Below are positions 1-64,000 of a stretch of 64,000 nt of DNA, piece by piece. Source of the stretch: Spinacia oleracea (Eukaryota; Streptophyta; Magnoliopsida; Caryophyllales; Amaranthaceae); assembly GCF_020520425.1 (NCBI RefSeq), contig NC_079487.1, positions 128,672,385-128,736,384 of the forward strand, read 5' to 3'. The stretch's first letter is position 1. Each line of letters opens with the position of its first letter. The notes under the pieces are model-generated. The model saw only the letters and a program-made list of their open reading frames with translations. It did no database searches and had not been told where the DNA came from. The translations under genes and the position numbers were made by a program.

Positions 1-30
1 ACTTCAGTATCTATAACATAAAAGCTGTAC

Positions 31-1174
31 CTGTGCAATGGAAGCAGAACCAAGAGGATGCTCATCAAACATATTAAACATTTCGCCAATGCTTTTACCT
101 AACTCTTTCTCTAGCACACGTTGAACAACATCATAAGGTGTAGCGGGAGCTTGATCACAAAGTGTCACCAGCCGCCTTACCCAAGCAGCTGGGGCCAAAT
201 CAGGTTTCCCAATAATTTGAGCAACCTAATCAAAGCCTCATCACCAAAAGCATTCAATATTAGTCATTTTTTTTGATAAGTATTCAATATTAGCCATTTG
301 CCAAATACAAGGCCACAATCTTTTCCACATTTCACAAAACCTGATATGATAATGAATGTAATTCATCAAATTCGTGGCTCGACTATAGTAATAAAAGGAC
401 ACAACCCAATAAACATAAACCATTCTTAAAATCATCCAGTTAACCAATTTAATTACACTCCTAAGTGATCAATATCCATTAAAATTATAGACTAATGAAG
501 GATGCCTCAACATTAGAAAAATCTTCAATTACAACATAAGTACATAACTCCATCATTGATGAATGAGATTCAATTGAATTTTTTAAATTGAATTGGAAAA
601 CAAAATTTCATAGGAAATGACGAGCAGAAAAGTAAAATACCTTAAGAAAGAACCCACCAAGGTCATAGCACATGTTGTAAATCTTATCAGCAGCAACCTC
701 ATGTTGCCTCTCCCACATTTCTTCTTGCTTTTTCACATCCTTCACAAAACTCACTTTAACTTGAAACACCTAAAATTTCCCACCATAATTTAACAAAGAA
801 CAACAAAAATGGGATTAAACCCGCTTCAGATTATAACCCAGAAGCATAATTATGCAAAAATTCCCAAAAGAAAATAAAAAAATTGCAAACAAGACACCAG
901 AAAAATAATAGAAAACCCAGAAATTAAAAACTTGCATCCAATTAAACCCATTTCAGATAATAAACCAGAAACATAATTATGCTACAAATTCTCCCCAAAA
1001 ACAATTGCAAGCAAAACCCCACAATAAAAATTGAAACCCAGAAAATGAAACCTTATAGCCAGTGTAGATTTCAGCAGTACGAGTCCAGAACTGAAAGGAT
1101 CGTTGCCAAGGTCTCAATTGTGAACACAGTTTTTCTCGAAATTCATCAAATGGAGGAGCTGCAACAAAAGGCAT
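31..1174 (-). CDS. ABC1/UbiB-family atypical kinase, N-terminal part (gene runs off the left edge)
   Basis: Three exons splice in frame: 1174-1052, 769-641 and 225-31 (41, 43 and 65 codons), each with GT/AG borders; bases 1-30 are the next intron. The product starts MPFVAAPPFDEF and holds the start of the ABC1 domain. The usual KxGQ signature appears as KVAQ (in FFLKVAQIIGKPD), and the alanine-rich loop reads GSASIAQ. Family knowledge: ABC1K proteins are atypical kinases/ATPases of plastids and mitochondria that act in quinone and lipid metabolism; the catalytic half of this one is outside the window. The sequence resembles the plant subgroup of Arabidopsis At4g24810 (recalled, not searched). 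The glycine-to-alanine change in KxGQ seems normal for that subgroup. The start is the first Met of exon 1 and has no visible targeting peptide. Confidence 0.85.
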
Positions 1175-2657
1175 CTCCTTTATACGATATTAGGTATTGG
1201 ATTCAACTAGTAATGATTTTGCCAAGGTCTCAATTGAGAACACAATTTTAATTTGATTGTGGATGAACAATAATTTGATGAAAATAGAAGTAGGAGGCCT
1301 CTTTGAAACTTTGGTTGAAGTATTACACAGTGATGGAGTTAGAAAAGCGAGTAACAGAATACCAGAAAAGGAGAGTGGTAAAATTGTGGTTCACAAAATC
1401 ACGAGGGAATGCAAATTGGATTGGATATTGGCTTATTGCTTAACTAGGTAGTTTAGTAATGTTTGACAAGGGACAAAAGGGTTTTGTCTTGACCTATCAC
1501 ACCAGTTCCCGGATCGGGTTGAGGCTGAAAATTTTAATTTTGGACGGATATTTTTGAGTTTAGAGGTTGAGAATTTTAATATTGAACTAGCTTTTGAGCC
1601 CGTTCTATTGTATAGTGGTTGTTCAGATGTCTTGTGAAGTTTTAATTAGTGATTACGTGTGTTTTTTTGGTAATATATGAATTAATAGAGGTGTAATTTG
1701 AAGGTTGGAAAAATATAAAAATTATATGTTGAATAAATATATATTGCATGTTAAAGGGGTGGAGTGGAAGAGACTAATGAGTATATTAGACTATTAATAA
1801 CTTGATGTTGAATAAGGAAAATGAAGTGAAAGAGGCATTAGAAGTTGTAAATCATAGAAACAATAAAAAAAAGTTGGAAAAAAACAAAATAAAATGATGG
1901 ATGAAAGGAGAGATGCCACAAATGAGATGCCACATGACTTCTAATAATCTATGATGTTCCTTTTTAAATACTAGGTATAGATTGTTACTTTCGGATCTGA
2001 ATTGTACAATAATTGTTCTTTAAATTTTCACCTCCCGAAGGTTGAAGGGGTCAATCCATATTAGGGGCATTTTGAAGGAGGTGTTCTTCCTATTCCCCCA
2101 CTCTCAAAAGGTTTAACCCTTTTAGTTTAACCCGTGCGGAATTTCGACCCGATAGAACATTTCATCTTACCTTAAAAAAAGTTACCATTTCGGGTAACAT
2201 ATTTTTGTACAAATTAAAATCCATTAATTTAGTTTTATTTTGAATTGGTTTTCGAGTATGGTAGATTTTTTTTCATAGGTTCAAGTAACCTTGTCTCTTT
2301 TATTTTATATGGCTAGGATAGTTGGGACTACTTACGGAGTACTGAACGCTAATGCAGTAATGCATGCTACAATTATTATTATTAGGGGTGGACATAATTA
2401 AGAATTCACAGTGTTGATGTTTATGTCTTCCTAAAATAATCAGCACATTGAAAAAACGTTCCATACACATAACTGACATAATTGTTTGAAGCATTAGTGA
2501 TGACAACATATCAAAAATCTCACAACAATGAACCGCAAGGGCAATTAAAATTACAAACCCGAATCTCATAACAAGCTAACCTTTACTTACACACAATAAT
2601 AGTAATGTTTATGTATAAAGTTGAGGAGTAACACAATTGATTTTTAATTAAGCTTAA
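1175..2657. other. Intergenic region between the ABC1K start and ankyrin copy A
   Basis: AT-rich DNA with no coding region I can support. It must hold the promoter of the minus-strand ABC1K gene (right of 1174) and the 3' flank of ankyrin copy A (left of 2658). I could not assign a TATA box or a transposon boundary with any confidence. Confidence 0.4.
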
Positions 2658-3404
2658 TTAAACATTAATCATGGAAAGTTGACGAGTCATAACTTGACCT
2701 CCTCCCTTGCTTGTCTTTGCTGCACACCATTTTCTGAATTTGGTACGAGCAAACCGCAAAAACATCCATACAAAATAAAGTGTAGCCTTCTTGAAAGGAA
2801 TAAGCAACTTGATAACAAGAAATTTATGGACAAGCAACATAAGCAAAGAGCATAGAACCAAAGTGACTATAGCAATCCATGGCTTATCAGAGAACATTGT
2901 TGCAAAAAGACCTGCCATGAATGTAACAATAGTCGCGTAGAATGATGCTAGGAGCAACGTTATACTGAAATCGAGTATCATTACTGAATTATGCTTGTTG
3001 TTAGTTGCCATGATCCAAAGCAGGCAAAATAAAACCATCATTGATAAACACATTGCTAACACGTCCGAGATCATAAAAACATGAAATGCTGCTCTTTCTA
3101 TCAGAACTGGAGTCCCTTCGTCTTGGATTAGTCCACCAGGTACGGTGAATGCTGTTGTGAATGTTATTGTGGTAAGAAGTGTTGCGATTAAAGCGAAAAT
3201 TAGAACAAACTTATCTGATTCGATGAACTGAACGAAGAACAATTGTTGCGTCGTGGACACCCACTGTCCTAAAAGACGATTCCGCGCTACCTCCCGGTGC
3301 AGTAGAACAGAATGCGGTCGCCCTCCAGGATTAGCGCAACTCCGACGTTGTGTGCACTCACAAAGCCGGATGGAGTCAGAACGTATGCCCAAAACCGAGA
3401 GCAA
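2658..3404 (-). pseudogene. PGG-domain transmembrane exon of ankyrin copy A
   Basis: The last ~200 codons are open and encode the C-terminal module of ACD6/ITN1-like proteins. There is a hydrophobic segment (FVLIFALIATLLTTITF), then the signature VPGG, then three more membrane spans and a basic tail ending in SMINV. The upstream part of this frame (about 3290-3404) is GC-richer and does not look like this family, so the true 3' splice site is unresolved; TTTTAG just before 3272 is one candidate but does not keep phase with exon 4. The matching PGG exon of copy B is absent from the window. Confidence 0.75.
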
Positions 3405-3653
3405 TTTTGTATGAGAGTAAGAATGTGTTTTCGTATTTTGTGTGTATAATTTTCTGTGTGAAGGGAACTGAAACTCTGATTTAAATAATTAGAAGGAAAG
3501 CATTGCAACAGACAAAAACGGCTGAGGGAATGAATGTTGCAACAGCCAAAAACGGTCAGAGACATTGAATGTAGTAACGGACGTAATTAATCCAGTTACC
3601 AAAAAGAATAGGGTTGACCCACAAAACCCACCCCACGCCCGCGAACCGCATTC

Positions 3654-3723
3654 CCAAGTACCAAGTACCAAGTACCAAGTACCAAGTACCAAGGCCCAAG
3701 GCCCACGGCCCGCGGCCCGCGGC
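3654..3723. repeat. Heptamer minisatellite, ten units grading from CCAAGTA to CCGCGGC
   Basis: Ten contiguous 7-bp units: CCAAGTA x5, CCAAGGC x2, CCACGGC, CCGCGGC x2, followed by a GCCCGCG tail and a short TG run. The unit changes stepwise in one direction. It lies in the intron between exon 4 and the PGG exon of ankyrin copy A. Open frames across it on both strands are artefacts of the 7-bp period. Confidence 0.9.
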
Positions 3724-4169
3724 CCGCGCCCGCGTGTGTGTGATGTGTCCACCCATACCATTCTCACACTTTCTTAAACAAGAGTTACACTCATTCCCCA
3801 ATTAATAAACAAGAGGAATATGAAGAGTTTTTCCAATGTGGGACTCTTGAATTTTCACTCACCCTTTTTTCCTTTGTGTTTCCCAATGAGAATTTCCAAC
3901 AAGAAGTACAAGTGATGAACAAACCTCTATGTTAGTGTTTCTTTTAGTAGTATAGGAGACAGACTAAACTCACGGTTTTTCATACTGCAAAGTACAATCA
4001 AGACTATTTTTTTGTACTTATTTGTACCTTATGAGAACTTGGAGTCCAGAGCATAAGGACTTCTAAGGACTAAAAGCTCGTGTCATTCAACATCTTCCCT
4101 ATGTCTTCCTGAGTTCTACTCACTTTCCATTTTGAGATTCTTTTCCCTAAGTTCTACTCATATTTACTT

Positions 4170-4310
4170 TATTCCATCATCATCATTATCATTACCCCAT
4201 TGCCTCAAAGAGGCTCCCGCCAGAAGCGGGGTAAAAGGTGTCGGACGTACGCAACCTTACCCCTGTAATTGCAGAGAGGTTGTTTCAAATTGACCCAAAG
4301 CAATAACGGG
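4170..4310 (-). repeat. SINE-like dispersed repeat, copy 1
   Basis: Contains an ATT/ATC-rich edge, the segment CCCATTGCCTCAAAGAGGCT, a GC-rich hairpin region, then GTCGGACGTACGCAACCTTA and a GAGAGGTTGTTT block. The same string of blocks recurs inverted at 38385-38463. The ATGATA-type simple tail next to a conserved block resembles the 3' end of plant SINEs, but no A/B box head is visible, so the class is uncertain. The strand assignment assumes that the ATGATA tail is the 3' end. Confidence 0.55.
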
Positions 4311-6107
4311 ATGACCATCTTCTAATTCATGGAAAAGAAGCGAAGAGGTTTTAAGAGTCATTTTAATTTAGTCCATTACATCGCACAACCAAAAGAACAA
4401 ATGAACCTTTGGCTCCATTGGAAATGGACATAATTTACTTTATTCCTCCAAAGATCGCCCCATTTTTCTTTTTACAGTCTTCAACACACGACTTAAAATG
4501 TAAACATCTCTAATTTTACACGCGGAAAAAGGTTGATATTTCAAAAATATATATTGAAACGAATCTAACACGATACTACATGACTATATTATTATTTACG
4601 AGCTAATGGGAATTCGTGATCAAAATTTTACCGAAAACATTGCAATGAAGCCATCTTTTACGGACGAAGGGACTATATGTCAACCTTTTATTCATATTTT
4701 ATCATCTCTCAACCTCTTTTATGGGACCTAAACAATCTTATTTAATATTTCTCTTACTCTCTCAATCTCTTGGTATTCTCGATTGTGAGTTGTCTTGGAT
4801 TCTGTTGCTACAGTAATTGAGCTTAAAAACAGAGGAATTAAGAAGTTTAATTGAATTACTCACTTTGGGAGGAAGACTTAATGATTCTGCAATAAAATCG
4901 CAAGGGGTTTTACCACTACCAGCTTTGTTTCTTATTTCCAAAAGATCCACAAGCCACCGATGTTTTCCCTTGAATGAGTCACGTTCATGTCCCCAAGTAT
5001 CCAAGAAAACTTGTACTATGTCAAAACGATTACCTTCAATTGCCAGATGCAACAGTGTGTTACCGTTCTTGTCTGTTAATCCCAACAGTTCTCTTAATGC
5101 TTGATTCTGAAGAAGGCGGTAAACATAGTAGTCCGATGGGTTGTTTAACTAGCAAGTGCCAAAATGTCTGACCATTGGCGTCAGAAATTCTTGCTGCTTC
5201 AGGGGAAACACTACATAGTATTGTAGCAGTAGACATATTACAAGTCTGAAACGCTCTTAGTAAGGGTGTCAGACCATTCTGGTCTGGCCAAAATGCCGCT
5301 TCAAGCATTGATTCTATGTCTTCTCTCTTGAATTGTTCCATGTCTTTGGCTAAACAAACATACAGTACGTTATCAAATCAAACACCAGAATGTAAAATAA
5401 GGTATGTACTGATATAGTGATGTGAGATATATTGAAAGACTTACAAACAGGATGTCCACCAATGAGATGAAGAGGTGTTTCCTTAGATTTGTTAACCAAA
5501 CAAGCTGATCTCTTATCATGTTCTAACAACCTTCTAAGTTCTAACAATAACATTGTTGTTTGCTATGTATAATGGCTTCGTGTAGAGGCGTATTGCCTAC
5601 TGCATTTTGCACCAACCAAGGTGGGTCGTAACGAGCTCCCTTGAGTGTTGTCTCTGCTTGAATTTTAACGACACACTGATTGCATAACTCTAGTAGTGCT
5701 GATAAAAGGCCTGATCTCCCCAACGAAGAGAAAACAGAATCGTCGCCCCAATATTTTGTTGTTGGGTGTTATTTTCTGAAGCAACATAAATTGTGGAATT
5801 AGGATTATTTCGAACAAGGACATGAACTGGAGTGTCTCCGTTAAGATCTGTTTCAGAAACAAGTGTAGGAAAGCTTCCGAGAACTTGTTGGATGAAATCT
5901 ACAAACTCATCTTGAGTTATTTTGTTAAAATAGTTTGTAACATAAATGTTTAACTCAAGTACTCAACCCATTAAAAAAAATTGATTCAAGTGGTGTCAAA
6001 CCATTTGTATCGGGCCAACACGCGACGCGACTAGCTTTCTCTAATAGACAATTGATCAAACTTGACATATCTTCTCCAGGTATAAATTTGATCACCAAAG
6101 CTGCTCC

Positions 6108-8743
6108 CAACGCGCGGTACGTGCAGGGGCCTGCACGTAGATCTACGTGCACCTGCACCAAAACGCAAAAAATACAAAAATACAAAAAGAACATAAGAAA
6201 CTAAACAGAAAGAACATAATAGAGTAAACGAAAAGAACATTAACCAAAAGCTGAAAAGAACACTAATGTTAAAAAACTAAAGAAAATGTACAAAATTGAA
6301 AATAACATATTCTCTCTTCTGATACACTATAAAAAGAACAATTATTTTACAAAAAGAACATCATGTGAAAAATGCAACAGAAAAAAAAAATATTATCGAT
6401 AATATTATAAAAAATTAAAAAACAGTAAAAAAAGTTAAAAAGTTAAAAAGAACACAAAATAATTAAAAAAAGAACAACAACTTTTTTAGAAAACACAAAG
6501 AACAAAATCAAAAGAAAAATAAAATAACAAAAACTCAAAAAATTTTAAGAAAAAGACAACAAAAAAAGAACAAGAGAACAAAACACATGAAAAAGAACAA
6601 CATTTTCTTTTTCCTTATCAAACAAAAGAACATAATGAAAGGGACGAAAAGAACAACAAATCTATGTTCTTTTATTAGTTGTATTTGTTCTTTTCAAACC
6701 AAACCACTTAGTGTTCTAATTAAAAAGACAAAAACGACGAAATTTTGATGCACTTAAAACGAGATCTATATTTAAATGTATTTTTGTTCTTATCCAACGC
6801 ATCAGATCTATGTTCTTTTATTAAGTGTTATTTGTTCTATTCAAACGATTTTATGTTCTAATTAAAAAAAGACGAAACGACGATTTTTTGATGCACTTAA
6901 AACTAAATCTATATTTAAAAAAAAAGTATTTTTGTTCTTTTACCACGAATCAGACTATGTTCTTTTTTAAGTGTTATGTGTTCTTTTCAAACCATTATAT
7001 GTTCTTTTTTTAACAATATATGTACGTTGATATAAAAGAACAAACTATTTTGATTTAAAAGAACAAACTATGTTGATGCCACAATAAAAGTAAAGTTGTG
7101 AAAAGAAAATTACAATTTGAAAAGAACATTAGAGAAAGAACAAGGAAACGTACCTTAAACACTTGATCAACATTTATCAGGAGCAGCAATATCTTTTAAT
7201 AAATCTTAAAAAACTGTTCTCAATCCTCGAAAAATATCACGCTCTCCAGATATTCTCTTGCTTTGAAAACTAGCCAAATTGAACTAATGTTTTTCTTAAT
7301 TCACTCATTTTTCAACAAAGGAGAAACATTCAGAAGGAATTTTAGAGAGAGAATAAGGAGAAAATATATTTTTTACTCTTTCACTCACCATCTCACTCTT
7401 TCTCTCTCAAAAAATCTCTCTTATGTTGAGAGAATATAAATCCTCTTCTCCTTCGGTCTCTAAAATGTATTTATAAAATAACTAATGGTTATGATCCATA
7501 AGTACAATTATTATATATATAGTTGCTGAAAAATAGAAAATGAAAAAAATAGGAAGTAGAATCAAAGAATAACAGAGAAGGAGAAAGAAAAAATTCTTAA
7601 AGAGTGCATAATGAGAACTATGCACGTGTTTTTATTTTGTTCTTTTAACAGAATATTATAAAAAGAACAAATGAAAAGACTAAAAGAACAAATAGAGAGA
7701 CTAAAAGAACAAGTCAAGTACCTTGTTCAACAATAATATATGATTCGGAATCATCATTTTCATCATTCTATTATGAATTATCAAGCACATTATTCATAAT
7801 ATCTGAAAAAATAATAGGTTAACATGTATTAAACCAAGAAAAAGAACGCAACCAAAAGAACAAAGGATAAATAAAAAGTAAGAAGAAAAATAACACAATA
7901 AAATAAAAAGAACAAGTTATGAAACACAAATGAAATTGAAAATAATAAAAAAGAAGAACACAATAGAATGAAAGAACAAATTATGAAACGAAAATGGTCT
8001 ATTTTTCTACTATAATGAAACTGTTCTTTTAATACGAGCATAAAGAAACTGTTCTTTTAATACAAGCATATGTTCTTTATTACGTAAAACTGTTCTTTTC
8101 TGGAAAAAAAATCGTAATTACATAATCCAAATCTTCAAAATCAGCGATTTCAATGAAATCAACGTGTTGTTACATAATTTGATTCATTAAAATCATCAAA
8201 ACCACCAAAACTCGATTATTACAAAAACAAAATCATCAAAATCATCAAACACACGATTATTACAAAATCAAAATCTTCAAAACCTAGAATTTATTTTTTC
8301 AAAATTGAAAAATTACCTCCCAAAATCTGATTATCAGCTGCAGAATTCAGATTTGAAGAAGAAGAATCGATTTAATTGGATGTTGAAGCAGAAAAATCAA
8401 CGAATTTTTGGGAATTTTCACTACTTTCTCTCTCTAAGAACTATTTTAGAAAACCTAGTTCATACTTTCTCTCTCCTCTTCACAATTTGAGTTCAAAACA
8501 TAAAATCTAGAAGAATATATATCGCAAGAAGAAAGCAAATCGAATAAAAATCGCGAAAAACAGAGCTGAAAAGAACAGAGCCTTTAATGTTCTTTTGTTC
8601 TAGGGTATTGTTCTTTTGTTCAAGGAAAATGTTCTTTTGTTCCCAGGATTTAATGAAACACGCGCGTTTTATGTGTTTTTTATGTCGTTTTGTTTCAGGT
8701 GCACCTAGAGCACGGTGCACACGCCTGCACCATCAAATTTGCG
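6108..8743. mobile_element. Nonautonomous Mutator-like element packed with AAGAACA/TGTTCTT motifs
   Basis: Inserted in exon 2 of ankyrin copy A. A 9-bp direct repeat AGCTGCTCC flanks it at 6099-6107 and 8744-8752, and the uninterrupted exon in copy B (around 22750) gives the empty-site comparison. The ends form degenerate inverted repeats: a 35-bp block GTGCAGG...TGCACCTG aligns without gaps between the left end (from 6121) and the complement of the right end. The left end also holds a perfect 20-bp palindrome at 6132-6151 centred on AGATCT. No transposase is encoded. The interior is AT-rich and carries about 25 AAGAACA and 16 TGTTCTT heptamers (hand count), grouped in runs of one orientation. 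Nine-bp duplications point to the Mutator superfamily. Confidence 0.8.
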
Positions 8744-9172
8744 AGCTGCTCCTCCTTCGTTGATCGGTTGTTTAATTCTGGTCATTATTGATTCACTCTC
8801 GGCTAAGTATCACACAAATACGCAACATAAGTTAGATATGGTTGTTTAATTCCGGTCATTCTTGATTCACAAATCAAAAACATACCTAAGGGTATTTTTA
8901 TGCCCATTTTTATGCTCATTGATTTGATTGGCTATTCGCATTGGATTGTAGTTGGATGTTTGACTTATAAAGATGTTTGGTAAACTTATTTATTGGCGGT
9001 TGGCTGTGAGCCTGTTACTATGTAAAATGACATTTATGGACATTATTATATTTTATTATCCATTTATTATATTCTTAGTAATTAACTTTTGAGTTTACTA
9101 ATATTTTGAGTTGGGTTGGTTACGGGTTGGACAAGAGTTTAGAATTCCTCGAATCGAACCAAGTAGGTGAAA

Positions 9173-10037
9173 TAGAGGTGTCAAAACGGTTACTCGAGTC
9201 GGGTCCGGATCTGGTTATCTCGGGTCTCGGGTCATGATCTGGTCGGGTCATGTCGGGTCATTTTATTGTCAGGTGCAGGTCGGGTTCAGGTCGGGTTCGG
9301 TCAGGTTGAAAATTTGTCGGGTCATGTCGGGTTATTTTTCCGTTTCGGTATAGGTCGGGTTCGGTTCGGGTCGGGTCGGGTCTTTTTCTAGTCGGGTACA
9401 ATTACGGGTCCGGGTCTTGACGAGTCGGATCAAGTTCGGATCGGATAAGTACCGGTCGGTTAAAAGTCAGGTCTGGTTCACTATCGTGCACGGGTTAAGA
9501 CCGGGTTTGGTAGCTATCAGGTTTAGTCAAGTTTTAACCTTATAATTAACTTTTATAACCTTTTGGTTAAATTTGGTTTAACGCTTTTCACTTGTTCTAG
9601 ATTACGTAATTATAAAAAATAATATTAACTTGATTTAAGTTATTATTTAGTTAGGTCAATGACAAATCGGGTTGTCAACAGGTCGCGTAAATTCAGGTAA
9701 CGGGTTGTCACGAATTGAGTCAATAACAGGGTTTCGTCGGCTTATAATCGGTTTCGGGTTGACATCGGGTCGGGTGTTGAATCGGGTTCGGGTCATTATT
9801 CGGTCGGGTAAGCTTACTCAGGTTTGTTATCGGATATATTTCGGTCGGGTGTCAGATTCGGGTCCGGGTCATGCGTTAACGGGTCGAAATCGATCATCGG
9901 TTTTAACGGGTTGGATACAGTCGGGATACGGGTTTCCTATTTTAACAAAATTTCGGGTCTCGGGTCGGGTCCGGATCTTTAAAAATACAGGTCGGTTCAG
10001 GTCGATTTTTCGGATCGGGTCAATTTTTGACATCTCT
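9173..10037 (+). mobile_element. hAT-like nonautonomous element with GGGTCGGGT-type filling, copy 1
   Basis: Starts TAGAGGTGTCAAAACGG and ends TTTTTGACATCTCT, giving short inverted ends, with an 8-bp target duplication AGGTGAAA at 9165-9172 and 10038-10045. Eight-bp duplications and a TAGRGGTGTC-type terminus fit the hAT superfamily. The 865-bp interior is a degenerate series of GGGT, CGGGT and GGTCGGGTC words with one AT-rich interval (about 9530-9660). No transposase is present. A second copy lies in the opposite orientation at 10876-11678. Confidence 0.8.
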
Positions 10038-10875
10038 AGGTGAAACTCGAATATGAATCACTTCACAGGGCGAATCATTTTTGACACCCATATACGACAC
10101 TGTAGTAAGAAGGATTCAATATCACGTGAAACAAAGGGAGTGGAAAATAAGGATGGTAATTATAAAAAGAAAAATGAAGGAAACGTCTTACTAAGTTACT
10201 AAAGAAGAAAAAAAAGAAAGGTATGTACTTGTTAGTTATTAAATTTTCTTATCTGAGGAATATACAATTAAGGTCTAACTTAGATTTTGTTTTGATTTGC
10301 TTAACATGAGGTTGATGTTTGGGTGCACGTAACACACCGTTTTATTCTTTTAATATTTTTGCTTAACATGAGATGATTTGATTCGTTCAATTAGTGACAC
10401 ATTTTAATATGAGGACTAATTTTAGGACAATCATCTTTAGTCTTATTGAATGCTCTCCGTCATTCTCATACTATATGTTACAAATTTCAAATAAGGAGTA
10501 AAAGGTTCGAAGATCTATTATGTATTCATACACATGTCGTTAATTAGCTAATCTTTCCCGCTAGATCAAAATTTCATTAGTAATATTCTAGTAGTACTAC
10601 ATAATAATCAGGAGGATTCACATCAACCAAACTTGCTTGTGAGTTGTGACAATCAAATTGTAATTAAGAAGGATTAGTCATTAGTCAACACTACAGTAGA
10701 AGATAACGTGTTGAGTTAAGATTATTCCTTCACTTTCACATTTTATAGATAAAAACATTTTTAAAAGACAAGTAAACATCGTTACACTAAAGTCAAATTA
10801 CGTGCGTATTATATATTTATATGATGTGTCTTCGAGAACGTATCACATGCCGTTGCATAATTACGGCTGCGCATT

Positions 10876-11678
10876 AGAGCTGTTAAAAATTAACCCGACT
10901 TGAGAAATCGACCTGTATTTTTAAAGATCCGGACTCGACTCGAGACCCAGAATTTTGTTAAAATAAGAACCCATAACCCGACCGTATCAAACCCGTTAAA
11001 TTCGACGACCGATTTCGACCCGTTAATGCATGACCAGGACCCGAACCTGACACCCGATCGAAATATAACCGATAACAAAACTGAGTCAGCTTACCCGACC
11101 GAAAAATGACCCGAACCCGATTCAACCCCCGACCCGATGTCAACCCGAAACCGATTATAACCCGATGAAACTTGTTATTGACTCAATTCGTGACAACCCA
11201 TTACCTGAATTTACGCGACCTGTTGACAACCCGATTTGTCATTGACCTAACTAAATAATAACTTAAATCAAGTTAATATTATTTTTTAGAATTACCTAAT
11301 CTAGAACAAGTGAAAAGCGTTAAACCAAATTTAACCAAATTTATAAAAGTTAAACTTGACTAGACCTGATAGCTATCGTACCCGGTCTTAACCCGTGTAC
11401 GATGGTGAACCCGACCTGAATTTTAACCGACCTGATAATTATCCGATCCGAACTTGACCCGACTTGTTAAGACCGGAACCCGTAATTGTACCCGACTAGA
11501 AAAAGACCCGACCCGAACCCGAACCGAACCCGACCTATACCGAAATGGAAAAATAACCCGACGTGACCCGACAAATTTTCAACCTGACCGAACTCGACCT
11601 ACACCCGGTGATAAAATGACCCATGACCCGAGATGACCAGACTCGGACCCGACTCAAGTAACCGTTTTGACAGCTCCA
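10876..11678 (-). mobile_element. hAT-like nonautonomous element, copy 2 (inverted)
   Basis: Same family as 9173-10037 but inverted, so the plus strand reads ACCCGACCCGA-type words. Ends are TAGAGCTGT and ACAGCTCC; the flanks are CTGCGCAT (10868-10875) and CTGTGCAT (11679-11686), an 8-bp duplication with one change. The AT-rich interval and the sequence order match copy 1 read backwards. The two copies lie 838 bp apart in intron 1 of ankyrin copy A and could pair as an 0.8-kb hairpin if transcribed. Confidence 0.8.
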
Positions 11679-11978
11679 CTGTGCATCGGTAAAAAAGCAG
11701 ACCGGCCAGATGACAACTTGGATGGAAACCGGGATCGCATGTTTATTTCGGCGGACTGAACTTTTCACGTCTAATATCGTTTGGCCCATTCCGCAAATTA
11801 TAATGCCAAATTGCTAATACACAAGTCAATGTTCAAATAAAACATATCCATTTAACTAAAAAAGATATACTACGTAAATAGATACACAACCTTTTAACAT
11901 TGTTTAAAATTAGCGGTTAGCGGATAGCCGTTAATTGATTTGAATAACAGTTATTACGTAAGTATTTTGTAGTTGTAT

Positions 11979-12085
11979 AGTTTGTTTTGGTGCCAATGAG
12001 TTACAACGGCGGGGATGAGAATCGATCCCACGATCATCTGGAACTGGGCTGGAATCTCTAACCAACTGAGTTATCCATCCCTCTC
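11979..12085 (-). mobile_element. Minimal tRNA-derived SINE/retroposed tRNA-like sequence
   Basis: On the minus strand it begins GAGAGGGATGGATAACTCAG, carries an A-box-like TAACTCAGTTGGTTAGAG and a B-box-like GGGATCGATTC, and has a possible GGGATG/CATCCC acceptor stem. It ends near CCAAAACAAACT. A 13-bp direct repeat TTTGTAGTTGTAT flanks it (11966-11978 and 12086-12098), the mark of LINE-driven retroposition. At 107 bp it is little more than the tRNA-like head. It is not a functional tRNA gene by eye: the T-stem relies on wobble pairs and the anticodon arm is poor. Confidence 0.75.
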
Positions 12086-13902
12086 TTTGTAGTTGTATTG
12101 TAGTTGTTTGTATTAGTTGGTTAAATTAGCTTAGTTGTTTGTGTAAATTAATTATTTGTTAAATTAGTTATTTAACGTTTAAAATGAGCATTAAGAACAA
12201 CGAAAAATGTAGGTTGAAATGTTGTAATTTTAGACAATATTATGACAAAGTTGTCATCTTACACCAACTATTTCGAACCTCTAATGTAAAACTTTCTTAT
12301 ATTAAGCTTTTTCAAAATCAATTTCTTTATCTGAAACCTCTACTGACCAAAAACTCTCGTTAAGTTCTTAAAATGATCAAACCTCTACTTCATCCTAAAA
12401 AGCTTTCTTTCCCGATATTTTGGTTGGATTGTGTACACGTATCCCTAGACACAACAACGACACTACACATCAAAAAAGTTTTACCAAACTAAAATGGAGA
12501 TGCATGCATGATACGATTACGGAGTAACATATAAGAAGAAGAAGAAGAAACTTACAATAATTAAAATGATGTTTGATAGCAAGATGAAGTGGTGCTTCCT
12601 TTAAGTTGTTAACAATACGAGCCAAGTAAGGATCTTTCTCCAACAAAAACCTTGCAATTTTCACATTATCATGAATTATTGCAACATGAACCGGAGTATT
12701 ACCCTTCGAGTTTTGCACCCTCCATAGATATGGCATCGGAGTCTGATCACCGTCACCGTCACCGTCACCGCCTTTTATCCAATCCACTGAACAAAGTAGG
12801 CTCATAATGGCTAAGTTTCCCACCTCAGCTGCAACATGAAATGACGTGTTGCCTTTGGAATTTTGAATCAATTCGTTAGTATTGGAAAATTTCCTTAGAC
12901 ATGCTTCTATAAACTCATGTTGCTAAGGATGACATAAGTTGAAGAGAACATACCTGAGCTACTACTTGATATAATGTAACTAAGGATGACTTACATTGGG
13001 AGGAAGACTGGGTGATTCTCTTATTAGATCAGCAGGGGTTTTACCAGCTTTGTTTTGTATTTGTAGAAGATTAACTAGCCATTGATCTTTACCCTTTGGT
13101 AACAACTCACGTTCTCGCTCCCAAATGTCAAGGAAATCTTTAACAAGATCATAACGGTTACCTTCAATTGCAAGATGCAATGGTGTGTTTCCCTTTTTGT
13201 CCTTCAATTTCAATAGATCTCTTAAAACCTCATTCTGTAGAAGACGGAATACAAAGTATCCTGATGGATGATGTACTAGCAGGTGCCAAAATGTTTGCCC
13301 GTTAGCATCACAGGTTCCTGCTGCTTCAGAGGAAATGGTGCACAGTTCTGTAGCTGTTGATAGGTTACCAGTTTGAAAGGCTCTGAATAAGGGGGTGAGA
13401 CCATCCTTGTCAAGCCAATGACTCGCTTCATCTTTTGCCTTTACCATTGACTCTATGTCTTCTTTCTTGAATGTCTCTTCGGTGTCTTAGGCAAGAGAAA
13501 CATATATTGGAGATGTTATAACGAAAGCAAGATAGATTATAAATAACGTAAATAAAGAACACATAGATTTAACGTGTTTCACTAACAATGTGTTACCTAC
13601 GTTCACAAGAGAGGAAAGTGTTATTAATCTCGAGAAACACAGATTACAGAATACAACTAGGTATTATATATATAATATTTACACAGATACTAGAAAACCT
13701 AAAAATAGGTTCAAAACAGATAACCCTAGTATATAATAACATATACCGTAAAGTTCGGGGGCAACCCTTAACCCCTAAACCTGAGACCCCCGTGATGTGG
13801 TGTTGCAGTAAGTGATTTGACCGATTTAAGGCATATTCAAACAGGAAAAGAAACGGATGAATGAAAGTTAAAAAAAACATGAATGTGTTGGAGTTGAAGA
13901 AC

Positions 13903-14568
13903 TAGGGATGTCAATGGGGCGGGTTTCGCGGGAGACCCGCCCCGCATCCGCCCCAAATAGGCGGGGATGGAGGTAGGTTTGGCGGGTGATGGGGCGGGGA
14001 TGGGTATAAAATTCGTACCCGCCATGGGTGATGGGGCGGGTGTGGATTTTGTGTTGAACCCGCCCCATCCCCGCCCGCCCCGCCCCATCCCCACTCGCCC
14101 CGCCCCATCTCCACTCGCCCCGCTTTATACCCGCCATGGGTGATGGGGTGAGTTTGGATTTATTTGCATATTTAGGTGATAATATAAATTTATGTGAGAT
14201 TTTATGTTTTTTGTTTGGATTTTTTTGTTATGACGAGTATTTTGTTTGATTATATAGGTTACTTTAGTCATAAGGTATTTTTTTTCTATAGTTAACTTTT
14301 ATTACTCCGTATATATGGCAAATGTTTGCTAAATAATAAAAATTAGGCGGGTATTAGCACGGGTATGAAGCGGGGATAAGACGGGGATGGATACCCAGTT
14401 GGGTGGCGGGGCGGGGATGGATTTTAGCTTACACCCGTTGGGGCGGGGATGGGGATGAATTTTGTACCCGCCATGGGTGATGGGGCGGGGATGGGGATGA
14501 AAATTTTAGGTGGGGATGGGGATGGAGGGACCTACATCCGCATCCGCCCCGCCCCATTAACATCCCTA
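13903..14568. mobile_element. hAT-like nonautonomous element with GGGGCGGGGATGG-type filling
   Basis: Perfect terminal inverted repeats TAGGGATGT(C/T)AATGGGGCGGG at both ends, and an 8-bp duplication TGAAGAAC at 13895-13902 and 14569-14576. This fits hAT. The 666-bp interior consists mostly of GGGGCGGG and GGGGATGG words on both arms around an AT-rich core (about 14160-14345). It sits just downstream of the exon 3 donor of ankyrin copy B. Proline-rich open frames here are composition artefacts. Confidence 0.85.
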
Positions 14569-14895
14569 TGAAGAACTTACTCATGGGACATCCAGCAAGA
14601 AGATGAAGAGGTGCTTCTTTACATTTGTTGACTAAACCAGCCGATCTTGGATCGTGAGATAACAATGTCCTCACCAATTTTATGTTATTTGCTAGGAGAG
14701 CTTCGTGCAGAGGTGTATTACCTTCTGTATTCTGCACCAACCATGGCGATGGTGTATCTTCTTGAATTTTAAGGATACACTGATTGCATAGCTCTAGTAG
14801 TAATGACAAAAGTCCTGATTGCAACAATGATAAGATATCATAAGTGTATGTCATCTCAGAGTTATTTCGATTTCCTGAAGCAACTTGAATCGTAG

Positions 14896-16202
14896 TGATA
14901 GTTCAGTAGGAACACTTGACAAGAGGGGGGGTGAATTGTTTCTTGGGAACTTGAGTAAGTTTCTTGCGGAATTTAAACAATAAAGAGACTGAGAACAATG
15001 AGCGAAGAAAGATATAAAACGGAGGAACCTTCTTGACCCTAATCAAGAAGAACCTCACTACTCTTTTGTATTAATGCAATAACTCTATTACAAATACACT
15101 CTTTAACTCGAGTTCCTCTCGAACACGAGTTCCCCACAGCAATCCCCTTCGATTACTGTGCTACTCTTTCTCTCTCTGACTTAACTCTAAGTCGCTCCTT
15201 TTCTCTTTGACTTAACTCTAAGTCGCTGTTTCTCTCTTTGACTAAACTCTTAGTCGCTCTTTCTCTCTTTGACTTAACTCTAAGTCACTCAAGGATCACT
15301 CAATCCTTAAACCCAAAATACAATATGATAGATAGATTCTAGTACGTAATAAAGCTTATAATAATAAGGAACTCAAGGAACACTCTATTTTGCCAACTGA
15401 TTCTTTTAAAACGTTTAAGCTCTTTAAGATAGATTTTGTAGAAATCGGTTGTGTTTTGAAAAGCCAAAACTCTTCTCCTTTTATAGGAGAGTTTTACTTA
15501 GGGTTGGGTACCCATGTTCTCCTCAACTACCCACTAACAGTTACTGCTCAGTAACATGGGCATAGTTGGAGAGAAACAAGGGATACCAAATCAAAACACT
15601 AAATGTACGTTAAACAGAAATACGTGGGGAGAGTTTCAAGGAACATGGAAAATCTTTTACTTGAGAAACAAGGATAATAAACCAGAATCCTATGTTTCAT
15701 TTATTAATTAAATTCATTTTATTTATTAAAAAGATTTTCCAAGTTAAAACTCTTTTATAATTACAGTTAACATATTTCATTTAAAACGTACCAAAATACT
15801 TAGGTTCCTTTCGTTCCAAATTACGTATAAACAATATTAAATACTTACATAAATCCTAAACATAAACTCATATGTTGTAGTCTTCATGTTGCACCTTTAG
15901 AAGCTTCACTCGAAAACTTCCCAATTTGTTCCTTCTCTGGAACATCGAGGATCCACATAATATATGAGGATCTCGCCTTAGGAACTCGCCTAAGGATCTC
16001 GCCTTGCTTAATGATTATTTCTTCAATGTAGTGTCTGACATGGGTCAATTACTTGCTTATATTCCACGTTGCTTAGTTTATCCAACTCAGGATCTCCTTA
16101 ACTTAGCATTATCCCTCTAAGGATCTCGGAACCTATTATGCAACATAACTTAACCAATTGTCAGGAGTTTGCTTTGTCATCATCAAAACTTTAGGGTCAA
16201 CA
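14896..16202 (-). repeat. 3' LTR of the Copia element
   Basis: 1307 bp, TG...CA ends, matching 20582-21888 with one substitution seen near 15590. It contains four near-identical copies of GACTTAACTCTAAGTCGCT (one variant has GACTAAACTCTTAGTC) at roughly 30-bp spacing between 15178 and 15290, a possible enhancer array. Confidence 0.93.
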
Positions 16203-16220
16203 ATATTCCCCCTTTTTGGT
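16203..16220 (-). promoter_or_regulatory. Polypurine tract of the Copia element
   Basis: Read on the minus strand the bases right before the 3' LTR are AAAAAGGGGGAATATT, a purine run in the position where plus-strand DNA synthesis of an LTR retrotransposon is primed. Confidence 0.75.
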
Positions 16221-16976
16221 GATGACAACATAAGCAAACTTTCACTAAATGCAATAATAATCAATTAGCATAAATATAAAGCAATAAATTAAATAAAGTA
16301 TTTTTATAAAAATTAATCTAAATTTCCTAAATGAAATTAAGGAAAATTGAAATTAATTTTAATAAACGAAAATAAAATTAAGAACGAGAAATAAAATTTT
16401 ATAAACTTACATCGAGAAGAGAGTAGTGAGACGGACTCAAGTGATCAATTTAAGTTAAGTTTGCATTCATTTCCCCCTGTTGGCATTAACAAAAAGTAGA
16501 AATACACAATACTAATATATACCGATTATAGCGCCCTCCGATCAACAGTTGGCAAACTAAGTTAGCCTCAAAGTTAAGTTCCAACGTACTAAATTCGAAT
16601 ATAAAACATAATAATTAACAAGCCAAGTTTTTAGAGATACGATCTTTTAGGAGTTCCACAGAAATAAAGGAAGAGAAATTGTATGTTTCCCAACAGATGG
16701 TTACATACAAAAAAAATAAAAAAAAATAAAATAAAAAGTTCCAAAAAAAATCAAAAGCGTAATGTAACACAAATGGATAGGATCAGGAAAGATGGCTTGG
16801 GTATGTAGCAAGTTTAGGTTGTTCCTTTTTCAACTGCATATAGATCCATATCCTTTCTCAATTGCGTCTTTTCATTCTTCCACTTTCTCATCATCATTCT
16901 CATTATCATAATATATATCAACAAACAACAGAGAATATTTCACCTTGGAACCACTTTGTGAACCCTGTCATACTCT

Positions 16977-17750
16977 TTTTTGTTTTTTTTGTTTTGTTTT
17001 TTTTTTTTTTTTTTTTTAATTTTTTTTTTAATTTTTTTTTTTTTTTTTTTTTGGTATAACAACGTCCCCTTAGTATATACATCATAACCCATTCTTGTTC
17101 CCCCTGAGAACGTGCTGCCTTTTTTTTTCTTTCATTCGGGTTTTTAAAAGCACCCCCACCACCCGACCTCCGCTGTAATTCGCGGGTCGGTGAAGCTCCC
17201 TCTTTTTTCGGGTGGTTCGAACTAGACAGAGAGGCAGGGGGAGTTTCGGGTCTGGGTGGGTTCGGATCTGGGTGGGTTCTGTGGGGGTTGGCGTTAGCGA
17301 CCGGGTCAGGGCGAGTAGGGAGGGTCGCGAACTGGGTGGGGGGAGTTCGTTCGCGAGCGGTTGCTTGTGGAGGGACGTCGCGAGCGGGTTTGGGTTTGTG
17401 GGTTTCGGTGAGGACGGTGGCCATGGAGTCGGACGGCTGGGAGGTGGAGCCGCCGTCGTTGGTTGTTGTGGAGGGTTGGAGGGTTGGAGAAGCTCGGTTG
17501 CTGTGGTATCAGTGGTCGGTCGGTCGGCCGGGTTGGGTCCGGTCGCCGAGCCACTGCCGCCGGCGGTTGCTTGAGGCTGGCCGCCGCTCATGGTGGCTAG
17601 GGTTTCAGATTGGGGATTTTTAATTTCTAGGGTTTTGTGGTGTTTGAATTTGGGGATTTTTATTTTTGGGTTCCTTGTGTTTGAATTGGTGAGATGTGAA
17701 TTTGTGGTGGTTTTGGGTATGAGATCCATAGGGGCGATCCATTAGCTTTT
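16977..17750 (-). mobile_element. GC-rich insert with a long polyA tail inside the Copia element (LINE- or transcript-derived)
   Basis: On the minus strand an AT-rich leader is followed by AAACCCTAGCCACCATGAG, a good plant start context, at about 17590. A proline/threonine-rich frame follows (start MSGGQPQATAGG), then A-rich DNA of about 70 bases (16980-17052). A 5'-like region ending directly in polyA suggests a retroposed transcript or the 5' end of a LINE polyadenylated early. I did not find a target duplication, and low-complexity GC-rich DNA gives long frames by chance, so no protein is claimed. Confidence 0.5.
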
Positions 17751-18058
17751 AATTTTGGAAAAATAAAATTTAATGGAATAAGAAAAATTATGGATATATA
17801 GAAGGAAATAAAAGATAAAAATAATTTGTGGAAAAATAAAAGATATGAAAAAAAATTGTAACAAACAAAATATATCCATGATCCTTTTATTTTAGCGGAA
17901 CTTTTGATTTACGTATCTCATATTACTGACTAATTAAATACACATTTTAATTCTAAATTTTTGGTTGTTCCTTAACGATGGTAAACTTCAGTTATGCTTT
18001 ACGCACATGTATTTATAATGGTATACAGTAGTTCTGCATAAATCTATAAAAGTCATAC

Positions 18059-18142
18059 CTTGTGAGGAACTGTCCTGCTTACTTTTCTTATCTTGATCAT
18101 CCCGATATCGAATCTCATTTTCCCGTGCTTCTCTCTGCTTGT
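18059..18142 (-). other. Possible captured host exon fragment at the 3' deletion border of the Copia frame
   Basis: Directly after the stop of the Gag-RT frame, another minus-strand frame reads VNKQREARENEIRYRDD and then a lysine/serine-rich tail, ending at CACAAG followed by GTATGAC, a splice-donor-like border at 18059. The highly charged sequence is unlike Copia polyprotein. It may be a piece of a host gene joined when the RT region was deleted; this is inference only. Confidence 0.3.
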
Positions 18143-20515
18143 TTACTTTGCAAGATTCTTGCAAAAACTTTCATTAGTTGTACGAAACAGTAAATTATCA
18201 AAGTAAATTTGTACAACTAGTGAGTCAGATCCTTTTGATTTTAAAAATAGAATTTTATCAATTCTTCCTCGTTTAAAATCATTTTGTAAAAGAAACTTGC
18301 ATAATCTCTCGTACCACGATATAGGAGCCTGCATTAACCCATATAGAGCTTTGTCAGGCTTGTAGATGTGATTCGGAAATTCGTGATTCTCGAAACCTGG
18401 GGGTTGTTCCACATAGACGTCTTCTTCAAGAAAATCATTTAAGAAAGCACATTTGACGTCCATCTGATACAACTTAAATCCCATAAAGGCTTCCTGTTGA
18501 TTGTAGCCTTCGACTACTAACCTTGCCTTGTTCCTGACGATCGTTGTATGTTCATCGAGCTTGTTCCTGAACACCCACATCGATCCTATGACCTTTTGAT
18601 TCTTTGGTTTGGATTCCAGATGCCATACCTTGTTCCTTTGGAACTCGTTTAACTCATTTTGCTTGGCAGTGATCCAATCAGTATCTTTCAAAGATTCAGT
18701 GTGGTTCCTTGGCTCGATTATGGAGAGGAACGCATGAAAAGTACAAAAGTTCCTTAGTTGAGACCTTGTTTGAGTTCCTTTCCTAATATCACTGATAATC
18801 AGATCCATTGGGTGAGAACTTTGATGTTTCCAGGGCTTAGGTTGAAATTGTGCCACTGGAACATCTAAGGTCTCCTCAGTTCCTTCTGTTTCCTGAGATC
18901 CTTGTTCCTCTGCATCAGAGGTTTCTTGATCTTCTTCCGGTTCCTCAGAATCAGCATTTTCTAGTTCCTCAGGATCAGGGGCTCTTGGATTTCTTTGTAC
19001 AGGAACTTTTTGGTTAGAAGCAGTTTCTTGTGTTTGTGGATCTGCTATTCCATTTTGATGTCTTCCAGGAGAGATTTCCTCATCATTATCTGTAAAACGA
19101 ATTAAACCAATTTCGAAATCTTCTTGTTCCTGAATTTCATCAACATTGTTAGCTTCATCAAGCATAATATATACATTTTTAACTCTTTTAAAAGAGTCTT
19201 TAAGAGAGGTGTTCCTGTCAGGCAACTGAAAGAACCTACCATGTACATCAGATTTAACATTATCGAGGTAGGTTGTGTGTTCTTTGCTAAGTTCCACTGC
19301 CTTGTCACTTTGAGCCTTTATTACGATAAGCTTTTTAAAATTGTCTAGAGTTTCTATCAATAATTCCACTAATTTAATTTTAGACAGAGATAGAAGAGTT
19401 GAGGACATTACTTCACTTGATGGATCTTGGGTTGATTCATCGATCTTTGCCATAAGACAAAGGTTTGCTGTTTCTTCTGGTTGATCCTCATCTTCTTCCG
19501 AGTCAGTGGCTTCTTCCCAAGCTTCGATCATTGCCTTCTTGAAGTTGGGCTTGGCAAATGTGGATTTGTTGAATCTTTCCTTATATTGATCCTCTCCCTT
19601 GCCTTTCCCTTTTTCATTTTCCCACTGAGGGCAGTCTTTGATTTGATGGTCAGAATCACCGCACTTGAAACATCCTTGGTCAGACTTGGAACCGCTTAGT
19701 TTTCTCATTGAGTTCCTTCCTCTTAGATTTCCAGGTTTAGAGTTCCTGTAAAATCTTTTCATTCTTCTGACCAACGTAGCAACCTCATCTTCATCAGGTT
19801 CTGAGTCCTCCTGTTCCTCAGCCTTGAGAGCAAGGCCTCGGTTCTCAGGAACAACTGCTCCTAGATGTAATTCGTGAGTCATCAAGGATCCCGCCAATTG
19901 TTCAATGTTGAATTTGGTGAAATCCTTTGTTTCGAACAATGCTGTGACCTTGGTTCTCCATCTATCATCCTGTGGCATGCTCCTTAGGATCTTCCTAACC
20001 TGTTCATCAGAGGGAATATTTCTTCCAAGAGAAACTAGTTCATTAGTAATATTAGTGAAACGAGTAAACATTTCCTGTATTGTTTCTCTTGGTTGCATTT
20101 CAAAACGTTCATACTTAGACATTAATAAATCAATTTTTGAACGTTTGACCTCATTAGTTCCTTCATGAGTTATTTGAAGGAGATCCCAGATTTGCTTTGC
20201 GCTCTTGCACCCCATAACTCTGTTATGTTCATGAGGTCCAAGGCCGCAATGCAAGATTTTCACAGCCATTGCATTGATTTCAAATTTCTCAAAATCTTCC
20301 TTAGTAAATTCAGACATGGGTTTAGGAACTACCTCATTTTGAGCATTTGTCATTGTTACCTCGAAATCACCGACTTCTATGACTCGCCAGACTTGATAGT
20401 TCTCTGCCTTGATATAGATCTCCATCCTGTTCTTCCAGTAGGTGTAGAACTTCCCATTGAACATTGGAGGTCTTTGAGTGGAATAACCTTCCTCGAGTTT
20501 CTCGTAAGCGTTCAT
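18143..20515 (-). CDS. Copia Gag fused in frame to a truncated, catalytically dead reverse transcriptase
   Basis: Start chosen at MNAYEKLEEGY (20515); the frame stays open up to 20608, but that stretch reads through the primer site and LTR. The first ~250 residues are Copia Gag (FNGKFYTYWKNRMEIYI; MFTRFTNITNELVSLG), then a zinc knuckle CFKCGDSDHQIKDC (CX2CX4HX4C). The protease and integrase domains that normally follow are missing. A tail like the end of integrase (VYIMLDEANNVDEI) and an acidic linker lead into RT (VWHLESKPKNQKVIGSMWVF). Within RT the conserved block between YNQQE and AFMGFKLYQMDVK is deleted in frame, and the YVDD active site reads YFDN. The frame then stops at a deletion border. 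The RT cannot be active; Gag looks intact, as in the TR-GAG type of nonautonomous elements. Confidence 0.85.
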   Translation of the reverse strand: MNAYEKLEEGYSTQRPPMFNGKFYTYWKNRMEIYIKAENYQVWRVIEVGDFEVTMTNAQNEVVPKPMSEFTKEDFEKFEINAMAVKILHCGLGPHEHNRVMGCKSAKQIWDLLQITHEGTNEVKRSKIDLLMSKYERFEMQPRETIQEMFTRFTNITNELVSLGRNIPSDEQVRKILRSMPQDDRWRTKVTALFETKDFTKFNIEQLAGSLMTHELHLGAVVPENRGLALKAEEQEDSEPDEDEVATLVRRMKRFYRNSKPGNLRGRNSMRKLSGSKSDQGCFKCGDSDHQIKDCPQWENEKGKGKGEDQYKERFNKSTFAKPNFKKAMIEAWEEATDSEEDEDQPEETANLCLMAKIDESTQDPSSEVMSSTLLSLSKIKLVELLIETLDNFKKLIVIKAQSDKAVELSKEHTTYLDNVKSDVHGRFFQLPDRNTSLKDSFKRVKNVYIMLDEANNVDEIQEQEDFEIGLIRFTDNDEEISPGRHQNGIADPQTQETASNQKVPVQRNPRAPDPEELENADSEEPEEDQETSDAEEQGSQETEGTEETLDVPVAQFQPKPWKHQSSHPMDLIISDIRKGTQTRSQLRNFCTFHAFLSIIEPRNHTESLKDTDWITAKQNELNEFQRNKVWHLESKPKNQKVIGSMWVFRNKLDEHTTIVRNKARLVVEGYNQQEAFMGFKLYQMDVKCAFLNDFLEEDVYVEQPPGFENHEFPNHIYKPDKALYGLMQAPISWYERLCKFLLQNDFKRGRIDKILFLKSKGSDSLVVQIYFDNLLFRTTNESFCKNLAK

Positions 20516-20567
20516 ACTTTCCAGGAACTTTTTCTCAACAGGGTTTCCTGTATTTTTGTGAGATCCT

Positions 20568-20579
20568 GCTCTGATACCA
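20568..20579 (-). promoter_or_regulatory. Primer-binding site of the Copia element (initiator tRNA-Met)
   Basis: The minus strand reads TGGTATCAGAGC two bases inside the 5' LTR end, complementary to the 3' end of plant initiator tRNA-Met, the usual Copia primer. Confidence 0.92.
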
Positions 20580-20581
20580 AC

Positions 20582-21888
20582 TGATAGTTCAGTAGGAACA
20601 CTTGACAAGAGGGGGGGTGAATTGTTTCTTGGGAACTTGAGTAAGTTTCTTGCGGAATTTAAACAATAAAGAGACTGAGAACAATGAGCGAAGAAAGATA
20701 TAAAACGGAGGAACCTTCTTGACCCTAATCAAGAAGAACCTCACTACTCTTTTGTATTAATGCAATAACTCTATTACAAATACACTCTTTAACTCGAGTT
20801 CCTCTCGAACACGAGTTCCCCACAGCAATCCCCTTCGATTACTGTGCTACTCTTTCTCTCTCTGACTTAACTCTAAGTCGCTCCTTTTCTCTTTGACTTA
20901 ACTCTAAGTCGCTGTTTCTCTCTTTGACTAAACTCTTAGTCGCTCTTTCTCTCTTTGACTTAACTCTAAGTCACTCAAGGATCACTCAATCCTTAAACCC
21001 AAAATACAATATGATAGATAGATTCTAGTACGTAATAAAGCTTATAATAATAAGGAACTCAAGGAACACTCTATTTTGCCAACTGATTCTTTTAAAACGT
21101 TTAAGCTCTTTAAGATAGATTTTGTAGAAATCGGTTGTGTTTTGAAAAGCCAAAACTCTTCTCCTTTTATAGGAGAGTTTTACTTAGGGTTGGGTACCCA
21201 TGTTCTCCTCAACTACCCACTAACAGTTACTGCTCAGTAACATGGGCATAGTTGGAGAGAAACAAGGGAGACCAAATCAAAACACTAAATGTACGTTAAA
21301 CAGAAATACGTGGGGAGAGTTTCAAGGAACATGGAAAATCTTTTACTTGAGAAACAAGGATAATAAACCAGAATCCTATGTTTCATTTATTAATTAAATT
21401 CATTTTATTTATTAAAAAGATTTTCCAAGTTAAAACTCTTTTATAATTACAGTTAACATATTTCATTTAAAACGTACCAAAATACTTAGGTTCCTTTCGT
21501 TCCAAATTACGTATAAACAATATTAAATACTTACATAAATCCTAAACATAAACTCATATGTTGTAGTCTTCATGTTGCACCTTTAGAAGCTTCACTCGAA
21601 AACTTCCCAATTTGTTCCTTCTCTGGAACATCGAGGATCCACATAATATATGAGGATCTCGCCTTAGGAACTCGCCTAAGGATCTCGCCTTGCTTAATGA
21701 TTATTTCTTCAATGTAGTGTCTGACATGGGTCAATTACTTGCTTATATTCCACGTTGCTTAGTTTATCCAACTCAGGATCTCCTTAACTTAGCATTATCC
21801 CTCTAAGGATCTCGGAACCTATTATGCAACATAACTTAACCAATTGTCAGGAGTTTGCTTTGTCATCATCAAAACTTTAGGGTCAACA
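20582..21888 (-). repeat. 5' LTR of the Copia element
   Basis: 1307 bp, TG...CA ends, nearly identical to 14896-16202. It carries the promoter for the minus-strand Gag frame and the same four GACTTAACTCTAAGTC-type repeats. Confidence 0.93.
21163..21171 (-). promoter_or_regulatory. TATA box of the Copia 5' LTR
   Basis: The minus strand reads TATAAAAGG within a small CTCCT...AGGAG palindrome, 581 bp upstream of the LTR end; an identical site is in the 3' LTR (15477-15485). Confidence 0.6.
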
Positions 21889-23442
21889 CGTAGTATCAGG
21901 ATGATTCCGCACTAGGACATGAATAGGAGTGTCCCCCTTAAGGTCTGTTTGACAGATCAGAGAAGGAAAGTTTCCAAGAACTTGTTGGATGAAATCTACA
22001 AAGTCATCATGCAGTATACGACTTCCATTCTTAATCTGCATTAATATATGAAAGACATTCCTTCCCTTTGAATCCTGTGAGAGTAAGAAATCCATTCCTG
22101 ATTTACTCATCCTTTCCCTTAGAAAGGTTATGTCTGCTCTGTCCACTGCTTCAGATTCCTCACATGTCATGTTTCGTTTCCTTAGCATCTGAAACACAAA
22201 AGTCGCGTATATATGAAACTAAAAACAGCTTTTAATTGCATTAATTGTAATTAAAAAGATAGCATTAATATATAAGCATATATACCTGAAGCAGATTATG
22301 TTGCTGAATCAAAGATGCTGCAGAGTTACCTTCCATGTTTTTAATACTGAGTTTTGTGGAGGATTCCAACAGAACTCGAACCATGTTAATGTCCAAATTA
22401 ATAGCAGCAATATGTAATGGTGTATTTCCTTGTTGATCCTGATAATTTCTCAACGCGTATATCTCTTTAAATTTAAGCAAGTTTGTAGCTTCTTGGTAGC
22501 TAGGCATTCTATTAATCATAAGGTGTAAGATGGTCTTGCCAGAAGCATCACACACCTCTGCAGACTGTGGCCAATGGTAAAGAATAGTTCTTATGACCTG
22601 AAGATTGTAAGGAGTGTTTAGTGATGCTGCTTGATGAAGAGGAGTTGAACCATTTGCATCAGGCCAACATGTGACATGACTCCATTTCTCTACCAGAAAA
22701 GTTATCACAGTTGACATGTCCTCTCCTGGTACAAATTTAATCCACAAGGCGGCTCCTCCTTCGTTGATCGGTTGTTTTATTCTGGCCATTATTGATTCAC
22801 TCTCCGCTAGTTTATAAAAGAACACACACAACTACACAAGTTAGAAATTCCTTCATAGTTCATACTACATATGTTATTTCATAGTACTATGTTGCGGATG
22901 GTAATGTAACCAACTCTAGTCCTACGTACGGCACAACACTCAGTAGACTAGCTGTTTAAGGTTGGAACTCTAAGCTCTTCTAAGGTCAGAAAACTACTCG
23001 TTCAATTCGTGTACAAAGTTAGGCTTGAATGTCACTTAATTAAACAGAAAGAAAAAGCAAGTGAGCTTGTATTATTAAGCTAATTATTTTTTTTTGTAAG
23101 GAGAATTCATTCATTAATAAAGAGTCATACAACATCTATATGAAAAAATATAAATCTAACAAATACATGACAAATTGAATTAAATAAAGGTTTCCTTCAT
23201 CAAAACTACATTCGTTGAATGAATCCATGCAGCGTTTTCAGAGATAGGATCTAACGATTTATTGTAGCCGCGAGAATGGACGAACTCAGCCCCTATGGTG
23301 AAAATTTATTGAATTTAGGAAACAATAACTAAATTAAATGAAGGGAAAGGGTCGAAAATATCTAATTTCCGAACAAATTAGACTATTTTCGGCATACGAC
23401 GGCCAAGAAAATAAACCTTAGAAAATGAGGGAGGGAGAGAAT

Positions 23443-23490
23443 AAGTGAATTAATTAGCTTAACAAAAAAAAAAAGCTAATTAATTCACTT
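23443..23490. repeat. 18-bp perfect hairpin in intron 1 side/flank of ankyrin copy B
   Basis: AAGTGAATTAATTAGCTT is followed by a 12-base A-rich loop and its exact complement AAGCTAATTAATTCACTT. It lies in intron 1 of copy B. No known element boundary was seen around it. Confidence 0.85.
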
Positions 23491-25273
23491 AGATTATCAA
23501 CGTTTCCCTAAAAAAAAATCAGATTATTGACGTAAAAAATATTTAAATTACTAAAGTCTAATTCATTTTCCGTTCATCTACTTTCCACTTATTTAAAAAA
23601 AAAAAATACAAGTAGAAATGTAAAACATCTTCCAACTTAAGGTGGGGAGTCCCTCGTTATATATCATTCCTTAACTTTAAACGATCTAGTCTGCTAATTG
23701 AACCGGGATATTCAAAATGGATTCCGACCCCAATAAGAGCATATTGATCATTTATTTTCAGTTATCCTCTCAGCAACGTAACTGGCATTTAATTTGTTGG
23801 TCAGTTGGTCACACTTATTATTACGTTATCAATGTGGAAATTGGTTGCATGCATGATGCATGAAGTCAAATGCTGAAAGATTTTTATGTAACATGTGGTC
23901 AAAATTTATGAAGCGAAAATATCATTTTCAATGTCGGTGGAGAAAATTAGAGAGGTCAAAAATAGCGCATATGTATGAATTATATGGAAACTCGATGTTA
24001 TGTATTGGGCGTCTATGTACGGTGTACCAATGTTTTAATCATTTAACGTTGTTTAAAAATATAATTTTGTTGTACTCCGTATATATTTTCTTCATTTATA
24101 AATTTTATAACTACTCTTTATTTATGTTAGTTTCTATTTACATTGTGCGGGAATAATTATTTTTAAAAATAATAAAATACACTTTATCATTATTAGCTTT
24201 CTAATTTAATAAAAATTATACAGAGTATGTATTCGTACGAGCACAAATTAGTTATAAATAAATTAATAAACAAACAAAGATGTTGAAAAATGGAAGTGTG
24301 TGTTGGTTAGAATTGTTGTACGAATGAATATGAAATATGGTGATTGGTGAAGTGTTATTGTGTATTTGTGTATACACCAAAAAAAAAGTTGTGTATTTGC
24401 GTTGGTGAGGTTTAGTGGTTGAAATAAATGCTCTAATAGTCTCACCAAGCTTAGTTACCCCCACAGGGCACAGGCCCATACCAACAAGTCAACAACCACC
24501 ACCATGAAAAAAGAAAAAAAAAACACGCTTGCGCGTGTATAAGTGTACACAACACATAAGGATATGTTTGGTTCACCTTAAAATAAAATAGTACAATATA
24601 TTTAAATCCGTATAAACCGAGCTCTAAAATAATAAAGTAGAAACCATTTTAATTCAGATAAATTAATTTAAGTCAAATTTAGTTGAATCAAACACAACCT
24701 AAATACATGTACGATGCGAGATGAGAAGAAATTGAGAAAGAAGAAACTTACAATAATTAACATGGTGTTTGATCGATAGCAAGATGAAGTGGTGCTTCCT
24801 TAAATTGATTAACAACACAAGCCAAAGAAGGATCTTTTTCCAATAAAAACCTTGCAACCTTAACATTATCATGAACGAGTGCAACATGAAGAGGAGTGTT
24901 ACCCTTTGAATTCTTCACCCTCCATATTATCATCTTCTCATCACTTAATAATAATAATAATAAGTAATCATGGAGTAACTTCACTATACTTAAATTTCCG
25001 ACCTCGGCCGCGATATGAAGAGGGGTGTTTCCTTTGGTATTCTTCTCACTAATTAACAACTCAAACTTATTTTTGGGTAATCTATTCATAGATGCTAATA
25101 TAAATTCATGTTGCTCGTGTCGAATCGCAATGTGGGTGATAGATATTGTTGTTTTCATAGGTTTTTCTAAGTAAATACTCGTCGTTTTCAACTTCTTGGA
25201 GGAACTCTTTGTTGCCTTTGACGGATGCAACGTAGAGGTTCTTATCCATTTCTACTACCTTTGCATTTTCCAT

Positions 25274-26902
25274 GGCTTCTAATTATTTCTCAAGACATTG
25301 ATTTTTTTTTTTTGTGTTTTTGGGGAGGGTGAGACTCGAGAGTCGAGACTGAGTTTATGACCATTTATAGAATTCAACTAATTTTGTTGACTTTCTACAA
25401 TTCATTTATCACAAATTCTTATTTACAATGGGTGTACAATAAATATTGTACACCGAAGTAAAAGTTGATTTAAAATGCTTTAAAGTTACATTTATATATG
25501 TAAAAGTTATCTATTTTTTAATGATAAATTTTTTCATTTGAATAAAAAATTATTTCTTCAAAATCACTAATAATGTATAAATTAATCATTTAACCCTTTA
25601 AAATGTTTATCTATCAACTTTTTAATTTTATAATATAAAAGTTACATAAAAATAGGTTAAAGTTACGAAAAACTGCATAAAAGTTATCTTGGTGTACAAT
25701 AAATTTATTGTACACCTTGTGCGCGCAAGACCTTTTGTTCATTTATTTTATGTCATTTTAGAAATCAAATCAGTAACTAGAGAGAGAAAAGGAGATAAGA
25801 TTATTTATGTTTCTTTTGGGATGATATGTTAGATTGTGTAGGCCCAATTGTTGGGTTATTGGGCCTTGTTCAAGATAAAGTCTTGTCATGTCGGGTTACA
25901 TTGATTTCTATTAAAGAGGTTCATACATAGTCGATTCTTCACCCTCTAAGGAAATTTTTACTTCGTTCAAGAAAATCCACAATTTTTCAAAGTTGATTTT
26001 CTTAGAAGAAGTGAATTCTTCCTTTTATTTATCATTTTCCTTCACTGACGTATCAACAAAGTTCCCTACTAATTTATTTTTGTTTTACCACTGGCCAGAA
26101 ATAAGCGAACCCCTAAACTCGTGTCAAAGATCAAAATGATTTCCATCCATGATCCACTGACTTGCCTCTCATGTTGGGCCTAGCCATTGATCTATTTTTT
26201 GTTGTTCCAACATTCATCACTTCACTAAAGTTAATCCATTCTAAAGAGTGTCACTTTCATATTTCTCTTAACAATTTGCGTAGTTTATATGGGGTTATAT
26301 GACAATATCCTCTATCTTAATGTGACCTTTCTCCTTACCTACCAAAAACATATCAATCATATGCCACAAGAAGGCCAATTTCCGGCTAAAATGCTAGAAG
26401 GTGCCAAATTTTCCGAAATATAGCATTTTCCATAAATTTTCCAGTCTACCGTCCACATCACTAAGAGATGAGTCTATTAATTTAATGAGTCAACACAAAA
26501 TTTTCAGTTCAATCAACTATTTACTTAGCAAATCGACAATTTAATTGGAAAAAAAAATCACTTGTTGTTGCGTCTAAGGGCGTCGCAAATTGTTTTGTAC
26601 GGGATATTGCAACGACATCCTCGTTGCAAAAAAAAAACATGCCATATTCTTTCGTTGTAAAAGGCCATATTCTTTCGCAACGACATGTGATTATTGCAAC
26701 CAAAATTTGTCGTAGCTAAAAGCGGCTTTGACTCGGCAATTGAATTGTCAGTTTGCTTAAAATAAAATCACTAATTTAGGGTCGTTCGACACTGTTTTTT
26801 CTTATAAAACTAAAACAAAAAAAATATGAAACCATAAAAAGTGGTGTTCAGTTTTATGTTATTAGTTTTAAAAATCAACCTGATTATTATAAGTATGACT
26901 AA
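25274..26902. other. Intergenic region upstream of ankyrin copy B and the CPN60 gene
   Basis: AT-rich, no supported gene. It contains the GGTGTACAATAAAT element at 25427-25735. Around 26560-26720 there are repeated GCAACGACA words on both strands that look like an old transposon remnant, without clear ends. Confidence 0.4.
25427..25735. mobile_element. GGTGTACAATAAAT-type MITE-like element, long copy
   Basis: Both ends carry an internal palindrome, GGTGTACAATAAATATTGTA and GGTGTACAATAAATTTATTG, and the inner flanks are inverted (AAGTAAAAGTT versus AAAAGTTATCTT). It ends TTGTGCGCGCAAGACC. A shorter relative with the same order of blocks is at 32979-33093. The target duplication is unclear, so the superfamily is not assigned. 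Confidence 0.6.
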
Positions 26903-27236
26903 GGTGATGTTTGGTTGCAAGTAAATAGAGGGAAGTGTGAGTTCCTAGGAATTGCATATATATCAAGTTGTTTGGTTGGCATTAAATAAGTATAATGGAG
27001 GAATTGGAACTTCCTTGGGAAGTTGTAATTCCCATGGAACATGGGAAGTGACTTACTTACCCTCCCCTTGGTAAGTCACATTTCCCATGCCATTTCCCAT
27101 AAACTACAAATGTCTAAGGTCAACCAAACATCATCAAGCTACTTCCTAGGAAGTTAACTAAGGAATTAAGTCCCCATAAAATGAAACTTTCCATGGAAAG
27201 TAACTTAGTTACTACCCAAGTCAACCAAACATCACC
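26903..27236. mobile_element. Tourist-like (PIF/Harbinger) MITE
   Basis: 334 bp with inverted ends GGTGATGTTTGGTTG (15 bp identical) and a 3-bp TAA target duplication at 26900-26902 and 27237-27239. It lies about 650 bp upstream of the CPN60 start codon. Confidence 0.85.
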
Positions 27237-27433
27237 TAACTTTCAAAATCAAAAATCCATAAACTTAAAATTGGGAGAGATATCGAACAAGCCCTTAATT
27301 GTGACATTTTGGCAAACCGGAAAAAAATTATCTCTACAAACTTTAACGAACGTGGATGGTAAATCGAGAATTTTATGAAAAGGGGCGTAAATCGTAATTC
27401 AGAAATTTGGATCTCTTTTGGCATGTTAGACAG

Positions 27434-27651
27434 GAGGAAGTCATTTCGGCATGCTGTGATGTGTTTCAAAACACATCACAGGGGCATTTCTGTAAATAAA
27501 TTGAATTTCAATGGTACATGTTTTTATCGTAATGGTACATGTTTTTATCGTAATGATACTCCGTTTCACGAAATGGTACTTTCTTTTTAATGAATGGTAC
27601 ACAAAATGCCTTGTGATGTACATCACAGCATGCCGAAATTCCGCTCCCGCG
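27434..27651. mobile_element. Mutator-type MITE in the CPN60 promoter
   Basis: 218 bp with near-perfect inverted ends around ATTTCGGCATGCTGTGATGT and a 9-bp duplication GTTAGACAG at 27425-27433 and 27652-27660. The interior holds two copies of AATGGTACATGTTTTTATCG. Its right end is 234 bp from the start codon at 27885, so it probably lies in the core promoter or 5' UTR. Confidence 0.85.
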
Positions 27652-27884
27652 GTTAGACAGAAGTCGGTGACTTACGTAGTTATGTGTATTCTTGCAAAAT
27701 TTCCACACAAAATAATCCTAACATCTATCCCGATTCCCGAGTCTCGACCGTTGGGGCGTCTGTTTTCATTATCCACATCTATCTCCAAATTATCGAAGAA
27801 AACCCCATTACCCACAAACAACTCCAAATTAAGAACATACCCAAATTTCCCAGAAGAAAAAAAAAAATCAAACAATTCAATTCA

Positions 27885-30800
27885 ATGGGTTCAATACCGA
27901 ACCCAGTTTCTCTAATTTATCAAACAACATTACACAAAACTTCTACAAAACCATTTTCGATGAGCATCAAAGCCATGGCTAAAGAGCTCTATTTTAACCA
28001 TGATGGTTCAGTCACTAAGAAACTTCAGGTTAATTTAACCATTCATTGACAAATTTGACCACTATATCTTATTTCTTTTTGTTTAATTTACTTAACATTG
28101 TTTTCTTTGTGTGTGTGTGTGGGATTTTAGGCAGGGGTGGATTTGGTGGGAGATTTGTTAGGAGTGACATTGGGTCCAAAAGGAAGAAATGTGGTTTTGC
28201 CAAATAAGTATGGACCTCCAAAGATTGTCAATGATGGTGAGACTGTTCTTAAAGAGGTTATCTACTTGCTTAATTCAATTCCCTTTTGTTTAACTTTAAA
28301 CCGTTCTCTTTCATTGATTATGTTAGTGTGTTGATATGTTCAATGATATTTCATGTCCGCCCCTAAATAGCCACATTTCTATTTTGGATTGTCATCTTTT
28401 TTAATTGGTGACCTTTGTATAGTTTATTGTATGTCAAAATTTGAACGCTTTCATATTACCTTTAATGATACCCTTTGTTGAAGAATTATTATTAAGATGT
28501 ATACAGAACATTTGTTTGAGCTCCGGCCAGTCAATCTCCATGATTGCCGAGCAAAGCATATCAAGGCGTATTTTCGTAAATAAATTGTCAAAATATACAA
28601 TCTTAGTATCAAATATACAATCTTTTTATATTAAAATTATTTTCTTTTATTTTTTATTTTTTTAAAGTATCAAATAAACTGAACATTGCAATTTTCAGAT
28701 TGTATATTATTCGTTATAATTTTGAGAATACCATTTGATATGCCAATCAATGGTTTTGTTTTGAAATTTCTCCAGTTGTATGGTATTTTGACTAAATATC
28801 CTTTCAAATGACCTTGAATCAAATGTAGTTTATTATCTAGGAATCAATATGGACTAGCAATAATAATTTTAAGGATGCACTATAGAATTTTTAATGAGTT
28901 TTAGTTTATTGTTACTTTGTCATGCTTTAGATTGAGTTGGAGGATCCTCTAGAGAATGTTGGAGTGAAGTTAGTGAGACAAGCCGGTGCTAAAACTAATG
29001 ATCTTGCTGGTGATGGTTCCACGACATCGATAGTTCTAGCCCGTGGTCTCATTGATGAGGGTGTGAAGGTAATCATATCCCTATCCAAAAGGGTTACTGC
29101 TAAACTGAGTATTGAACTGAATGTCTTGTTCTGGTATTGTTGTTTTTAGCTTCTTCATTCCTTGCACTAAAGTTGCAACTCTTAAGGTCATTGTAGCAGG
29201 CAGGAATCCTATCCAAATCTCACGTGGGATCGAGAAGACTGCAAAGGCCCTTGTTTCTCAGCTAAAATTAATGTCTAGAAAGGTGGATGTTACTGAGTTT
29301 TTCTTGTGTTCTACATTGCCAATGTGTACCGTTTCTCATTCTTACTACTTAAAATGAATTTGCAAAAAATTGCAGATAGAAGATCATGAAATTGCAGATG
29401 TGGCTGCTGTTAGTGCAGGAAATGATTATGATGTAGGGAATATGATTGCTGAAGCTCTTGAAAAAGTAGGGAGGAAAGGAGTTGTAAGAGTTGAGAGAGG
29501 AGCATACACAGAAAACAGACTGCAGATTGTAGAAGGAATGCAGTTTGATCGCGGATACTTGTCTCCTTATTTTGTCACAGATAGGCGAAAAATGACAGTA
29601 GAGTACGACAATTGCAAGGCAAGTTTCATATATTAGTATCCTGTTTTCCACAATCTTCTGATCAGGAGTTATCAAAGGATCAATTGTTTACCTGACAGGT
29701 TCTTCTGGTGGACAAAAAGATCACTCATCCGAAGGAGGTGTTCAAAATGTTAGAAAATGCGGTTAAGGGAGACTTTCCAATTTTGATTATTGCAGAGGGC
29801 ATAGAAAAGGAAGCTCTGGCTCCAATAATTAGGAATAAACTGAAGGGTTCTCTGAAAGCTGTTGCAATCAAAGCTCCTGCCTTTGGAGAACGTAAAAGTC
29901 ATTGCATGGATGACATTGCTATTTTAACGAGAGGTAGTTCATCAAAGTTATACTTGTGTTATCCTAAAACAGCCATAGTCTAGTTTTAATTTATCCTAGT
30001 GTCTTAGCCTATGTTGCTTCATTGCTTGGCCTCTTCTTTCTTCTTCAAGTATGTACACTTGTTGAATCCTTGAACTCTGACATGGGAATGGGTGGTTGAC
30101 ACTTCATTTTGGACCTAAAAGAAGGACATTTTCATAAAATAGCCGAGCCTGATGTTTACTCTCTCCGTGTCAGACCTGAGTTCTTGAGTCCAGATAACGT
30201 AAATCATAGATTTTTTTTCTTAAAATGCTCGATTTAAGTTCTCACGCACTGTACAGGAACTGTCATCAGAGATGATGTAGGCCTCAATCTAGAAAAAGTT
30301 GGAATTGATGTATTAGGAAGTGCTACTAAAGTGGTCATAACAGACACAACTACTCTAATTGTTACTGATGGAAGCACACGGAAAGATGTTGAGAAGCGAG
30401 TTTCTGAACTCAAAGCATATGCAGAGGTAAGGTCTCAAGTTCTTCACATATAATAGAATATTACAGAGTTCTTCACTTATAGAACTTTGATGTGTTTGTA
30501 TTTTTTATTTTTTTTCTCCATTGCATTATCAATGGTATCGTTGCTGTTAATATGAAAAAATGTATGCTTCTAGCTCCTGTGAAAAACTTTGCTATGTTCT
30601 GTTTGAGTTAAAAGCTTTTTGTATGTAAGAGGATATCTGGATATGTGCAGAAGATATTAGATGACAGTGTTTTATACGGACTTCCTTGCATGATGTTTAA
30701 ATGTTAAGATATGATTGCTTACTGTGCAGAACGTCGAAGAAAGTTTTCAACAGAACATTCTGTATGAGAGAATGGCAAGATTATCTGGCGGAATTGCTAT

Positions 30801-32632
30801 CATAGAGGTATGCACTACTTCATTACAAATAAAAAGTTACACTTGTCATGGACATATTGTTAAAAAGAAATGAGCATTTTGCAGGTGGGAGCTCATACAC
30901 AGATTGAGCTGAAGGATAAACATCTAAGGATTGAAGATTCTTTGAATGCAGCCAAGGTACCGTTATTGATCTTTTCTGTCTCATGTGAATTTCACTTCGC
31001 TGTCTGTTTACCTGTAGAAGTATTTAAATTTTTGGCACTAGTTTTTCACACCCATGCTCTTGTGGTAAGAGTTAATCAGTTTATGTCTTTCATGTCTTCC
31101 GGAAAAGAAGAAAAAAAACTCTTTGTAAGGTAATTGAAAAGATGTAAGTAACCTGGTATGATATCTCATCCAATAAAAATGTCAGAAATTACCAAGTTCC
31201 TATCTCATGAAGCGTTATCATAGTCTGTTTTACAGACTTTTATGTAGGAATTTCTCTTTACGTTTTATGCACCCTTGCAATACAGCTACAAATAGGAAAA
31301 AAGACATAAGCGAAGAGGGATGCAGATAACAGTATAACACCCTTTTCTCCTCATTTGTATTTTTATTAACGACAGTAATTTCTTGTTGTAGAAGGCCTAA
31401 CAGCGCAAGAAATAAGATATGAGAAGAAAAACAGCATGATTTTTCACACCAGGGTAGCGTGTGAAAAGAATATCTACCAACATAAAATAGGTATAAGAAA
31501 AATGTAAAACTTATTATTATTATTGTTATTAGGCTAAAAAGACCCGAACCAAATCCTTGTCATCTGTTATTCTAGCATCTTGTACTTTTGAACAACCTTG
31601 ATATTTGTCATTAAGTCTTGTGACCGTGTCTCTAACCACCCGAAATGACATTTTGCAGGCTGCTATTGAAGAAGGTGTGGTAGTTGGTGGTGGATGTACC
31701 CTTTTACGTCTGTCGTTGAAGATTGATGAAATCAAAGAGCAGCTAGATAATGAGGAGCAACAGGTACAGAATGCAGCATTCACCTTTCCTGTTCCTATGT
31801 TCATCTTTACAATAGGAAAACTGCTCTTCCTTGTTTATTACGTAGAATAAACACATGAGTTCTAAATTATAAATGAAGTGTGTATTTAAAGTAATTATTC
31901 GTTACAGTTTTCCACTTTTCCACAAGCATTTCTTGGCATATGTGCTCAATATATGTTTTTCCTACAGATTGGAGCAGAGATCTTCAGACGGGCTTTGGCC
32001 TACCCAATAAGAAAGATAGCGGAAAATGCAGGTGTTAGTGGCAGTGTGGTTGTACAAAAGGTCCTGCGTACTGTTCTGCTGTTTTCTGTTCTGTACAAAA
32101 TTTGTTGACATCTTGCTTAAAATTAAAATTAAAATTTAATATATGAAACAATTGTGGCAGGTGCTTGCAAATGATAACTTGAGATACGGTTACAATGCTG
32201 CAAGTAACTGTTATCAGGATCTAATGGAAGCTGGGATTATAGATCCTACAAAGGTATATAAGATCCAAATTTGCTTTTGTATAATTATAATATTAATGTG
32301 CTTACTCGGGTTTCTTGGATGATAATTTTTGACGTTTTCATCTCAGGTAGTCAGATGCTGCTTGGAGCATGCAGCATCTGTGGCAAAGACATTTCTTACA
32401 TCTGATGCTGTAGCTGTTGACATTGAGGAAAAACGCCCATTTCCTAGGAGACCTCCAATGCCACCACCAATGCCCATGTCAGGTAATTTGATATTAACAT
32501 ATAAACAAGTGATCACTTCTCTAGTATTCCTCCTGTAAAAGTCTAGCAGACATTCTAAATTGTACAATTTATCTGGTGAAACAAACTCAAACTGCATCTT
32601 TTCTTTCAGGTGTTGGACCTCTTGGGATGTAA
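27885..32632 (+). CDS. CPN60B4: Plastid chaperonin-60 beta subunit, probably the beta4 type
   Basis: Fourteen exons: 27885-28028, 28131-28256, 28931-29068, 29187-29282, 29376-29618, 29699-29933, 30257-30426, 30730-30807, 30885-30956, 31659-31763, 31968-32060, 32161-32253, 32347-32482, 32610-32632. They join in phase to 583 residues. The first ~30 residues are serine/threonine-rich like a plastid transit peptide. The group I chaperonin landmarks follow: [14 protein letters not shown], the ATP-site motif [18 protein letters not shown] and [12 protein letters not shown]. The C-terminus is a proline/methionine tail ([12 protein letters not shown]) unlike the short GGM-type tail. Cpn60 forms the plastid folding barrel; the beta4 subunit is known for folding NdhH of the NDH complex and has a distinctive C-terminus, which is why beta4 is favoured. 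Intron 5 has a GC donor. The gene ends 904 bp from RPN7, tail to tail. Confidence 0.88.
29619..29698 (+). other. GC-AG intron 5 of the CPN60 gene
   Basis: 80-bp intron with border AAG/GCAAGT at the donor and CTGACAG at the acceptor. The reading frame (DNCK joined to VLLVDKK) is kept only with this GC donor. GC-AG introns are a known minority class spliced by the U2 machinery. Confidence 0.85.
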
Positions 32633-32978
32633 TCGATTCATACAACACAGGATGTGTCACAACCAAACTTGGCTCTTTTCCGAGTTGGAGATGACCTCAA
32701 ACTATGAAACAAATTGAAGTTCTTCCACAATTTCACTTTCAGAGAGTTATATATGCTGCTTTTCACCTCAGATGATGATCTTCTGCAATGCCTGCGGGCT
32801 ATCAGAGCTTTTCTAGAAGAACTCGGATTAAGGACCGTAACCAACATATCATTCATTCCAAAATCCAAATATTGATCTTTGTACATATTTTATAGCATAT
32901 ATTTTGATATATATGTAATCAGTAGCACTGTGTAGTCTGCAAAGCTTACTGTGTAGTGATGACAAAATAATTTATTTA

Positions 32979-33093
32979 CAAGTGGTGTACAATAAATATT
33001 ATGCACTGGAATAAAAGTTAACTCAAAATGCTTTAAAGTTATCATGGTGTAGAATAAATTTATTATACATCTCGTGCATGCAAGACGTTTTAA
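32979..33093. mobile_element. GGTGTACAATAAAT-type MITE-like element, short copy
   Basis: Same order of blocks as 25427-25735 (GGTGTACAATAAATATTATG, AAAATGCTTTAAAGTTA, then a GGTGTAGAATAAATTTATTA variant and TGCATGCAAGACG) but with the middle ~190 bp missing. It lies just beyond the CPN60 3' end. Confidence 0.55.
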
Positions 33094-33536
33094 ATACTGA
33101 TTAAAGCTTATTTTGTTAATTAGAAATGACTTTTACCACCACAATCACATATTATAACTGTTTTTTTTTTTTTGCTAATTAGCTCTTCAAGCACAAGAAG
33201 TTATATTTCGACATACAAGAAGATTGTAACATGGGTTCGAAACCTATTAGTACGAGATCGCTTCACATCTCCAACTCTCGCAGTGCTAGTTCCTATCCGA
33301 GGACAAGCCGTGTACTGGTATAACTGCAAGATCGGTATTCCGGTTGTGTACTCGCTCAATATTTTCTTTTTAAAACAAGTCTTGAAACATCAACACTTTG
33401 ATAAAATTGACAAGGAAAGGACGAACTTAAATAAAATTGAAAAATTAATTAGCAATGGCTAATTTTCTCCAAAAATAATGCAGAAACATTAACACTTAAA
33501 TCCCGAAATACAAGTTGAATACAAGTAGCTAAAAGT

Positions 33537-36500
33537 TTACAAATCAATAACACGAGAAAGCTTCTGGATTCTATTGAGCAAGAAATCCCCTTGCTTTATG
33601 GTTGCCTGATACAGAGCATTTTTGGCATCTGGCCGGTTGGTCTCCAACACGCCGACCACCTTGTCGATTTTGCAGTGCAGTTTTCCTGCAGCAATAAAAC
33701 GAGACAACTCCCTGGGGATACACCAACAAGTTTGGACATTAGAAAAGTTAGAAAATAGATACAGGGAGCGATTACTAACATTTTAAACACTGATGTAGAA
33801 TTAATATGCCCTCTAAAAACAATTTTTCTCAAGAGCAACTTCCAAAAATAAAAGTAGAAAAAAGAATACTCACAGGTCAATAAACTCCACGGTTACACCA
33901 AAAGCCTTGGCCATTGCCTCAATTGTAACACTTTTGTACGACTCCAGAAACTGAGAGTAGACAACAGTCCTGACCTCCCTCATGTAATAGCGGAAGTGTC
34001 GATGCAAATAGCGGTCAAACTTTATCTGTTCGGTCAGACCAGCTGCGCATCAACATAGAGAAATTTGATTATCAATATTTCCAACTAAACTGCTACAGCA
34101 ACTATATGAAAAAATAATTTTGGCGAGTGGGGAGGGGCACCCAATGAACTAACAGGCTAAGCACACAAGATGAGAGCTAAACTAGTACAGAGTATGTTGA
34201 AGGTCAAAAGAGGCAAAAGCCGTGAAGGACATCACCAAGAAAGATGACTAGTATCAGAAAACAGGTGAAAATTGCAATAGACAAGACATGATGTGATAAT
34301 TTCTCTCCACTCGTTGAAAAAAGGGATCACGGGCACAAAAGTAAAAAAATAACTAATATAACTCACCAAATGCTGAGAAAAATGACTTGTATTGGCAATC
34401 ATAAAGTGAATTCAGGAACTCAGATAAATAAGGGATCTTTCCGATCACAGTCAATATCTCAGGAGCATCCACAACCTGTCACGTGTCCATGAACATAATT
34501 AATATATAACACTATGTCAATAAAATAACAAATTCAGAAGGACAAACAGATAATACAAACACTACAGCCGAATTACCTTTTGTTTCAAGGAAACTCTATC
34601 AAGGGAAATGATACTGGTAAGGACAGTGTAGAATATAAAGGTGTCATAAGGAAACAGCTCGTATGTTGTGAAAGTTGAGATGGAGTCCAAAAACAAACTA
34701 GCTGCTTTCTTGAAATCTCGGGTAGACATGCAATACAACCCCTCATACACCTTCAATCGATTCTTTCTTTCCCAATCACCTCCCTCCTCGAACAAACTGG
34801 AATCAAGAAATGAGAAGCATGAAAAATATAACACAAAAACTTATCAAGGGCCAAAACAGCAATTAACTGTTGAGAAATACGAAGTACGATGATTCATGCA
34901 ATAACTTACTTTTTGGCTTTATCTATGCTTCTGGAAATCAGGTCAAAGTCCATGTCAAACAATCCAACTTGAAGAGTAAAGAACACCAGATCCATTTTCT
35001 GCCCAACTGCAACAGTTTTGGTCTCAGTTACCTTGAGCTGTTCCAATGCTTTATCCTACATATAAAACAGGTAAAAGAGCACAACGAAGTAATGTTACAA
35101 GTTGGAACAGTTAGATTAACAAGCCCTAACCCCCAAAGAAAATCAACACGAACGATCTGCTGAAAAAGTCCTTACCTTATCCCCAATTCTTATGTAAAAT
35201 AGAGATTTGGCCAAATGAGCTTCTCGAACTTCACTTTCGCCCAAATTCTCTTCAGCGTCAGCTATCCTGTGCAGAAAAGAAAAGATACAAACAAAGGTTA
35301 TATAGTGGTCAAATTATTATATCAATGTGCCTCGTAGTACTAGATAGTAAATGCACGAAGCATAACCACGCAATAGGCAAACAGATTAAACAAACTAATT
35401 ATCTAGTACCCATGTGCTATTCACATCTTAACATTTACCCTCTCGAGTCTCGGCCAAAAGGAAAACAGCACAGCGACCACTGACCAGATTAGAACATAAT
35501 GATCCATGGCAAGCATCATTATAACAGAATAAAAATATTGAATTACTATTATTGCATTATTGAATAAGCAGATGATATTACAAGAGGTAAAATCATATTG
35601 ATCAGAAACTGAGAAGTCCTTCCACTACATTCAAGATCTGAATAATCTTTTGCTACAGGTCACCATAACTAATTTGAGGTGCATTCCAGAAGATCTTCTG
35701 GTAGTGTTACCCCACACCCTGCATATAGACAAATCTAATATATATATATATATAAAGGGGAGTTTTTTCAAGAGATTTTGGAGCGCCACGTATGATTTCC
35801 ACGTCATCAAATATAATTCACTAATATATTATTTAAGATTTATTAATTAGTATTCTTTATCATTTATGTACGAAATAAAAGATAAATTTATCAAATCTTA
35901 TCATTTCTTCAAATTCAAGCCGATCATCATAAAAATACATTTACCCCCTATATAAGGAAGATATATTGATGCCGGTAGGCATGACGATATTGAGGAATCA
36001 TTATATATAGTATTAGTACGGAGTATACATTTTATATTTAGTTAACTAAACAATTCGATTTTGTCAATATTTAATATGTTCTTTGATGATTGAATTCTAC
36101 TGACCATTAACAATGCCTTTTTATAATTTTTTTATCGAAAGACTAAGCTAGGAATCTAGGATCGTTTCAAAGATGAACTTGACCACGGGTGTATGCGAGC
36201 CTATTGGTTAACATTCTAACGAACAAATACTCAAGAGGTATGGTCACTAACTACATTGTTAATATACTGTCATTTTAATGCATAACATATATATTTTAGA
36301 GTCCATTGTAACATTGTTAATATACAGTCATTTTAATGTATAACATATATATTTTAGAGTCCATTGTAAACAATGGCTACTAAGGAGTTACCCCGGACGG
36401 AGGGGCTCCTAAGTTTTTATCCTTATCTTTTCAAAAAAATAAAAATATGTATATAGGGTTAACAACTTAATAAAAATTTATTTGTAAAATATGTAAAAAT

Positions 36501-39500
36501 ATTTCCTTATACTAAATAGAACAAATTAGTAAAATCTATAATTCTATTGTTTGATTATTATGGTAGACCCGTGCATCGCACGGGCTTAAATCTAGTTCAT
36601 TTACCATTTCTGAGATAATTAGGTAATAGATAGGCAATAAATGCAATAATCTTCGACATTTGCATGCATATAAAGTGCATCTACACTCCGACAATACATT
36701 CCATCAAACTGAAGTCATGTTTTTGGCATTCATTCTTCTTACTTTCAGAGAGAGGAGATGTTATGAGGAGGGAATGAAGGACCACTGTTGTTCCAAAAAA
36801 ATAAAATAACCATACACTATCACTTTTATTTATGACTAAAAAACCCATTTCATGCTTCCATCATTTGCTCCATCAAAGCTACCTATGCAAGTGAAAAGGG
36901 GCCAATATTCAGGCACGACGTATGTGCTATCTATTGTAGTCCGGGAAAAACAAGGAACTCTATTGAATACAAGTAGTTGAATAATTGTGTAATTGAGGAA
37001 AACTAGAAGGCATGGATCCTCAGATGTCTCTTCATTTCATCCTCTCGGACTTTACCAAAGATGATAAAGCCCTATTTTCAGGAATTGGAACGACATCAAC
37101 AAGTATCACACATCATTGGATCCTTACACTTCATCTTAAAAACCGCAGGAAGCTTTCATCATAGAAGTCAATTTCCAAAACAAATTCACAATTGGGGGAA
37201 TTAATGGAAGGTAATCATGACACAATTCATCAGATAATGCACGTTATACATCACAATGAAACAGAAGAAAACATAACCTATCTAGCTTATGCAGTAATGA
37301 AACCAAGAAACACCACCCACTTCTCTTATCAATTAACCAAATACTATGCCATCTTCTAAAAATAACTCAATAATTTGTAACAAAATATTCCCTTCCTAGA
37401 TTCTTTTCTTTGCGAAGTTCATCGTACTGTCTAGCAGCTTTAGTTATAGAGCTAAACTGTTAAAATAAATGGAAAAACAACACCAAGTAAAAACCCTAGC
37501 TCAGCAGTCAGCACCCATGAAACTCGTACTTACGCTTACGCATAAAGATCAACCTAGTTCTCCACAAAAAATCTCCCCCTCCCCCAATCTATTACAAATC
37601 CTACCTAAGATTCAGCACTCCATGAAGAAATCCAATTAAAACAACCCTACAAGCAACACTACGAACACAACCCAAGAGTTCAGGAGGCCCAAAAATGCTC
37701 TAAGACTGCCGTAACCACATCATAAGTTACTGAACAATGAAAATCCATAGCTAAACCAATCCATAAGACCATAATAACATCAAACAACAGTCATTACTAA
37801 CAATGCACATCCCTTAAATAAACATATGGCCTGTTTGGAAACTTGCATTTCATTTGAAATTTTGGAATTGGGTCAAATCACTTGTTTGGCTAATTCAGGA
37901 ATTTGTTATTGCATTTGGCCCAAATCCAAGTGTTGCAGAAATTATGCCCAATGTCAGGAATTTGAAATGCAAAATAAAAACCTGTCATTTCAAATTCATT
38001 TTATTTGTCTATCCTCTACTCACAAAAAATGCCTACATTTTTTTTACAACTTCCCTTTCTCACTCTTCATTCCTCCATTGATGACCTGTCAAGCTCCTTT
38101 AATTCTCTCTCCTTCTCTAGTTCAAATTCTATCTCCTCAATCTCTCTCTCCTCTAAGGCTCACTTACCTACAATTTCGCTCTCCTCACAGCGAGAAAGTC
38201 GAGGAAGATAACACCGAAGGAGATTGATGAAAGAGATGATCAAGGAGAATTTGATTTTTTATTATTTTTTAGGTGAGATCAAGTTCTTCAGTTCTTGTAA
38301 TTCTTCATCACCTACGACATGTTGGTCGGCATCAATATAGAAGGTCCAAAACATTAATTATTCTGTTTGTATTTTATTTTTAAGGTTGCGTACGTCCGAC
38401 CCCCCCTTACCCCGCTTCTTGCGGGAGCCTCTTTGAGGCAATGGGGTAATGATAATGATAATGAATGTATTTTATTTTTAAGGGTTGATTATGTATAATT
38501 CTGAATTTAGTTTTCATCATTCTATGGGATTTGAAATGATAGATTTAGAATTCTTATTTTTCCCAAACACATCATTTGGAATTGAAAGTCTGAATTTGAA
38601 ATAAGGCATTTGAAATGAAAGGCTCATATCCAAACACTACCATAGGGAATTGGAGATTCAAGAGCAACCCACAGAGGAACTAAATGGTTGTAAGAGAACT
38701 TCACAAAGTTATCAACTAATACTGACAGTAAGAACTGATCATTATTTATTACCATGGAGCAGGGCAGACAATTTAGACGGTTCAAATCTCAGTTGCCTAA
38801 GCCCCTCAGATGTGTAGCACCACCCTACGTTGCTCGGACTTTACTTTTACCTCAAGTACCCAGGTATTATCCTAAAGACTCCGACATGGGCATGGACACT
38901 TGATTTGATCAAAATCTTACAAAAAATTCATTTGTCCAACACGAGTATTCGAATCAAAGTAACATAGGTAGCACCCTTCACTAATCAAACAACTACCACA
39001 CAAAAACGATGTCCCTATATCACAAACTTGAAATCAATACATAATGCAACATAACAAAGCATATTCTAGTCAGTTTTTCAGATAGTAGAATTCGCAAAGC
39101 AATGCACATGTCCCCCATCAAACGATTATTGTGTTTCAGGATTTCAGCTAAAAGAACCTGAATCGCGTTACCTTTATCTTACAATTTCCCTCCAATACAC
39201 CATAAAACAAACCCTAAGAAATAAAATCAGCTTGCATTCGACAATGGCAACTAGAAATCACAAAAATCTCAAATAAAACATCCATCAAACCCTAAATCAC
39301 CAAGTCAGAAACAAACTCACTTCTCATCAAGCTTCTTTAGCTCATCCTCAATGCTTTGCCTCATCGAATCAAGCAGCGCCTGATCCAACTCTAAAACCCC
39401 ATTACCAGCTAGGGTTTCATACAGTGATACCATAACTGCAAATCAAATCGACGCAATTACACATAGAAATTCATAAAATTTGAGTGGAAACCAAAAAGAG

Positions 39501-39661
39501 TGAAGAATTAGGGTTAACAACTTACAGTTAGATTTGATTGCAGATAAAACCTCTTCCTTCAGACTAACTTTCTCGATGTCCTCAACATCTGGATGAGTTA
39601 GGTGAAAGATTTTGTTAGCGAGCTTGAGATGCTCGTTCTGTGAACCTTCTTGAGCTTCCAT
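33537..39661 (-). CDS. RPN7: 26S proteasome regulatory lid subunit RPN7 (PSMD6 orthologue)
   Basis: Eight exons: 39661-39526, 39435-39321, 35266-35176, 35055-34910, 34796-34577, 34475-34367, 34042-33874, 33711-33537, joining to 386 residues, almost exactly the length of known plant RPN7. The N-terminal part ([31 protein letters not shown]) and helical repeats ([20 protein letters not shown]) are followed by a C-terminal PCI domain ([48 protein letters not shown]). RPN7 is a structural subunit of the proteasome lid that helps seat the deubiquitinase module and is essential in yeast and plants. Intron 2 is about 4 kb and holds a Helitron and another transposon. From memory, the Arabidopsis orthologue At4g24820 neighbours an ABC1-type kinase gene, as does this one at longer range. 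Confidence 0.95.
35734..36595 (+). mobile_element. Nonautonomous Helitron in RPN7 intron 2
   Basis: Starts TCTAATATATATATATATAT, ends with a hairpin CCCGTGCATCGCACGGG followed by CTTAAATCTAG, and is inserted between A (35733) and T (36596) with no target duplication. These are the Helitron hallmarks (5' TC, 3' hairpin plus CTRR, A/T site). It is 862 bp with no RepHel coding sequence. Confidence 0.88.
36253..36368. repeat. 58-bp tandem duplication inside the Helitron
   Basis: Two adjacent 58-bp units starting ACATTGTTAATATAC at 36253 and 36311, differing at about two bases, so the duplication is recent relative to the element. Confidence 0.85.
37827..38641. mobile_element. Possible PIF/Harbinger-like element in RPN7 intron 2, with a nested SINE-like repeat
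   Basis: Ends TGGCCTGTTTGG and (complement) GGTAGTGTTTGG, followed on both arms by TTTCATTT-type words, with ATA on each side as a possible 3-bp target duplication. About 815 bp. The SINE-like repeat (38385-38463) lies inside it. Short open frames here match no protein I recognise. Confidence 0.5.
38385..38463 (+). repeat. SINE-like dispersed repeat, copy 2
   Basis: Inverse of the repeat at 4170-4310: GGTTGCGTACGTCCGAC, a GC-rich hairpin, AGCCTCTTTGAGGCAATGGG and an AATGATAATGATAATGA tail. Two copies 34 kb apart with the same block order show that this is a dispersed family. Confidence 0.65.
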
Positions 39662-39969
39662 GGCTACCGCGCTTCTACTTTCGCTGCTTTGCTTTCTCTT
39701 TCTCTCTCCTGAGTTTCTGGTGTTCGTTGCTTGGAGAAGGAGAAAGCGCAAATAAACAAGAACGGACTTTCTGGACTCGGACTCAGACTCACTCTTGGAA
39801 AATGAAGTACAAGTTTCATTCACCTAGGAAACGGATGACTTTTGGGCCGGACTAGAATGCAACTTATGAATAGTTATGAACTTATGATTAATCGGATCCG
39901 GTTGCAATCCGATAAAAATCAAAGTGATCCGAAAAACTTTTATTTGGATTCGTAGGAAACAACTCACAA

Positions 39970-40287
39970 TGGGTGTGATCCGACCCGGTACGAAAAAAGT
40001 CTGGCCCAGCACGAGCACGAAAAAGCACGGTCCGACACGGGCACGAAGTCATGGGTCGGGTCTGGGATTTATTTTTTTGGACTCGACCCGGCACAACAAA
40101 GCACGCTAAATTTAGTAAAATTAGCCTTGGGCACGACGGGCCTGGTCCGGCACGTGGGCTTGGGCCGGGCCTCGGCCCTGTTTTTAACTTTTCGGCACGG
40201 CACGACACGAAACAACGTGGGCCCGGTCCGGTTAGGCCACGACCCGTGGGCTCGACCCGAATCCCGACCCGGCCCACGACCATCTTT
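39970..40287. mobile_element. Small hAT-like element with CCCGGCACGA-type filling
   Basis: An 8-bp duplication ACTCACAA at 39962-39969 and 40288-40295 surrounds 318 bp of GC-rich words (GGCACGA, CGGGCC, GACCCGG). The ends (TGGGTGTGATCC and complement ATGGTCGTGGGCC) are only weakly inverted. The composition echoes the larger hAT-like elements. It lies about 300 bp upstream of the RPN7 start codon. Confidence 0.65.
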
Positions 40288-41696
40288 ACTCACAAGCACA
40301 AATATGCCCCAATTGATTATTATCCAACCGCAAACCTGATTTAACTTTTCTAAATCTAATAAATACACCACATTTTGTTACGGTACATAAAATTTCAAAG
40401 ATAAACTCAGGTTAACTCTAGAGGGGTTTCGATAGGGTTAGGCACTTGATTCCCCTATAAATAAATTCATTGGATAAGTTTCATATTGTGATATTTTTTA
40501 TGCGTCTTTAACTATTCTATTCGACGTATTTTGACAAAACTTATATTATCTGAACTTATTTGAAGTTATCTGAACTTTACCGTGACATTAGTTGTTTTTA
40601 TGTATTATTCATTATAGCATAATTTATTTTTAGTGTATTAGTCATTGTAGCATAATTATTTTCATTGAATCATACCACATTTTGATTGTACATACCTGAA
40701 CTTATCTGGAGTTATTTGTCTGAAATAAATCATCGTGTTTAATTGTTCTACTTTGCCTTTCACATATTCACCAATTAATTTAAGCACTGAATTATAATAA
40801 GAATACAAAGTAGTCAAAGTTAACATTTTAAATTATTCATAGAGACCAATTTAACGTGTTTTATTGTATAGGTCGTGTGGCCGTGCCTTATTAGGTTTGC
40901 CATACAAGAAAAAAAATAGTTACTCAAGCCTGCCCACATCCCAACACACACAGTGCTCATCTACTTAGATGGGCACCAGATTTTCTTGGGTATTCCTTTA
41001 GGGGTACTCTTTCTTATCTTAACAAAAAACAAAAAACATCCCAACACACACAGTAATATGTCACGCTTTGTGTTGGATTGCGCTATACCATGGCCCGGCC
41101 CAGTGTCATCTTTGCATACTCCTTAATCCCTTTGACCCCTTTTCACATGTACGATGTACATACCTAATTTGCTTCCCAGTTCCCACACCATCAACAATGG
41201 CCTGTTAAACTAACTTAAAAAGTAAAATCTGGAGTAAAACAGTAGTTGCTAAATGAACTCCTCCAAACAATCATCGCTCTCAATACTCCCCCTTCATATA
41301 AATGTATAAATTCATCAAATTACAGTAATACCGATTAGGATCAAGGAAAAATGAGTTACGTGTACAGTAAGAGTTTCAGGAATCCTGCTTATATGAATAC
41401 GAACCACAGGAAGATATAAAAGCATTCATCTAGGAACATAACTGATCTGCTGATACATCTTCGAATACTCGAGTAGACATGGCATGATATTAGCATTACT
41501 AATAATAATATTATACTCCTATGGACATTCAAACAATATTTGGTGATAACATATCCTGTTTTAGTGTTCGTGCTATACTGCTCTTTACAGTGTCATAATC
41601 TAAAAACTCAGGTCAAAATGTACCAAAAACTTAGTAATGTATCTGTCAATGTCACTTATTCAGCATGTCACCCTGCTAAAAGTTGCATCAGCTTGG
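40288..41696. other. Intergenic region between RPN7 and the bS21c 3' end
   Basis: AT-rich sequence. I see no gene, RNA or element with clear ends here. Confidence 0.4.
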
Positions 41697-44269
41697 TCAA
41701 TAGGGAAGGTCACCTTCAGGAAGATCCCAGTTATCATTATCAAAGTCATCAACAACTTCCTTCGTAGTTTCAGTATCATTCTGCTTCACAACTCTTGGCT
41801 GAAAACGCCTGCATGTTACAACAGGAGCAATAAGAAGGAAGCACAAATGGTATAGGAAATTAGGAACGTCGATTTCAATAAGAAAGCAACAGAAAATCAA
41901 GATCACACTCACAAACAAGTAGAAGGCATCATAAAAAGTACACAGTAGTAACTACAAGATGCTATTTTAAGAATCCTGTAAGAACTAATGAGGATGTCAC
42001 AGTATTACTGAGGAGGCTTTTTATCCGGTCAAAGCCGTATAATGATCTCTCAGACAGATTTATAACTATACAGAGATACAAGTAGAGGGACTAAATAACA
42101 CTAACCATAACATTCAAAATTCATATCATATCACAACATCAAGGCAAAATTATAGATTAATGAATTATAGATGCTAATTTGTTACTAGAGATTCCACATG
42201 AACAATCCCACATAGTTGGTGAAATATCTGTTTGATTGGTTGTGAAGTTGCATGACATAAGACTTCAAATAATCCATTCATTTTTCAAATTAAGTATTAC
42301 ATCGAGCAGAGTGGATAGCTCTAATACTTCTTTCGCAAAGAAGCACAGCAAAACTGGTAACCACAGAGACCAAGTTTCGTACAAGGAAACAAGGGAAAAA
42401 GCAACGTTATCAATGAACCTCAGATTTGTTTAGTGAGCAAGGGAAACTGTCAGTCTTCTATTAAAACTTTGCAACTTACTTTGAAGATTTTGCATCACCT
42501 AATTTATAAAATGATATTTGCACAATACAAGAAAATCCACCACAAGATCCCTTGTAACACCACTATGGAAAAAGCAATATCCACACAGATTTATTTTGAC
42601 TCGTGAACAACTTGAAGTCCTCGGGATACCAAACTCACTAAGACTCGGCCAAGAGTGCTTTGGTCAAAGGAATAATTGAGTAAATCAGAACACTCCAGGC
42701 TAAAGGAATGGAGGTGTATAATATGTCTGTCCAAGAAATGGGACTTTCCTAATATCATGTTTATCCAAGCGGAGTCAACACCAGAATGCATTCATCCCCA
42801 CTAAGCTAAGTAGAGATAGGTTAGAATAATCTAAGCAATAACCCACGTTTTCCTCACTCTAAAAGGAATTCAGCTACGAATCACCCATCTATTGGAGCTG
42901 ATACTAATGTTTTCATTTGTGCACCTCCTATTCTTTCTTTCTGTAAGTCCACTATAACTCTACAAGTATTCAATAGAATCCAAAACCTTCAGTCACTCCT
43001 TAGAAAATGTACAAGAAGACCTTAATTTATCAATCTTTCACTTCCATTTCTTCATGCTCATCCCACATGTTTAAATATGAAGTATATAGTAAGACAAACT
43101 CTATAAAATAATCAATTTAGGGGTGAAATCCCAAAAGAGAGACAAACTTCTGTAGTTTTTCGTTGGCTAAAGTTCGGTCCAAAAGCCCATCACTCCACAA
43201 AGTACAAAAATCCTTTAAAATGACAATACAGCAAGAGGAGAAAGTGCAGCTAAACCTTCTACTTCCCATCATTAAATTTTCCTAAATCATATAAGAGTCA
43301 AGTTTCCAAGTTTGAAACGGATATCAGTTGCTGCTCACAAAATGCAACACCATGTTAATCTCAGTCAAGATCGATTAAGCAATATAAACCTGAAGAAGAC
43401 CCGGAACATTCCACATACCCACCACCTAACCTCACATTTTCTAATCAAACGCTAAACCTATTTTGCTTCAATTATTAAGGTTCTTATTTTAACCATAAAA
43501 CCCACCATAGAAGCCCCCTTTCATTCTTCCCTCTTCATTTTCAATTTGCTAATTTAAGGTTTGTTTGATCCTTTGATGATTGAAGTTCTGACATTTTCTA
43601 CATAATTCTAATTATCAAGACAAGACCAAACCCCAACAACACAAACAAAATCCTAATATCCTATTAAAAAAACTCAAAATTTCCATAACTTTGCAGCCTC
43701 AATCAAACAAAAGCCAAAAATCCATCAACTCAAAAAACAGGTATTCCTGGGAAATACCGACATAGAGTAGAGTCCCGTCTACATCAATCTTCGTGGCTCT
43801 CCATATACCCAAAAAGCTGAAATCGAATGTCCGGCTCTCTATACACCCAAAACAAGATACAAACAAAATGTACAACAATCAAAACAAAATAAAAGGAATC
43901 AAACCTCTTGCTATTCCTCTTAGCAGCTTCTCGAGACTTGCGCTTCTTCTTATCATGAGGATTCTCAAAAAATCTCCGTCTCTTAGACTCTTGAATCACA
44001 CCAGCTCTCATTACTTCTCTTCTAAACCTGCTAAGAAGCCTCTCTTCGTGTTCGTTTTCTTCGACAATAACCTGCACATTATAAGTACCCATTGATGTAA
44101 TAAACAACTCATTTCGATTTCTAGTGTTTTCTGGGGCTTTGAGTGAGATTGAAGGGCAAGAAAGTGGATATGAGAGGTGGGTTTTTTGGGTAGAAGGGAT
44201 TAGGGTTTTGTGTTTCTGGGTTTGAGGGAATAATGCGATGAATTTTGATGTTGTTGAAGTGGCAGCCAT
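41697..44269 (-). CDS. PRPS21: Plastid ribosomal protein bS21 (nuclear-encoded)
   Basis: Two exons, 44269-43905 and 41808-41697, split by a 2.1-kb intron, encode 158 residues. The first ~55 residues are Ser/Thr-rich with few acids, a plastid transit peptide. The bS21 core follows: YNVQVIVEENEHEERLLSRF, REVMRAGVIQESKRRRFFEN and a lysine/arginine-rich stretch. The C-terminus is acidic (DDFDNDNWDLPEGDLPY), an extension not found in bacterial S21. bS21 sits on the small-subunit platform near the anti-Shine-Dalgarno region and helps initiation. The Arabidopsis plastid S21 gene is also called GHS1 because its loss gives glucose hypersensitivity. The first Met fits the transit peptide and the exon border phase is unambiguous. 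Confidence 0.9.
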
Positions 44270-44469
44270 GGCGGATTTTTGTTCAACTTTTTTTGTTGAA
44301 AAGGTGGGAACTTGATTTTGATGGGAGTATTTGTTTTGTATTGGTGATTTTGTGGGGTTTTTCTCTGGGTTTAAGGTGGTGGCCGTCTACTTGGTTGAGA
44401 CTTGAGAGGGTCCCAAAAACACCGGTAACTTTTGTGTAAGACCGTCTTACCGGAAAAACCACTTTAATT

Positions 44470-44646
44470 GCTTAACTAATTGGTTTCATTGCTTAACTAA
44501 TTGGTTTAATTTCTTAACTAATTAGTTTCATTGCTTAACTATTTGGTTTCAGTGCTTAACTAATTAGTTTCATTGCTTAACTATTTGGTTTCAGTGCTTA
44601 ACTAATTAGTTTCAGTGCTTAACTAATTGATTTTATTCCTTAACTT
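44470..44646. repeat. 21-bp minisatellite, array 1 (GCTTAACTAATTGGTTTCATT)
   Basis: Eight full units of 21 bp plus a partial one, each a variant of GCTTAACTAATTGGTTTCAT plus one base. The flanks are GTAAGACCGTCTTAC (about 44436) and GTGAGACCGCCTTA (about 44673), which look like transposon ends. The array lies 200 bp upstream of the bS21c start codon. The same monomer builds the large array at 56568-57745. Confidence 0.9.
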
Positions 44647-44937
44647 ATATGATACCAAGGTGGTCTTTTGTGTGAGACCGCCTTATAGAAAAGTTTGTAC
44701 AAAAACAATAAGAAATTTTTCAAGCACCCCTAAATGATCGTTCCTCTCATCTCGCATGCTCCAATTGAGGAAGTCTATTTTAAAAGTTTTGTGTCTAAAT
44801 GGATGCAAATGACATATTGTTGGTATTACTCATAAGTCATTTGATGTTTAAAAAACTTCTGCTTCAAAGTTAATTAAGGTGGCGATTGACACGAGGAATA
44901 AGGATATGAATTATGAATTTGTTAGTTAATGTGTGGA

Positions 44938-45398
44938 ATGTTTGTTTAGGGATAAGGGTAAGGGGGTGAGGACGTAACAAATCATTTGTTTGTTTGAGAC
45001 TTTGAGGGGGTGAGCAAGTGAGGATTTGAGGGTTTTGGTACAAGGATAAGGATAGGGATAGGGATAGGGATAAGGATAAGGAATTAGTGAGTGAGATAAG
45101 GATAAGATACGTATTTTATCCATGTTTGTCATGGAATGAGAATAAGATTGGGATAAGTGAGAAAATTATTAAATGACCTTACTAACTTTCTTAATTCGTC
45201 ACTTCTTTTTCGTTAAGGGTAAATTAATCATCTACGTAGTATAATTTATTTCTTACCCTCCCCTATACCACTCCCTCACTAGGTACTTATCCCTATCCCT
45301 TTCCTCCCTCTTATCCCTATCCCCTAAATAAACACTATATTAGTCTAATCCCTACCCTCCCCTCTTATCCCTCCCCTCTTATCCCTCCAAACAAACAC
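44938..45398. mobile_element. MITE-like element with GGGATAAGG-rich arms
   Basis: Left end AATGTTTGTTTAGGGATAAG and right end (complement GTGTTTGTTTGGAGGGATAA) form imperfect inverted repeats; between them lie runs of GGATAAGG/GGATAGGG (45045-45085) and CCTCTTATCCCTCC (45355-45390). The target duplication is unclear. It lies in the gap between bS21c and TELO2, which otherwise (45400-46009) shows nothing I can name. Confidence 0.5.
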
Positions 45399-46009
45399 TA
45401 GCTCACCAATTAATTTTTTGAATTTCCAAATGTTAGAATATCAATTGCTTAAGAGACAAAGTGAACCACTATCTTATAAAGACTAACTTGGTTAAAATAT
45501 TCTCCATATGACAATAGGAAAACTACGCACATATCACAATTACTTCTTTTCTGTGAATCTTAGCTCATATATATGATTCTGATTGCATGATTAAATTTGT
45601 TTATGTGGTATTTTTTTTACTTTTACTTTAACCGTGCTATTTTAAAGAGTAATTACGCGAATAAATTTTAGAAAAAGCACGGAAAATATGCTTAATGAAG
45701 AACTAGAATGAAAACATGACTCACACATGAAAACTGATATTAACACACCACCTTATGAGTAGAGCACGGAAAACCGTATCTCACAATTGTGTGCCAAAAT
45801 CATTTCTTCCCACACACTATTTCCTACATAATTTTGGCCTAGTCTAAAACAAGACTGCATATTGCTTCATATATTAATCGTTGTGGACATCAATATACTT
45901 CTGTTGTGACACTTTAGTAGCTACCTATGAGATAACTTTTTACATTCAAATCCAGGTATGGATTGAAACAATCCCTATACATCACAACCTTATCAAAATC
46001 AAAATCCAA

Positions 46010-49000
46010 TTAGCCAAGAAAACTGTTGGATCCAGGAATCCTGATAACCCCCTTTGACATATTAGACGGAAGTCCGATGCTTTTCTTCTGCAAACTACTT
46101 TCAGCAGTGTTGAAAGCTCGGGAAGCTTGGAGAGACATCTCTGCATGCAGTTGAAGACATGCCATGGCCATCTATATGCACCAACAACCATTAAAACAGT
46201 TAAAACATGTATAAATTGTGAAGAATCACCCTTTCTTTCACCAAATCATTTAACAATTGTCACTCACCGCACAACATTCTGTATCGGTGTCTGATTCTGC
46301 TATCCGAAGTGCCCATGTCCGAACCCATTCAAGTCCTCTGGAAACCTCCTCGTTCCCTTCCATTATGGCAGATGCTATAAATGAGGGATGAAGTGCCTTC
46401 AAAGAGCATGATACAGCAAAGAGGACTGATCTTCTAACAAATGCTTCCTTGTGGTGGCATATCTCCCTGCATCCAAGTAAACCCATTTGTTCATCATTAA
46501 TCATTAGATTTCACACATAATTTCCATATGAATTAGGCTTGGAAGTGTGCTTAACTAAGTCGTACTTCTTTTGAGAAATGCAGACAACTATCATAGTGAT
46601 GGAGAAAGTACTGTTCAATAATCATTCAATACCTACCTTGAGCTTATCATGTCTAAAAGTGAAGGAGCCAAAGCAGATGCTTCTGGATGCAGAGCAGTGC
46701 ATCTGATACAAACACCAAGCATATAAATAAGTTTCCCCAAAACGAGGAAATCCCTTCCAAGCAAGTCAACACCATGGCTTTTCTTATCAAACCCTTGCAT
46801 AGCAGGAAGCATAAATGCTGCTGCATAAAGGGGAAACTTGTTCTGAGACCAGTTAATCTCATTAGCCTGCAAATTTATGGGTTTATGACCCCATCGACGT
46901 GTTTTTCCTTTGATTACACCGGGTTTTGAAGGAAGTTCTCTCTCAAACCGGTTGGTCAAATTCAATGCAGAGAAAGGAAGTGTATCTGGAATCTCTTTCC
47001 AGGATCCAGCTCCAGGTGGCCGTTTGCTACTTGGCAAGAACCAGGGTTGAGGTTCGGATGCGGATGATATCAAAGATTTTGGCTGATTTTTTCGAACAAT
47101 GGTTTTAGCATTGGCAAGTTCCTCCGCTGCATCTGTCATTACATCGAGTATCATGATGCGTTGGCTCACATCCAAATGAGGAGAAAATAAAAGTTTGTTT
47201 ATTGCATTTAAAGATTCAAAGGGGCACATCACAAGCAATGCAACCAGTGCCTTCTGCCTTTTTTCTTCAGCTGATTCTTCTTCTTCTTCTAATACTGTAT
47301 CAGCGCAACGAACTTGTACAAGTGTTCTTACTAGATCACTGGCTATATGCCGCAGTTCATCTGGTGATGCTCGAACAAGCTTTTCAGCAACATCAAGTGC
47401 ACTTTCCACCTGCATAAAAAGTGACTCATAACCATCTGAACATATTTTAATGCGGGGTTGCGTTTTTAAGTCATATTTTGACAGGAAGGTTAACATCCTT
47501 TCTACTAACAATGTAAATAAGAATGCATAGATGAGATTAAGAGAGTTCCAGAAGTAAGGAGATCCACGACCAAGAGCAGCAAAAACTTTACTAGATTCAA
47601 GTATCCAACAAACGACAGGCACAACAAGTAACACATTACGTCATTACCACATAATGAAGAATTGGAAAGTTTAGACTTGGCTTGAAAAAATTTTGTGTTA
47701 CGTGACGGATATTAGCAGATGACTGATAATATATCCGATTTCAACCTCTTGATTGACTTCAGTCTTCAGGTATGATTTTTAGGATATGAAATGCCATCTT
47801 CGGAGAGAGCTCCCAGCACCCACATCCACACACACACGGACAAAAAAAGGAACACTCACAAATCTTACTTGCTCAAGGATTATCTCAGTCAATAGGTCCC
47901 CTTCAGCATGACTGGATTAAATCTAGAAAAAATCCCTTCTGTTGACTGCAAGATTTACAGAAAACAGACGTTTCAGGAATTGTGTTGGAAGACGCTTTAT
48001 CATTTAACTTATGATGTGTGTTAGCCTAAGATTGATTATAAAAGAAGCTGAAATATGTGATGCAGAACTATAATGGTCTGCAGAGGAAGAGGGAAAAAAT
48101 TTAAAAAAATTAACACTCAAGCATGTTTTATAAAAGAGCCTTTGTTTATCTAATGCATATAGAAGCTCTGAGCTTATTGAACCGAAGGTCAAGACAAAGA
48201 TCTAACTAGACGTAATGAAATGAGGTGAAAGATTGAAAGGCTTACTCCATCAGCATCATCAGGTTTTCGAAGAGCACCAACGACGTCCACCAACTGAGAT
48301 ATCCTCTTTTTAAGATCAGTGTCATCATCTGTCATGTCATAAGGCTGTAATGATGAGTCACTTGAGGCTTCAGAATCTTCACTTGCGTTATCATCCACCT
48401 CTTCACCAGAGAGAAGCTCATCGTTTAACGATGCTGGATCAACAATTTCATCAGGATCAACCAACTTATGCCCAAATGGTTTCTTTTTTCCAGGATTCGA
48501 CTTGCTTTCTCTTTCATGTGTGTCTCCATGGTTTTGTTCTTTCATATGAACACCTTTGTCAATTGTTTTTGTATTTTTCAGGTTATCAGAGGTTCTATCT
48601 TTACTATTCAAAGCACTGTTTGAGGAGGCCGATCCAAACTCCCAGTCTACATTTCCTTCTTTGCAGCTATCATCAAGGTAAAGAGGATTTTTCGGATCAA
48701 CGACCTTAGAAAATACAAGTGCGATATTGCTAGCCATTCTTCTGACTAATTCATCAGGGCTCTCCAGTCTACCTGTCAAGAGAACACACTCTAAGGCAAG
48801 CCTGTCCAGGTAATAATTTGCAAGAGAAATCAAAGAAAGGTCGAGAATGTACAGCTAACTCCTTCGAGAATTGAGCGCATTACATCCTTGGTTGAGTCTA
48901 GATCTTCCCTTGACATATTCTCCAGCAAAAGACCTGCTACAGCTGTTACATCTGCAGCTCGGGTTAAGGTGAAACACAATGCAAAGCATAAAGAAAAATA

Positions 49001-52000
49001 TCAATAACAGAGGCATTCGGTGTTTGAAAATTGGCAGTCTATAAATATATGTGGAATTATGTACAAAGGATGCTAAATCCAAGGTATGAAATTCCCTGGA
49101 TCAACACAATCCAAGGTATGAAATTCCCATCACCAATATATGTGAGTGAGGAGAATAGATGGGCATCTCCAAGGAATCAAATGAGCATATACAAGCACTG
49201 TCAAACAGTGAAAGGGCTTTTGAATTGAACAAATAACCAACAAGAAATCTAGGCATTCATTTTTTTAGATAATGCTGCAATTGAGAATACTTCCGAGTTC
49301 TGATTATGTTAAGGATCCTTTTGCACATGTACTAACTCTAAGATGAGATACCCAACACTGAAGAACTGCATCCTAATAAGGATTACTATAGTGATAAAAC
49401 AGAGTTTATGTCATGTAAAATCCATGCCACAGCTCATAATCAATCCAACAACACCCTCCAAGCCTACCCCCCTTTTATTCCTCTCCTGAATCTCTTTGGT
49501 GCATGTGCAAAAATACTTGAGTGTTATGACTGGAAATCAACATCTGATACTTTTCGAAATTGCCAATTTCAGAGCTTTTCAACTCTTCCCAAGTACCGTT
49601 AACAGAATCATGATTATTTTTAAAAAATAAATAAATGGAGGAAGTATGATAGAAAAAAAATAAAGAAAACAGGTTAGAAAAGGTTAAGAAAATTACACAG
49701 AAACATATCCCGTAAAGGATACATACTTGTTGCTCCAAAGGAGCTGATTGCACAAATTCTCGTCTGGACCACATTTGTACGACGCGTTGGGCAGCTTCTA
49801 ACAGGACATGATTGTTATCACCTTTTTTCAACTTGCGATCATCAAAAGGGCAACCAAATATAGCAAACTGGAGTATCCATCTCAAGCAACGAAAAGGAAA
49901 TACTTTTGATAATAAAAAGTTCTCAACAAACATGGCCCTGAGGAGAAAATAGATAACAAGATAAGTGTGCTTGTAAAAAAAATTATTCAGGATAGAAAAC
50001 ATAGTTATCAACAGATCCATTTTTTGGACAATGTCTACAGACCCATTTTTTGGACATGAACATTTCAAAACTACATATTGATCAATGTTACTCAGACTTG
50101 GGTATTAAAAACATGTATGTGTTCAAGTGTCACCAGAAATTTTATGAAAGTTTTTACATATTTTTTGCTTAAAATGAAGTATCAGGTGCCCACACTTGTA
50201 TGGCAGTGTTGAGGATCGGACACATGTTCTTTAAGTGAAATCTAGATTCTAGAGTCCTAGAAACATAAATCTAACACTGATTCAGTCCAAATTCCATATT
50301 CAGTTATTCACAATGTTCTCAGCGCAATGCAATTCATCACCAATAGAAGTATCAATCATATTCCAACTGAAGTGAACAGATCAAACAAACAAAAAAAGAA
50401 GCAAGAGAATACTAACATTAACACCGTCAAATCGTCCAATCTCTATCAAACACATCAGCAGAACTATTAATCTCACCTGATTGTTATTTGATGTTGGAAT
50501 GCCCGATGGAACAATATCCACAGTATCCAATATGCTTCGGTGTCATGTTCACATTCAGCTGCCAGCTGATGCAGGATTTTCTCAATCATTTTCTCCACAA
50601 CATAGGCATCTCTAAGGATTTCTATCATCAAGAACCAGAACTGGAAATCAGAGTTTGACTTGAAACTGTTCTCGGTGATTGTATCCTTATGGGACAATAA
50701 AAACCTTTGTATACGTCTGCGGATTCGGAGGATCACCTCATTTACTAGCAATTCTGCAGTTAACATTTCAAGTCAGCATAAAAGAATGTTCCCCTATATA
50801 GGCAGATATCTAATTGCTTCACATGGTCACTAGTAGTAGCTAATAAGAAAAGAAAAAACAATTTCCACAGGGTCACTTTGTTGAAAAGAAAAGTGATAAC
50901 TTCCTGATAACTACCAAAATGCTGAGTTAAGTGGCTAACAAAAAGGCTGGTAGTAGAAGTTCCCCAGAAGTTTTACTGTCTACCAGCCAAAAGTGTGAAA
51001 GTTGCTTCTTCTGAAGTTAAACTTCATGTCAAAATGCAAGTCTGAAACTTCCTAAAACCAACCAAATGAGTCAATGACGCAGAGAGCCCTATTGATGAAT
51101 GAAAGAAAAGGTTTATGAGTCCTAGCCCTGTAAGCCTAGGCTGCACCTATGGAGCTTGAGTGACCCTGGGAACCTAAGACATTAGCTATTAGTGAAGAAT
51201 TGGCTGAGAAAGTTGTGCAATTGTAGTTTTTGTTTTTTGTCAGTTCTTGTCAGATGTATGTAAATTGTTGCCATAAAGGAAAGCAGCACTACGCATGAAA
51301 AGTACCAATACTTGAATTAGATATTTGAAGGTGGAAAGGAGTAAGCTAGCAAGAGAGGTAGAAATGGAGAGTGCTATATACTGTACAACTAAGAATGCTG
51401 AATATTAGAAAAGCTTCTGAATCCTCCCTCCCAAAGCAAACCAAGAAATGGAAAATTTTCTCATCTTCATTTAGTTTCTCTGTATCTCAAACAAAAAATC
51501 CCTATTCCGAATCCCTATTCCCTACTATGGGACAGATATTACGTATCCCAAAAGTAACCATTCAACCAGCATTCTCTCAAAGATCATGAATGATCTTTGA
51601 GAGATTCTCCATAATTCACTAGGACTGGAATCATAAGCATTCCATAAAATAAAATGCAAATGTATCAAAACTATGAATCTAAGAAATCTACAGTTATGCT
51701 CAGAAGTTTCAGCAACTGGTTTCACAAGAAACAGTGAAATCCATTGTTAAAGAGCTAAAATCACAAGCTTAACAGTAGCCCAAGGCAAACGCAACATTGA
51801 TGTTTTCCAACCAAAGCTTATTACTAAATTTGACCCCTAATGAAAACACAAAGAAGTTGAGTAATGACACATTTTAGTGAGAAAATTTCTGTCTTACCAG
51901 TTGATCCACGCCGACAAATGCGAGCAAACATTTCTGCAACAAACTGGAAGGTACCATCCACATCAGTGCCATGAAATAAAACTTCTTTATCATATAACTC

Positions 52001-54657
52001 CCAGCTTTTTTCTTCTGCTCCATCCAGAAGCTGAATAGTAACGCTCTTGAAAAATAAACTAAGAACCTTAGTCAAGAATAAACAAAGAACATAGTTGCCC
52101 AACTTAAGATCTAGATACAGGCAAATACGCAGCACATGTTTTTTCCCATGACACAGAGACTGAAAGAAGCAGATTCAAACCAAGTCAACTGTCAACAATC
52201 CTTCATAAATAGCATGCATATTTAGTATAGTATGAAAGGATACTGAGATGAAAGAGATTTAGGAGTTAATATAATTCCAACGACACAAAGACTGAAGATA
52301 ACTGATTTTAACCAAGTCAACAATTCACAAATATTAAGCATGCACATTTAGTTGAATATGAAAGGATACTGAGATGAAAGAGATTTAGGAGCTCCTAGTC
52401 GTGCTTTGTCAGGGACAGACGCAACAAGCTGTGCCACTCTAGACACTGTCAACTTGACTAAAGAATTAGAGCTGTCTTTAGATTCATGGTAAGCACCAAG
52501 TTCCCTAGCCAGCTGAAGAACGCCTTCATTTTCTAACAAGCAGAGTTCAACTAATCTGTAAATAATTGGAGAGAAACAAAATGTTAGTATTAGATAAATT
52601 CATGATTGCATCATGTAGACAAATTGCCATCAAACTTTCAGTAAGAACACGACAGAATTATACGCTAGATCATCCTTAGCAAGAATAAATCTGAAAATCA
52701 ACAAGTGCATCATCAACTTAATGACAACCTTTCAGCATTTGATCTTACTACACTGACATTGTGACCTAGAGAAGGAATCAAGGCTTGGACGATCTCAAGA
52801 ACGAGACCCTCTACGAAAAATATATCATAAACCAGCTTCCTTGCAGTCAAAGGGAAGCAAGGTAGCCAATTGGAAGCAACATCTGCAAATAATCAAAAGA
52901 AGAAGAATTGTAATTATTATTTGAATAATTTTAGCTGCAGATAATTGTTTCAACCAAGCCAAGCTTCTCGGTCTCACTCAGGTAGCTTAATTTGAAAACA
53001 ATTACAACTGGTAGTCATAAGTGGCGAATCCTTTATTCACACAAATGGAAAACAACCCCAACTAGACTACAAATCCAGCTTTAGTCTTGGCAAACCTCTC
53101 ATATATTCCCATGTCACGTTTTACTTCGTTGGCATCAATGGCCACAAGCTTCGACATAACCTCTCTATCACTTATATATTAAACCATCCTTCATAATTAC
53201 CACTTAATTGTATTCATGTGCAAGCCATTTGTCTCCTCTTCTGACCTATTCTTTATAAGTTAATAGATTAGATTAAGGAAATTGCACTAGTTATAAAATT
53301 TTGGAAAGAGAATGTAAAGCATCTTGATTAGCATGGAATATTGTATTTGCTTATGTAAGGTTTACTTTTACGGAGCAGTGGAAGCAAGAACCTTTAACAA
53401 AATAACAGAGCATAAGCATTTTTCTTATTGAAAGGCATTCCCCTCATGCATCCATTCGCTCAACAAAAAGATCCTACTCTCCTAGTAGGTTATGAATTTA
53501 TGATTCCACATTTTACTTCTAGCAAGTAGTAACCTGACTTCATTTCATCATAAAAATGTAACAAAAGAACACTGAACATGGCAACATCACTGAATTAGAT
53601 TTAAAACAGAAGAAATGAAAGGAAAGTTACCATAGATCAAAAATCTTGATAATGTAGGAAAAGAGACTCCTTTATAGAAGACTTCCCACACTTGATTCCT
53701 CCTCTCACTCGTATAGGTTGTTTCTGCTTGATTGAGCTGAAATGTCAATTCCAAGGACATTATTACATCAACAAAAGCTAAAATTCTACAACTGTAACCC
53801 CGAAAGACACACGAACACCCCCACCCCCTCCTGTGAGTTGGGGTTAATAGTCTACAAATGCAACTTTCTTAAAGGCAAGGGTATATCGTCGAGAGAAGGT
53901 AAATTAGAAAGAATTGCAACAATTTGTACAATATACACTCATTTACTAGCATTCATCTAGTAAACAGTAAACAACAAAGATTCATGAATTCTTGAACAAT
54001 ATATCGGCTTTGTTCTCTTCGCCTAAAATTACAAGTTTCAGTAAAAATTAGTTCGCATTCAGGCTAATAGTTCCAATAAGGGTTTTCGAGGCGACAAAGA
54101 ATGAACATTGATAACTTATTATAAGTCAGATAACAATAATAATAGTTACCTGATCCCTGTATTTCTCTGAGATTACTCCTGCAAAATCAATGAGCACACA
54201 AATACAAGATTATTAGCAAAACCCCATGTTTTCTTCTTTAATTCAATGCTTAAATCAATTCCCAAAATTAAGCCAACACCCCAGAAATTTAAGAATTAGG
54301 ATTTCCCCAGAATAATTAAACAGGCATCTTCTCGAGTTTTCCAGATTAATATAGTTCAAAATTACGATTTTTTCAACATTTTTGAATAATGGGTGCTTCA
54401 AAAGTAATGAACTTGGGAAGAAAAATTGCAAACAATGGAGATATTAAATTTAATTAAACGAAAAATTGGAGTTGTTTTTGTTCCCCACCTGAAAGAGAGG
54501 AAGTGTCGATAGGGAAAATGAGGACAGCGACGGAATGAAGAGCTAAAATGACATCATCGACATATTTGGCCGTGGAAACGGCGGAGATGGTGGCGGAGAC
54601 CGTTTCCAGGAGTTGGGTTTGTTCTTCACTCTTCTTTAACTTCTCCTCCGTCGCCAT
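46010..54657 (-). CDS. TELO2: TELO2/TEL2, PIKK-stabilising co-chaperone subunit
   Basis: Thirteen exons: 54657-54489, 54178-54150, 53736-53631, 52882-52729, 52555-52370, 52058-51898, 50753-50477, 49937-49723, 48951-48853, 48772-48246, 47409-46637, 46466-46268, 46171-46010; all phases agree and give 1018 residues, near the size of plant TEL2. Visible features are N-terminal helical repeats, a charged linker, and the conserved C-terminal telomere-regulation domain (VTAVAGLLLENMSREDLD; GVSCRLESPDELVRRMASNIA; RWILQFAIFGCPFDDRKL upstream). TEL2 works with TTI1 and TTI2 and the Hsp90/R2TP machinery to mature ATM, ATR, TOR and related kinases. Residues ~590-606 form an acidic serine cluster (SEDSEASSDSS) where the animal protein has its CK2 site for PIH1D1; equivalence is inference. 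Intron 8 has U12-type signals. The Arabidopsis orthologue is embryo-essential as I recall. Confidence 0.92.
48952..49722 (-). other. U12-type (minor spliceosome) intron 8 of TELO2
   Basis: The donor reads GTATCCTTTA, matching the U12 consensus; the branch site CACCTTAAC lies about 12 bases before the acceptor GCTGCAG. Splicing here joins GTA-T to AT-GTA and restores QQVYVTAVAG. A conventional donor four bases earlier (CAA/GTATGT) would run straight into a stop codon with either nearby acceptor. Confidence 0.88.
52152..52391. repeat. Tandem duplication across the exon 5 donor of TELO2
   Basis: Segments 52152-52265 and 52284-52391 are diverged copies about 126-132 bp apart (CACARAGACTGAA ... 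ATGAAAGGATACTGAGATGA ... TTTAGGAG). The right copy contains the last 22 coding bases of exon 5 and its donor CTCA/GTATCC; the left copy repeats them inside intron 5. Confidence 0.85.
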
Positions 54658-54868
54658 TTTTAGTCCTTTGCCTGCGTTAATGCTTGGTTTAGCACTAAAA
54701 AATTACGGAGTATTCTTCAAGACACCTCCAAATAATAGAATTATAGAATTACCTAAAATTAAAAAATATAGACAATGGCTTCTCTGTTTTCTTTGGAGAA
54801 TTTAGTCAATAGGGCAAAAAATTACAGTGAAATATGTGTATTGGTATGTACTCCACACTAACGAATAA

Positions 54869-55153
54869 GAGCATCAGCAGTGGTTGACAATAAGGACATG
54901 CTTGTAATGTAAATAGTTGGAGTTAGAAGCTCAACTACAGTTGAAAATACAAGCTTGTAGCTTGGGAAAAGCTACAAGATTTGTGCATCCTAAGTAGTCC
55001 CAAACAACCTCGTTAGAGAGTAAAATGGACATGTGGGATCCAACAAAGCCAAAAAGATTGTAGTTTACCATTGTGAGAGGTTGTAGTTTGATTTGATAAG
55101 TTGATGTGACCAATCAATGCAACAAAGGTTGTTGGTTACCATTGCTCATGCTA
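54869..55153. mobile_element. Tourist-like (PIF/Harbinger) MITE upstream of TELO2
   Basis: 285 bp with inverted ends GAGCATCAGCAGTGG and (complement) TAGCATGAGCAATGG, and TAA at 54866-54868 and 55154-55156. It starts 212 bp upstream of the TELO2 ATG, so it probably overlaps its promoter. Confidence 0.7.
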
Positions 55154-55377
55154 TAACAACTACTAATGTGGTAAATCGTATAATTTCACAAAAAGGGATG
55201 TATATTTCTACGTACCATTATGCACCACTACTAATTCAGAGAGTAATTCGTGATGCAAGTGAATTTGATTAAGGCAGTGGAAACCATGGAAGGAAGTTCT
55301 TGGATTTCAAAGATTTTGAGTTGTTTGGTAGTTAGATGAATTGAAATAGAATAGATTTATGATTAATCCCTGGTGTA

Positions 55378-57780
55378 ATGATATTTATAATTATATTAAG
55401 CAATAACAGTAGCTTTTCTATCAGGCGGCCTGACGCTCACGCGACTGTCAGACCGCCTATTTGCCCACGCGCGCGTGTGCTCACGCGCGGTTATATAATA
55501 TTTTTTTTCATTTTCCAGTTGGAGCTCTCCTCTCCTCCTCTTGTCTTCTCCTCTCTCCTGGTTCAAAATTCCTCAAACCGGTGGAGGTTAATCGATCTCG
55601 CCGCGGACCTCTCGCCATCCTCAAACTCGTAGATCTCTCTCGCTCGTCAAGCCCGCTGTTGATTTAGATTTGGTTTTAAGATTTTGATTTAGTTTTTTGA
55701 TTTTTGATTTTTGATTTAGGTTTACTTGGATATTGCTGAAATTTATCGATCTTACTCTCATGAAGAAGGACAATAAGATCGGTGAATCGGAAAGGAAGGC
55801 GGCGTTTTTTGTCGCCAGATTCATTTGAGCAGCGGCGAGTTTTGGTGGCGCTCTAAGGTGTTTCGGCAGCGAGAATGGTGGTCGACGGCACATGAAAGCG
55901 GGGAGCAGAGGTTTATTAAATCTACCTTTGAGTTGTTGAGCTCTAGTCAAGCAAGAATCTGAACACATCGCACATGAATGCCTTCAACACTCTTGCTGCC
56001 TACTGACATCTGAACACAAGGATCAAGCAATACCTGGATTTGCTAGCCGCTTCATGACCTACAATTGATTTCTTGTTTTCGTCCTTCTGGGCTTTGTTAT
56101 TAGTCATGGTTTCTAACTTTTAGTTAAGATTTTTGATTTTTAGTTATGAATATGTGATTTTTAGTTATTTTTTTTGTGCCCTTTTTTGGGTTTGTTTTTA
56201 GTTGAGATTTTATTAGATTTAGTTTTGTGTTTATGAGTTCCAAGCTTACAGTTATGTGTTTTTTAGTTTTATGAGTTTTAGTTAAGATTTTAGAAGTTTT
56301 AGTTAAGGTTTTATGAGTTTAGTTAAGAATTATCGTGTTTTAGTTAAGCTTTTGTTATATTTAGTTATGAGAAAAATGGTTTAGTTATATTTTTGTGCAT
56401 TTAAGTTATTTTTAAATTTATTATTAACTAAAATGAAAACGAAATTGTTCTTAACTAATATGAAATGATTTTTAACTAAAACAAATATAATCTTTACTAA
56501 AACATATTTAATTTAAATAAATTATTTGAAACAATAAGTAAAACTCGGAAAACTCAGCAAAATCTAAACTAATTGGTGTCATTGCTTAACTAATTAGTTC
56601 CAATGTTTAACTAATTGGTTCCATTGATATTATTTCTAATGCTTAACTATTTGGTTTCATTACTTAACTAATTGAAGTTCAGACTTAACAATCAAACATG
56701 GAAAGCTCATCAATCGTGTTCATTACATTAGTGTCCCATTTTAGGGTGTAAGGCCTACTCTTTTCACGTTGTAACTTGAATTCCTCGACAATTTCATCCT
56801 CGTCTTTAAACATATGTGTAAAATTTATAGGATCATTGCTTAACTAATTGAATTTTAGGCTTAACTAATTGGTTCCATTGTTTTAACTAATTCGCTTTGT
56901 TGATTAACTAATTGATTCCATTGCTTAACTAATTGAATTTCAGGCTTAAGTAATTAGTTATATTACTGAACTAATTAGTTCTAGTGCTTAACTAATTGGT
57001 TATGTTGCTTAACTAATTGAATTTCAGGCTTAACTAATTGGTTCTATTACTTAACTAATTGGTTTCAGTGCTTAACTAATTGGTTCCGGTGCTTAACTAA
57101 TTGGTTACGTTGCTTAACTAATTGGTTCTGTAACTTAACTAATTGGTTTCAGTGCTTAACTAATTGGTTATGTTGCTTAACTAATTGGTTCTGTTGCTTA
57201 ACTAATTGGATTTCAGGCTTAACTATTTGGTTTCATCGCTTAACTAATTGGTTCTATTACTTAACTAATTGGTTGCAGTGCTTAACAAATTGGTTATGTT
57301 GCTTAACTAATTGGTTTCGTTGCTTAACTAATTGAACTTCAGGCTTAACTAATTGGTTACATGGCTTAACTAATTGGTTCTATTACTTAACTAATTGGTT
57401 CCATTGCTTAACTAATTGGTTCTGTTGCTTAACTAATTGGTTTCGTTGCTTAACTAATTGAACTTTAGGCTTAACTAATTGGTTACATGGCTTAACTAAT
57501 TGGTTCTATTACTTAACTAATTGGTTCCATTGCTTAACTAATTGGTTCTGCTGCTTAACTAATTGGTTCCGTTGCTTAACTAATTGAACTTCAGGCTTAA
57601 CTAATTAATTGGTTATGTTGCATAACTAATTGGTTATGTTGCATAACTAATTGGTTCTGTTGCATAACTAATTGGTTTTGTTGCTTAACTAATTGAATTT
57701 CAGACTAAACTAATTGGTTCTGGTGCATAACTAAGTGGTTTCGGTGGGAGGTGATAAATCCAAAGAAATTTTACCCAACA
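55378..57780. mobile_element. Foldback-like element containing the 21-bp minisatellite
   Basis: At 55423-55458 a palindrome (AGGCGGCCTGAC ... GTCAGACCGCCT) resembles the GTAAGACCGTCTTAC flank of array 1. A GC-rich stretch with a TATA-like ATATAATAT and pyrimidine-rich DNA follows (55480-55970). From 56110 to 56400 the word TTTAGTTAAG recurs about every 21 bases, and from 56440 onward its complement CTTAACTAA recurs with the same spacing. Tandem repeats in opposite orientation on two arms are how Foldback/FARE elements are built. Outer ends and target duplication are not resolved. Confidence 0.5.
56568..57745. repeat. 21-bp minisatellite, array 2, with a 126-bp higher-order unit
   Basis: About 45 units of the type TTGCTTAACTAATTGGTTC, dense from about 56836. 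A block with ATTGAACTTYAGG recurs at 57331, 57457 and 57583, exactly 126 bp (six units) apart, with nearly identical units between. The array ends about 440 bp upstream of the ELP3 start codon. Confidence 0.9.
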
Positions 57781-58181
57781 ACTTTTATTGGGCCCAACAG
57801 GTTATAAAACTGTTGTAAGCCGCATTATTTCTCTACATGGCAGTACTCTCTCTCGATATATTCAGTCATCATCATCAATTCATCACCATCTCGTTGACTT
57901 TTTCACCGATTACCGGCCACTTAAGCCCAATAAAAGTCGTTGGGTAGTAAAGGTGGGATTATTAAAAAATATGTCGTAGGTGGGATTAATAAAAGAAAAT
58001 CGGCCAAAGGTTGGATTAATATTACCAAATTTTCCTAATTGATAATCGAGATTAATTCACAATTTCTCCTCCCTTGGAACCCAAATTCTAGCTGCATACA
58101 GTCGCACCCCAACTCCATCTGCAACAAACAAAAGCCCCTCGTTTCCTCTCTGAACTCCACATTTTCTTTCTCCTATCAACT

Positions 58182-64000
<5,819 letters not shown>

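Follow-up and report, generated by a model that had tools for sequence, protein, structure and literature searches.

An array of one heptamer in a Mutator-like element of spinach and in its larger relatives: candidate binding sites for a trans-acting protein

The window analyzed here is a stretch of 64,000 nucleotides from Spinacia oleracea (NC_079487.1, positions 128,672,385 to 128,736,384), close to one end of which an element rich in one heptamer has been inserted (Table 1). A first-pass annotation had described a clean 9-bp target-site duplication and an empty site for this element, and both descriptions hold, as AGCTGCTCC is repeated exactly on either side and the flanks, once joined with a single copy of the duplication, match a paralogous stretch of the window at 82% over 173 bp without gaps. 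The gene copy at this empty site is one that we take to be ankyrin-repeat-like. The family to which the element belongs usually ends in CAACGCGCGGATGGTGCAGG ... CCTGCACCATCAAATTTGCG (30 loci), from which the window copy deviates at GTACGTGCAGG. The two ends of the window copy match each other over 57 bp at 77%; the outer 9 bp of the family ends are not inverted, and GATGGTGCAGG is found inverted just inside both ends.

The window holds further repeats. Arrays of 21-bp TTAACTAATTGG units lie at 44468-44650 and 56560-57760, whose word is not that of the heptamer array although the spacing is similar, and a large inverted repeat at 9175-11676 (arms 9175-9997 and 10906-11676) contains many words resembling GGGTCGGGTC. 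The region 14896-21007, presumably a Copia-like element, has a long minus-strand ORF at 18143-20728 and a direct repeat of 300 nt, its two copies at 14896 and 20582 being 100% identical.

Table 1. The heptamer-rich element, its parts and its target site, in window positions.
Feature	Positions	Strand	Remarks
Whole non-autonomous element	6108..8743	.	2,636 bp; extent from empty-site comparison and family ends
Left target-site duplication AGCTGCTCC	6099..6107	.	9 bp, exact
Right target-site duplication AGCTGCTCC	8744..8752	.	9 bp, exact
Paralogous empty site	22637..22809	+	ungapped match of joined flanks
Array 1	6187..7142	.	25 heptamers (13 plus, 8 minus, 4 plus)
Internal direct duplication	6654..7005	+	82% over 213 columns; within array 1; from self-match and alignment
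Motif-free island 1	7152..7480	-	TATA-like box, GAGAGAG leader, exon-like piece ending AAG/GTACG at ~7154 (by eye)
Array 2	7638..8097	.	12 heptamers (1 minus, 7 plus, 4 minus)
Exon-like piece between TTTTTTCAG and AAG/GTAC (by eye)	7722..7802	-	frame broken
Motif-free island 3	8317..8480	-	leader-like GAGAGAG stretch, donor GGGAG/GTAATT (by eye)
Array 3	8571..8636	.	4 heptamers (1 plus, 3 minus); adjoins 3' end

Between 6108 and 8743, we counted 25 copies of AAGAACA and 16 of TGTTCTT, exactly as estimated in the first-pass annotation, which had also set beforehand that a count no higher than in composition-matched sequence would speak against its reading of the array. In 1000 dinucleotide shuffles of the element, the heptamers averaged 1.6 and reached 6 at most, so that the 41 observed lie far above chance; expected counts derived from shorter words are uninformative, since those words contain the motif itself. 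The motif extends beyond the heptamer, with 39 exact occurrences of AAAGAACA and 34 of AAAAGAACA, and this shared core AAAAGAACA is constant, while flanks and spacers vary from site to site. Gaps of 21-23 bp form the commonest class between neighbors in the window element (14 of 40), and gaps of 20-24 bp make up 16 of 41 in the family consensus, compared to 3.9 when sites are placed at random in the same blocks. The heptamers are moreover sorted by orientation, into 8 runs as opposed to 20.5 by permutation (P about 1e-5). The run boundaries drawn previously (forward 6185-6660, 7030-7140 and 7660-7980; reverse 6660-7010, 8020-8100 and 8585-8640) are correct, although two lone sites, at 7638 (minus) and 8571 (plus), had been overlooked.

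The accompanying statement that the element encodes nothing is in line with the five ORFs of the window element, none of which gave a Pfam match above the cut-off, but requires qualification for the minus strand, where motif-free islands resemble, by eye, promoter and exon remnants with splice signals. Island 1 is homologous to a diverged relative, L103, in an alignment that spans both the GAGAGAG leader and the donor-like AAGGTAYG and gives the island the look of a gene start.

Using the spinach genome (894 Mb in 242 contigs, with C1-C6 of 115-189 Mb each), we searched for further copies of the small element. With the best 40 of 831 candidates scored, at least 49 matches were obtained, of which 30 loci, all near full length, were analyzed. 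Every one of the 30 carries 35-42 heptamers in both orientations, and copies without the motif, which the first-pass annotation had named as evidence against its reading, were not encountered among those examined. Perfect target-site duplications of 9-10 bp flank 19 of the 30 copies (a count including L087 and L081, whose cut matches were shifted by 13 bp and 1 bp, respectively), four further duplications contain one mismatch, and none convincing was seen at the remaining seven. These lengths fall within the 8-11 bp given for MULE target-site duplications (PMC6446971); the state of the TIR is also that of a Mutator-like element, a weak indication since presence and absence are both allowed. 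The closest pair of copies is 99.92% identical, and the family has therefore moved recently. Genome-wide, the two end patterns occur 270 and 391 times with two mismatches at most.

At G000 C3:12734641-12742538, a single 5' end precedes three family 3' ends spaced by 2,609 bp, an arrangement suggestive of a tandem multimer of the element. L098, L099, L100 and L109 are long elements bounded by family ends, and no transposase was recognized by eye in their inserts. The L098 insert resembles a LINE by eye, the 5-6 kb inserts of L099 and L100 were taken for nested elements, and L109 (G000 C1:132404538-132408973) is a family copy with a 1.75-kb insert, through either gene capture or nested insertion, that presumably holds an amidophosphoribosyltransferase-like stretch. 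Scans for the spaced motif gave 4 matches in viral_contigs and 63 in genome_contigs, the records being viral and prokaryotic, and the family end pattern gave none in viral_contigs. In our literature searches we noticed no publication on the heptamer family, which is not proof of absence.

Across the 30 copies, divergence amounts to 0.0102 in the motifs, 0.0208 elsewhere and 0.0187 in trinucleotide-matched positions, and 0.2% of circular shifts reach the motif value. Variants common to at least two copies number 11 in the motifs compared to 27.8 expected, and single-copy variants 53 compared to 62.5; relative to GC-matched heptamers, the deficit has a P value of 0.00045 for shared variants and 0.04 for singletons. 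As shared variants are depleted and singletons barely so, the array seems to be retained in lineages that transpose. The contrast between shared and singleton variants is modest once CpG sites are removed (11/53 in motifs vs 206/474, P 0.03). On a parsimony tree, whose many long terminal branches mix change before and after insertion, the ratio of internal to terminal changes did not differ significantly (10/60 in motifs vs 177/653, P 0.22), the per-site rates of both being lower in motifs. A low value is furthermore not unique to this motif, given that 2 of 34 frequent words taken as control heptamers have zero shared variants. Single diverged copies gave a graded picture: L102 (aligned at 92%) has 34 of 42 motifs intact against a control rate of 0.58, the decayed copy L101 has 28 of 42 (0.67), hardly above its control of 0.63, and in L103 (aligned at 71%) 11 of the 16 motifs that align are intact, compared to 18 of 204 for control heptamers, a figure that can be inflated because the choice of register in repeat arrays favors motif-on-motif alignment. 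The expectation that the motif is conserved more than its surroundings is thus borne out between lineages, where it changes less, but hardly so in L101 or by the tree contrast.

These data also bear on neutral growth, in which slippage and unequal exchange would have spread an A-rich word without function. The unit-like spacing, the local tandem repeats and the presence of other 21-bp arrays in the same window would all be accounted for; the constancy of the core while spacers differ between units would not, nor would the lower divergence across lineages, part of which homogenization by exchange could mimic. We regard neutral growth as most unlikely, with the proviso that the readings weighed in this study do not exclude one another.

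The array part of L103 led to larger relatives. Among the matches listed (best 40 of 637 candidates scored), at least 29 other places are found at 89-98% and at least 7 at 69-81%, and 28 of the 29 places at 89-98% cease to follow L103 at query position 2,866. Two of the larger elements, L112 and L113, were read over 10 kb each from the 5' end, a stretch in which the 3' end was not found. Both share the family 5' end with one mismatch and contain 105 and 127 heptamers, respectively, compared to a mean of 4.6 and a maximum of 9 in 200 shuffles of L112. Most of these heptamers lie in dense arrays between ORF pieces resembling exons, and from the ORFs and their splice-like borders we infer an exon/intron model for the coding relatives. 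Between L112 and L113, differences affect 1 of 693 motif bases and 72 of 8,492 others (P 0.04). The similarity of the window family to the large elements is concentrated in their first 2.8 kb, as patches of ~65-77% plus some short stretches of 83-85%; combined with the gene-start-like island 1, this suggests that the small element is probably a deletion derivative of its large relatives.

The best exon candidate is a 264-residue open frame of L113, placed by eye after TTTTTTCCAG and before GTAAAC, with three heptamers before the acceptor, three after the donor and none between. The frame recurs at full length in 27 places at 94-100% (query included; five identical) and in one partial place, and 22 of the 27 are devoid of stops. 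Its product (L113:4691-5482:-) matches PF10536, the plant mobile domain (PMD), with 22.6 bits and an E value of 7e-5, below the curated cut-off of 34.9 bits, and an hhalign comparison of this exon with two true PMDs gave a probability of 19% and an E value of 0.0012 over 43 columns. The VANC-protein domains DUF1985 and DUF287 found no match in six ORFs of L112/L113, which represent a partial gene, and no transposase was recognized among the ORFs in the first 10 kb of these elements, six of which were run on Pfam.

Beyond base 2,850 of L112, 63 of 66 heptamers read TGTTCTT on the strand of the ORF series. This is the best point for a role of the motif in RNA, where UGUUCUUUU would be a U-rich intron signal aiding the splicing of element transcripts, and the heptamers adjoining the splice-like borders of the best L113 exon agree with such a role, while their absence from the exon itself fits an RNA signal and protein binding alike. 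The best point against it is the mixed orientation in the small family, both in the window (25 vs 16) and in the 30 copies; moreover, one exact word repeated some 40 times exceeds what U-richness needs. An RNA signal is, on balance, distinctly unlikely.

Subterminal repeats of CACTA (En/Spm) elements are situated close to the ends and are bound by a protein of the transposon, and the subterminal arrays of known elements are short. The heptamer array is similar in that a single short word is repeated many times in either orientation, and it could serve as a set of transposase-binding sites for the cut-and-paste step rather than for anti-silencing. Short imperfect terminal repeats would make such additional sites plausible, the outermost heptamers are near both ends (6187 and 8630), and retention of the motif in transposing lineages would be expected. 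However, in contrast to the short arrays near CACTA ends, in the large relatives the word continues throughout the 10 kb read, well beyond the 5' end (the 3' end was not found), and we consider a transposase-binding array unlikely.

As a candidate for an autonomous partner, we evaluated L103 together with L105, in which the family 5' end and array are followed by a transposase and a PMD gene, with Pfam matches after the L103 array to Mutator transposase (PF03108, PF10551, PF04434) and to PF10536. As L106, a sister of these genes, showed, the MULE-PMD family possesses separate ends along with AACCGCTATC repeats that are palindromic, and from ~2,900 bases past its 5' end L103 carries an end similar to the MULE-PMD end along with diverged palindromes. 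A PMD-like exon of the array family is situated 41 kb past the L103 5' end, at C2:959957. Based on the junction at 2,866, the separate MULE-PMD ends and this distant exon, we rejected this candidate as a nested insertion. The transposase beside L103 is taken as belonging to another family, which leaves the heptamer family with no linked PMD protein that scores above threshold.

This separate Mutator-like family, comprising L106 (G000 C2:63840301-63850300), L105, L107 and L108, combines an 855-aa transposase ORF with a neighboring PMD gene (examined in L103/L105, L106 and L107), and its ends carry subterminal palindromes AACCGCTATCTGAGATAGCGGTT. Matches to the L105 transposase at 69-72% identity are found at 18 places, and at 12 of these the frame stays open for 851-855 aa. 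Heptamer arrays are absent from L107 and L108, further MULE-PMD pieces, and from L110 and L111, which hold other Mutator transposases; L111 (G000 C3:85386001-85396000) presents, at ~6.7-9 kb, a Mutator-like transposase region, after which come short repeats similar to GATCTAGA/ATGTCTAG, with as many as 6 copies in 1.5 kb. It may be that Mutator-like elements with motif arrays are frequent in the spinach genome.

Other short arrays together with 3 scattered heptamers were also seen in L106, an observation that element-specific binders fit better than a host factor would. A host factor, for instance a transcription factor, could bind the array and recruit or block chromatin marks; a word this simple could fit several plant factors, and nothing here marks the binder as element-encoded. 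Nevertheless, we judge a host factor to be very unlikely.

The closest known counterpart is the VANDAL/VANC system of Arabidopsis, in which VANC21 binds YAGTATTAY and VANC6 has another motif, with VANC sites arranged as tandem repeats both within introns of VANB21 and VANC21 and upstream of VANA21, which encodes the transposase (PMC5735166). Like VANDAL elements as portrayed in PMC5735166 and PMC10398659, the present family is Mutator-like with weak or no TIRs and contains short-motif tandem arrays in non-coding DNA and introns (here apparent introns, deduced from ORFs and splice-like borders), and the motif differs between families. The present family departs from this system in its host, which lies outside Brassicaceae, in its dominant words (AAAAGAACA and parts of it, where VANDAL has YAGTATTAY or AGTTGTCC/AGTTGTAC), and in having a weak PMD-like exon in place of DUF1985 and DUF287, the domains named for VANC in PMC5735166, neither of which was matched in the six ORFs. 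Given that VANC motifs differ between VANDAL families (PMC5735166), the motif mismatch opposes membership in VANDAL21 or VANDAL6, not a VANDAL-like system. We have not filed the heptamer family as VANDAL because its motif differs and because neither VANC domains, in six ORFs, nor a transposase, in the first 10 kb of two large relatives, was recognized; judged by its sequence, the array would work like a VANDAL target array.

Further cases from the cited literature touch on the same question. AT9TSD1 of Arabidopsis is unrelated to VANDAL, yet carries VANC6 motifs and responds to VANC6 (PMC5735166); it is comparable as an element carrying motifs, whereas the small family here shares its 5' end with coding relatives. 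MULE-PMD (PMD-C) fusions with MULE transposases are described from several grasses and Amborella in PMC5418596, which speculates on anti-silencing for MULE-encoded PMD proteins. The spinach family likewise joins a Mutator-like element with a PMD-like exon, which is, however, a distant, sub-threshold match and not a PMD-C fusion. The DOWN motif of Arabidopsis PMD targets (CATGCAGTTT, MORC1 promoter, PMC9899485), considered as a possible match, differs from the heptamer motif.

Taken together, these results point to a model, which we consider reasonably probable, in which the AAAAGAACA array provides binding sites for a trans-acting protein of the larger coding relatives and, by analogy to VANDAL/VANC, keeps element copies active or unsilenced. 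The first-pass annotation had likewise proposed sites for a trans-acting protein of an autonomous relative, or else for a host factor; the excess count, the presence of the array in 30 of 30 copies, its slower change and the arrays between exon-like pieces speak for sites of a trans-acting protein, while the lack of a VANC domain in six ORFs, the sub-threshold PF10536 match and the lack of a transposase in the DNA read speak against them. The window element would be non-autonomous and belong to a young family of Mutator-like elements whose terminal repeats are short and imperfect, and its array may have been built up by tandem-repeat growth at ~21-23 bp per unit. The coding relatives would produce the protein that binds AAAAGAACA while holding the array in their own non-coding DNA, mostly in apparent introns; copies with intact arrays would multiply, and arrays would decay after insertion. 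Since the VANDAL anatomy is repeated here with another word and the motif is retained at the level of lineages, an element-encoded binder appears most likely, and its gain would be activation or anti-silencing rather than transposition itself.

A more specific version of this model is tentative and, in our estimate, somewhat improbable: a convergent VANC counterpart outside Brassicaceae, in which a Mutator-like family would encode a protein with a PMD-like part that binds AAAAGAACA arrays, both those in introns of the family itself and those of small parasitic derivatives, and shields them from silencing. In the literature surveyed, Arabidopsis is the only organism for which a transposon-encoded protein is described as counteracting silencing in a sequence-specific manner. 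The heptamer family would offer another system, independent of the Arabidopsis one, for tests of motif, protein and mobility, in a recently active family of a crop plant, with more than 100 copies of one word in the 10 kb read of each large element, a widespread open exon and small derivatives as its assets. It would thereby also bear on the speculation that transposon-borne PMD proteins oppose silencing.
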